From a virus, in IMG/VR virus record IMGVR_UViG_3300006805_000019, positions 1 through 34,739 of that record: DNA of 34,739 bases. The stretch is one strand, 5' to 3'. Of the stretch, positions 1 through 34,739 are shown in pieces. The notes below the pieces were generated by a model that ran no database searches, was not told where the DNA came from, and saw only the letters and a program-made list of their open reading frames with translations. How positions within the stretch are numbered: position 1 is the stretch's first letter; every line of letters starts with the position of its first letter. The position numbers and the translations under genes are program-made.

Positions 1-123
1 CAGGTGCGCTTCGTCTCGCCGTGGCCAAATTGCCAAGGCTGCACCGATTGCGCGGGTGGCTGGTAATTCGCGATCAACGCCTTGGCGTGCTTGTGCATGA
101 CCGGGTTTTCAATTGCGATCCGC
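1..123. repeat. Direct terminal repeat, left copy
   Basis: The first 123 bases are identical to the last 123. The simplest reading is that the sequence is a circular assembly cut at an arbitrary point, because the repeat lies inside a gene (the methyltransferase) whose frame continues perfectly across the junction. A real short packaging repeat of T7 type is possible but less likely inside a coding sequence. Confidence 0.97.
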
Positions 124-437
124 TCAATCGGTGCGTTCCAGAAAGCTGAAAACAGCGCCGCACCATTGCGAAGCTCGTGCTGCATGTTCTCAGCGGTGCG
201 ACCCGGCGGCGGCACGGAAAGCCACCGCACGCCGCTGTTGCACAGGCGTGTGCAAGGCGGATGAGCCACCATGAGCAAGTCCCAGCCGTCGTCCAAAATG
301 TCGCGCGCATCGCCAGTTATGTGCCGATTGCTGCCGTCCTCTGCCGGCAGCAGATCGCATGACCAGGCATCATACCCAACGCGGCAAAATGCCGACCGGA
401 CAACGCCGGAAAATTCGCAGGCAACCAGAACCCTCAC
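1..437 (-). CDS. DNA cytosine methyltransferase-like protein (N-terminal part, continues at window end)
   Basis: This is the start of a 200-aa protein whose C-terminal part lies at 34451-34739. It opens with GTG at 437, overlapping the stop of the upstream HTH gene as GTGA. The N-terminus carries a methyltransferase-like motif I (VLVACEFSG, residues 3-11), an acidic CDLLPAEDG segment, and further on AHPPCTRLCNSG, a Pro-Cys motif IV as in C5-cytosine methyltransferases. The protein resembles the compact cytosine methyltransferase-like proteins found in many phages. It probably modifies phage DNA against host restriction, but target and activity are inferred. It is co-directional and translationally coupled with the HTH gene upstream and is followed by the DnaA-like gene. 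Confidence 0.85.
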   Translation of the reverse strand, partial: MRVLVACEFSGVVRSAFCRVGYDAWSCDLLPAEDGSNRHITGDARDILDDGWDLLMVAHPPCTRLCNSGVRWLSVPPPGRTAENMQHELRNGAALFSAFWNAPIERIAIENPVMHKHAKALIANYQPPAQSVQPWQFGHGETKRT

Positions 438-628
438 GTCGCCTGCTCTGCAACGTCCAGATGCGCTGTCACCCTGCGAATGGTCGCCAGCGTGACCTTG
501 CCGGATCGCAGGCGCTGAATCAGCGTGCTGCTCTTTGCGGCCTCCCTGCCGAAGCGGCTGGGGGTCTTCCCCGTCCGCTTGAGGTGGCGTTCAATCCGGC
601 GAATTAGTGGAGGGCATGGGTCTTTCAT
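434..628 (-). CDS. Small HTH protein, putative repressor
   Basis: A 64-aa basic protein with a predicted helix-turn-helix: an amphipathic first helix, then KTPSRFGREAAKSSTLIQRLRSGK, where FGREA and TLIQRLRSG fit the two HTH helices seen in small alphaproteobacterial and phage HTH proteins. It is the first gene leftward from the 635-696 control region and has no recognisable Shine-Dalgarno sequence. The candidate leftward promoter would place the transcript start at or next to the ATG, so a leaderless message is likely. Its TGA overlaps the GTG of the methyltransferase. Repressor of the divergent early promoters is inferred from position; the family assignment is moderate. Confidence 0.7.
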   Translation of the reverse strand: MKDPCPPLIRRIERHLKRTGKTPSRFGREAAKSSTLIQRLRSGKVTLATIRRVTAHLDVAEQAT

Positions 629-634
629 GGGTGT

Positions 635-663
635 AACCTACGGGATAAAAAATAATGCGTCAA
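635..663 (-). promoter_or_regulatory. Candidate leftward promoter for the HTH gene (leaderless)
   Basis: On the minus strand the left palindrome arm supplies TTGACG (663-658), followed by a 17-bp spacer and TAGGTT (640-635), a weak -10 with three of six consensus matches. The expected transcript start falls at about 628, the first base of the HTH start codon. The weak -10 and missing Shine-Dalgarno would fit a poorly expressed repressor, but this promoter is less certain than the rightward one. Confidence 0.45.
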
Positions 664-675
664 TGGCTTGACGCA
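656..675. promoter_or_regulatory. Operator-like perfect palindrome
   Basis: TGCGTCAA-TGGC-TTGACGCA is a perfect inverted repeat with 8-bp arms and a 4-bp spacer between the divergent HTH gene and the rightward operon. Each arm contains a TTGACG -35 box, one for each direction. A further half-site, GCGTCAA, lies at 701-707, close to the predicted rightward start point. Binding by the neighbouring HTH protein is inferred. Confidence 0.75.
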
Positions 676-696
676 GAAATTATCCACCCCTAATAT
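668..696 (+). promoter_or_regulatory. Sigma-70-type promoter of the rightward early operon
   Basis: TTGACG (668-673), a 17-bp spacer and TAATAT (691-696) closely match a vegetative bacterial promoter. The expected start is near 703, giving a leader of about 19 nt with AGGGGA (709-714) seven bases before the ATG at 722. The -35 box is the right arm of the palindrome, so an operator-bound protein would block it. Confidence 0.8.
680..688 (+). promoter_or_regulatory. DnaA-box-like sequence inside the rightward promoter spacer
   Basis: TTATCCACC differs from the DnaA consensus TTATCCACA at the last base only. It lies between the -35 and -10 boxes of the rightward promoter. The phage encodes a protein with a DnaA domain IV-like DNA-binding region (33687-34322), which makes the site interesting, but 8-of-9 matches occur several times by chance in a genome of this size. 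Confidence 0.4.
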
Positions 697-721
697 CAGG
701 GCGTCAACAGGGGAACATCAA

Positions 722-1066
722 ATGACTAACGCAGAACGCCGCATCGCCTCCAGCCTACAGAACGAGTGGCACATCACCCATAGGGTGCAATTGTCGGCCA
801 TCCGCGACGCCGCCCTCGCGCTTCTGGCCGCGCTGGACGTGCAACGCGACTGCACCTACCGCGCGGAGCTTGTCAGCGAGATTGACGGCTATGCGGCTGA
901 CCTCGGCGGCACGACCATCGACCTTCTGGCTAACTTGCATGGCAGGCTTTGCAAAGACGCCGACGAGGCGGGCGTTGCGCCGGAAATGCTGGCGTTCGAC
1001 GCCGCCGTTCTGGAGGCAGCCTACAACAAGTGGCAGTCACGCCACGACGCGCGGAGGATGGCATGA
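722..1066 (+). CDS. Hypothetical protein, first gene of the rightward operon
   Basis: A 114-aa protein, mostly helical in appearance, of no family I recognise. The ATG at 722 is preferred over the in-frame ATG at 668 because AGGGGA lies seven bases upstream and because 668 falls inside the -35 box. It opens an eleven-gene block whose members nearly all overlap by four bases. The central region is rich in Ala, Leu and Asp and the C-terminus is basic. Early expression from the 668-696 promoter is inferred. Confidence 0.75.
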   Translation: MTNAERRIASSLQNEWHITHRVQLSAIRDAALALLAALDVQRDCTYRAELVSEIDGYAADLGGTTIDLLANLHGRLCKDADEAGVAPEMLAFDAAVLEAAYNKWQSRHDARRMA

Positions 1067-1344
1067 GCAAGCACCGCATGACCGCATACGCGCCGTTCGG
1101 CCTTCAGCCCGATTCCCTCGAGTGCGTGATCGAATACACCTACTCGCCGGGTTCGCCCGCAGTCTACTACGGTACGCCGCAGCCCGCCGATCCTGCGTCA
1201 ATCGACTTCGTGTCGGTCAAGCTCGTCCACCACCAGATCGACACTGGCTTGCAGTTGATGCTGGATGAATGGGCCGGGGAATATCTCAGCGAGGACTACG
1301 GACGCGAGAAGGCAATCGACAACGCGACGGATGACGACCGATGA
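1063..1344 (+). CDS. Hypothetical protein
   Basis: A 93-aa acidic protein, not recognised. The start at 1063 overlaps the previous stop as ATGA and is preceded by GGAGG at 1053-1057. An upstream ATG at 949 in the same frame is rejected because the intervening sequence is an Arg-rich shadow of the preceding gene. The C-terminus is strongly acidic (DNATDDDR). The position between early genes is the only clue to function. Confidence 0.72.
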   Translation: MSKHRMTAYAPFGLQPDSLECVIEYTYSPGSPAVYYGTPQPADPASIDFVSVKLVHHQIDTGLQLMLDEWAGEYLSEDYGREKAIDNATDDDR

Positions 1345-1517
1345 AAGACCTCTGGTTCGCTGAAATGGAGCGCCTTCTGGCCGAGAAGGAAGACGCAGGC
1401 ATCCCATTCGACCAAGCCTATGAGCAGGCAGGCAATGAGGCCGGTCCTGCACTTGCAGAGCGTCTTGCCGACATCGCGGACATGGAGCGCAAGCGGCGTA
1501 GGGAGAAAGGCAAATGA
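1341..1517 (+). CDS. Small hypothetical protein
   Basis: A 58-aa highly charged protein (starts MKDLWFAEME, ends RKRRREKGK) with a helical, possibly coiled-coil character. It is coupled by ATGA overlaps to both neighbours (1341-1344 and 1514-1517). No family is recognised. The exact tiling into the operon is the main evidence that it is real. Confidence 0.65.
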   Translation: MKDLWFAEMERLLAEKEDAGIPFDQAYEQAGNEAGPALAERLADIADMERKRRREKGK

Positions 1518-1681
1518 GCGAACCCCGCGACATTGCCGACCAGTCCGCCGACCCGCGCACTGGCTCCTACGTCCACCCGGAGTTTATCCACGCCAACCCT
1601 GACAGGTCGATCCCTTGGCCTGCCGTTGTCGTGGTTTTCTTTGCTATCGCCTTTTTTGCTGCTGTTGTTCTTTTGGATTGA
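1514..1681 (+). CDS. Small single-pass membrane protein
   Basis: A 55-aa protein with a polar N-terminus and one strongly hydrophobic segment near the C-terminus (WPAVVVVFFAIAFFAAVVLL, about residues 35-54), ending in a single Asp. This is a tail-anchored inner-membrane topology. It starts inside the stop of the previous gene. An early phage membrane protein could affect host division, transport or superinfection; none of these can be told from sequence. Confidence 0.68.
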   Translation: MSEPRDIADQSADPRTGSYVHPEFIHANPDRSIPWPAVVVVFFAIAFFAAVVLLD

Positions 1682-1692
1682 GGAGAGAGGCA

Positions 1693-1860
1693 ATGACCCT
1701 TTCAGAAAAGATCGCCGCCGCCGCAGAGCAGGCCAAGACCAACGAGGCGGAAGCCTACAGCACGTTGGAGTTCATCCTACGCCAGCGTCAATGGCCGGGG
1801 TGGCTTCAGAGCGTCGCGGCTGACATCGACAGACCTATCAACGTGGAGAACAATCAATGA
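1693..1860 (+). CDS. Small hypothetical protein
   Basis: A 55-aa protein starting MTLSEKIAAAAEQAK, with a helical N-terminus. The ATG at 1693 has an AGGAGAGAGG ribosome site just upstream (1681-1690). Its TGA overlaps the start of the Rad52-like gene. This is the only junction in the operon with a gap (11 nt) instead of a four-base overlap. No family recognised. Confidence 0.7.
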   Translation: MTLSEKIAAAAEQAKTNEAEAYSTLEFILRQRQWPGWLQSVAADIDRPINVENNQ

Positions 1861-2543
1861 CCGGCAATATGCGGATTTGGGATGCCGTTTCCAAGACGGA
1901 CCCGAAGCACACCAAGCATTTCAAGCGCGCGGGCGGGTTCTCCGGTACCGCCATCAAGCCGATTTGGCTTACCAAGCGGTTGACTGAGCAGTTCGGCCCG
2001 GCTGGCACCGGCTGGGGCATGGAGAAGCCTGAATTTCAAACCGTGACAGCCGGCGACGAAATCCTCGTCTTCTGCACCGTGGGGCTTTGGTACACTGAGG
2101 AAGGCAAGGGCGGCGTCCATACCGTCTACGGTGTCGGCGGCGACAAGGTGCTGGGCAAGAACAAGTACGGCCCCTTCACCAACGACGAAGCCTTCAAAGC
2201 ATCCTACACCGACGCGCTTTCCAATGCCATGAAGCAGATTGGCATGGGTGCCGACATTCACATGGGCATGTTTGAGGACGAGAAGTACGTCCGCGAGACG
2301 ACGCGCGAGTTTGAGAAGCCGGCATACCCGCCCGATGAAGACGCACTGGCCGGCGCTAAGGCGTGGGTCGCCTCGCAGTCCACGCTGTTCGACACCCTAA
2401 CCAACGAGGAGGAGGTCCGCGCCTGGAATACGAAGCACGCCAAGGCTTTGAAGAAGCTGGAGGCTGCGTCTGAGGCTCTTTACGAAAAAGTTATGCTTGA
2501 ATATGGCCGCGCTCTTGATAGGTGCCGGAGGCCCGCTGCGTGA
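1857..2543 (+). CDS. Rad52-family (Sak3-like) single-strand annealing protein
   Basis: A 228-aa protein whose N-terminal 150 residues match the phage Rad52-like annealing proteins: WDAVSKTDPKHTKHFKRAGGF near residue 8, a hydrophobic AIKPIWLTKRLTEQFGPAGTGWG segment, LWYTEEG, then GKNKYGPFTNDEAFKASYTDALSNAMKQIGMGADIH. These proteins anneal complementary single strands in phage recombination and concatemer formation. The C-terminal third is charged and variable, as is usual. It is followed by a NinB-like protein and an HNH nuclease, a normal phage recombination neighbourhood. The Rad52 assignment is firm; the Sak3 subgroup is from memory of the motif order. Confidence 0.85.
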   Translation: MTGNMRIWDAVSKTDPKHTKHFKRAGGFSGTAIKPIWLTKRLTEQFGPAGTGWGMEKPEFQTVTAGDEILVFCTVGLWYTEEGKGGVHTVYGVGGDKVLGKNKYGPFTNDEAFKASYTDALSNAMKQIGMGADIHMGMFEDEKYVRETTREFEKPAYPPDEDALAGAKAWVASQSTLFDTLTNEEEVRAWNTKHAKALKKLEAASEALYEKVMLEYGRALDRCRRPAA

Positions 2544-2992
2544 CAACAAGGTTCCTCGAAACCGACCACGACCGGCGAATGTTGATCCGCTTTCTGGAGG
2601 ACCAGCCTTTGCCGATCACGGTGGCGCTCACCAAGGGCGGCAAGCGTTCGCTTCGGCAGAACAAGCTCCAGCGATTGTGGATCAACGAGATAGCAGAGCA
2701 GCTTGCGGACCAAAGCCCGGAGGAGGTGCGAGGCTACTGCAAGCTGACCATCGGCGTTCCCATCCTGCGGGCTGAAAACGATACCTTCCGCGAGCGGTAC
2801 GATGTTATCGTGCGCCCGCTGCCCTACGAGCAAAAGCTGGCGCTGATGATGGAGCCGCTGGACTTCCCCATTAGCCGCCTGATGACTACGAAGCAGGCTA
2901 CCGCATATCTGGACGGCATACACCGGCATTTCTCGGAGAAGGGGATTGTCCTGACCGATCCGGGCGACCTGATTGCGCGGACTGACGCATGA
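2540..2992 (+). CDS. NinB-like recombination protein
   Basis: A 150-aa protein resembling phage NinB/Orf-type recombination mediators: GKRSLRQNKLQRLWINEIAEQL, a YCKLTIGVPILRAEN segment and a C-terminal LDFPISRLMTTKQATAYLDGIHRHF region. NinB binds single-stranded DNA and helps annealing. The GTG at 2540 is chosen over GTG at 2522 because it overlaps the previous stop as GTGA and has GGAGG at 2527-2531. Placement directly after a Rad52-like gene supports a recombination role. Confidence 0.72.
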   Translation: MTTRFLETDHDRRMLIRFLEDQPLPITVALTKGGKRSLRQNKLQRLWINEIAEQLADQSPEEVRGYCKLTIGVPILRAENDTFRERYDVIVRPLPYEQKLALMMEPLDFPISRLMTTKQATAYLDGIHRHFSEKGIVLTDPGDLIARTDA

Positions 2993-3354
2993 GCCGCGCC
3001 GAGTTCTCCAAGCCCACGAAGCGGGAAGCGTTGCGGCGATCTGCCGGCCAGTGCGAGGCGCGCGGGACCATGTACGGCCTGCCGCTCGCCATGCGCTGCT
3101 TTGCAAATCTGGCTTACGGCGTAGAGTTCGACCACATCATCCTAGACGCCAACTCCAAGGACAATAGCCTGGAGAATTGCGCCGCCGTTTGCGTTAAGTG
3201 CCACAAATACAAGACGGCCAAGCATGACACACCGCTGGCTGCAAAGACTGTGCGCCAACGGGACAAGGCGAACGGCATCAAGAAGCCCTCGCAGTGGCAG
3301 AGCAAGTGGCGCAGGAAAGTAAACGGCAGAACAGTTTTACGGGAGAACACATGA
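2989..3354 (+). CDS. HNH endonuclease
   Basis: A 121-aa protein with the features of compact phage HNH nucleases: CEARG and MRC cysteines (residues 22 and 37), GVEFDH with the first catalytic His (49), Asn at 63 in SLENC, and CVKCH with the last His (72) and two zinc-binding cysteines. The C-terminus is basic. Because it lies in an operon with recombination genes and is coupled to NinB by ATGA, it more likely acts in DNA processing than as a homing element, although both are possible. Confidence 0.82.
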   Translation: MSRAEFSKPTKREALRRSAGQCEARGTMYGLPLAMRCFANLAYGVEFDHIILDANSKDNSLENCAAVCVKCHKYKTAKHDTPLAAKTVRQRDKANGIKKPSQWQSKWRRKVNGRTVLRENT

Positions 3355-3361
3355 GCGATGA
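3342..3361 (+). repeat. 20-nt repeat over a ribosome site and start codon, copy 1
   Basis: The 20 bases from GGAGAACAC through the start codon and the next codons are identical to 3656-3675, at the start of the next gene. The copies cover the Shine-Dalgarno sequence, ATG and the first residues MSD. Either the start region was duplicated with divergent bodies, or the motif is a favoured translation-start module. Confidence 0.85.
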
Positions 3362-3668
3362 AGCGAAAGACGCGGCAACGCGGATTGTGGATGAAGCCGA
3401 CGATCTGTTGCGCGGCGATGTAGAGGTGCGCGAAGCGATGTCCGGTGACACACTCACCGTCGCCCGCGCATATCTCGACGCCGCCACCGAGATCGAGCGG
3501 CTGCGGGCTGCTCGCAATGCGGTGCTGGAGGAAGCGGCGAAGGTTTGCGAGGCTGCGTTCAGTGACGATGGCTGGCACCCATTTATGAAAAGCTCTGCGG
3601 AAGTATGCGCTGACAATATCCGCGCCCTGAAGGCGGAAGCCACCAACCCCACCAAGGAGAACACATGA
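3351..3668 (+). CDS. Hypothetical protein
   Basis: A 105-aa protein beginning MSDEAKDAATRIVDEADDL and rich in helix formers. The C-terminal half (RNAVLEEAAKVCEAAF, then a region ending DNIRALKAEA) matches a pattern common in small phage proteins with conserved Cys and an (A)IRAL ending; function unknown. Start at 3351 overlaps the previous stop and has GGGAG nine bases upstream; the longer frame from 3294 is a shadow of the HNH gene. The ribosome site and first codons are duplicated at the next gene. Confidence 0.72.
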   Translation: MSDEAKDAATRIVDEADDLLRGDVEVREAMSGDTLTVARAYLDAATEIERLRAARNAVLEEAAKVCEAAFSDDGWHPFMKSSAEVCADNIRALKAEATNPTKENT

Positions 3669-3675
3669 GCGATGA
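3656..3675 (+). repeat. 20-nt repeat over a ribosome site and start codon, copy 2
   Basis: This is the exact second copy of the start module at 3342-3361, here for the 99-aa gene at 3665. Confidence 0.85.
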
Positions 3676-3964
3676 TCTGGTAGAGAGGCTGGCGAGGGCG
3701 ATTTGCCTAGACCTTGGCGACGACCCCGACGAATTGTGCGTGCTGATTGCGGGCCGTGAAGGAACGCGCCCAGCATGGGAAGGCTTCGTATCGACCACAA
3801 CCGCCGTCCTCGCAGAGATAGAAGCTGCTGGCTATGCGGTGGTGCCGGTGGAGCCGACGGCGGAAATGGAAGCCGCCGGAAACGAACCGCTTAGCTGGGT
3901 TATGACCAGCGCCGGGACTGTCTGGAGAGCCATGCTCGCCGCCAGCAGGAAGAAAAGCACATGA
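3665..3964 (+). CDS. Hypothetical protein
   Basis: A 99-aa protein beginning MSDDLVERLARAICLDLGDDPDE, followed by RPAWEGFVSTTTAVLAEIEAAGYAVVPVEPT. The pattern of an N-terminal RLARAIC helix and a later W-x-F/Y helix also appears in the 88-aa protein at 28962-29228, suggesting distant relatives in one phage family. Coupled to both neighbours by ATGA overlaps. Function unknown. Confidence 0.72.
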   Translation: MSDDLVERLARAICLDLGDDPDELCVLIAGREGTRPAWEGFVSTTTAVLAEIEAAGYAVVPVEPTAEMEAAGNEPLSWVMTSAGTVWRAMLAASRKKST

Positions 3965-4089
3965 TTAGCGAAGACGCTCTAGCCGTCGCTGCGCGGATCG
4001 GCATTGTCGCCGCGGTTCTGTTCGTGGTGGCGCCAGCCGCGATTTGGGCGGTGGTCCGGTACGTCGAGTTCCTGGCCTGGGTGGGCTAG
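3961..4089 (+). CDS. Very small membrane protein
   Basis: A 42-aa protein, MISEDALAVAARIG followed by one hydrophobic helix (VAAVLFVVAPAAIWAVV) and a short tail. It starts in the previous stop (ATGA) and its TAG overlaps the last bases of the convergent spanin gene. It closes the rightward operon. Function unknown. Confidence 0.6.
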   Translation: MISEDALAVAARIGIVAAVLFVVAPAAIWAVVRYVEFLAWVG

Positions 4090-4328
4090 GGTTTGCCGCC
4101 TCTCACGAATGAGGCCAGCGCGTCATGCCTTGCTGCACATGCGAGGTATTTTTGCACCGCGTCAAGGAATGAGAGGGCAATTCCGGTATCCGTGGGCCTT
4201 TCGCCGCTAGGGGGGCTAGGTGGCTCGCAGGGCAAAAGTAACGATGCGTCGGGCATCCGTGCCACCGGGATCGTGGAAACGCTCCCACACCCCGCCAAAA
4301 GCCCGCAAATGAGGGCTGCCCGGATCAC
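4086..4328 (-). CDS. Rz1-like outer-membrane spanin lipoprotein
   Basis: An 80-aa protein with a lipoprotein signal: short hydrophobic N-terminus and lipobox LAGC with Cys14 as the predicted lipid-modified residue. It continues with a Pro-rich segment (LPCEPPSPPSGERP) typical of Rz1 outer-membrane spanins, then a helical C-terminus with further cysteines. It follows and overlaps (ATGA) the Rz-like gene, as expected for a two-component spanin. The complex fuses inner and outer membranes at the end of lysis in Gram-negative hosts. Stop overlaps the convergent 42-aa gene. Confidence 0.82.
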   Translation of the reverse strand: MIRAALICGLLAGCGSVSTIPVARMPDASLLLPCEPPSPPSGERPTDTGIALSFLDAVQKYLACAARHDALASFVRGGKP

Positions 4329-4654
4329 TTGGGAGCCAGGAGCGCGCGGACGCCAGTGATAGCCTCCTGCATGGCGGGCGTCTGGACACAGGCGGTGGTC
4401 GCGGGGAGTTGAATTATTCTTTCGCGGACGGGGGCCGCCGTCGCGTTGATCTGCTCAACCTTGCCGGCCAGCTTGGCAATCTCAAGAGCCGACAATTTCA
4501 TGTCTTGCTCTCTTTGCTGGATGACCGCGTTCGCCCCCGCCAGCTTGACCTCCAGCGCGCCGTTGGCCTCGTAGGACGATTTAAGCAGGAAGCCCAGCAC
4601 GCCGATCAGCACCAGGGAGACGGCGCCGACGATCAGCAGGGGCTTGGTGAACAT
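4325..4654 (-). CDS. Rz-like inner-membrane spanin
   Basis: A 109-aa protein starting MFTKPLLIVGAVSLVLIGVLGFLL, one N-terminal membrane anchor, followed by a periplasmic coiled coil (about residues 28-75: EVKLAGANAVIQQREQDMK and onward) and a shorter tail. This is the i-spanin architecture. The start at 4654 overlaps the endolysin stop as TGATG; a longer in-frame reading to 4741 is an endolysin shadow. Paired with the Rz1-like gene downstream. Confidence 0.82.
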   Translation of the reverse strand: MFTKPLLIVGAVSLVLIGVLGFLLKSSYEANGALEVKLAGANAVIQQREQDMKLSALEIAKLAGKVEQINATAAPVRERIIQLPATTACVQTPAMQEAITGVRALLAPK

Positions 4655-5088
4655 CAGGGATATTGCGCGACGAAGTGGGTTCCCTTGAATTGTTCGCGTT
4701 CCCCGTTCCTGCGCCGGGTGATTTCCGGGGGAATGTGCCAACGGTCGAATTGTGCCGGTACTTCCGCAAAGGCTCCTGCGTTGATCTTCTTCAGCAGGGT
4801 GGACGATGTGAAGGCACCCACGCCGACGTTGAACGCGAAGCTCACCAGCGCGTCGAACTGGTGCTGCGTGAGCGCCACCGTGGCGGCATTAACGGCAGCC
4901 TCAAAGCGGTCAAGGTCGGCACGCAGGGCGTCCGCAACCTGTTCGTCCGTCCAGTGAAGGCCCATGTGTACTTCTGGTCCGGTGTGGCCGACGCCTATCG
5001 TGGGCAGCCCAACGCTATCAAGGTAGGCATCGTTGCGCTTGCCCTCTCTCTGGGTCAGTAGGTCGATCCCTTGGTCGCTGATCTTCAC
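4654..5088 (-). CDS. Endolysin, GH24 muramidase (T4 lysozyme type)
   Basis: A 144-aa lysozyme that cleaves the glycan strands of peptidoglycan. The catalytic pattern E-x8-D-x5-T is complete: Glu15, Asp24, Thr30, within REGKRNDAYLDSVGLPT, followed by IGVGHTG. Further matches are ALVSFAFNVG and TSSTLLKKIN, both typical of this family. The GTG at 5088 is preferred to ATG at 5100: GGAGG stands five bases before it and it overlaps the stop of the upstream small membrane gene as GTGA. No signal peptide is seen, so export depends on a holin or pinholin from the upstream membrane genes. Confidence 0.93.
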   Translation of the reverse strand: MKISDQGIDLLTQREGKRNDAYLDSVGLPTIGVGHTGPEVHMGLHWTDEQVADALRADLDRFEAAVNAATVALTQHQFDALVSFAFNVGVGAFTSSTLLKKINAGAFAEVPAQFDRWHIPPEITRRRNGEREQFKGTHFVAQYP

Positions 5089-5198
5089 ATCAGCCTCCAT
5101 GTCTTAATCCACGCGACTACCCGGTCATAAACCGGAGCGATGTAGTGCCAGCAAACAAGAACCGCGACGGCAAAGAGGATAAACCAGACAAACTCCAT
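5085..5198 (-). CDS. Very small membrane protein in the lysis cassette
   Basis: A 37-aa protein starting MEFVWFILFAVAVLVCWHYI, one membrane helix with a short basic tail (ending WIKTWRLM). AGGAG lies seven bases before the ATG and the stop overlaps the endolysin GTG, so translation of the two is coupled. Its size and place immediately before the endolysin suggest a role in lysis control, but it is short for a holin. Too short to be found by usual gene length limits. Confidence 0.65.
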   Translation of the reverse strand: MEFVWFILFAVAVLVCWHYIAPVYDRVVAWIKTWRLM

Positions 5199-5207
5199 CG
5201 GATGCTC

Positions 5208-5606
5208 CTATGCCGCCACCGTCGAGAACAGGATCGCCGCGACCAATACCGTCCCCCATACCCAATGTCCGCACTGACGATAGGTCGCCGCGCCGACAAA
5301 GAGGCAGGCCCCGATGATCTGAAGCACCCGCGCGCCGGCCGACCATATGATCGCTTCGTCGGACCATACGCCAAGGCCCCAGATCAGGACCACTGCCTCG
5401 CGGATCGCGGCGCCGGTCAGATACACCGCGAAGGCCACCAGCACGCCTGCCCGGACATTCCCCATCGGCAGCGGGGCCTCGCTACCGTTCCCGTTGCCGT
5501 CTCCGTGGCGGCCCAGCGAGGCCAGCCGGAACACAGCCACCAGCACCGCCTCGATGCTGAGGAACCCAAGGATGGCCGACATGTGCATGATGGTGAAGTG
5601 GAGCAT
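5208..5606 (-). CDS. Polytopic membrane protein, holin candidate
   Basis: A 132-aa protein with about four hydrophobic segments: residues 8-28, 50-75, 85-103 and 114-132, separated by a Gly/Asn-rich loop (HGDGNGNGSEAP). It lies in the lysis cassette upstream of the endolysin. The start overlaps the upstream stop by one base (TGATG). A holin function is possible from location; the sequence itself does not identify a holin family. Confidence 0.7.
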   Translation of the reverse strand: MLHFTIMHMSAILGFLSIEAVLVAVFRLASLGRHGDGNGNGSEAPLPMGNVRAGVLVAFAVYLTGAAIREAVVLIWGLGVWSDEAIIWSAGARVLQIIGACLFVGAATYRQCGHWVWGTVLVAAILFSTVAA

Positions 5607-5800
5607 CAGTGACCGTTCTTCTTGTGGTTTGACAGGTCGTCCGTCAGGCCCAGCAGCGCTTTGTCCAGCGGGGCCTCCTCGATGGCTCGCATGAGCCGAT
5701 GCAGTGCGCCCTGCCGCTTGTAGCGAGCAATATCCAGCTTCTCCGCTTCCTCGTTCGCGGCCTGCTTTTCAGGGCTTGGCTTACGCTTCCACCAACTCAT
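5606..5800 (-). CDS. Small soluble charged protein in the lysis cassette
   Basis: A 64-aa protein, MSWWKRKPSPEKQAANEEAEKL, then a basic helical region and a His/Lys-rich end (NHKKNGH). The ATG at 5800 overlaps the stop of the upstream gene (ATGA) and is closely preceded by GGGGA. Longer reading to 6028 in this frame is a shadow of the preceding gene. No family recognised. Confidence 0.65.
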   Translation of the reverse strand: MSWWKRKPSPEKQAANEEAEKLDIARYKRQGALHRLMRAIEEAPLDKALLGLTDDLSNHKKNGH

Positions 5801-6006
5801 TTCCCCAGTTTCCCAGCCAGAGCATTCAGCGCCTGGGCCATGTCGTTCTCTGCCTCGATGGCCTTTGCCGTCTGCTCGATGAGTTTCCCAGTCAACTCTT
5901 TGCGTTCCACCCGTTCCTGCCAGAACAACCACGCCAGCAGTCCGACTACCGGACCAGCCGCGCCAAAGCCAGAAAGCGCGTCGATGAACGGCTTGAGGCT
6001 GTCCAC
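5797..6006 (-). CDS. Single-pass membrane protein with coiled coil, lysis cassette
   Basis: A 69-aa protein: an N-terminal membrane helix (about residues 13-29, FGAAGPVVGLLAWLFW) followed by a charged coiled-coil helix (ERVERKELTGKLIEQTAKAIEAE). The GTG at 6006 is the start. Such one-helix proteins with a cytoplasmic or periplasmic coiled coil are frequent in phage lysis regions and are sometimes called holin-like, but no holin signature is present. Confidence 0.68.
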   Translation of the reverse strand: MDSLKPFIDALSGFGAAGPVVGLLAWLFWQERVERKELTGKLIEQTAKAIEAENDMAQALNALAGKLGK

Positions 6007-6009
6007 CGA

Positions 6010-6282
6010 CTATGCCTTGGGCGCGCATGGCTGCCGAAGAATCGTCACCAATGTTGACGCGAGGCCGGCACCCACCAGCCCCATCCCCAACTGAAGCAAC
6101 GCCGGCACGGTGGTATCACGCCACCACGCCTCGGCCAAAGCAACGCCCGCCATGAGCATCCCGGCCCCCACCGCATGGCGTGACCACTTGACCGCTGGCA
6201 CGGCTGCCACAGGCAGCACACCCGGCGTTAAATACACAACGCCACACCCCAGATAGATAACGGCCAGCAGCAAAGTAAGCAT
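6010..6282 (-). CDS. Small membrane protein, lysis cassette
   Basis: A 90-aa protein with two or three hydrophobic segments (residues 2-28, 38-51 and 60-82) and a short cytosolic end. It is the first gene of the lysis block, preceded by AGGG seven bases before the ATG. A holin or pinholin is possible; alternative holin candidates are the 132-aa and 69-aa proteins. Confidence 0.68.
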   Translation of the reverse strand: MLTLLLAVIYLGCGVVYLTPGVLPVAAVPAVKWSRHAVGAGMLMAGVALAEAWWRDTTVPALLQLGMGLVGAGLASTLVTILRQPCAPKA

Positions 6283-6333
6283 TATTGCACCCTGTTCATT
6301 TCCACGCCTTTACAAGCGGGCCTCTCCGGCATG

Positions 6334-6645
6334 TTAGGTGAACATGCCGACAGCAACGACGGACACGTTCGCGCCGGTCGTGATCTTCCATGCGCCCGAC
6401 GAACTGTTCGCGCCGACCTCGATCACAAACGGCTTCAGGTCCGTTCCCACGGTGCCGCCAAGCCACGGAATGATAGTGGTTGCGTTGTCGATCAAGGTCA
6501 CGACGCCTGGAGCCACGGTTGCCGGCGTGATGATGAGGCGGGCCATGTAGTCGCCAATCGCGCCAGTCCCGCCGATCACCTGTGCCGTCTGCGATGCGGC
6601 GACCGTTTCGTACTGGTTGCCGCTGTTTCTGAGATCAGGATACAT
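6334..6645 (-). CDS. Small virion-region protein
   Basis: A 103-aa protein rich in Gly, Val, Thr and Ala with a beta-strand look (TPATVAPGVVTLIDNATTIIPW, ending NVSVVAVGMFT). Such proteins often lie beside tail fibre genes as decoration or fibre-associated proteins. The ATG at 6645 is chosen since AGGAG lies seven bases upstream; a TTG at 6651 is too close to that site. Role not known. Confidence 0.7.
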   Translation of the reverse strand: MYPDLRNSGNQYETVAASQTAQVIGGTGAIGDYMARLIITPATVAPGVVTLIDNATTIIPWLGGTVGTDLKPFVIEVGANSSSGAWKITTGANVSVVAVGMFT

Positions 6646-6655
6646 CGTCAATCTC

Positions 6656-6916
6656 CTATGGGAGCGAATCGCGGGCCACCCTAAAGGCGGCCTTCAGTTG
6701 CGGGATTGTCTTGCCGTTCCATTGGGCCACGACGAGCGCCAGCGCCTTGATGGACTTCTCGGTGTTGTCGAGGTCGGATTGGTCGATGGGCGGCGGGTTG
6801 AGGAACGCGACCAACTCGGGGCTTGCGTCGTCGATGTATTCAATGGGCGGGTTTTGCTGGACGGCGAAGCTATCGCCGAGGCTGCCGTCCGACTTTCTCT
6901 CATAATAGCGTCCCAT
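6656..6916 (-). CDS. Small tail-fibre-associated protein
   Basis: An 86-aa acidic protein starting MGRYYERKSDGSLGD and ending QLKAAFRVARDSLP. Proteins of this size and pattern often follow tail fibre genes. There are two adjacent ATG codons (6919 and 6916); the second has the better spacing, five bases, from GGAGG. The longer frame to 7102 is a shadow of the fibre gene. Chaperone or fibre cap roles are only guesses. Confidence 0.7.
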   Translation of the reverse strand: MGRYYERKSDGSLGDSFAVQQNPPIEYIDDASPELVAFLNPPPIDQSDLDNTEKSIKALALVVAQWNGKTIPQLKAAFRVARDSLP

Positions 6917-6926
6917 CATTTCCTCC

Positions 6927-8273
6927 CTAGTCGTCCCGTCCGCGCCGGTCGGCCCACCCCGCCGTATAGACTTGCAGCGATCCCGAGGCTTGAAGGGCTG
7001 TAACCGCCATATATATCTGTGCGCTGGTGTCGGTTGGCGGCCCTTCAAAAGCGGAGCCTTGATTGTTGCTGTTAATACCGCTGCCAATGTCGTTATACAC
7101 AACCGTTCTGTAGAGTGCAGAGTTACTAGCGGGTGCCACTCGTAATACCGTGCCGTTAGCGGAGCCGCCGATACTCAATGTTCGCATTTTGGGCTGCACA
7201 ACAACGCCAGAAGGCACGCTAAGAGCACGCAACGTCATCGCGCTCGTCGTCGTGGGCTGAAAGTCGTTGACCTCGGCAATGTAAAAATCATCACCGCGTT
7301 GGATAAACGACGCCCATTGCGCCGAGCCGTTCGTTTTCATCGAGCCGATGCGCCGATAGTAGGTATAGTTGGCCGGCAGCGTTGGCGACGAGGCGCTGGT
7401 CGAGAAGATGACATCGACAACGCCAGTATCGGGCCGCTGGATCAGATAGACGTGATACCAAGTGGTATTCGCGATGGCGCCGGTATCTATCGCACCGTTG
7501 CCTGTGCCAACGGCCCATGCGCTCGTCGTCTTGGTGTAAGCGGACCCAAGAACCATAGCCAGGACGTTCGTGCTGTCCACCGCGACGCCTACCGCAATAC
7601 CAAAAGTGCCTGTGCCACCAGCCGCCGAGAGTGTCAGGCCGGCGAGGTAAGAGCGAAGGCCCGCGCTGCCAAGCGTGCTGACAAGAGCGTTGGCGACAAA
7701 AGCGGTGGTCGCAATTCTGGTTGAACTGTTGCCAACTGCCTGCGTCGCCGCAAAATTTGCGCCGGTCTGGAGATGGAACACAGGCGTCGTTGCCTGTACG
7801 TCCACCTCGATCATGGCATTAGCCGGCAAGTCTCCAGCAGACAACGCGGTCCCGTTCGGCCATGTCACGGCCCCCGCGCCCACGCTGTTTACGTTCAGCG
7901 TCACGGCTCCGGTGTTCGTGTTTGCAATCTTGATGACGAACCGCTGGCCGATGGCATATGCCGTGATGCCAGGGGATGGGGTGATGGTGATCGTGTCCGT
8001 ACCGGAAGCGAGCGCGTAGTTTGCCGCGCCGCTCACAAGCTGGCTCATGTTGACGGAATCGGTGGCTGCCGTTCCCGCGCCAAGCCCGGTGAGCTTGTTG
8101 CCGGCCATCGGCTGGTTGCCGGTGTAGGTCGTCTGCCCGTCCTTGCTGATGCTCTGCGTCAGAGCGGCGGCAATGTCCGAAAAGTCGGAATTAACCGCCG
8201 TCGAGCTGATCGTCGTACCAGTGACGAAGGGAGCCTGTGGCAATGAAAACGTGCCTGAACCATTACGGGGCAT
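6927..8273 (-). CDS. Tail fibre protein
   Basis: A 448-aa Thr/Ser/Ala/Gly-rich protein. The N-terminal 70 residues (MPRNGSGTFSLPQAPFVTGTTI, then GQTTYTGNQPMAGNKLTGLGAGTAATDSVN) are the conserved virion-attachment part found in many short-tailed phage fibres; the NQPMAGNKLTGLG phrase is typical. The rest is beta-rich and variable, fitting a receptor-binding shaft and tip. AGGGA lies six bases before the ATG. It is the last large gene of the leftward virion block and is flanked on its 5' side by a plus-strand HNH gene. Confidence 0.85.
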   Translation of the reverse strand: MPRNGSGTFSLPQAPFVTGTTISSTAVNSDFSDIAAALTQSISKDGQTTYTGNQPMAGNKLTGLGAGTAATDSVNMSQLVSGAANYALASGTDTITITPSPGITAYAIGQRFVIKIANTNTGAVTLNVNSVGAGAVTWPNGTALSAGDLPANAMIEVDVQATTPVFHLQTGANFAATQAVGNSSTRIATTAFVANALVSTLGSAGLRSYLAGLTLSAAGGTGTFGIAVGVAVDSTNVLAMVLGSAYTKTTSAWAVGTGNGAIDTGAIANTTWYHVYLIQRPDTGVVDVIFSTSASSPTLPANYTYYRRIGSMKTNGSAQWASFIQRGDDFYIAEVNDFQPTTTSAMTLRALSVPSGVVVQPKMRTLSIGGSANGTVLRVAPASNSALYRTVVYNDIGSGINSNNQGSAFEGPPTDTSAQIYMAVTALQASGSLQVYTAGWADRRGRDD

Positions 8274-8325
8274 TTTGCTTCCCTGTGCCTTTCCGTGCTA
8301 GGCTAGCGATTAAAGGAGATCGCCC

Positions 8326-8892
8326 ATGCCCTTCAAAAACCCGCACCCGCTTTACTCGGTATGGCAGGGAATGCTGCGCCGCTGCGATAACCCCAACTTC
8401 AAGCAATTCGCTGATTATGGAGGGCGGGGAATATCCGTCTGCCCGCAATGGAAGCGAGATTTCGCGGCCTTCGTATCTGATATGGGGCCACGCCCGGCGG
8501 GCCATATGATTGACCGGATAGACAATGACGGGAATTACACTCCCGAAAATTGCCGCTGGGCAACTCGCGCGGAAAGCCAAAGCAATCGCCGCATCACACA
8601 ATGGATTGAGCGCGATGGCGTTCGCTATTTGCTGGCGGCGCTCGCCAAAGAAACGGGCCTTAAGCCGGACACGATCAAGGCGCGGGCCGCGAAGGGACTT
8701 ACCCTCGCTGAAATTAAATCCCCTCAAAGAACTTGGAACCTTGCGGGGCTTGCCCTTGGCGGGCGTGCGAGCGGCGAGGCGCGACACCGCCAAGAGACTT
8801 GCCCGGCGGGCCACAGGCTTACGGACCGCAATACCTTCTACGACAAAGGTAATTGGCGGCGGTGCATCCGGTGCCGTGATGCGAAGGGATAG
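8326..8892 (+). CDS. HNH-type homing endonuclease-like protein
   Basis: A 188-aa protein on the strand opposite to its neighbours. Its core (YSVWQGMLRRCDNP, YGGRGISVCPQW, DMGPRP, IDRIDNDGNYTPENCRWAT) is a widespread phage free-standing HNH-like nuclease family. A helical DNA-binding segment follows (SNRR and RYLLAALAKETGLKPDTI), and a C-terminal pair of CPAGH and CIRCR motifs suggests an extra zinc knuckle. AAAGGAG is eight bases before the ATG. It occupies the gap between the fibre gene and the large ejection-type protein, so it is probably a selfish insertion carrying its own start signals. Confidence 0.82.
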   Translation: MPFKNPHPLYSVWQGMLRRCDNPNFKQFADYGGRGISVCPQWKRDFAAFVSDMGPRPAGHMIDRIDNDGNYTPENCRWATRAESQSNRRITQWIERDGVRYLLAALAKETGLKPDTIKARAAKGLTLAEIKSPQRTWNLAGLALGGRASGEARHRQETCPAGHRLTDRNTFYDKGNWRRCIRCRDAKG

Positions 8893-8897
8893 AGCGT

Positions 8898-11036
8898 TCA
8901 TGGCGAATTGCTGAAGGCACCGCCGGCAGCACCGGCAACGCCAGGGGAAAGACGAGGGGCTGCGGCCTGCCGCTTCAGCAGGGCTTCCACAAGCGAAAGG
9001 GTTTCGGCGTTCGCTGCCGCGTTTGGATTGGCGAGGAGATCGGCTAGGCGCGAGCGGACGGGACCGCTGGCCCTGTCGGTTTTTGCCAGCGTGTCCTTTA
9101 CGAAGTCCCAAATGCGGCCAAGGTCGCCGCCAGAAGTTGGGACCGGAGACAGGGCAGTCTCGCGGGCGAGGGCCGCCGCGCGTTCTGCCGTCTGTGATCC
9201 TGCCGTGACGCGACCCCGGCTGGCGGCGTACTCACGCTCTGCCATGCTGCGCTTCATCAATTCCTGCGCGCGCTCGGGGCCGTAAATCTCCGTCAGCTTT
9301 TGCTGCATGATCTCGTTGTCGGAGATCGTCTTGGCAAGCCGGCGCGTAGTCTCCGGTCCACTTGCGGCGGCGTCGCGCATGACGTTCGATGATCCGACGC
9401 GGAATACCTGCAACTGCTGCGGCGTCGCGCCTGGAAGATCGGCCGCAAGGGCTGCGGGCGACACATTAACCGCCGCCTCTCCCTGCCCCATCTTCATAAA
9501 GTCGGCACCGCGCTTCAACCAGCCTTCGCCGGTCGTGGGATCGTAGAGCGAGGCCAGCTTGGCATAGGCCGTGTCGGCTTCCTTGATGGCGGGGTTAGCC
9601 TTCCAAAGCGCCTGTTCCCACTTGTCGCCAATCTGACGAACAAAATCCTTGTTAACTGCGTTCCCGCTTTGAAAGGCTGCATCCACGTTTTTGTTTAACT
9701 GTTGCTTGACCATGTGCGCCGCTTCCGCCGCGCCGACCTCGATGCCGTTCTCCGCGCCATCCTCAATTACTTTTGCCATCGCCTTTTTGACGGCAGGCAC
9801 TTTCAAAAGGTCGTCCATTTCGGGGGAAACATTGAACGAACCCTGCCGCAAAACGGGGTCATAGATTTCCGACCCCTTGGCGCTTCGGTACTTGGCAAGG
9901 AAACCCTGCGCGTCAAACATGCTCGGCACGTTCGCTTCGTTGCCCATCGCGTTTATAAAACGCTGGCCGGTGCCTCGGTCGCGCGCCCCATAGGCTGCAA
10001 CGTACTTGTCTGCCGCGTCATCGCTTGTCAGGTATCCGACGTTCGCAAGGCGCTCTGTTCCCTTCCCGGCGTCGGCAATGAAAGCGTCCTCGCCAAGCGC
10101 CGCAAGTCTGGCGCGGGCTTGCTCGACGCCCTTTCCAGACGCGATGGCTTGGGCGAGCCGCTTGATGGCGGCGTCTTCCTCGATGCCTTGCGCCAGACCG
10201 CGCGCACCGTCCGCAATCTTCGACGCGAGGCTGTCCTGGGCAACCATCGTCCCCTCTGGGGCGGCGGCAGACAGAGACTTTAGCGGGACTTGCTGAACAA
10301 ACTTGTCTGCGATGGCTCCGGTCTTGTTTAACACCCACGGGGCGACCTTCTCATAGGCGGCGCCTATACCCCTTCCAACAACGGGAAGAGCAACGCCCGC
10401 ACCAAGTCCAATCGCGGCGGGGATGGCGGCATTGTATGCGCGGTTCACGAAACCGCCCTCGCCTTCGTTGAAGCCTTGCGCGCCACCCAAGGCCGCGCCG
10501 CCAATGCCGCCCTTAATCATGTTCCCGGCAAGTCCAGCCCCGCCGCGAAACAGGGGACCAACAACGGGGAGCGCCGTCAAGGCTGCCGTGCCGGCGACGT
10601 TGCCCACTATCTCGCCCGCCATCGTCCTGTTGGGACTGTCGGCCTTGTCTGCCTTCGCCTGCGCTCGCGTGCGGGCCAGTTCCTCTTCGTAGCGTTGGCC
10701 CCACGTCGGAGCCTGCGACCCTTGACCAATCTGGCTTTGGTCGTAAGAGGCAACTAGGCCAAGCGGATCGTTGTTAGGGCCGTCCACTTTCTTGGCCCAA
10801 TCCATGACGGATCGCACCGCAGGGCCGACAGTAGCGCGGAAGACAGAGCCGATTTCATCGGACGAGCCAAAAGACAGGCCGCGAGATACCGCGCTTCTGT
10901 CCATAGCGGAGGTGTCCTGTGGCGAGACGGCGGGGCCTTCAAGCTGGGCGAGCGCAGTCTCGATTTCCTGCGGCGGTGTGCCGGCGGGGAAATTTGCTTT
11001 ACGCCCACCGGGGAGGTTGACAACAATGTCGCTCAT
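8898..11036 (-). CDS. Large internal virion / ejection-type protein
   Basis: A 712-aa protein beginning MSDIVVNLPGGRKANFPAGTPP. Residues about 150-215 form a Gly/Ala-rich, membrane-active stretch (AGTAALTALPVVGPLFRGGAGLAG, GAGVALPVVGRGIGAAY), and the rest is helical with many Ala and charged residues. This is the profile of podovirus DNA-ejection proteins packed inside the head and delivered into the envelope to form a DNA channel. Its ATG overlaps the stop of the next virion protein (ATGA). The assignment rests on composition, size and position, not a sharp motif. Confidence 0.75.
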   Translation of the reverse strand: MSDIVVNLPGGRKANFPAGTPPQEIETALAQLEGPAVSPQDTSAMDRSAVSRGLSFGSSDEIGSVFRATVGPAVRSVMDWAKKVDGPNNDPLGLVASYDQSQIGQGSQAPTWGQRYEEELARTRAQAKADKADSPNRTMAGEIVGNVAGTAALTALPVVGPLFRGGAGLAGNMIKGGIGGAALGGAQGFNEGEGGFVNRAYNAAIPAAIGLGAGVALPVVGRGIGAAYEKVAPWVLNKTGAIADKFVQQVPLKSLSAAAPEGTMVAQDSLASKIADGARGLAQGIEEDAAIKRLAQAIASGKGVEQARARLAALGEDAFIADAGKGTERLANVGYLTSDDAADKYVAAYGARDRGTGQRFINAMGNEANVPSMFDAQGFLAKYRSAKGSEIYDPVLRQGSFNVSPEMDDLLKVPAVKKAMAKVIEDGAENGIEVGAAEAAHMVKQQLNKNVDAAFQSGNAVNKDFVRQIGDKWEQALWKANPAIKEADTAYAKLASLYDPTTGEGWLKRGADFMKMGQGEAAVNVSPAALAADLPGATPQQLQVFRVGSSNVMRDAAASGPETTRRLAKTISDNEIMQQKLTEIYGPERAQELMKRSMAEREYAASRGRVTAGSQTAERAAALARETALSPVPTSGGDLGRIWDFVKDTLAKTDRASGPVRSRLADLLANPNAAANAETLSLVEALLKRQAAAPRLSPGVAGAAGGAFSNSP

Positions 11037-13072
11037 TTGCGCGGCACCAGCTTGCCGCCCACATAATCGTATTCGGTCACGCCGCCTGGAGCGGCGGCAC
11101 CCGGCATCGTGGCGCGAACGTCCTTGGCTGTGCCTCGTAAATCGGTCATCGGCTGGCCCGCCAACTTCTCGCGCATAGCCAATCGAGTTTGCAGAAGGTC
11201 AATGACCTTGCCCACCGCAGCATCCGCATCGGCCTTTTCAGCCGCAGCACCCCGGAACGTCGAGGGATCGGGCAGCGTGCGGCGAATAATGTCGAGATCG
11301 GGGCCGTTCAAGACGCCAAGATTAAAAAGCTCCTCGCCCTTCGCCAACAGCGCGGCCACGTTGTACGAAGTGTTAAGCGGCGTAGTCGCGCCTGCAATGG
11401 ACTTGACCGAATCCCTCGTCCCGGCCTTCTGAAACTCTTTCTGAAAATCAGCCAAGGCGGACACAATCGTCACCGCTTCCCTGCGGGCCGTGTTCAGCTT
11501 CTCCATTTCCGGGCTGACTTTCGCGGGCATACCCGGAATAGGCGTCGCCACGATGCCACTCGGCGGGGTCTGCGGGGGAGCTCCCTGCGGCGGCTGGGCT
11601 TGCAGCGTCGGGGAACCCACAACGGTATCCGGCGACGGGGCGGGCGGCGCACCCTGCGGGGTGGCTGCGGCCTGTGGCGGGGCGGCCTGCGGGGGCTGTT
11701 GTGGCGCACCCTGCGGAGCGCCTTGCGGCTGGCCCTGGAACCTGTAGGTCGGCGTCGGGAAGGCCGAAAGGTCTTCCGGCGGCATCTGAAAGCCGTTCGC
11801 ATCAAAGCGCGGCTTGTTCAGGTTTCCCCATAGCACCGCATAGTCAACGCTCCCCCTGTACGCGGGATCGTTTGCCGCCCTGATGATCGCGCTCCGGGCT
11901 TGGTTCTCAATACCCTGTCCAGGGATGCCCCCGCCCTCTGCCGGCGGCTTCTTGGCCCCGCCCACAATGCGGTTCACAGGCTGCCCGGTGCGGGGGTTGT
12001 AGAATACGAGGTCGCCCCCTTCTTCTCGCGGGATCAGCGAGACGCCGGCTTCGCTCTTGGCCGCAGCCTCGCGTACCGCCGTCGCCTGCTGGATGTATTT
12101 CAGGGCAATGTCGCCCCGGCCAGCCGCCTGCGCGCGTTGCGCCGCCGCCTCGTATTGCGCGCCAGGATCGGCTCCCTGCCGTTGCGGAGGCAGGGGATTG
12201 CCGCTGCCGTCCGCGCTGCCTTGTGCGAGATTGACGCCGCCTGCGCCGGGGGCGGTGCCGCCTTGGCCTGTTAGAACCGAATGGTAGGCTTGCACCGGGA
12301 GAGCCACGTTCGCGCCCTTCTCTGCACCGTGGACGCCTCTAGCGAACTGCGCCGCAATCTGCGGATTGTTGAGATCAATCGGCTGGTTCGGGTCTAGGCC
12401 GCCGATGCTTGCCACGTTGCGCGCCCATTGGTCTGGGTCGTTGGCGCCGTCACCCTTTGGCGCCCACCGCTGACCAATCTGGGTAAGCGTCATTGGCTGC
12501 CCGTTGTTGAACGCCGCCGGGTATGCGCGAGCGTTATTGACGGTCAGGCGAATGCCGTCCTCAAGCGTGGCGGGCTGCTGAAATCCGGTGTTCTGCCCGG
12601 TCGGGCGCACGTTGCCGATATTGTTTGGATTGACACCACCGCCGGCCTGCTGGGTGGGGTTGCTTCCTGTGCCAAGCAGGAAACCCGCCGTCATAGTGTC
12701 ATCTGCGCGCTGCGTTCTGGTTTTCAATTCGTCGGCAGCCGATTGTGCCGAATACTTGATGCCAATCGACGGGTCTATGGCCGCATAGGCCGCCAGCTTG
12801 GCCGCAGGGTCGGTTAGCTTGCCCGCATCCGCAATCTTGGTGGCAAGGGCTGTCCCCGCCTCCTTCTCGGCGGCGTCCGCAGTGTAATTACCGTATGCCC
12901 CTGCAAGGGCCTGTGCGAGCCTTCCAACACCCTGCCAGGGGGATTGCACCGGGGAGGTGTCCGCACCCTGCTCTGCGAGCTTCTGGGCAAAGGCGCGGCG
13001 GCTGGCGAACGGGTCGCGCTTCCGCCCAGCCATCAAGTAGGCAAGCGAATTGTCTTCGTTGAGGATGGTCAT
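11033..13072 (-). CDS. Large virion protein with a P5-like region, putative ejection/lytic protein
   Basis: A 679-aa protein. After an N-terminal helical part there is a segment at about residues 148-250 (NNIGNVRPTGQNTGFQQPATLEDGI, then YPAAFNNGQPMTLTQIGQRWAPKGDGANDP) that resembles the structural protein P5-type region found in phage virion proteins linked to cell-wall degradation. About residues 447-507 are an extremely Pro/Gln/Ala-rich linker. The helical C-terminal part would pack in the virion. It overlaps the PAPS-reductase-like gene upstream (ATGA). A role in crossing the cell wall during DNA injection is inferred. Confidence 0.75.
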   Translation of the reverse strand: MTILNEDNSLAYLMAGRKRDPFASRRAFAQKLAEQGADTSPVQSPWQGVGRLAQALAGAYGNYTADAAEKEAGTALATKIADAGKLTDPAAKLAAYAAIDPSIGIKYSAQSAADELKTRTQRADDTMTAGFLLGTGSNPTQQAGGGVNPNNIGNVRPTGQNTGFQQPATLEDGIRLTVNNARAYPAAFNNGQPMTLTQIGQRWAPKGDGANDPDQWARNVASIGGLDPNQPIDLNNPQIAAQFARGVHGAEKGANVALPVQAYHSVLTGQGGTAPGAGGVNLAQGSADGSGNPLPPQRQGADPGAQYEAAAQRAQAAGRGDIALKYIQQATAVREAAAKSEAGVSLIPREEGGDLVFYNPRTGQPVNRIVGGAKKPPAEGGGIPGQGIENQARSAIIRAANDPAYRGSVDYAVLWGNLNKPRFDANGFQMPPEDLSAFPTPTYRFQGQPQGAPQGAPQQPPQAAPPQAAATPQGAPPAPSPDTVVGSPTLQAQPPQGAPPQTPPSGIVATPIPGMPAKVSPEMEKLNTARREAVTIVSALADFQKEFQKAGTRDSVKSIAGATTPLNTSYNVAALLAKGEELFNLGVLNGPDLDIIRRTLPDPSTFRGAAAEKADADAAVGKVIDLLQTRLAMREKLAGQPMTDLRGTAKDVRATMPGAAAPGGVTEYDYVGGKLVPRK
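11555..11740. repeat. Low-complexity Pro/Gln/Ala/Gly-coding repeats
   Basis: The bases within the 679-aa virion protein encode imperfect repeats of the type PQGAPQ, PPQAAPPQ and PQGAPP. The DNA is a run of related short units rich in C and G on the minus strand. Such repeats slip during replication, so length variation between relatives is expected. Confidence 0.75.
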
Positions 13073-13791
13073 CGTCCGACCTCCCGCTGGAGGTTTGCCC
13101 AGTGCGGGGCGACTTCAGCCGCCACAAGGGCGAGTTTGATTTGATAGGCCGCGTTCAGGACCGGGTGATGCTTGGCAAGATAGGCAGCGCGGCCCTCGCT
13201 CCACCATGCTGGGCATGTGGCACATTCGGGAGACTGCACGCCGTTCTCGTAGACGCGGCAGATGGGAGCGCCCACCTCGCGGAGATAGGCAAACACCTCG
13301 GCGTCGGACCATTCCAGCAAGGGCAGCCAGAGGTCATAACCAAGGCCAGTTGGGCCGTTCTCATGCGGCAGGCGCTTCATGTCTGCCCGTTTGGTGCCGC
13401 GAATGACAAGAGTGCATCCGTCTCTTACGGCGGCGTCGTGCATCGGCACCATGATATTAAAGGCGCAGCACTCAAAGCGATCCACGATGCGGCGGTCGCT
13501 CATGCCGATTTTCACGCCCAGCGGGGTGCAGGAGCTTGGCACAAGGTCGCTTGGCAGACCAAACTGCTGCTGCCAGTCGGTGGCGCGCGTCTCGATCCGC
13601 ACAAACCTGGGGACAAGCGCCTCGATCTGGTCAACGATTTCCACCACCTCTGGCAGTAAATCGCCGGTATCCACATGATATAGCGTCAGCCGGTCCCAAT
13701 GCGGGCGCAGCAAGTGAACAAGCGCAAGGCTGTCCTTGCCGCCGCTAAACTGAAGGGCCACCTTAGCGTGGTTTGAAAGGGGGTCGGTCAT
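13069..13791 (-). CDS. PAPS reductase-like PP-loop protein
   Basis: A 240-aa protein of the phosphoadenosine-phosphosulfate reductase/PP-loop ATPase group. The signature is FSGGKDSLALVHLL with SGGKDS at residues 16-21, then LYHVDTGDLLPEV, VPSSCTPLGVK, and an IRGTKRADMKR segment, and a C-terminal CATCPAWW. The P-loop keeps the SGG-x-DS form, so nucleotide (ATP-type) chemistry is as likely as true PAPS reduction. Phages carry such genes for sulfur supply or nucleic-acid modification; which one applies here cannot be told. It sits oddly between two virion genes. No Shine-Dalgarno precedes the ATG, which overlaps the start of a divergent lipoprotein gene. Confidence 0.8.
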   Translation of the reverse strand: MTDPLSNHAKVALQFSGGKDSLALVHLLRPHWDRLTLYHVDTGDLLPEVVEIVDQIEALVPRFVRIETRATDWQQQFGLPSDLVPSSCTPLGVKIGMSDRRIVDRFECCAFNIMVPMHDAAVRDGCTLVIRGTKRADMKRLPHENGPTGLGYDLWLPLLEWSDAEVFAYLREVGAPICRVYENGVQSPECATCPAWWSEGRAAYLAKHHPVLNAAYQIKLALVAAEVAPHWANLQREVGR

Positions 13792-14005
13792 GCGACTTTG
13801 GATTGTGCTTGTTCTGTGCGTTTCCGCATGTGCGGGGACAGCGACAGTCGATGGAACGGAAAAGGGCGGCGTGGCGACTTGGTGGAATCAGCCAGACCCT
13901 GCGCTTGCGATGCAGGCTGCCACAAAGCACTGCGCTCGATACGACCGGATAGCGAAGCCGACGCAGGTTGACTGGACGGGAATGCTGACGTTTTCATGTG
14001 AATAA
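13790..14005 (+). CDS. Small lipoprotein, putative moron gene
   Basis: A 71-aa protein with a lipoprotein signal (MRLWIVLVLCVSACAG, lipobox VSAC, Cys14) and a C-terminal AATKHCARYDR ... FSCE pattern with two cysteines, which resembles small lipoproteins of alphaproteobacterial chromosomes. It is on the plus strand within a minus-strand block. Its ATG overlaps the PAPS-like gene start as CATG, its stop abuts the stop of the 294-aa virion gene at 14006, and AGGGGG lies five bases upstream. It could act on the host envelope, for example in superinfection exclusion; this is inference. Confidence 0.75.
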   Translation: MRLWIVLVLCVSACAGTATVDGTEKGGVATWWNQPDPALAMQAATKHCARYDRIAKPTQVDWTGMLTFSCE

Positions 14006-14890
14006 TCACAGGGCCGCCAACCCAAAATAAGACCCGGCAGCGCCAATGCCTGCTCCACCCAGCCCGAATAGGCCGCCCATCATGGCGTCGTTCGACTTCT
14101 GCCCCTGCTGCCACTGGGCCATCTGGCCCTGATACTGTGCATTGTAGGGTGCCGACGTATCGACGTTCGCCACCTGAACCTGTGGCACGTTCTGAAACTG
14201 TGGGTTCTGCACGCCCTGCCCGGTGCCTAGCAGCGCCGCCACCTCGTTGATGGGCTGCGTGCGGAGGTTGGCGCGCTCTTGGATCGCCCGGTCGCGCGTG
14301 CTGGCCTCCAGCCCGTAGGTCTGCGCGGCGGCGTTGCCTGCCTGCACATCGGCACCTAGCCTAAAGTCGTTCACACCCCGGTTATAATCGTCCTGAGCGC
14401 CCCTCCAGGCCTCGGACCCTAGCGCGATGCCCTGATTTGCCAACCGCTGCTGTAGGGCCGCCTGATCGCGCTGCTGAGAGGGCGCGTTGCGGGCCTCGAT
14501 AGCCGCCAACTGCTGCTTGCGGTAGTCTTCGTTGTATTGCGGAGCCGCAGCCAAGCCATCGTAGTTGAAGGGTGTCGCGGTCGCGTCGCCAATCCGGCCT
14601 GTGTACTTGTCGGCCAGATCGTAAGCGCCCTGCGTCACGCGGGTTTGGGTGTTGTAGAGGTTCTGTTGCTCGGGGCTGAGTTTCGTGGTCGCGGTGTAAA
14701 GCGGCACCTCGTAGCCCGGCATGTTCACCGCGCCCGTCTTGTCGTAGGTCAGCGTGCCGTAGGGCGTCACCTGATTGACGCGGTTCATCAGGCCTTGCGT
14801 CACCGCAGTCTGCGCGTTGCTCTGCGTCTGCTGCTGGTTGATGAAACTAGGGTCAGGCGCTGATGGTGCTGATCCGCTCTTGCTGCCCAT
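14006..14890 (-). CDS. Virion protein, tail/internal core type
   Basis: A 294-aa Gln/Asn/Ala-rich protein that starts MGSKSGSAPSAPDPSFINQQQTQSNAQTA and continues with MNRVNQVTPYGTLTYDKTG. This opening is common among podovirus proteins lying next to ejection proteins and tail genes. The centre is a long helical Gln/Arg region; the C-terminus has a Gly-rich hydrophobic segment (MMGGLFGLGGAGIGAAGSYFGLA), similar to membrane-interacting ejection proteins. No enzymatic motif is seen. Its first 38 bases overlap the end of the GNAT gene. Confidence 0.75.
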   Translation of the reverse strand: MGSKSGSAPSAPDPSFINQQQTQSNAQTAVTQGLMNRVNQVTPYGTLTYDKTGAVNMPGYEVPLYTATTKLSPEQQNLYNTQTRVTQGAYDLADKYTGRIGDATATPFNYDGLAAAPQYNEDYRKQQLAAIEARNAPSQQRDQAALQQRLANQGIALGSEAWRGAQDDYNRGVNDFRLGADVQAGNAAAQTYGLEASTRDRAIQERANLRTQPINEVAALLGTGQGVQNPQFQNVPQVQVANVDTSAPYNAQYQGQMAQWQQGQKSNDAMMGGLFGLGGAGIGAAGSYFGLAAL

Positions 14891-15383
14891 GTGTCCTGCG
14901 TTCCGGGTGCGGCGTGGCCTTTTTCAAGAAATGCGCCTTGAACGTATTACGGTGAAGACCCAGAACGTGCGCGTGTACACCTTTCGCATAGTAGTGAGCG
15001 ACTGTACCGCGAGACGTGAAGCCGATCCCTTTCACGAACCGGAGCGCCCGGTCATTGATGGAGGGAACGGATAACAGGACTTGTGTTACCTTGAACTGAT
15101 CGAAGGGAATTTTCAATAGGTTAGTAATCGTCCTGCGGGTGGCAAACCGGGGGTTGGCAGCCGCAAAACTCACCTCAATCGTATTGTACCATTCCTGCCC
15201 CTTAATCATCTTGGGCGGGATGTAGTTGTGATAAACGATGGCGGCCAGCACCTTGGCGTCGGGGCCGTCACCATCCGCCAGTCCTACCGCCCTCATTGCT
15301 GGGCTGTAGCTCATCCAGGGGATACGGGAGCAGGTCCACTCGGCAAACTGCTGGTCAAATCCAAAAAGCAACGTATGGGCCAT
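14853..15383 (-). CDS. GNAT-like acetyltransferase in the virion block
   Basis: A 176-aa protein that resembles phage-encoded GNAT-type acetyltransferases: AIVYHNYIPPKMIKGQEWYNTIEVSFAAANP, RRTITNLLKIPFDQ, VLLSVPSINDRALRFVKGIGF, where the last segment matches the C-terminal acetyl-CoA fold region (neighbouring helix and final strands). The start at 15383 overlaps the HNH stop as TAATG with GGAGC eight bases upstream. The target is unknown; such genes often travel with tail genes of podoviruses. The last 38 bases overlap the next gene. Confidence 0.7.
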   Translation of the reverse strand: MAHTLLFGFDQQFAEWTCSRIPWMSYSPAMRAVGLADGDGPDAKVLAAIVYHNYIPPKMIKGQEWYNTIEVSFAAANPRFATRRTITNLLKIPFDQFKVTQVLLSVPSINDRALRFVKGIGFTSRGTVAHYYAKGVHAHVLGLHRNTFKAHFLKKATPHPERRTHGQQERISTISA

Positions 15384-15865
15384 TAGACGTGGCTCCAGCT
15401 TTTTCGCGCGCGTATTTTAGATACCGTGTTCGGGCGAACGCCGTAATCGGCGGCAATCATCCATTGGGGGCGTTCATCGCTCCGAATGGCGCGCACTTGG
15501 TCATTTGTGAGTTTGGCGAGGCCGTGGCTCTCTCCCCGTTCCTGCCGCCCCTTTGACACCTTGTCCGCCATGTTGTCGGCTATTGTTCCTAGGAACAGAT
15601 GAGCCGGATTTACACAGGCAGGTGCGTCGCACGCATGGCAGACGTGGAGATGGGCGGGCGAAGCTCCATAAGCCGCCTCCCACGCCAGCCGGTGCGCTTT
15701 CCGGGGCCGACCCTGCCAGTTTAGCTGACCATATCCGCCGCGATATGTGCCGCCATTCCAGATGCGGCAGCCCGTTTCCGCGTTGGGCGTGCTGTAGTAA
15801 TCCAGCCTCTCCGAAAGCGTGGCCTTGCGCGAAACCTGCGGACGGTCCAATTTTCTCTTAGCCAT
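15383..15865 (-). CDS. HNH homing endonuclease, paralog A
   Basis: A 160-aa protein with the HNH_3-like core: GCRIWNGG, GYGQLNWQGRPRKAHRLAWE, HVCHACDAPACVNPAHLFLGT. It ends in a helix-turn-helix-like segment (LTNDQVRAIRS and IAADYGVRPNTVSKIRARKSW). The first His of the HNH motif lies in VCHAC, and N-P-x-HLF supplies the remainder. Start 15865 is preferred because AGGAG stands nine bases upstream; reading to 15952 covers a leader with a promoter and hairpin. The same family and the same length occur at 16293-16775. It is probably a free-standing homing gene. Confidence 0.85.
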   Translation of the reverse strand: MAKRKLDRPQVSRKATLSERLDYYSTPNAETGCRIWNGGTYRGGYGQLNWQGRPRKAHRLAWEAAYGASPAHLHVCHACDAPACVNPAHLFLGTIADNMADKVSKGRQERGESHGLAKLTNDQVRAIRSDERPQWMIAADYGVRPNTVSKIRARKSWSHV

Positions 15866-15893
15866 TCCAGCACTCCTAATGCTGTTAAGGTCA

Positions 15894-15929
15894 GGGATCG
15901 GCCAAGCATTTCCAGTGCTTGGCGGTCCC
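15894..15929 (-). promoter_or_regulatory. Leader hairpin upstream of HNH paralog A
   Basis: The inner arms GCCAAGCA (15901-15908) and TGCTTGGC (15916-15923) are perfectly complementary around a 7-nt loop. The outer arms GGGATC and GGTCCC extend the stem by six pairs (one wobble) across a single bulged G at 15900. No U-run follows on either strand, so this is not a simple terminator. It lies between the extended -10 promoter and the HNH start. Confidence 0.7.
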
Positions 15930-15931
15930 GA

Positions 15932-15940
15932 ATTATAGCA
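15932..15940 (-). promoter_or_regulatory. Extended -10 promoter for HNH paralog A
   Basis: The minus strand reads TGCTATAAT, a perfect extended -10 element (TGn plus TATAAT). No clear -35 box is present, as is allowed for this class. It would give the HNH gene its own transcription inside the virion block. Confidence 0.6.
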
Positions 15941-15948
15941 CAACTCGC

Positions 15949-16188
15949 TCACGTCGAGGTCACCGTCTGCCAGCCCGCGCCGTTATTGATGCAGAGCTTA
16001 CCAAGGGTCGTATCATACACCAAAAGGCCCGCAGAGTTGGCTAGGGCGTTCTTTTGGGCCGTGGTTATGGGGGAAAGCTGGACCGCCGAAAACACGCCCC
16101 CGGTGCCCATTCCGGCCGATTCAAGATAGGCGCTTAACTGCCGGCGAAACAACTGTTCGTTGCCCTCGTAGATCGGGATAACGGGCAT
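15949..16188 (-). CDS. Small virion-region protein
   Basis: A 79-aa protein starting MPVIPIYEGNEQLFRRQLSAYLES and ending with a beta-strand pattern LLVYDTTLGKLCINNGAGWQTVTS, typical of small phage structural or fibre-head proteins with a repeated surface fold. It lies between the tail protein at 16772 and the GNAT gene and is flanked by two paralogous HNH genes, one on each strand. Function unknown. Confidence 0.7.
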   Translation of the reverse strand: MPVIPIYEGNEQLFRRQLSAYLESAGMGTGGVFSAVQLSPITTAQKNALANSAGLLVYDTTLGKLCINNGAGWQTVTST

Positions 16189-16190
16189 GT

Positions 16191-16219
16191 TTGATGCTAC
16201 CCGAAAGACAAGGCATAAT
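16191..16219 (+). promoter_or_regulatory. Candidate promoter for HNH paralog B
   Basis: TTGATG (16191-16196), a 17-bp spacer and CATAAT (16214-16219) form a sigma-70-like promoter on the plus strand, with four and five of six consensus matches. The expected start is near 16226, leaving a GC-rich leader of about 67 nt before the HNH start. Confidence 0.5.
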
Positions 16220-16292
16220 GCGCGGGCCGCGCGGCGCTACCAACGCCGTCACGGCCCTGACCGACAACCCTTTGTGTAGAAAGATTGCGGCT

Positions 16293-16775
16293 ATGACCAC
16301 GTATCGCGGAATTAATGTTCGGCGCAACATGCCACTGGGGGAACGCTTGGCTTTCCGCTCCCTCCGCGCTGAAAATGGATGCTTGCTCTGGACCGGCTCT
16401 CTTTCCAACGGCTATGGGAGCATGAGATGGGATGGGCGTCCGCAGCTTACGCATCGGTTGGCCTGGATTAACGCCAGCGGCCCTATTCCGCAAGGCTTGT
16501 ACGTTTGTCACAAGTGCGACGTTCCGGCGTGCATTGAACCTAGCCATCTCTTTCTTGGCACACACCAAGACAACATTAACGACATGGTGGCTAAAGGGCG
16601 CCGCACATCTCTGCGCGGCGAATGCCACGGAAAGTCCAAACTCACCACTTCCGCTATCCTGAGCATCCGCGCCGACGCAAGGTTTTTGCGCGTGATCGCA
16701 GCCGACTACGGCGTCAGTCAATCGCTTATTCACGCCATCCGCAAAGGTAAGGTTTGGCGCCATCTTCTTCCCTAA
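16293..16775 (+). CDS. HNH homing endonuclease, paralog B
   Basis: A 160-aa protein of the same family and length as paralog A: GCLLWTGS, GYGSMRWDGRPQLTHRLAW, YVCHKCDVPACIEPSHLFLGTHQDN, and a similar C-terminal DNA-binding segment (IAADYGVSQSLIHAIRKGKVW). The start at 16293 is chosen because the family begins at about this point and the upstream frame to 16191 overlaps the promoter; the ribosome site is weak. The stop overlaps the end of the convergent tail gene by four bases. It is probably a free-standing homing gene. Confidence 0.85.
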   Translation: MTTYRGINVRRNMPLGERLAFRSLRAENGCLLWTGSLSNGYGSMRWDGRPQLTHRLAWINASGPIPQGLYVCHKCDVPACIEPSHLFLGTHQDNINDMVAKGRRTSLRGECHGKSKLTTSAILSIRADARFLRVIAADYGVSQSLIHAIRKGKVWRHLLP

Positions 16776-18352
16776 AGCGCTCTCGCTTGAGACATTTCGT
16801 AAAGCAAATCAAAGGCATTGAGTTTGACTGAAAACCCACTGCTGCTGGTCAGCATGTGGAGCGATGCCACGGTGCCGATGCCCGTTACTGCCACCCAATT
16901 TGCATAGGGAACATCGCTGGCTCCCCATACGCCAACGTCCCAAAGGGAAATGTCCCATACGCCACCAGACGACCCGGCAGAGAGGGGATATTGATCCGTC
17001 GTTATGGGCTGGTCGTCGCGGTAGTCCACGTTGATCCGAATGGCCGGCACCACCTGTGCGCCCGCCGTGAACAGCCCCCGCGCCATCGTGAGGCGGTCGA
17101 GAGAACCGGGGCTGCCGTAGGACTGGAAGCTGGTTTTCATCTGCGCGGTTATTGCAGCGCTAATGTCGGAATAGCCGCTTTCCGCAAGGTAGACCGTGCC
17201 GCCGTCCGTCCCGTAGTAGGGGGCCTCGTTGAAGATGCCCCAGCATGTCGCGTTCAAGGGCGAGTTAATCAGGCCAAAGGTACACCACGCGCCGGTCTGC
17301 GTGTTCACGACGTACTGAAACGCCGTGGTGGAAGAGGTCGGGACGTTGAAGATTGCCATACGATAGCGGGGATACGTCACGGCCTGCCAGCCAGTGAGCG
17401 CGCCATAAGAAGCAAAGGCTGCGATGATGCCTTGGTCGATGCGGTTGCTGATCGCCTGCCGGTTGGCGGTGCTTTCGCCGCCTGCCATCAACTGGCGAAC
17501 GCTGACGATGGCGGATTCGGTCAGGATCGCCAAGTCGCCATCCACGCCAACGGTGCAGCGGTTTCCAATCGGGGGCGCGTTGTTGTAGACGCCCACCAAG
17601 TCCCATGTGTTCGCGGATGCGGGGTCGCTACCCTGGAAGACGACAACCTGTCCGTGGCTGGACACGAACGCGAGGAAGTCATCGGACCCGGCCCCACCGT
17701 CCCGGCTTACCGTTCCAATGGCGATCAGCTTGCCGCCGTTCGTGAACCGCTCGCCAAGCTCGAAACCCTGCGCTGCGCCGGCAATGCTGGACGTGGGCAG
17801 ATACCACGCCTTGGTCGAGTTGTTCTGGACAAACCAAAGGCGCGACTTGTGCGAGCATACGGAATTGAGCGTGGAGCTTGTGACGTTGGTAATGGCGGGC
17901 GTCGTCCATGTCGTGCCGTCGTAATTGCGAACCGAGTCGGAACCGTTGCAGAGGACCAAAAACGACCCGCCAGCCGTGGTCATGCTGGTGGTTTGCCAGT
18001 AGCCATTTGTGAGCGCGGAAACGACCGCAGCCCCGACCGCGCCCGCGCTGGTCACGTCATAGATGGCCGTAGCGGTCGCCCCAAACATCTTGCGGCTGGA
18101 CGGTCCCGCCCATTCCATCAAGGATTGCACAGCAGAGCCAAGGCCGGTGACATGCGAAGTCGTGCCACCACGGACCCGGAGATAGGTCGCCTCGGGGAAC
18201 CAGTTGTCGAGTATCAGCGCGTCGTCGGGCTTCATGGCCGCGATGCCGTCGTGGAGGTTCAGGCCGCGCGTCGGGGCGGGGATTTGGTTCGTCCCCATAC
18301 GGGGGACGCGGCGGGAGCGTTGACGCTGGGCGAGGCCGGTGGAGAGGAACAT
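16772..18352 (-). CDS. Tail tubular protein B-like / P22 gp10-like tail protein
   Basis: A 526-aa beta-rich protein. The opening (NQIPAPTRGLNLHDGIAAMKPDDALILDNWFPEATYLRVRGG) is the characteristic entry of the family of large podovirus tail-tube/tail-stabilisation proteins. Repeated strand patterns follow (GDLAILTESAIVSVRQL, TYPRYRMAIFNVP). It forms part of the short tail through which DNA leaves. The start 18352 overlaps the preceding stop as TAATG; a second ATG (18298) just before NQIPAPT is a possible start and would remove 18 residues. Confidence 0.85.
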   Translation of the reverse strand: MFLSTGLAQRQRSRRVPRMGTNQIPAPTRGLNLHDGIAAMKPDDALILDNWFPEATYLRVRGGTTSHVTGLGSAVQSLMEWAGPSSRKMFGATATAIYDVTSAGAVGAAVVSALTNGYWQTTSMTTAGGSFLVLCNGSDSVRNYDGTTWTTPAITNVTSSTLNSVCSHKSRLWFVQNNSTKAWYLPTSSIAGAAQGFELGERFTNGGKLIAIGTVSRDGGAGSDDFLAFVSSHGQVVVFQGSDPASANTWDLVGVYNNAPPIGNRCTVGVDGDLAILTESAIVSVRQLMAGGESTANRQAISNRIDQGIIAAFASYGALTGWQAVTYPRYRMAIFNVPTSSTTAFQYVVNTQTGAWCTFGLINSPLNATCWGIFNEAPYYGTDGGTVYLAESGYSDISAAITAQMKTSFQSYGSPGSLDRLTMARGLFTAGAQVVPAIRINVDYRDDQPITTDQYPLSAGSSGGVWDISLWDVGVWGASDVPYANWVAVTGIGTVASLHMLTSSSGFSVKLNAFDLLYEMSQARAL

Positions 18353-19056
18353 TAGACGGGCCAGGAACCTTCGCTTATGACAATGCCCGGTCGCATCCGT
18401 CGCCAATCCATCGGACCGGCCATGCTGTGCGTCGAACGCGGGCTATCCTGCGCCAGCGCCTCGCGGGTCTGCAATTCGTATAGTTGGTAGTCGTCATCGA
18501 AGGCGAGGCCGCGCGCCTGCTTGTAACGCCAGATAATGCCCAGCGTCATCAGGCGCTCGGACAGAACGCCGGTATCTGTGTCTGCCAGCCATTCGCTCTG
18601 GCCCACGCTCGCGTTCGACTGGCACCACAGGTTGGACGTGTACTCGAAAGCGTAGGTCTGCCCAGCCGCAGGGACGGGGTTTACCAGAATGTCAGCGCCG
18701 CGCATGTAGAACACGTCCATGATTGGGAACGTGTTAAACGCCTTCCAGGCTTGCCACTGTGCGGATGATACGGGGCCGTAGAGCGGGCGGCGGCTGCTAC
18801 GGTTCCAGAATGTCTCGTCGATCCAGTAGCCGAGATCGGTCGGGACCATCGCCGTCTGCGTTTCCTGTGCAAGCGTCGTGAAGGTCTTTTCCTTCCGCAA
18901 CGCGCGCCAGTCGCCCATCTTCATCAACTCCGTGCCTTCCTCGTTGGCGAGGGAGAGGAGTTGCGTGACCGTGGGATCGGTCGCCGTGTAGACGACGTTC
19001 GGGACCGGCTCGCCAACGCGGCGGCAGACGTTGGCGATGACGGTAAGCAGGGTCAT
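18352..19056 (-). CDS. Head-tail adaptor / tail tubular protein A-like
   Basis: A 234-aa protein of the tail-tube A / P22 gp4-like group: N-terminal helix pair (MTLLTVIANVCRRVGEPVPN), LLSLANEEGTELMKMGDWRALRKEKTF, and a strand-rich C-terminal half (AFEYTSNLWC, WLADTDTGVLSERLMTLGIIWRYKQARGL). The adaptor ring connects the portal with the tail tube. Start 19056 overlaps the previous stop (ATGA). Immediately upstream of the tail tube B-like gene, the expected order. Confidence 0.82.
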   Translation of the reverse strand: MTLLTVIANVCRRVGEPVPNVVYTATDPTVTQLLSLANEEGTELMKMGDWRALRKEKTFTTLAQETQTAMVPTDLGYWIDETFWNRSSRRPLYGPVSSAQWQAWKAFNTFPIMDVFYMRGADILVNPVPAAGQTYAFEYTSNLWCQSNASVGQSEWLADTDTGVLSERLMTLGIIWRYKQARGLAFDDDYQLYELQTREALAQDSPRSTHSMAGPMDWRRMRPGIVISEGSWPV

Positions 19057-19469
19057 GTCGGGTACTGCCAGTTGTTGAACGACCCACGCCATTGTTCGGG
19101 TAGATAGCGCGGGTCCGTGTTCGCGTCGTAGGGCGTCGGGATCGAACTAGCCAATGGATCGGGGCCGCTGTAGCCCTGCCCGCCTGTCTGGACCGGCATA
19201 GCGGGGGCCGGAGGGGGCCTGTAGGCTGCCGGCGCGGCGGGGGACGGGGAAGCAGCTTCAGGCTGTCGATAGTACCAGTCAAACGGCAGCGAGCCGCCCG
19301 GTTGCTGGTAGGGCGGTAGGGCCATCTTCTGCGGCTGGAATGGGAGCGACTGCCCCGGCTGTTCAAAGGGCGGCAGCCACGGCGTCATTCCACCCTTCGG
19401 CATTGGGGAATAGTTCTCCTTTGCCGGAAGGCCAGCCAGCATCCGCGCAAGGGGGCTATTCCCGGCCAT
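19053..19469 (-). CDS. Pro/Gln-rich virion-region protein
   Basis: A 138-aa protein rich in Pro, Gln, Tyr and Gly (FEQPGQSLPFQPQKMALPPYQQ and similar), with no predicted globular domain. Such disordered proteins in virion operons are often linker or minor structural proteins. It is coupled to the adaptor gene. Function unknown. Confidence 0.68.
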   Translation of the reverse strand: MAGNSPLARMLAGLPAKENYSPMPKGGMTPWLPPFEQPGQSLPFQPQKMALPPYQQPGGSLPFDWYYRQPEAASPSPAAPAAYRPPPAPAMPVQTGGQGYSGPDPLASSIPTPYDANTDPRYLPEQWRGSFNNWQYPT

Positions 19470-19470
19470 G

Positions 19471-20148
19471 TCAGGCCGCCAACTTGCGAGGACGGCCAGG
19501 GCCGCGCTTCTCGATGCCGGTGTCCGTATTCGATGCCATGTCGCTCGGCATGGACGGCTCGGGAAGGTTCTGCTGGGCGAGAAAGGATTTCATCGCCGCG
19601 CGGTCCTCTTCCATGAGACGGCGCACCTCGGCCAGTTCCGCCTTCATCTCCGCGTTCTCCTTGGCGAGCTTGGCGCCCTCGCCATTCAGGGACGCGACGA
19701 AGGCCCGCGCGTTTTCGCGCAGCTTGATCGAGCCGTGGCCCAGCTTCTCGACGGCGGGGTCCGTCGCCTTCGCCAAGTCCTCGACCGAATAGATGTGGAT
19801 CGCCTTGCACGCCGCGATCTGGCCCTTGGTGATGCCACCGGCCCAGCCCTCCAGCGCATAGCCGTCCGTGATCGCCTCCTGCCCCGCCTTCCACCGCTTG
19901 TAATGCGGCTCCAGGGCATCCCACACGGTCACGCTCGGCTCGGGCCGGGAGCGGTTCTCTTCCGCCGACTTGATAAGCCGCGCCACCTTGTCGGCGGTTT
20001 CGTGGTTGGCGTAGCCGCGCTTGCCCCACTTGGCGTAGTCCACCGCGCGGAGTTTGCCATCGGGCATCTGGACATGTTCGGTCCAGAAGCTGTCAGGGAA
20101 CACGACCACGGCAAGGGCGCTGCGGTCTTCGGGCTTGGCGTCAAACAT
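19471..20148 (-). CDS. Structural-block protein with C-terminal AT-hook-like motif
   Basis: A 225-aa protein present in many podovirus virion blocks as a protein of unknown role. The N-terminal half is polar with aromatic patches (VVFPDSFWTEHVQMPDGK), a middle region is helical (GGITKGQIAACKAIHIYSVEDLAKATDP), and a coiled coil follows (AKLAKENAEMKAELAEVRRLMEED). It ends with KRGPGRPRKLAA, an AT-hook core (GRPRK) that binds AT-rich minor grooves in other proteins. A DNA-related role is inferred from this motif only. Confidence 0.72.
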   Translation of the reverse strand: MFDAKPEDRSALAVVVFPDSFWTEHVQMPDGKLRAVDYAKWGKRGYANHETADKVARLIKSAEENRSRPEPSVTVWDALEPHYKRWKAGQEAITDGYALEGWAGGITKGQIAACKAIHIYSVEDLAKATDPAVEKLGHGSIKLRENARAFVASLNGEGAKLAKENAEMKAELAEVRRLMEEDRAAMKSFLAQQNLPEPSMPSDMASNTDTGIEKRGPGRPRKLAA

Positions 20149-20163
20149 CTGAACTCCTGTAGG

Positions 20164-20188
20164 AAAATCGAGGCCGATGAGCGGCCCC
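20164..20188 (-). terminator. Candidate intrinsic terminator after the glycosyltransferase gene
   Basis: On the minus strand a seven-pair GC stem (one G-U wobble) with loop CTCAT (20188-20170) is followed by GATTTT. The short stem and U-run resemble a rho-independent terminator in the gap between the glycosyltransferase stop and the next gene. Partial read-through would lower expression of downstream genes. Confidence 0.5.
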
Positions 20189-20202
20189 AGTCGTGGAGAC
20201 AG

Positions 20203-21021
20203 TCAGGCGGCTTGCTGTTGGTCGCCCATCAGCATTTTAGCGCGGTTGTAGGCTGCAAGATACTCTGCCGTAGCCGGTCGCGGGTCGCCCTGCTGGGCCT
20301 CGATGTCCGCCGGCACAAATTCGGGGTTTCGGCTAAGGCTTAGGTCGTCGGGATCAGCGACCGGAGGCCAGCCAAGACGCTCGGCAATACGGGCCGCTTC
20401 CGCCTTGCGTTCGTCGCGCCGGCTCCAGAAAAAATCATCCCAAAACCCAAGGTCACGCATTCGGTGCGAGGCCACGCCCTTGTCAGCCACCCAAATGTCG
20501 ATCCGGTCGCCCACTCGCCCGGTAGCGTAACGCTGGACCTCGATTAGCCAAACGTCGTCGTACCAAAACGGAAAATAGTCGGTGTAGAGCCTGCCGGCTG
20601 CGGCGTGCCATTTGTCGGACACGATGGCGAGGGTTGCGCCGTTCTTGCAGCACCACCACCACAAGCCGTCAGGTTGAGCCTGCCAAGCCTCGGCAATGGT
20701 GGCGTCCCATTTGTCCGTCAGTACCTCGATGTCGTCGCCCATCGAGACGTAAACGTCTGCCGGGTGCTTCGCCGCGAGCTTGTTGGCTAGGTCGCCCAGG
20801 GACTTGCCGCGTGGCCCCACAACCGGGAGGACCGGCCAGCCCTTCTGCCATAAGTCCATGCTCATGGAAATTGTCTCGGGGTCGTCCAGATCGCAGCCGA
20901 CGATGTAGCGCACGGTATGCGCGCCCGATTCCTTGCTTCGCATCGTGCCGATGGTCCGCGCCAGCCCTTCCGGGCGGCCTCGGCTCGGGATCAGCACTGA
21001 CATCGTGATCGGTTCGGGCAT
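20203..21021 (-). CDS. GT-A fold glycosyltransferase
   Basis: A 272-aa protein with a GT2-like beginning, MSVLIPSRGRPEGLARTIGTM, an RYIVGCDLDDPET strand-loop and a DxD-like metal site in SMGDDIEVL (residues 93-101). The middle (DGLWWWCCKNGATLAIVSDKWHAAAGRLYTDYFPFWYDDVWLIEV) is as in the acceptor part of these enzymes. It would transfer a sugar from a nucleotide-sugar donor to an unknown acceptor. Its place beside capsid and decoration genes suggests a virion or host-surface target, but that is inference. Confidence 0.75.
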   Translation of the reverse strand: MPEPITMSVLIPSRGRPEGLARTIGTMRSKESGAHTVRYIVGCDLDDPETISMSMDLWQKGWPVLPVVGPRGKSLGDLANKLAAKHPADVYVSMGDDIEVLTDKWDATIAEAWQAQPDGLWWWCCKNGATLAIVSDKWHAAAGRLYTDYFPFWYDDVWLIEVQRYATGRVGDRIDIWVADKGVASHRMRDLGFWDDFFWSRRDERKAEAARIAERLGWPPVADPDDLSLSRNPEFVPADIEAQQGDPRPATAEYLAAYNRAKMLMGDQQQAA

Positions 21022-21046
21022 GATCTCTCTGTCGTTGGAGGTAGAG

Positions 21047-21072
21047 CGGGCGGGAACCGAAGCCCCCGCCCG
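21047..21072 (-). terminator. Very stable GC hairpin with UUCG tetraloop
   Basis: On the minus strand the arms CGGGCGGG and CCCGCCCG pair perfectly; inside them two G-U pairs and a C-G pair close a UUCG tetraloop. The hairpin begins seven bases after the stop of the gene at 21079. No U-run follows. It could stabilise the capsid-module transcript end or work as a partial terminator. Confidence 0.6.
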
Positions 21073-21078
21073 TATCGG

Positions 21079-21558
21079 TTAGAGCGTGCGACCCGCAGCC
21101 GGCCAGTTGAGGATAGCCGCCTTGGTGGTGGCTGTGCTGGCAGACACCGCCGTCTGAATGACGTTATCCGCCACCTTCAGCGAGGCCGTGGTGGCGTCAT
21201 CGAGAACGCCGGCAACGCTGGTGAAGGTCAGTTCGACGTTCGGCGCACACAGCGTTGCGACGTTGATGGTGCAAGGCCCATAGGTCTGAAGCCAACCGTA
21301 GTCGCCGGAAGCGAACGCCACCGGAGCCACGCCGATCTTGTCGCCGCGCGCCGCGTTCGTGGTCGTGGCCGGAGCCACGGTCGTGATGTACGTCTCGTCG
21401 TAGGTGACGACATCGTAGATTGTGATGGCGGCAGACGCCTTGACGAAGACATACGAATTGCCCGCAGCGTCCTCGATCTGGTCGCCCGGCGAGAAGCCCC
21501 GCCCATCCGTCAGGATGGAGAAGGTGCTGGTGGGGTTGATACCGATTGCGAAACCCAT
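21079..21558 (-). CDS. Small capsid-module protein, possible decoration protein
   Basis: A 159-aa protein, Thr/Ala/Val-rich with beta-strand alternation (ITIYDVVTYDETYITTVAPATT, NVELTFTSVAGVL). It immediately follows the major capsid gene. Size, composition and order fit a head decoration or stabilisation protein; no signature motif confirms it. AAGGAG lies upstream at normal spacing. Confidence 0.7.
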   Translation of the reverse strand: MGFAIGINPTSTFSILTDGRGFSPGDQIEDAAGNSYVFVKASAAITIYDVVTYDETYITTVAPATTTNAARGDKIGVAPVAFASGDYGWLQTYGPCTINVATLCAPNVELTFTSVAGVLDDATTASLKVADNVIQTAVSASTATTKAAILNWPAAGRTL

Positions 21559-21582
21559 GTGAGTTCTCCTTCTTTCCTAGTG

Positions 21583-22542
21583 CTACGCTTCGTCAATCAG
21601 GATGCCCTGGAGCGAGCGATTGCTGCACACCAGATTTCCCATCCACAGAAGCGGAATGACCACGGCGTCCTGGTTGACCGACATCTTGTCGTCCAACTGC
21701 GACCAGTTGGCGTCGCGGTGGATGACGAGGCCCAGGTAATCCGTGTTCAGGAAGTACATCTTCTCGGCGGTGGTCGAGAAGTTGCTGTTGCTGTCGAAGA
21801 TCACGTCGGCATCGACGTACTTCAGGGCGCGGAAGCCGGCCGTCGCCTCGTCGCTGCTGGCATAACGCTGCAAGTCTTGCAGGCTCTCCCAGTAGAACGA
21901 GAAGAAGTCATGGCTGGACACGATCAGGTCGGGCTTGTCGGCGCCACGAACCTGCCGCAGATACAGCGTGTTCATGTGCGTCTTGATCGTGGTCTTGCTT
22001 GGCGCGGTCGGGCACTCGTAGAACTGGTTGCGCCAGAACGTGTAGGTGGCCGAGTTGATGCCGCCGACGGTGCCTTGACCGTTGGTCTGGATGATCGACG
22101 CGAGGCCGCCCATCTGGTTGGTCAGAGCGCCGTCCGAATACACGTCGATGGACATGTAGTTCGCCGCCGTGCGGACCGCGTTCTTGAGGCGGGCCTTCGA
22201 CAGATTGAAGATGGCGTTATCGCCCGAATTGGACCGCAGTTCGCGGCCCGAAGCGGTGACGTTGACCGCCGCCTGCATCCAGTCGTACTTCGCCGCCGAC
22301 AGCACTTCGCTGGCGCCGATGTTCAGGGTGTCGTAACCCGAATACCGCTGGTAGGTGCTGTTGTTGGCGTAGTCGAGGTTGCGGACGATTTCGTATCCGC
22401 CGTCCTCCAGGTCGATCTTGCCCTTGCGCTTCAGGTAGCGCCACAGGGCGTTGTTCGTGCTCACGTTGTCCGAAATCTCGGACGGATGGTTACGGAGGGT
22501 CGAAGTGACCAGTTCCGTAAAGGTGCTGTTCGGTGAAGCCAT
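21583..22542 (-). CDS. Major capsid protein
   Basis: A 319-aa protein starting MASPNSTFTELVTSTLRNHPSEISDNVSTNNAL. It matches the podovirus/siphovirus capsid group: an N-terminal helix with ISDNVSTNNALWRYLKRKGKI, the GGYEIVRNLDYANN strand region, YECPTAPSKTTIKTHM in the middle, and a C-terminal IDEA end. It forms the icosahedral shell, assembled on the scaffold encoded just upstream. Order scaffold-capsid is normal. Confidence 0.88.
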   Translation of the reverse strand: MASPNSTFTELVTSTLRNHPSEISDNVSTNNALWRYLKRKGKIDLEDGGYEIVRNLDYANNSTYQRYSGYDTLNIGASEVLSAAKYDWMQAAVNVTASGRELRSNSGDNAIFNLSKARLKNAVRTAANYMSIDVYSDGALTNQMGGLASIIQTNGQGTVGGINSATYTFWRNQFYECPTAPSKTTIKTHMNTLYLRQVRGADKPDLIVSSHDFFSFYWESLQDLQRYASSDEATAGFRALKYVDADVIFDSNSNFSTTAEKMYFLNTDYLGLVIHRDANWSQLDDKMSVNQDAVVIPLLWMGNLVCSNRSLQGILIDEA

Positions 22543-22554
22543 TGCGCGTATCCT

Positions 22555-23571
22555 TTATCCGCGCGCTTTGATGCTCCTGAACTGTGCCGCCATCGAATCT
22601 TCCCAACTGGCCCCCGCTTTAGCCACCACCCCAACGCTACCCGGTCGTCGGGAGAGCGTGGTGAGTTTGGCTGCCGCTGCGGCTTCTGCCTTCTGCTTTG
22701 CAAGGGCGTCGGCTTGCGCCTTGGCCGCCTGCTCCGCTGCTACGAGCTTGCCTACATCCGGGTGGGCTTTTGTCGCCATGTCGTAAAGCTGGTCCAGTTC
22801 CATTCCTGGCTCGTACAGCTTCGCCATGAGCGGCTCGACCTGATCGAAGTGCGGGCGGTCCTTGCGGAAAGCCTCGACCTTCTTGCTGGCCTCTGTCAGC
22901 CTCGCCGTTTCAGCGGCTCGTTCCTGTGCAGTGAGATGGGATTTGATGGCGCCTAGCTCTTGGGCAAGCGCGCTATATTGCGGGTCCATCGGTTGCCCGA
23001 TGTTCTGTTGCGGGTTGATGCCGTACATTCTTGCGATTTCAGCAAGCGCAGCCGGTCCTTGGGTTCGTAGAGCGTGGTCCGCAGCCGCGAGACGCCGGAT
23101 ATATTCCTGCCTCGGGATTTGGTTCTGCTCGATGAACTCGCGGGCCGGTGCCAGCGCCTCGTCAATCGCCTCGTAAGACTTCAGCCGCTCCCCATCGGAA
23201 GTGATCTTCTTGTGGACTTCGCTTTCCCGGTCGGACCAGTACTTCTGGACCGTGGGTGGAAGCGCGCTCCACTGAGCCTTCACGTCCGCCGGCAGGGACT
23301 GGGGAGCGTCGATGACCTGTGGCACAGGGTCGGGCGCACCAGTCTGGGACTGGCCGGGTACCTTGAGTGTCGGCGTCGCGTCGGTCGCGCCAGCCTTCAC
23401 AATGAACTTGCCGTCGTCACCCTGCTCGGGCCGGCGGGACTTGATCTCTGCCATCGTCGCCGCCAGGGTATCGTCCATAGAACGATCTGCGGGCGGTGTC
23501 TCGACGGCAGGCGCTTCGATTACAGCGGCGGGCGTCGAGACTTCGGTGGTGGCAGCAATTTCTTCAGCCAT
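22555..23571 (-). CDS. Capsid scaffold protein
   Basis: A 338-aa protein with a Pro/Ala-rich N-terminus (MAEEIAATTEVSTPAAVIEAPA), a middle with the segment LPADVKAQWSALPPTVQKYWSDRESEV typical of phage scaffolds, a long charged coiled coil (ELGAIKSHLTAQERAAETARL), and an Ala/Lys-rich C-terminal region ending in a basic tail. It directs capsid assembly. Its position right before the capsid gene supports the call. Confidence 0.85.
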   Translation of the reverse strand: MAEEIAATTEVSTPAAVIEAPAVETPPADRSMDDTLAATMAEIKSRRPEQGDDGKFIVKAGATDATPTLKVPGQSQTGAPDPVPQVIDAPQSLPADVKAQWSALPPTVQKYWSDRESEVHKKITSDGERLKSYEAIDEALAPAREFIEQNQIPRQEYIRRLAAADHALRTQGPAALAEIARMYGINPQQNIGQPMDPQYSALAQELGAIKSHLTAQERAAETARLTEASKKVEAFRKDRPHFDQVEPLMAKLYEPGMELDQLYDMATKAHPDVGKLVAAEQAAKAQADALAKQKAEAAAAAKLTTLSRRPGSVGVVAKAGASWEDSMAAQFRSIKARG

Positions 23572-23577
23572 AGGTTA

Positions 23578-23910
23578 TCACCCCTTTGGGTTTACGGGCA
23601 AGCGATGAAAGCCCTCGCCGGGTGACGGGGCCTTTCGCTGTTCCCACTCTCCGCCGGCGCTCTCGGCGTACTTCTTGTTGTGGTAGGTCGGCTTGTATTC
23701 GGACGGATCGACGGGCCGGGAGCCGGAGCGCGCCAGATCGTCCCGGCGTGCACGGCGGCCCTCCACAGGCTTGTGCGTGATGGGCGAGACGTAGCTGGGT
23801 AGGTCGGACTGGATCATCGGCACAAACACGCCAGCGGGCGTTTTCATGGGCTTGCCGGTGGTCTTGCTGATCCATACGCCGTCAGCGTTGAGGGTGTAGC
23901 GTTCGATCAT
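23578..23910 (-). CDS. Small virion-module protein
   Basis: A 110-aa basic protein with conserved-looking phrases MIERYTLNADGVWISKTTGKPM and YVSPITHKPVEGRRARRDDL, followed by a KKYAESAGGEW segment. Proteins of this kind sit between portal and scaffold in many podoviruses and are of unknown function. Coupled to the truncated gene upstream by an ATGA overlap. Confidence 0.7.
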   Translation of the reverse strand: MIERYTLNADGVWISKTTGKPMKTPAGVFVPMIQSDLPSYVSPITHKPVEGRRARRDDLARSGSRPVDPSEYKPTYHNKKYAESAGGEWEQRKAPSPGEGFHRLPVNPKG

Positions 23911-24098
23911 TGGCTTTCACCCAGTGTGGGCGGGCGAGGCGTAAACCCTTCCGTTGCCAGAAGGCCAGCAGGATCAGCCGCCGCGCAATCGACAGGTTCG
24001 GCCCCGCTGAACACCTTCAGCACCGCAGCCGTGCCGATCTGCGTTTCGACCGCATCCAAGCGGGCGTTACGGACCAGAACGGAGAACTGGAAGGCCAT
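23907..24098 (-). pseudogene. Short, apparently truncated member of a small phage protein family
   Basis: A 63-aa product that begins like a widespread small phage protein (MAFQFSVLVRNARLDAVETQIGTAAVLKVFSG, then CAAADPAGLLAT). Relatives as I recall run on for about 110 residues with a helical-strand C-terminus; here the sequence breaks after LLAT into EGFTPRPPTLGESQ and stops. The next gene starts immediately (ATGA), so the missing part has been lost by deletion or replaced. It may still be translated. Starts in the portal stop (TGATG). Confidence 0.55.
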
Positions 24099-26518
24099 CA
24101 GTTAGCCCGCCCATTGGGCTTCTTGCGCGAACCAGCCGCGCGGCCATCCGGTCCCCGGACAAGCTCGGTCGGGGCCATGATAGCCTTGCCAAGAGCCTCC
24201 AGCCCGCCGCCGATAGCTTGGCCTTGCGCGAGGATGGCCTGGATCAGCGCCTTGTTCTCGTTCTTGTCGTCGGCCTCGTCGGCCTTTTCCTGTGCCGCGC
24301 TTTCCATGCCGCGCATGGCGTCTTCGTCGGCCATCGCGCGCTCCCGGCCAAACTTCTCGCGCTCCATGCCCATCGAGTGCTGGCGGTCTGCCTGCTTGTG
24401 GAAGGCATCCACGGCCAGCGTCTCACGGTGCTGCGTCGCGCGGGTGGCAATGTCGCGTTCCTTCAGCGCCAGTTCCTTCATCTTCAAGTCCAGTTCCGCG
24501 CCCTTGTATTGGGCCTCAAGTGCTAGGACCGCCTGCTGGTGCTGGGCCTCCTGCTGGAGCCGGGTCTGCTCGATGGTGTGCTTGCCAAGGGCTTCCTGCT
24601 GGTCGAGTTGCAGCCTGCCCTGCCGCTCCATAGCGTCGGCCTTGGCCTTCTCGGCCTCGATCTGGATTTGCGGGTCAACCGGAGGAGGCTGCGGCGGTTC
24701 CTTGGCCTTCTGCTCCAGCCGGCGCTGCATGTCGTCCAGGATGTTCTCCGCCTCGCGGCCCAGCTTGAAGTTGCGGGCGAATGTCCTCAACAGGCCCACC
24801 GCCTCCTCGGGCGTAATCATGCCCGCCTGTACCGCAGGGCCGATGGACTGGATGAACTGCCCGAAGCCCGTCACGAAGCCCGCCACGTTCTCCTGCGCGC
24901 GGCCCAGATCGGCCTTGATCGTGCCGTCCGTCTCAATGTCGATTGAAAACTCGCGGGCGAGGTCGGTCTTCATCAACTGTTGCTGCTCGGGGGTCAGCGC
25001 AATCCCCGTCATCGCCTCCCATTCCTCTGGCGTAAAATGCTCGGCCATCAGGTCGGAGGTGAGCCTCATCAGGTCGCGGGCATGGACCTGTATGTCACGC
25101 TGGGCGCTCTGCAAGCGAAGGCTACCCCACTCGGCTTTCAGCTTCTGTGCGCCCAAGGTTTCGTTCGCCTTGGTGCTGCCCCGGAGAATGTCAGCCACGC
25201 CGGTCAATTCATAGATCGTCTGCTTGCAGACCTCGCGGGCCTCATACAGCGCCTTGATCGTCTCAATGGCTTGCTGGATGGGCATCAGCCAGAAGGCCTT
25301 CTCGATCTGTCCTTGGACTAGCGCGCGAGCGGCGTCGGGGGCCGGTGCCATCTCGCCATCGTCAAGGTTCTTCATGGCCTGCACGGCCTTCTCGAAAGCG
25401 CCGTCGTACACGCCTCTCCAGCGGATGACCTTGATAAGCGCGGAGATACGCCGCGTCAGGCTGTTCATCTCCTCCTGCTGGGCCTTCCACACCACGAACG
25501 GGCAGATCGGGACCATGCTGTCGGTGGTTTTGATGGCGTAGAGCGGCTTGGGGACGGGGAAGAAGCCGCGCAGCTTGTACGGGTCGTCCTCGATCTTCAG
25601 CGGGCCGTCATCGTAGCTTTCCGCGAGGTAGATCACCTTGCGGGTGCCACGGTCCCAAATCTCCCAAACGCGGGCGCGCTTGAACGTGTCGGGCGTTGAG
25701 GCCGTCTTGTCGGGCGCACCCTCGACCGTCGCGTCGAGGTTGACCTTCTCGCCAATGGTCGGGTTGAGGCCCGTCAGTTCGTCGCGCGTGTAGAGCCACA
25801 GGAACGCGATCCAAGGCATATCCTGCCAGCGTTTGGCGGGGCCGATGCGAAATTCGTCCCAGATGACCGGCTCCCAGCTTATGTGCTTGGAAACCACCGC
25901 GCCAGGAATGGCGTTTCCCGTCTCGGGGTCGGTCACGTCCGGGCCGTTTACCAGATTGACCCGCAGGCGCGTCACGGCGCGACCCAGCAGTTCCCGGTCC
26001 TTCACCGCCGACTGCATGGCGTCGTCATAGTCGTACATGTCGGACTGGACGGAGATAGCGCGCTCGATGCTCTGCGATACGTTGCGGCGGTCGGCGTTGG
26101 TCTTGTCGGCAATCGCCTTGGCCTGCTCGATCTGCATGGCTGCCGTTTGCTGGGCTTGCTGCTGGGCGGCGGGGTCTTGCATCTCGGGGCCGCCGTTGTG
26201 GCCCATCATCATCGGCGGGGTGTTCGGCGTCGCCTCTCCAAATCGCGGGCGCACATCTGCCGCCGGCTCGCTGTTGTAGATCGCGGGGCAAGTCGTCTGG
26301 ATGTTTGCATAGAGGATGTTGAATTTAGGACCGCGATAGTCCGTCTCTGTGCGGAACTGGTCGATGGCGGCCTTTGCGTCCTTGCGCCAGTCCGTTTCGG
26401 TCTTGGTCGCAAGCTCGATGGCGCTCATCCAGTACTTGTGGAAATCGCGCTGGCTCTTGATCGTCTGCTGAAGCGTTTCGACTGTGCCGGTATCGGCTTG
26501 GGTTACTTCATCCGCCAT
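24098..26518 (-). CDS. Portal protein, P22-type
   Basis: An 806-aa portal, the size of the P22 gp1-like group. It starts MADEVTQADTG, then helices and the stem region; WRGVYDGAFEKAVQAMKNLDDGEMAP and QTIYELTGVADILRGSTKANETLGAQKLKAEWG are typical of this family, followed by a long helical barrel rich in Gln, Glu and Lys. The ATG at 26518 has GAGG five bases upstream; an upstream in-frame ATG at 26599 is rejected because it belongs to the neighbour. It forms the dodecameric DNA entry ring. Confidence 0.9.
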   Translation of the reverse strand: MADEVTQADTGTVETLQQTIKSQRDFHKYWMSAIELATKTETDWRKDAKAAIDQFRTETDYRGPKFNILYANIQTTCPAIYNSEPAADVRPRFGEATPNTPPMMMGHNGGPEMQDPAAQQQAQQTAAMQIEQAKAIADKTNADRRNVSQSIERAISVQSDMYDYDDAMQSAVKDRELLGRAVTRLRVNLVNGPDVTDPETGNAIPGAVVSKHISWEPVIWDEFRIGPAKRWQDMPWIAFLWLYTRDELTGLNPTIGEKVNLDATVEGAPDKTASTPDTFKRARVWEIWDRGTRKVIYLAESYDDGPLKIEDDPYKLRGFFPVPKPLYAIKTTDSMVPICPFVVWKAQQEEMNSLTRRISALIKVIRWRGVYDGAFEKAVQAMKNLDDGEMAPAPDAARALVQGQIEKAFWLMPIQQAIETIKALYEAREVCKQTIYELTGVADILRGSTKANETLGAQKLKAEWGSLRLQSAQRDIQVHARDLMRLTSDLMAEHFTPEEWEAMTGIALTPEQQQLMKTDLAREFSIDIETDGTIKADLGRAQENVAGFVTGFGQFIQSIGPAVQAGMITPEEAVGLLRTFARNFKLGREAENILDDMQRRLEQKAKEPPQPPPVDPQIQIEAEKAKADAMERQGRLQLDQQEALGKHTIEQTRLQQEAQHQQAVLALEAQYKGAELDLKMKELALKERDIATRATQHRETLAVDAFHKQADRQHSMGMEREKFGRERAMADEDAMRGMESAAQEKADEADDKNENKALIQAILAQGQAIGGGLEALGKAIMAPTELVRGPDGRAAGSRKKPNGRAN

Positions 26519-26753
26519 GCAGCCTCGCAATTGACAGCCGCTCGCGCAGATGCCCCATTTCACCGCATAGCTCAGCAACAACCGCGTGGGCGTCGGCATC
26601 GCGCGCCACCACGTCGAGGCCGTGCTTGCCCAGAACCGATAGAACGCGCTCGCAGCCGGTGTCTATGCCCATTTCGGACAGGGCCGCACCCAAGCGGACC
26701 ATGTATTCGCTTCCCATGCCCATGTCGTGAAGCGCGTGGATGGGGATGGTCAT
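26508..26753 (-). CDS. Small hypothetical protein between terminase and portal
   Basis: An 81-aa protein rich in Met, Gly and Leu (MTIPIHALHDMGMGSEYMVRLG). Overlaps the 57-aa gene (ATGA) and shares 11 bases with the portal start. No family recognised. Position between terminase and portal is the only clue. Confidence 0.65.
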   Translation of the reverse strand: MTIPIHALHDMGMGSEYMVRLGAALSEMGIDTGCERVLSVLGKHGLDVVARDADAHAVVAELCGEMGHLRERLSIARLHGG

Positions 26754-26923
26754 GCGCGGGCCTTCTTGCGGGCGCGGCAGGCGCGTTGTTTGTCCGCCTC
26801 GGATGCGTGGATGCGAGGGCGTCCGCCCTTGCCGGGTTTCGTAACAGCGCGCGCTAGTTTCGTGACAAGTTTCGTGACAGGGCCACGCTGGATGGGTTCG
26901 CCGTCGCCCTTGATCTTAATCAC
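26750..26923 (-). CDS. Small basic protein with VTK repeats and AT-hook-like core
   Basis: A 57-aa protein starting VIKIKGDGEP and containing VTKLVTKLARAVTKPGKGGRPRIHAS. GRPR resembles an AT-hook core; it is followed by an Arg/Lys-rich helix (ADKQRACRARKKARA). It begins at GTG in the terminase stop (GTGA) and ends in the next start (ATGA). These exact overlaps are strong evidence for a real gene. DNA binding near the packaging genes is plausible but inferred. Confidence 0.68.
   Translation of the reverse strand: MIKIKGDGEPIQRGPVTKLVTKLARAVTKPGKGGRPRIHASEADKQRACRARKKARA
26836..26879 (-). repeat. Three copies of an 11-bp repeat (TGTYACGAAAC)
   Basis: Minus-strand copies of TGTCACGAAAC, two exact (26857-26867 and 26869-26879) and one with T at the fourth position (26836-26846), encode the three VTK units. 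Spacing is 12 and 21 bases, so they stay in one reading frame. Small protein repeats or DNA-binding sites are both possible. Confidence 0.65.
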
Positions 26924-28278
26924 GCTTCCGCATCCTTCCGGCGCTTGGTCTGTCGCTCAACCATCTCCTTTATGGAGAGGTTGCTGGAGATTGTACCATC
27001 TCCGGTGCCAATGTAGAAATCGACCGGGCTTTTGGGCGCCGGCTCGGTCGCGCGCAGTTCCCGCCAGCCGATCGACAGGTATCTCCAGGCGTCCGCCGCG
27101 TGGCTCGACCAATCGTGCAGCGGCGTGGGTTTCAGCACCTTCCGCTCCTCGTCGTATTCGGCCCTGTATTGCTTCAACGCCTCGATGCCTTCAGCGCATT
27201 TGGTGCGGTCAAAGCGGGCCAATGGGATCGTTGTGCGCCCCGCCTGGATGCCGTCCATTAGCCTGTGATCCGGCACCACCCAAGGCTGGAGGTTGAGGTT
27301 TTGCATGATCTCGATGCGCGTGCGGCCCGATCCCCATTCCTTGACCTTCGCGTCATGCGGAACAAGGCAATAGCCCAGCTTGTAGCCCTTGCCGTGAAGC
27401 ACCTCGGCATAGTGATCGACGCCAACGCCGGAGGCTTCGTAGTAGTCCACCACGTTTACGCCGCCCATCAAGGGCTGAAAAAACCAGATGGCGGTGCTGT
27501 CCCGGACGCCCAAGTCCCATGCGGTGTAGACGGGGCTTTCCGGGTCTACAGGCACGTTTGCAATGCGCCCTGCCGTGTCGGCCTGCCCCATCTCGCGGCC
27601 CCAGTAGGCCCCTGTAATGGCCGCCTCAAACGAGCATTCAAATTCCTGCTCGTATTGCTCCGGGGACATGAGCTTGCGGGCGCTGTCCAGTTCGTCTTGT
27701 GCCACAAGGCCCGTCTCGCTGGCCTTCAGCATCACGCCGTACCATTCGTCGTCGTTCTGTGACGCCTGCCACGCCTTGTAGAAATCGTTGTGGCCGCGCG
27801 GCGTGCCGATCAGCGTCAGCGAGCCTCTTCGGTCTGACAGAGCGGGCCGGATGATTTCAGGGAGCATTCGTGGACGCATGTCAGCAAATTCATCGAGTAC
27901 GCAGTCATCCAGGTATATCCCCCGCATTCCATCGGGATTATCAGCGCCATAAAGTCGAACCCGTCCGCCGTTTGGGAGGTCGATCCTGAGTTCGGATTCG
28001 TTGGCCACAGTCCCCGGAATGACTGCACTGAAGCGTTTGAGATAGGTCCATGCAACATCTTTGGATTGTTTGAAAAGAGGCGCGACATATGCGGTGCGGG
28101 GTTCTGGGTGCTGGCATGTGAGTGCAGAGCGGATCAAGTGATTGATGCAAGCCACAGTCTTACCCGCCCGCCTGTGTGCCACAATTACCCGCCACCGATG
28201 CGGGGTGTTGTGGAACGCCATAAAGTGCAGCCTCGGACTGTAAGGAATAATTACGCGTTTTTGGCCTAAGACCGGCAT
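26920..28278 (-). CDS. Terminase large subunit
   Basis: A 452-aa packaging motor ATPase and nuclease. Walker A is AHRRAGKTV (residues 34-42), Walker B with catalytic Asp-Glu lies in IYLDDCVLDEF (129-130). The C-terminal nuclease carries AWDLGVRDSTAIWFF, VPHDAKVKEWGSGRTRIE and HDWSSHAADAWRYL, as in headful or cohesive-type terminases of podoviruses. The ATG at 28278 is preferred because the family begins close to PVLGQKRVIIPYSPR; the frame to 28413 is mainly endonuclease-coding sequence. The terminase subunits are split by a LAGLIDADG gene. Confidence 0.92.
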   Translation of the reverse strand: MPVLGQKRVIIPYSPRLHFMAFHNTPHRWRVIVAHRRAGKTVACINHLIRSALTCQHPEPRTAYVAPLFKQSKDVAWTYLKRFSAVIPGTVANESELRIDLPNGGRVRLYGADNPDGMRGIYLDDCVLDEFADMRPRMLPEIIRPALSDRRGSLTLIGTPRGHNDFYKAWQASQNDDEWYGVMLKASETGLVAQDELDSARKLMSPEQYEQEFECSFEAAITGAYWGREMGQADTAGRIANVPVDPESPVYTAWDLGVRDSTAIWFFQPLMGGVNVVDYYEASGVGVDHYAEVLHGKGYKLGYCLVPHDAKVKEWGSGRTRIEIMQNLNLQPWVVPDHRLMDGIQAGRTTIPLARFDRTKCAEGIEALKQYRAEYDEERKVLKPTPLHDWSSHAADAWRYLSIGWRELRATEPAPKSPVDFYIGTGDGTISSNLSIKEMVERQTKRRKDAEA

Positions 28279-28669
28279 GATCGCGGATGCCCCTGATTTC
28301 GTTAAGAAGCGCGAGGCGCGCATTGATCGCGGCCTGCCCAGAGCGGATGCCCGGTCTACCCGGCGGTAGGTCAGCGAAGCGAAGCGCGACCTCAACCTGA
28401 TCTGCTTTCGCAATCAAATGCGGCTGTATCTCTCGGAGAAAGGCCGCCGCTATGCGGGAGCAAGCGACCCACGCAGAGCAGGATATGGTTTTTGAGTGCT
28501 GAACGCTGCCGCCAAAGCGGGCCTTGATAAGCTCAAGGGGCATCGTATCCCGTTGAACAATTTGGCACCTCAACTCAAACAGCATGTAACGGCCAGCATG
28601 AGTGCGAAGTAAGCGGATATCAACAGTGCCTTCGCCGTCGAAGAAACCGGCGGTCCAGGCGGGGGTCAC
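28160..28669 (-). CDS. LAGLIDADG homing endonuclease
   Basis: A 169-aa protein with one LAGLIDADG motif: AWTAGFFDGEGTVDIR at residues 4-19. It continues with CQIVQRDTMPLELIKARFGGSV, typical of the fold. One motif per chain means a homodimer. The GTG at 28669 overlaps the small-terminase stop as GTGA. Its last 119 bases overlap the start of the large terminase in another frame, so the C-terminal part (after about residue 130) has been taken from the terminase 5' end. No intron or intein is visible; it is a free-standing gene inserted between the two subunits. Confidence 0.85.
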   Translation of the reverse strand: MTPAWTAGFFDGEGTVDIRLLRTHAGRYMLFELRCQIVQRDTMPLELIKARFGGSVQHSKTISCSAWVACSRIAAAFLREIQPHLIAKADQVEVALRFADLPPGRPGIRSGQAAINARLALLNEIRGIRDHAGLRPKTRNYSLQSEAALYGVPQHPASVAGNCGTQAGG

Positions 28670-28932
28670 TGCGGCGGGAGCCACGATATCGCCAATGCAA
28701 TCGGGCCGCCGTCGTTACCCGTTACGGCTTGGGGAACCTTGCCGTCTAGGCGGTCGCCAAATTCGCGGGCAGCCGCTACATCGCCATTTGCTGCGGCGTT
28801 TACCAGCGCACGCGCGGCCATCTCCAGCTTCTTTGGACCCTTGCGACCCTCGGCAAAGTCGAGCGCGGCTTTTCGTAACGCATTAGCCCAAATGCGGTCT
28901 GTCTTTGCGCCTTTTGGTCTACCAGCTGGCAT
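28666..28932 (-). CDS. Terminase small subunit-like protein
   Basis: An 88-aa protein: MAPAG-type opening MPAGRPKGAKTDRIWANALRKAALDFAEG, a helical middle KLEMAARALVNAAANGDVAAAREFGDRLDGKVPQ and a short tail. The GRPKGAKTDR start and the DRLDGKVPQ phrase are common in small phage DNA-binding terminase partners. It lies upstream of the large subunit, separated by the homing gene. No strong Shine-Dalgarno precedes ATG 28932. Confidence 0.75.
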   Translation of the reverse strand: MPAGRPKGAKTDRIWANALRKAALDFAEGRKGPKKLEMAARALVNAAANGDVAAAREFGDRLDGKVPQAVTGNDGGPIALAISWLPPQ

Positions 28933-28961
28933 TTAATTACTGGCGTCCTAACCCTTTGTAA

Positions 28962-29228
28962 CTAAACAGCGTTCAGTGATTGAAGCTTGTCGGGATGGCG
29001 CGAGCATACAGCGAAATGCCCGTTCCCCCAAACTTGGCCGCATTCAACGCATGGTCTCTTGGGACGGCGGCCATTTGTGGCGTCTAGGACTGCCTTTGCT
29101 TCGTCCCGATAGGCTTCCCATGCGGGATACGAAAAGCTGGAGCGGTGATAGTCCTGCAAGCGGCGGTCTGGGTTTTCCCCTCGCTTCACGCAAAGGGCGC
29201 GGGCCGCTTTTTCGATCTGGTCGCTCAT
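28962..29228 (-). CDS. Small hypothetical protein with cysteine pair
   Basis: An 88-aa protein starting MSDQIEKAARALCVKRGENPDRRL; PAWEAYRDEAKAVLDA resembles a sequence in the plus-strand 99-aa protein (3665). The C-terminus has CVECGQVWGNGHFAVC, which could bind zinc. Start 29228 follows the family pattern; the longer frame to 29264 is untypical. Its ATG overlaps the 20-aa frame (ATGA). Function unknown. Confidence 0.7.
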   Translation of the reverse strand: MSDQIEKAARALCVKRGENPDRRLQDYHRSSFSYPAWEAYRDEAKAVLDATNGRRPKRPCVECGQVWGNGHFAVCSRHPDKLQSLNAV

Positions 29229-29287
29229 GTCACGAAATATCCAGCGGGGGCTGCGTAGGTCCAAAAGCGGCGGCGGGAGATGGTCAT
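29225..29287 (-). CDS. Very short ORF coupled to its neighbours
   Basis: A 20-aa frame starting MTISRRRFWTYAAP. Both ends overlap neighbours by four bases (ATGA at 29284-29287 and 29225-29228), like the real genes around it. It has no ribosome site of its own. It could be a small coupled peptide or a chance frame; the perfect tiling is the only argument for it. Confidence 0.3.
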   Translation of the reverse strand: MTISRRRFWTYAAPAGYFVT

Positions 29288-29385
29288 GTGGCGTTCAGTG
29301 ACGGATTGCGCGCGCGATTTACCGCGTCGGCCAGCCTCTCCAGGGCCTCTGCGATGCGCTTGGCGGTTTCCTCGCTGACGATCAC
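29284..29385 (-). CDS. Very small hypothetical protein
   Basis: A 33-aa frame (VIVSEETAKRIAEALERLADA opening, ending in NPSLNAT) with one amphipathic helix. AAAGGAT lies seven bases before the GTG at 29385 and the TGA overlaps the next frame. No family recognised. Confidence 0.45.
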   Translation of the reverse strand: MIVSEETAKRIAEALERLADAVNRARNPSLNAT

Positions 29386-29593
29386 GCGGGTATCCTTTCA
29401 AAGCGTTAGCTGCTGCGGGCCGGGCTTGATACCGGCTTCCAAGGGTTATCTATGCCTTGGGGTCCGCCGGGTTGCACGGCGACAGTCCGGCCGCTTGCGC
29501 GACGACCCTCACCTCATACCGCGTGTCCTTCCACGCCGCCGCAGCTTTGGCATGTTGCCTGCCTATTGGGGGGAAATCAATGGGGATTGGGGG
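29386..29593 (-). other. Longest stretch without a conventional gene
   Basis: About 208 bases with no ordinary start-to-stop gene. On the minus strand, after the stop of the 73-aa gene at 29594, the same frame stays open from 29593 to the TAG at 29450 and reads IDFPPIGRQH, then a helix AKAAAAWKDTRYEVRVV. It has no ATG, GTG or TTG at a useful place; only an ATT at 29581 would give a 43-aa product. It could be a gene remnant or a stop-codon read-through extension. A short inverted repeat GCCGG/CCGGC lies at 29419-29436. Confidence 0.5.
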
Positions 29594-29815
29594 TTAGCGT
29601 CGCCCATAGCTCCAGTTAGGATCGACCCGTATCTCGGGCTGCGGCACGTCCACCACCTCGCCCGTCTCGTCCAGCACGACAACCCAAATCCTGTGGCCGT
29701 CGATGCCGCAGCGTTCCCAGGCGTAGCACCATCCGCGTTTGCTGGTGGCTTTCACGCCTTTCGGCAGGGTCTTGGCCGTGATTTCGACCGGGATGGGTGG
29801 GTCAAGCCGGTGCAT
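29594..29815 (-). CDS. Small hypothetical protein
   Basis: A 73-aa protein (MHRLDPPIPVEITAKTLPKGV, then WVVVLDETGEVVDVP) with a conserved look: it resembles small phage proteins starting with RLDPP and a WVV-LDETGE strand pair. It overlaps the previous gene by 14 bases. Downstream its frame stays open beyond its TAA (see 29386-29593). Confidence 0.68.
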   Translation of the reverse strand: MHRLDPPIPVEITAKTLPKGVKATSKRGWCYAWERCGIDGHRIWVVVLDETGEVVDVPQPEIRVDPNWSYGRR

Positions 29816-29984
29816 TGATTTTCGGCCCTACGCGCCAGATTTTGCCTCGATGCAATTCAAGATAGCACGCCATGCGCCAGCGGAAACCGTCTTGGGGGTA
29901 GGCTGTGCATTTACCCCAATGAGCGGGCTGCCAAGGCTCGTCAGATGTGCGTTTGATCCAGTACCATCCGGCGGGTCTATTCAC
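29802..29984 (-). CDS. Small hypothetical protein
   Basis: A 60-aa protein beginning VNRPAGWYWIKRTSDEPWQPAHWG. The GWYW...W..A.W pattern is frequent in small phage proteins of unknown role. The GTG at 29984 has GGGAG seven bases upstream; the longer frame to 30092 overlaps the helicase gene and has no ribosome site. Function unknown. Confidence 0.68.
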   Translation of the reverse strand: MNRPAGWYWIKRTSDEPWQPAHWGKCTAYPQDGFRWRMACYLELHRGKIWRVGPKINAPA

Positions 29985-30036
29985 ACGTCCGCTCCCTTTC
30001 TGCTCCAGCCATAGACCCGCACCCGCTAATGCCTCA

Positions 30037-31638
30037 CTAAGTCGTAATCGTGTAGCGCGTCGTTTCTTCGTTCCAAATGCCTGTGATTTCACCGGGCCTG
30101 CCGATGGCGTTGTGGTAGCGCGATTTTACCACCCGAATTGCCGTGTCTTTGCTGGTCGCCATGTCCTCGCGGTGGATCACAATCCCCACGTCTGCCTTGT
30201 TCGACCAATGCGCCGAATCGCTAATATCGTACAGGCCGGGAAAGGGGTACTTGCCGTCCTTGCCGCGCTGCATCTTGGCCGGATGCGCCACCACGATAAG
30301 GTGGATTTGATACTTCTTGGCAAGCTTACGGAATTGACGGATCGCGAACCCGACGTATTCCGTAAGGCTCATATCCGGCGGCCGGGAATGGTCCATTTCA
30401 TTCCAAGGATCAATCACCACAATACTGGCGTCGTAGCGGATGATCGAGGCGGCGGCGCGTTCTAGCACCCACTCTAGCGAAACGTCGTCATCCTCGGCGG
30501 GGACGATAAAAGCAAAATGCCGATCAATCCAGCCATCGGCCTTCGCCAATTCCTCGGCCTGCATCGTCTTTTCCAGTTTGCCCGAATAGAACGACCGAAG
30601 CGCCCTGCGGTGGTCTACCTGTGGGTTTTGTTCAAAGCTGGCAAATACCGTGTTCCACTTGTGCGTCTGTGCCATCCGGCAGCAGACTTCGTTGACGAAG
30701 CTGGATTTGCCATGCCCCGGCAAGCCGGTCACGACGCAGAAGTCACCCCGCCGCATCCGGTAATGCTCCCACAGGCTCACAATACCAATGTCCAGGGCGG
30801 GCGGGGGCGTCATAGGGGGCAGTTCTGAAAGCCGGTACACTCCGTCCACCCGGCACCATTGAGCGCGCCTGATGGTTTCCTGAACACCCTTTGGTCCGTA
30901 CAGTTTCAATGCATCGTTTAGGTCTTTGCATTCCTTTGGATACTTGACCCACTTGCAACGATGCCGCCCCAGCCTTAGGGACAGGTCATGCAAAAGATTG
31001 GCGCCAGGGCCGTCGCCATCCACGGCTAGAATGATTTCGCGCACGTCCCGCAGCAGAGTCTCGGCTTCCTCAAGAAAAGCGTATTTCTTGCCGCCGCCGT
31101 CCTCGGATCGCTCGCTGGGAGCGCCGCCGGGAACACTGACCGTCCGTGGATATCCGCACTGGATCGCCGAAAAGGCGTCCATTTCGCCCTCTGTTATAAT
31201 CAGAGGCTCTGTCGCCAGCGTCTCATCCCGAAGGCAATCCAAGTTCCACAGGATTTGCCTGCCGCCCGCGTCCTGAGTAAATCGCTTTTCACCGGCAATC
31301 GTTCGATATTTAGTCGCAACGCGCACCCCGTTGTCGAAATACGGAATACCTATGCAGTCACCAGCTAGCCGACTTGACGCGCCGACGCCAAGATTCGCCA
31401 ATAGCTCGGGATCGAGCGCCCGCGCTTCTATGGCCGCCGTATGGCTTGACTGGAAGGGACGCAGGATCGCGGATGCCCCCTTTCCATCCGCAATGGTGAC
31501 AGAGCCATGTGGCTCCATCTCGGGAAAGGCTGACGGATAGGCATCGGTCGTTTCGCGCTTTGCGGTCATGGCTGCACTGGGGGCAAGTTGTTCTCTGGGT
31601 GCCGGTATTGGCGTGGCGAAGTTGGATGCCTTGGGCAT
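30037..31638 (-). CDS. Replicative DNA helicase with TOPRIM domain (C-terminal part of a split primase-helicase)
   Basis: The frame codes a primase TOPRIM region with LIITEGEMDAFSA (Glu150, Asp154 in this frame) and AVDGDGPGAN (207-214), then a RecA-like DnaB/Twinkle helicase: Walker A TGLPGHGKSSF (304-314), Walker B IVVIDPWNEM, VAHPAKMQ. The usual zinc-finger domain is missing and is found in an overlapping frame upstream (31358-31654). The nominal ATG at 31638 and the later ATGs 31569 and 31518 have no Shine-Dalgarno, and the first 50 residues look like a frame shadow of the zinc finger. Deleting one G from the G5 run at 31476-31480 would fuse both into a 538-aa protein. Confidence 0.85.
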   Translation of the reverse strand: MPKASNFATPIPAPREQLAPSAAMTAKRETTDAYPSAFPEMEPHGSVTIADGKGASAILRPFQSSHTAAIEARALDPELLANLGVGASSRLAGDCIGIPYFDNGVRVATKYRTIAGEKRFTQDAGGRQILWNLDCLRDETLATEPLIITEGEMDAFSAIQCGYPRTVSVPGGAPSERSEDGGGKKYAFLEEAETLLRDVREIILAVDGDGPGANLLHDLSLRLGRHRCKWVKYPKECKDLNDALKLYGPKGVQETIRRAQWCRVDGVYRLSELPPMTPPPALDIGIVSLWEHYRMRRGDFCVVTGLPGHGKSSFVNEVCCRMAQTHKWNTVFASFEQNPQVDHRRALRSFYSGKLEKTMQAEELAKADGWIDRHFAFIVPAEDDDVSLEWVLERAAASIIRYDASIVVIDPWNEMDHSRPPDMSLTEYVGFAIRQFRKLAKKYQIHLIVVAHPAKMQRGKDGKYPFPGLYDISDSAHWSNKADVGIVIHREDMATSKDTAIRVVKSRYHNAIGRPGEITGIWNEETTRYTITT

Positions 31639-31654
31639 GAAGGGCGGATAGCAT
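31358..31654 (-). CDS. Primase zinc-finger domain (N-terminal part of a split primase-helicase)
   Basis: A 98-aa frame beginning MLSALHAQGIQL with a CHC2-like zinc finger: CPQC (Cys24, Cys27) and CHHC (Cys52, Cys55), with SRDGATWLCHHCGWKGG between and after. This normally starts phage TOPRIM primase-helicases. After the finger the frame becomes Arg/Ser-rich and ends, while the TOPRIM domain continues in the +1 frame. The ATG at 31654 overlaps the previous stop (TGATG) and has AGGGG eight bases upstream. Either a frameshift, a slippage-controlled gene, or a sequence error. Confidence 0.8.
   Translation of the reverse strand: MLSALHAQGIQLRHANTGTQRTTCPQCSHDRKARNDRCLSVSLSRDGATWLCHHCGWKGGIRDPASLPVKPYGGHRSAGARSRAIGESWRRRVKSASW
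31476..31483 (-). other. Frame-switch site (AAAGGGGG on the minus strand)
   Basis: In the zinc-finger frame the codons are TGG AAA GGG GGC; in the helicase frame they are GGA AAG GGG GCA. Moving +1 on this run keeps GGG paired with GGG in the P site, so slippage is chemically easy. All coding evidence changes frame at this point. Confidence 0.6.
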
Positions 31655-32283
31655 CAGTTCCACCCCTGCGGCTTGTCTGGCGGTTTCAGAGCCTTGGTCA
31701 TCCAGGCAACGGCGTCAATCGGCCCCTCGCGCTGGGCGCGCCCCAATGCTGATATCAGCGCCTCATCACCCGATTGCTGTCGCCACTTGCCGAGTAGGGC
31801 GCGGCAGGCAGCGTCGGGCTTCCCAGTAGATTGAGCCAGCCACCTCAGACCGACGCCGAAAACGACAGCGGTGATATCCTCCGTTTTTGACGGCGAATGC
31901 CCGTTAGCTTTAGCTAACGGAATATCTGTATCTGTATCTGTCTCTGAGGGCGCTACTGTAACGTTACGATGCCGTTCCCTGTAGCGTTTCACTCTCTCAT
32001 TTGAAACGTCACTCTTGTATTGACGGCTGTTCCAATTGTGCGGAGTGACGCCGTTATCGTCGCGGTCAAGAAGGCCGCCAGAAACTAGCGCGTCCAATAG
32101 CTTAGTCGTCTCCGCATCTGATTTACGCAGAGCGAATGCAATGTCCTTGTGGGGTGGCAGCCTGCCGTCGTGGCGCTTCGCTAGGCATAGGAGGTTGATC
32201 CATCCCTTAAACGTCTCGCCGGTCAGCCGCTGGACCTTCGGATCGTCTAAGGCGCTCTCGTAAAAGCGGAACCACTGGCTCAT
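31654..32283 (-). CDS. Replication-initiation / replisome-organiser-like protein
   Basis: A 209-aa protein resembling phage replication organisers with an N-terminal winged helix: SQWFRFYESALDDPKVQRLTGETFKGWINLLCLAKRHDGRLP, then HKDIAFALRKSDAETTKLLDALVSGGLLDRDDNGVTPHNWNSRQYKSDVSNERVKRYRERH. The C-terminal half (about 130-209) is helical (LRWLAQSTGKPDAACRALLGKW). It sits directly before the primase-helicase and may help load the helicase. The ATG at 32283 overlaps the previous TGA (TGATG) and has GGGGG upstream. Confidence 0.78.
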   Translation of the reverse strand: MSQWFRFYESALDDPKVQRLTGETFKGWINLLCLAKRHDGRLPPHKDIAFALRKSDAETTKLLDALVSGGLLDRDDNGVTPHNWNSRQYKSDVSNERVKRYRERHRNVTVAPSETDTDTDIPLAKANGHSPSKTEDITAVVFGVGLRWLAQSTGKPDAACRALLGKWRQQSGDEALISALGRAQREGPIDAVAWMTKALKPPDKPQGWN

Positions 32284-32450
32284 CACTCCCCCCTCAGGCC
32301 GTATTCGGCTATCAAGTCCTCGGCGTCTCTAGTCGAAATCAGGCCAGACAAGGCAGCGTCAACGATCACGGCTTTGAGTGTCGATTTAGGCAAACGGATA
32401 CGCCGCCGCCTTTCAGGGCGTGGTGTGGGCGGGGGATTATCGAAGGGCAT
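32283..32450 (-). CDS. Small basic protein, first gene after the RNA element
   Basis: A 55-aa protein: MPFDNPPPTPRPERRRRIRLPKST, strongly basic and Pro-rich, then a short helix VIVDAALSGLISTRDAEDLI. GAGGA is six bases before the ATG and is part of a 10-base stretch perfectly complementary to an upstream loop (32494-32503). The stop overlaps the organiser start. No family recognised; translational gate for the replication genes is inferred from the RNA element. Confidence 0.7.
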   Translation of the reverse strand: MPFDNPPPTPRPERRRRIRLPKSTLKAVIVDAALSGLISTRDAEDLIAEYGLRGE

Positions 32451-32451
32451 T

Positions 32452-32510
32452 TCGTTTCCTCAAAAGTGGGTGCGTAATCCGCCTGTAAATCGGGAGGAAA
32501 CGACCGATTT
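32452..32510 (-). promoter_or_regulatory. Candidate RNA switch: stem-loop whose loop pairs with the Shine-Dalgarno region
   Basis: In the minus-strand transcript AAATCGG (32510-32504) and CCGATTT (32493-32487) form a perfect 7-bp stem. The loop between them is exactly ten bases (TCGTTTCCTC, 32503-32494), and these ten are the perfect complement of GAGGAAACGA (32461-32452), the Shine-Dalgarno region of the 55-aa gene. The loop can therefore mask that site, as a pseudoknot or as an alternative helix. Complete pairing of both helices at once is sterically tight, so the two states may compete. Confidence 0.6.
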
Positions 32511-32553
32511 GCGAGCGGCGGAAACAGGAGCTACCCGCTGTCCGCACGGTTAA

Positions 32554-32582
32554 ATCATCGTCTATTGCAGAGCTTCTTTCAA
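32554..32582 (-). promoter_or_regulatory. Candidate promoter upstream of the RNA element
   Basis: On the minus strand TTGAAA (32582-32577), a 17-bp spacer and GATGAT (32559-32554) give five and four of six consensus bases. It would start a transcript at about 32547, upstream of the stem-loop at 32452-32510, and so produce a leader carrying that element. Confidence 0.5.
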
Positions 32583-32584
32583 GT

Positions 32585-32641
32585 CTAACGCGATCCGCGT
32601 TTTGCCTTTGGCTCTGGCGTGGCGAATAGGTCGGGCGTCAT
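32585..32641 (-). CDS. Very short ORF in the early block
   Basis: An 18-aa frame, starting MTPDLFATPE. Its ATG overlaps the previous stop (ATGA). It could be a minimal coupled peptide; it is too short to judge, and the promoter above begins just after it. Confidence 0.3.
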   Translation of the reverse strand: MTPDLFATPEPKAKRGSR

Positions 32642-32811
32642 TTGCCACCCACCCACAGCAGCCAAGGCACAACCACGATCAGCCCCACCACAACGCCCAG
32701 CAGCAATATGCCGGCGTGGGAGCGTTGACCCTCTCCGGGTGGAGGGGTGATGACGCGGGTAGCGAGCGCCATGCGGCACCAAGCGTCTGTGAGGGGGACG
32801 GGTTTGGTCAT
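32638..32811 (-). CDS. Small C-terminal-anchored membrane protein
   Basis: A 57-aa protein: a polar N-terminal half (MTKPVPLTDAWCRMALATRV) and a C-terminal membrane helix (AGILLLGVVVGLIVVVPWLLWV) with a short GGK end. GAGGA is five bases before the ATG at 32811, which overlaps the VRR-NUC gene stop. Function unknown. Confidence 0.68.
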   Translation of the reverse strand: MTKPVPLTDAWCRMALATRVITPPPGEGQRSHAGILLLGVVVGLIVVVPWLLWVGGK

Positions 32812-33191
32812 GCTGTCCTCGCGTGTAGGGGTGTGTCCATGCAGCTTGCAAGAGCCAGCGCAACGTCGTCCACAGAGCGGCAAACGAAATACATGCCGCC
32901 CGCTTCCGTAAACGCTTTTTCGACCGCCTTTTGCTCTGGCGATTGTCTGCCCTTTCCGGCTTTCAATTCAATTCCGGCAATCTCGGCGTAGTACGGGGAA
33001 TGACCCGCCGCATGAATGATGATAATATCCGGCCATCCCGGCTGGACGCCCATCGCCTTCAATTGAGCGCCGCGCACCTTGCCGCCGCCGCCGTGTCCGA
33101 TGGTCGTCCAGATCGTCGGAGGCTTGAGGGCGACGGACAGGAACGCAGCCACCGCGCGGTGTAGTTGGGCCTCGGGGTTGGCGCGCTTCAC
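32808..33191 (-). CDS. VRR-NUC domain nuclease
   Basis: A 127-aa PD-(D/E)xK-type nuclease with a full VRR-NUC pattern: N-terminal helix EAQLHRAVAAFL, then HGGGGKVRGAQLKAMGVQPGWPDIIII with Asp55, IELKAGKGRQSPEQ with Glu75 and Lys77, and Gln87. Such proteins act as Holliday-junction or other structure-specific nucleases in phages. GTG at 33191 overlaps the previous stop as GTGA. Placed in the replication block, it probably handles branched DNA. Confidence 0.85.
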   Translation of the reverse strand: MKRANPEAQLHRAVAAFLSVALKPPTIWTTIGHGGGGKVRGAQLKAMGVQPGWPDIIIIHAAGHSPYYAEIAGIELKAGKGRQSPEQKAVEKAFTEAGGMYFVCRSVDDVALALASCMDTPLHARTA

Positions 33192-33496
33192 TTCCCACCC
33201 GCCAGTCTGTATTCGTAGAGGCCGCCGCCAATATGCTGACGCTCGATGATATGCGAGCCAAAACGCGGCTTGCGGAGGTGCCTCAATTGCGCCGACACGC
33301 TGGGTGTAGGATCGCCGGTCATGCCCGCAATGGCTTCCAGCGTGTGCCAGCGGTTATCCTTCATTGCGTCGTAGACCCGGCCAATCTGGGCGGTAAGCCG
33401 GGGCGCGTCGCGTTCATGCTGGTAGTCCACGCCGTTAAACCGGGAATTGGTCGGGGGTCGCCAATCGAGGAGCGGTAGTCCGTCAACGTCGCTCAT
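33188..33496 (-). CDS. Winged-helix-like DNA-binding protein
   Basis: A 102-aa protein. The C-terminal half has a winged-helix pattern: QIGRVYDAMKDNRWHTLEAIAGMTGDPTPSVSAQLRHLRKPRFGSHIIERQ, where WHTLEAIA and SVSAQLRHLRK fit the two helices and the end forms the wing. The start at 33496 has GGAGGGAGAC upstream; longer frames are shadows. Possibly a regulator of the early block. Confidence 0.75.
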   Translation of the reverse strand: MSDVDGLPLLDWRPPTNSRFNGVDYQHERDAPRLTAQIGRVYDAMKDNRWHTLEAIAGMTGDPTPSVSAQLRHLRKPRFGSHIIERQHIGGGLYEYRLAGGK

Positions 33497-33690
33497 GTCT
33501 CCCTCCGTCCCGGCTTGTGAAATACCAGCGTGCTGCCGGTTTCCCTCAACTCGCACGCTAGGGCGGCAAATCTGCCCGGCAGAAGCCGTCCGTCGTTTTC
33601 CTGCACCAGCACCCTCCCCATAGGCAGGGCGCACACTACGGCCACGCTCTGCCATTCCTGGCGGGGGTTGGCTCGCCACAGAGTGGTCAT
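33493..33690 (-). CDS. Small hypothetical protein
   Basis: A 65-aa protein, MTTLWRANPRQEWQSVAVVCALP then a strand/turn part VLVQENDGRLLPGRF. Coupled by ATGA overlaps to both neighbours. No family recognised. Confidence 0.66.
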   Translation of the reverse strand: MTTLWRANPRQEWQSVAVVCALPMGRVLVQENDGRLLPGRFAALACELRETGSTLVFHKPGRRET

Positions 33691-34322
33691 GCCAGCAACT
33701 CCTTCGCCCGGTCGTACCAGCCGCGATGCGTGGCGCTTTCCTCGATGCGGGTAAGGGTTTCGCTCTCGCCGTGTCGAACTGTAGTATGGTCCCTATTGCC
33801 GAATAGGAAACCGACCTTTGGCTGTGACAAGTCCGGGCGGTATTCCCGGCACAACAGCATGGCAAGATGGCGAGGATGGGCGAACCGTTGCTCCCGCGAG
33901 GCCCCGCACATTTGCGCGACCGTGATGCCGGTCACGGCGGCGACGGCGGCCATGATGTCGCCAACGCGGACCCGGCCCGCCATCGGAGTGACCCGCTCCG
34001 CAACAGCGAGCGCGTGCTTGCCGGCGTCGGTCTTCCAATAGTCGTTGAATTTGCTTTCAGGGCAAGAAGCGCGACCGGGAGCGGGCTGCGGCTCTACGGG
34101 GCGAGCGACCGGCGCGGGCTTGGGGGCCGGTTCGGGCTGGGCGATGCGCTCGAAAGAACGCTCGCCGGTCGCACAGTTGACCGTGATATGCGTCTCTTTG
34201 GCGTTGAGGAAAACCGGGCGCCGCCCCATAATCTTGCGCTCCAACTGCGGATGCCGAGTGGCGTAGAGGGCCGCTCGCAGGCGCGCTTTCGTTACGATCC
34301 CAAACTCGTCTGTTGGTTGCAT
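33687..34322 (-). CDS. DnaA domain IV-like DNA-binding protein
   Basis: A 211-aa protein. The C-terminal part (about 122-190) matches DnaA domain IV: VAAVTGITVAQMCGASREQRFAHPRHLAMLLCREY, then VGFLFGNRDHTTVRHG (the signature GNRDHTTVRHG at 175-185, used by DnaA to contact its box). The AAA+ part of DnaA is absent. The N-terminal 60 residues are helix-rich and a Pro/Ala linker joins the two. The ATG at 34322 has AGGA seven bases upstream; an in-frame ATG at 34454, overlapping the methyltransferase stop, is a possible longer start. It likely recognises origin or regulatory DnaA-like boxes. Confidence 0.85.
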   Translation of the reverse strand: MQPTDEFGIVTKARLRAALYATRHPQLERKIMGRRPVFLNAKETHITVNCATGERSFERIAQPEPAPKPAPVARPVEPQPAPGRASCPESKFNDYWKTDAGKHALAVAERVTPMAGRVRVGDIMAAVAAVTGITVAQMCGASREQRFAHPRHLAMLLCREYRPDLSQPKVGFLFGNRDHTTVRHGESETLTRIEESATHRGWYDRAKELLA

Positions 34323-34347
34323 GGCGTTTCCTTCTTTGTGAACGGGT

Positions 34348-34385
34348 GGCGCTACCATCACCAGGGGAGGACAGATGGTAGCGCC
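34348..34385 (-). promoter_or_regulatory. Perfect 12-bp hairpin upstream of the DnaA-like gene
   Basis: The arms GGCGCTACCATC and GATGGTAGCGCC are exact inverted complements around a 14-nt loop (TGTCCTCCCCTGGT on the minus strand). It lies between the methyltransferase stop and the ATG at 34322, so on the transcript it is a strong leader stem. No U-run follows. Function as an attenuator, a DNA operator or an RNA control element is open. Confidence 0.7.
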
Positions 34386-34450
34386 CTGCCAGCGCGTGGG
34401 GCGCGGCAGATCGGGGGCGTAAACGCTCGACCCGATTTGGTGGGTGAAAT

Positions 34451-34739
34451 TCATACGCTGCCGCCCCACTGGCTCGCCATAGCATCGGCAATGCCTTGGA
34501 ATGTGCGGCTGCGGTTCTTCCATCGGTCAGGGCCGGGCGCCATCCGGTGAACCCGCGCCTCGCGGCCCTCGACAATGTTCGTGGGGGTGAGCGGTTGCAG
34601 GTTCTTTAGCCACAGACAGGTGCGCTTCGTCTCGCCGTGGCCAAATTGCCAAGGCTGCACCGATTGCGCGGGTGGCTGGTAATTCGCGATCAACGCCTTG
34701 GCGTGCTTGTGCATGACCGGGTTTTCAATTGCGATCCGC
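34451..34739 (-). CDS. DNA cytosine methyltransferase-like protein (C-terminal part, continues at window start)
   Basis: This is the C-terminal part of the gene that begins at 437 on the other side of the circular junction. The frame is continuous: joined, the gene is 603 nt, 200 codons plus stop. Visible family features are the QPWQFGHGETKRTCLW segment, typical of this compact methyltransferase-like family, and a C-terminus ending TFQGIADAMASQWG. An internal ATG in this part is only an apparent start created by the cut. The gene is followed by a 128-nt leader holding a 12-bp hairpin and then by the DnaA-like gene. Confidence 0.85.
   Translation of the reverse strand, partial: RIAIENPVMHKHAKALIANYQPPAQSVQPWQFGHGETKRTCLWLKNLQPLTPTNIVEGREARVHRMAPGPDRWKNRSRTFQGIADAMASQWGGSV
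34617..34739. repeat. Direct terminal repeat, right copy
   Basis: This is the exact copy of bases 1-123. Removing one copy gives a unique genome length of 34,616 bp and joins the two halves of the methyltransferase gene in frame. Confidence 0.97.

Follow-up and report, generated by a model that had tools for sequence, protein, structure and literature searches.

An apparently conserved split of a T7 gp4-like primase-helicase into overlapping zinc-finger and TOPRIM-helicase genes

The locus and its two reading frames

The window, i.e. the complete stretch of 34,739 nucleotides that was analysed, is the whole of the virus record IMGVR_UViG_3300006805_000019. Because it carries a 123-bp exact terminal direct repeat (1-123 and 34617-34739), the contig is probably a complete genome. 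On its minus strand a gene for a replication-initiation-like protein is followed by a gene for a small zinc-finger (ZF) protein and, in another frame, by a gene for a TOPRIM-DnaB helicase (Table 1).

Table 1. Genes and candidate signals at the primase-helicase locus of the window
Feature	Positions	Strand	Remarks
Upstream gene, replication-initiation/DnaD-like protein	31654..32286	minus	TGATG join to the ZF gene
Primase zinc-binding protein (ZF) gene	31358..31654	minus	98 aa; CPQC...CHHC zinc ribbon; family members match PHROG DNA primases
Helicase-frame ATG inside the ZF gene	31567..31569	minus	CSH-D codons CAT GAC; in nine loci, eight of them the window and close relatives
AAAGGGGG, K-G-G codons of ZF	31476..31483	minus	where relatives have the helicase Shine-Dalgarno; slip site proposed in the preliminary description
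AUC, near-cognate start candidate	31465..31467	minus	8 nt past the G run; AUU in L161, L083 and L298
CUG, near-cognate start candidate	31462..31464	minus	aligns with the ATG of relatives (LRPL versus MGGL)
TOPRIM-DnaB helicase gene, minimal conserved coding part	30037..31464	minus	from the CUG codon aligned with the relatives' ATG (candidate start); Pfam Toprim and DnaB_C
Minimum dual-coding overlap of both genes	31358..31464	minus	about 107 nt; 212 nt with a helicase start at 31569

The ZF open reading frame extends from 31663 to 31358, and its likely ATG at 31654 is set by the TGATG stop-start junction with the upstream gene. The tail of the protein is basic, ending in ...SWRRRVKSASW. In the structure model the first 60 residues or so are confident and a helix at the end (84-96) is of low confidence; the fold matches are weak, with the T4 primosome chains 8dvf_H and 8gao_G among them. 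When 42 ZF members of the family were compared with profiles of DNA primases, 11 matched phrog_47 (best 2.7e-08), five phrog_239 and five phrog_2304; Pfam Zn_ribbon_DnaG was matched by one of the 42, and the window's own ZF, searched alone, matched none of these four. By its sequence the protein is recognizable as a CPxC...CxxC zinc ribbon homologous to primase zinc-binding domains (ZBDs) of the DnaG type.

The helicase frame, which is +1 relative to the ZF frame, is open from 31638 down to its stop at 30037. Its profile match covers residues 91-538 of T7 gp4 and extends also to Twinkle, and its structure model has a pLDDT of 90.5, a confident fold. As in T7 gp4, a TOPRIM domain and a DnaB-like RecA helicase domain are found in one polypeptide; a ZBD covalently in frame with TOPRIM, which characterizes the 63-kDa form, is not present in the window, where the ZF lies in another frame.

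The preliminary description of this DNA, which had placed the primase zinc finger and the TOPRIM-helicase in different, overlapping frames joined at AAAGGGGG, was confirmed with respect to both open reading frames and to the position of this element, and it is arithmetically true that removal of one G yields a single open reading frame of 538 aa. Its statement that the helicase ATGs lack a ribosome site also holds: for those at 31638, 31569 and 31518 the anti-Shine-Dalgarno duplex energies are all 0.0. Runs of five G or five C occur 54 times in the window, the GC content of which is 61%, so that such a run is unremarkable by itself.

The layout among relatives and selection on both frames

Relatives were taken from viral contigs and from contigs of bacterial genomes and were reduced to 162 distinct loci including the window. 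The ZF is accompanied by a helicase in +1 in 130 of them, a recurrence of the frame relation that is far beyond chance; in 20 the two are fused in frame, in one the helicase is in +2, and 11 are without ZF by the pattern used. By eye, three of the pattern-negative loci (L177, L179 and L308) have a ZF in +1 and two (L205 and L214) look fused. In the tree the split layout forms one clade (SH-aLRT 98) with 124 rows (119 split, four without ZF and one in +2). Fused homologues, which the preliminary description had suggested looking for, lie outside the split clade.

The +1 relation is common to L161 (87% identical to the window), L082-L084 (76%), L298 (73%), L162, L163, L164, L193 and L233, most of which do not have the G5 run. 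An uninterrupted gene in close relatives and a conserved G run in the split gene, both envisaged in the preliminary description, are therefore the opposite of what was seen. The split layout is present also in genomes of cultured bacteria and in the cultured Bradyrhizobium phage BDU-MI-1 (L323, KY940711.1), whose GenBank record has no CDS annotated for the ZF, an example of how gene callers can miss this open reading frame. Two lineages have gene pairs that do not overlap, L004 (+2 frame, TAATG junction) and L047 (same frame, a stop in between), and in both the ZF end is aromatic. Reyranella and similar bacteria (L169, L170, L172 and L173) have a TOPRIM-helicase with no adjacent ZF seen in any frame, which counts against a ZF partner of the helicase throughout the family.

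No near-identical contig spanning the junction came up in a search by exact pattern; L054 matches helicase residues 353-459 with 100% identity but does not reach the junction. L003 (the same as L088/L258) was used with caution because it has internal indels and Ns. At L047:3001- the TOPRIM part (query residues 1-241) is found inside a 1165-aa open frame that runs into non-DnaB-like sequence.

Selection was estimated against a null model in which the helicase was recoded synonymously with each gene's own codon usage. With related sequences counted as independent, the margins being wide, the first ZF-frame stop was found at helicase anchor +53 to +62 in 88 of 130 loci versus 7.3 ± 2.5 expected, an interval that was picked after the mode had been seen, with an excess that is nonetheless over tenfold; earlier ZF-frame stops were seen 14 times versus 64.7 expected (130 loci), and an aromatic residue was among the last two ZF residues in 96 of 118 cases versus 26.9 ± 4.0. 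Because the stop has a conserved place and the aromatic end is in excess over the recoding, the ZF product is selected to its own end. In the window, L161, L083 and L298 divergence is highest at the third codon position of the ZF up to about +42 and at that of the helicase beyond it, a pattern that fits a helicase start or a frame shift thereabouts. Both frames of the overlap are under selection, and the overlap is dual coding.

Initiation of the helicase

In 99 loci the helicase has its own ATG after the ZF, usually +31, +34 or +37 relative to the second CxxC, and the Shine-Dalgarno of these ATGs exceeds what the ZF codons predict (−7.15 versus −6.14 kcal, z −5.3). In most relatives the codons that surround the "G-run" form this Shine-Dalgarno. 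In other lineages the ATG is situated near −8 or −50 and often has a strong Shine-Dalgarno. Between the ZF and the downstream ATG the helicase frame contains a stop, at +22 to +34, in about a dozen loci. In most members the helicase appears, from these signals, to be independently initiated with its own start codon and Shine-Dalgarno just past the ZF; the start patterns of the family and the non-overlapping pairs are explicable without any frameshifting.

The downstream ATG is missing from the window's clade, L162 excepted. An ATG at the CSH[DEV] codons is found in nine loci (the window, L161, L083, L298, L162, L163, L164, L258 and L168), and these include six of the 10 loci without another scored start versus three of the 120 others; only in L258 does this ATG have more than a weak Shine-Dalgarno, if any. 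The window's anti-Shine-Dalgarno energy at AAAGGGGG is −10.7 kcal/mol for starts at +34/+37. In the close relatives the Shine-Dalgarno before AUC/AUU-CUG is no stronger than ZF-codon recoding predicts. Neither candidate start is convincing, because the ATG at 31569 is without a Shine-Dalgarno and that of AUC/CUG is not above expectation. The helicase of the window most likely starts at the conserved ATG at 31569, or else at the near-cognate AUC or CUG (31467/31464) behind AAAGGGGG. A near-cognate AUU/CUG start as a rule for the whole clade was considered and rejected, since its Shine-Dalgarno is not above expectation and L163 and L164 have no well placed codon.

It is conceivable, if rather doubtful, that helicase synthesis in the window's clade depends on +1 frameshifting or on initiation at a non-AUG codon, in which case one mRNA would give the zinc-binding subunit together with a helicase that is either fused or ZBD-less. 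If this were true, reading by frameshift or from a non-AUG codon would be a different route to the long and short pair of T7.

Programmed +1 frameshifting, for example by slippage on GGG_G in AAAGGGGG as proposed in the preliminary description, would yield a ZF-TOPRIM-helicase fusion beside a ZF-only product. It would agree with the finding that the +1 relation is kept nearly without exception across linkers of 40-130 nt, with the lack in the window's clade of an ATG, GTG or TTG bearing a good Shine-Dalgarno after the ZF, with L163 and L164, which are without even a well placed near-cognate codon, and with the presence of GGG_G also in L083 and L233. Yet GGG_G is absent from most of the relatives of 65-87% identity that share the frame relation, and even the window's clade has no common slip codon (L161 has GGG_C, and L003, L162, L163, L164 and L193 are without GGG at the site). 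A conserved slip codon with a stimulatory element of the prfB kind was common neither to the family nor to the clade; the Shine-Dalgarno plus CUU/UGA arrangement of prfB was considered, and none was seen. Against frameshifting are also the helicase's own Shine-Dalgarno and ATG in most of the family, the helicase-frame stops ahead of that ATG, the two lineages with non-overlapping genes and the selection of the ZF tail and stop as a separate product. Frameshifting is thus an unlikely explanation, and the data do not support slippage at the G5 run as a conserved or general mechanism.

That this phage carries a real inactivating frameshift, as the preliminary description also considered, is very improbable: the window has no convincing helicase start, but the downstream helicase is an intact protein with a confident fold, and many relatives of the same split layout conserve it. 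That the true gene is fused and the G5 run at the apparent junction reflects a homopolymer error of sequencing or assembly is hardly credible, as independent assemblies at 65-87% identity (L161, L082-L084, L298, L162, L164 and L193), most of them without G5, as well as genomes of cultured bacteria have the same +1 relation. With this relation shared by the relatives and the cultured BDU-MI-1, sequencing error and private mutation can in practice be ruled out.

A proposed primase with a separate zinc-binding protein

We consider it probable that a T7 gp4-like primase-helicase has been split into overlapping genes for a ZF protein and, in +1, a TOPRIM-DnaB helicase, both under selection, with the helicase initiated on its own in most members and the ZBD supplied in trans. 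The split layout itself is real and conserved, a known enzyme in an unusual gene arrangement. The split apparently took place once, in the ancestor from which a large group of phages and prophages, most of them alphaproteobacterial, descends. It would have produced a primase zinc-binding protein of small size and a TOPRIM-DnaB helicase similar to the 56-kDa T7 gp4, which has no ZBD. Acting in trans, the zinc-binding protein would presumably serve the TOPRIM domain in the helicase ring; its basic C-terminal tail, with an aromatic end, may be what docks it there.

T7 gene 4 is the closest parallel, with a ZBD, a TOPRIM primase core and a DnaB-like helicase, and with a helicase made without the ZBD. 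Its two forms, 63-kDa gp4A and 56-kDa gp4B, arise by alternative initiation at codon 64 (PMC9198812), and the preliminary description's reference to long and short T7 forms is in this respect relevant. The 56-kDa form without ZBD retains helicase activity and does not synthesize primers (PMC9198812), and it is because of this property that we suggest a ZBD in trans. T7, however, has its ZBD in frame and makes a fused 63-kDa form; in the window a separate protein, read in another frame, provides the ZBD, and there is no fused open reading frame.

The fused TOPRIM primase-helicases of phrog_239 (for example L184, L185, L187, L188, L196 and L199) have a zinc ribbon and a helicase of the same kind and in the same order. 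Unlike the window they have a single open reading frame and a longer distance between ZF and TOPRIM, and they are outside the split clade.

In DnaG primases, too, a ZBD cooperates with the RNA polymerase domain; in DnaG the ZBD is covalently kept and the helicase is a separate protein. Crosstalk in trans between primase subunits has been reported (Corn 2005, as listed in PMC6163395).

Translationally coupled gene pairs with short overlaps (PMC10666635) are similarly unidirectional and likely encode subunits of one complex, but they overlap by 1 or 4 nt. In the present case the two genes share about 100-210 nt in +1, too long a stretch for coupling to be expected at the ZF stop codon. In the open-access literature we found no description of a separate primase ZBD gene or of a primase-helicase frameshift.

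If the ZBD acts in trans, these phages would have a natural separable primase, in which the ZBD could be probed by adding or omitting one small protein; its roles in template recognition and primer hand-off would thereby become open to study. The locus would also be a case in which a gene for fused domains has become a long-lasting dual-coding overlap.

Elsewhere in the genome, the protein of 278 aa encoded at 33687-34523 (minus) has the C-terminal DNA-binding domain of DnaA (Bac_DnaA_C, 9e-19), and 13069-13791 (minus) encodes a protein of the PAPS-reductase family. Likely free-standing homing endonucleases are found at 15383-15952 (minus), 16191-16775 (plus), 2989-3354 (plus) and 28160-28684 (minus); two of them, close together on opposite strands, are of the HNH_3 type, one is HNH and one a LAGLIDADG match that falls slightly short of its Pfam cut-off.
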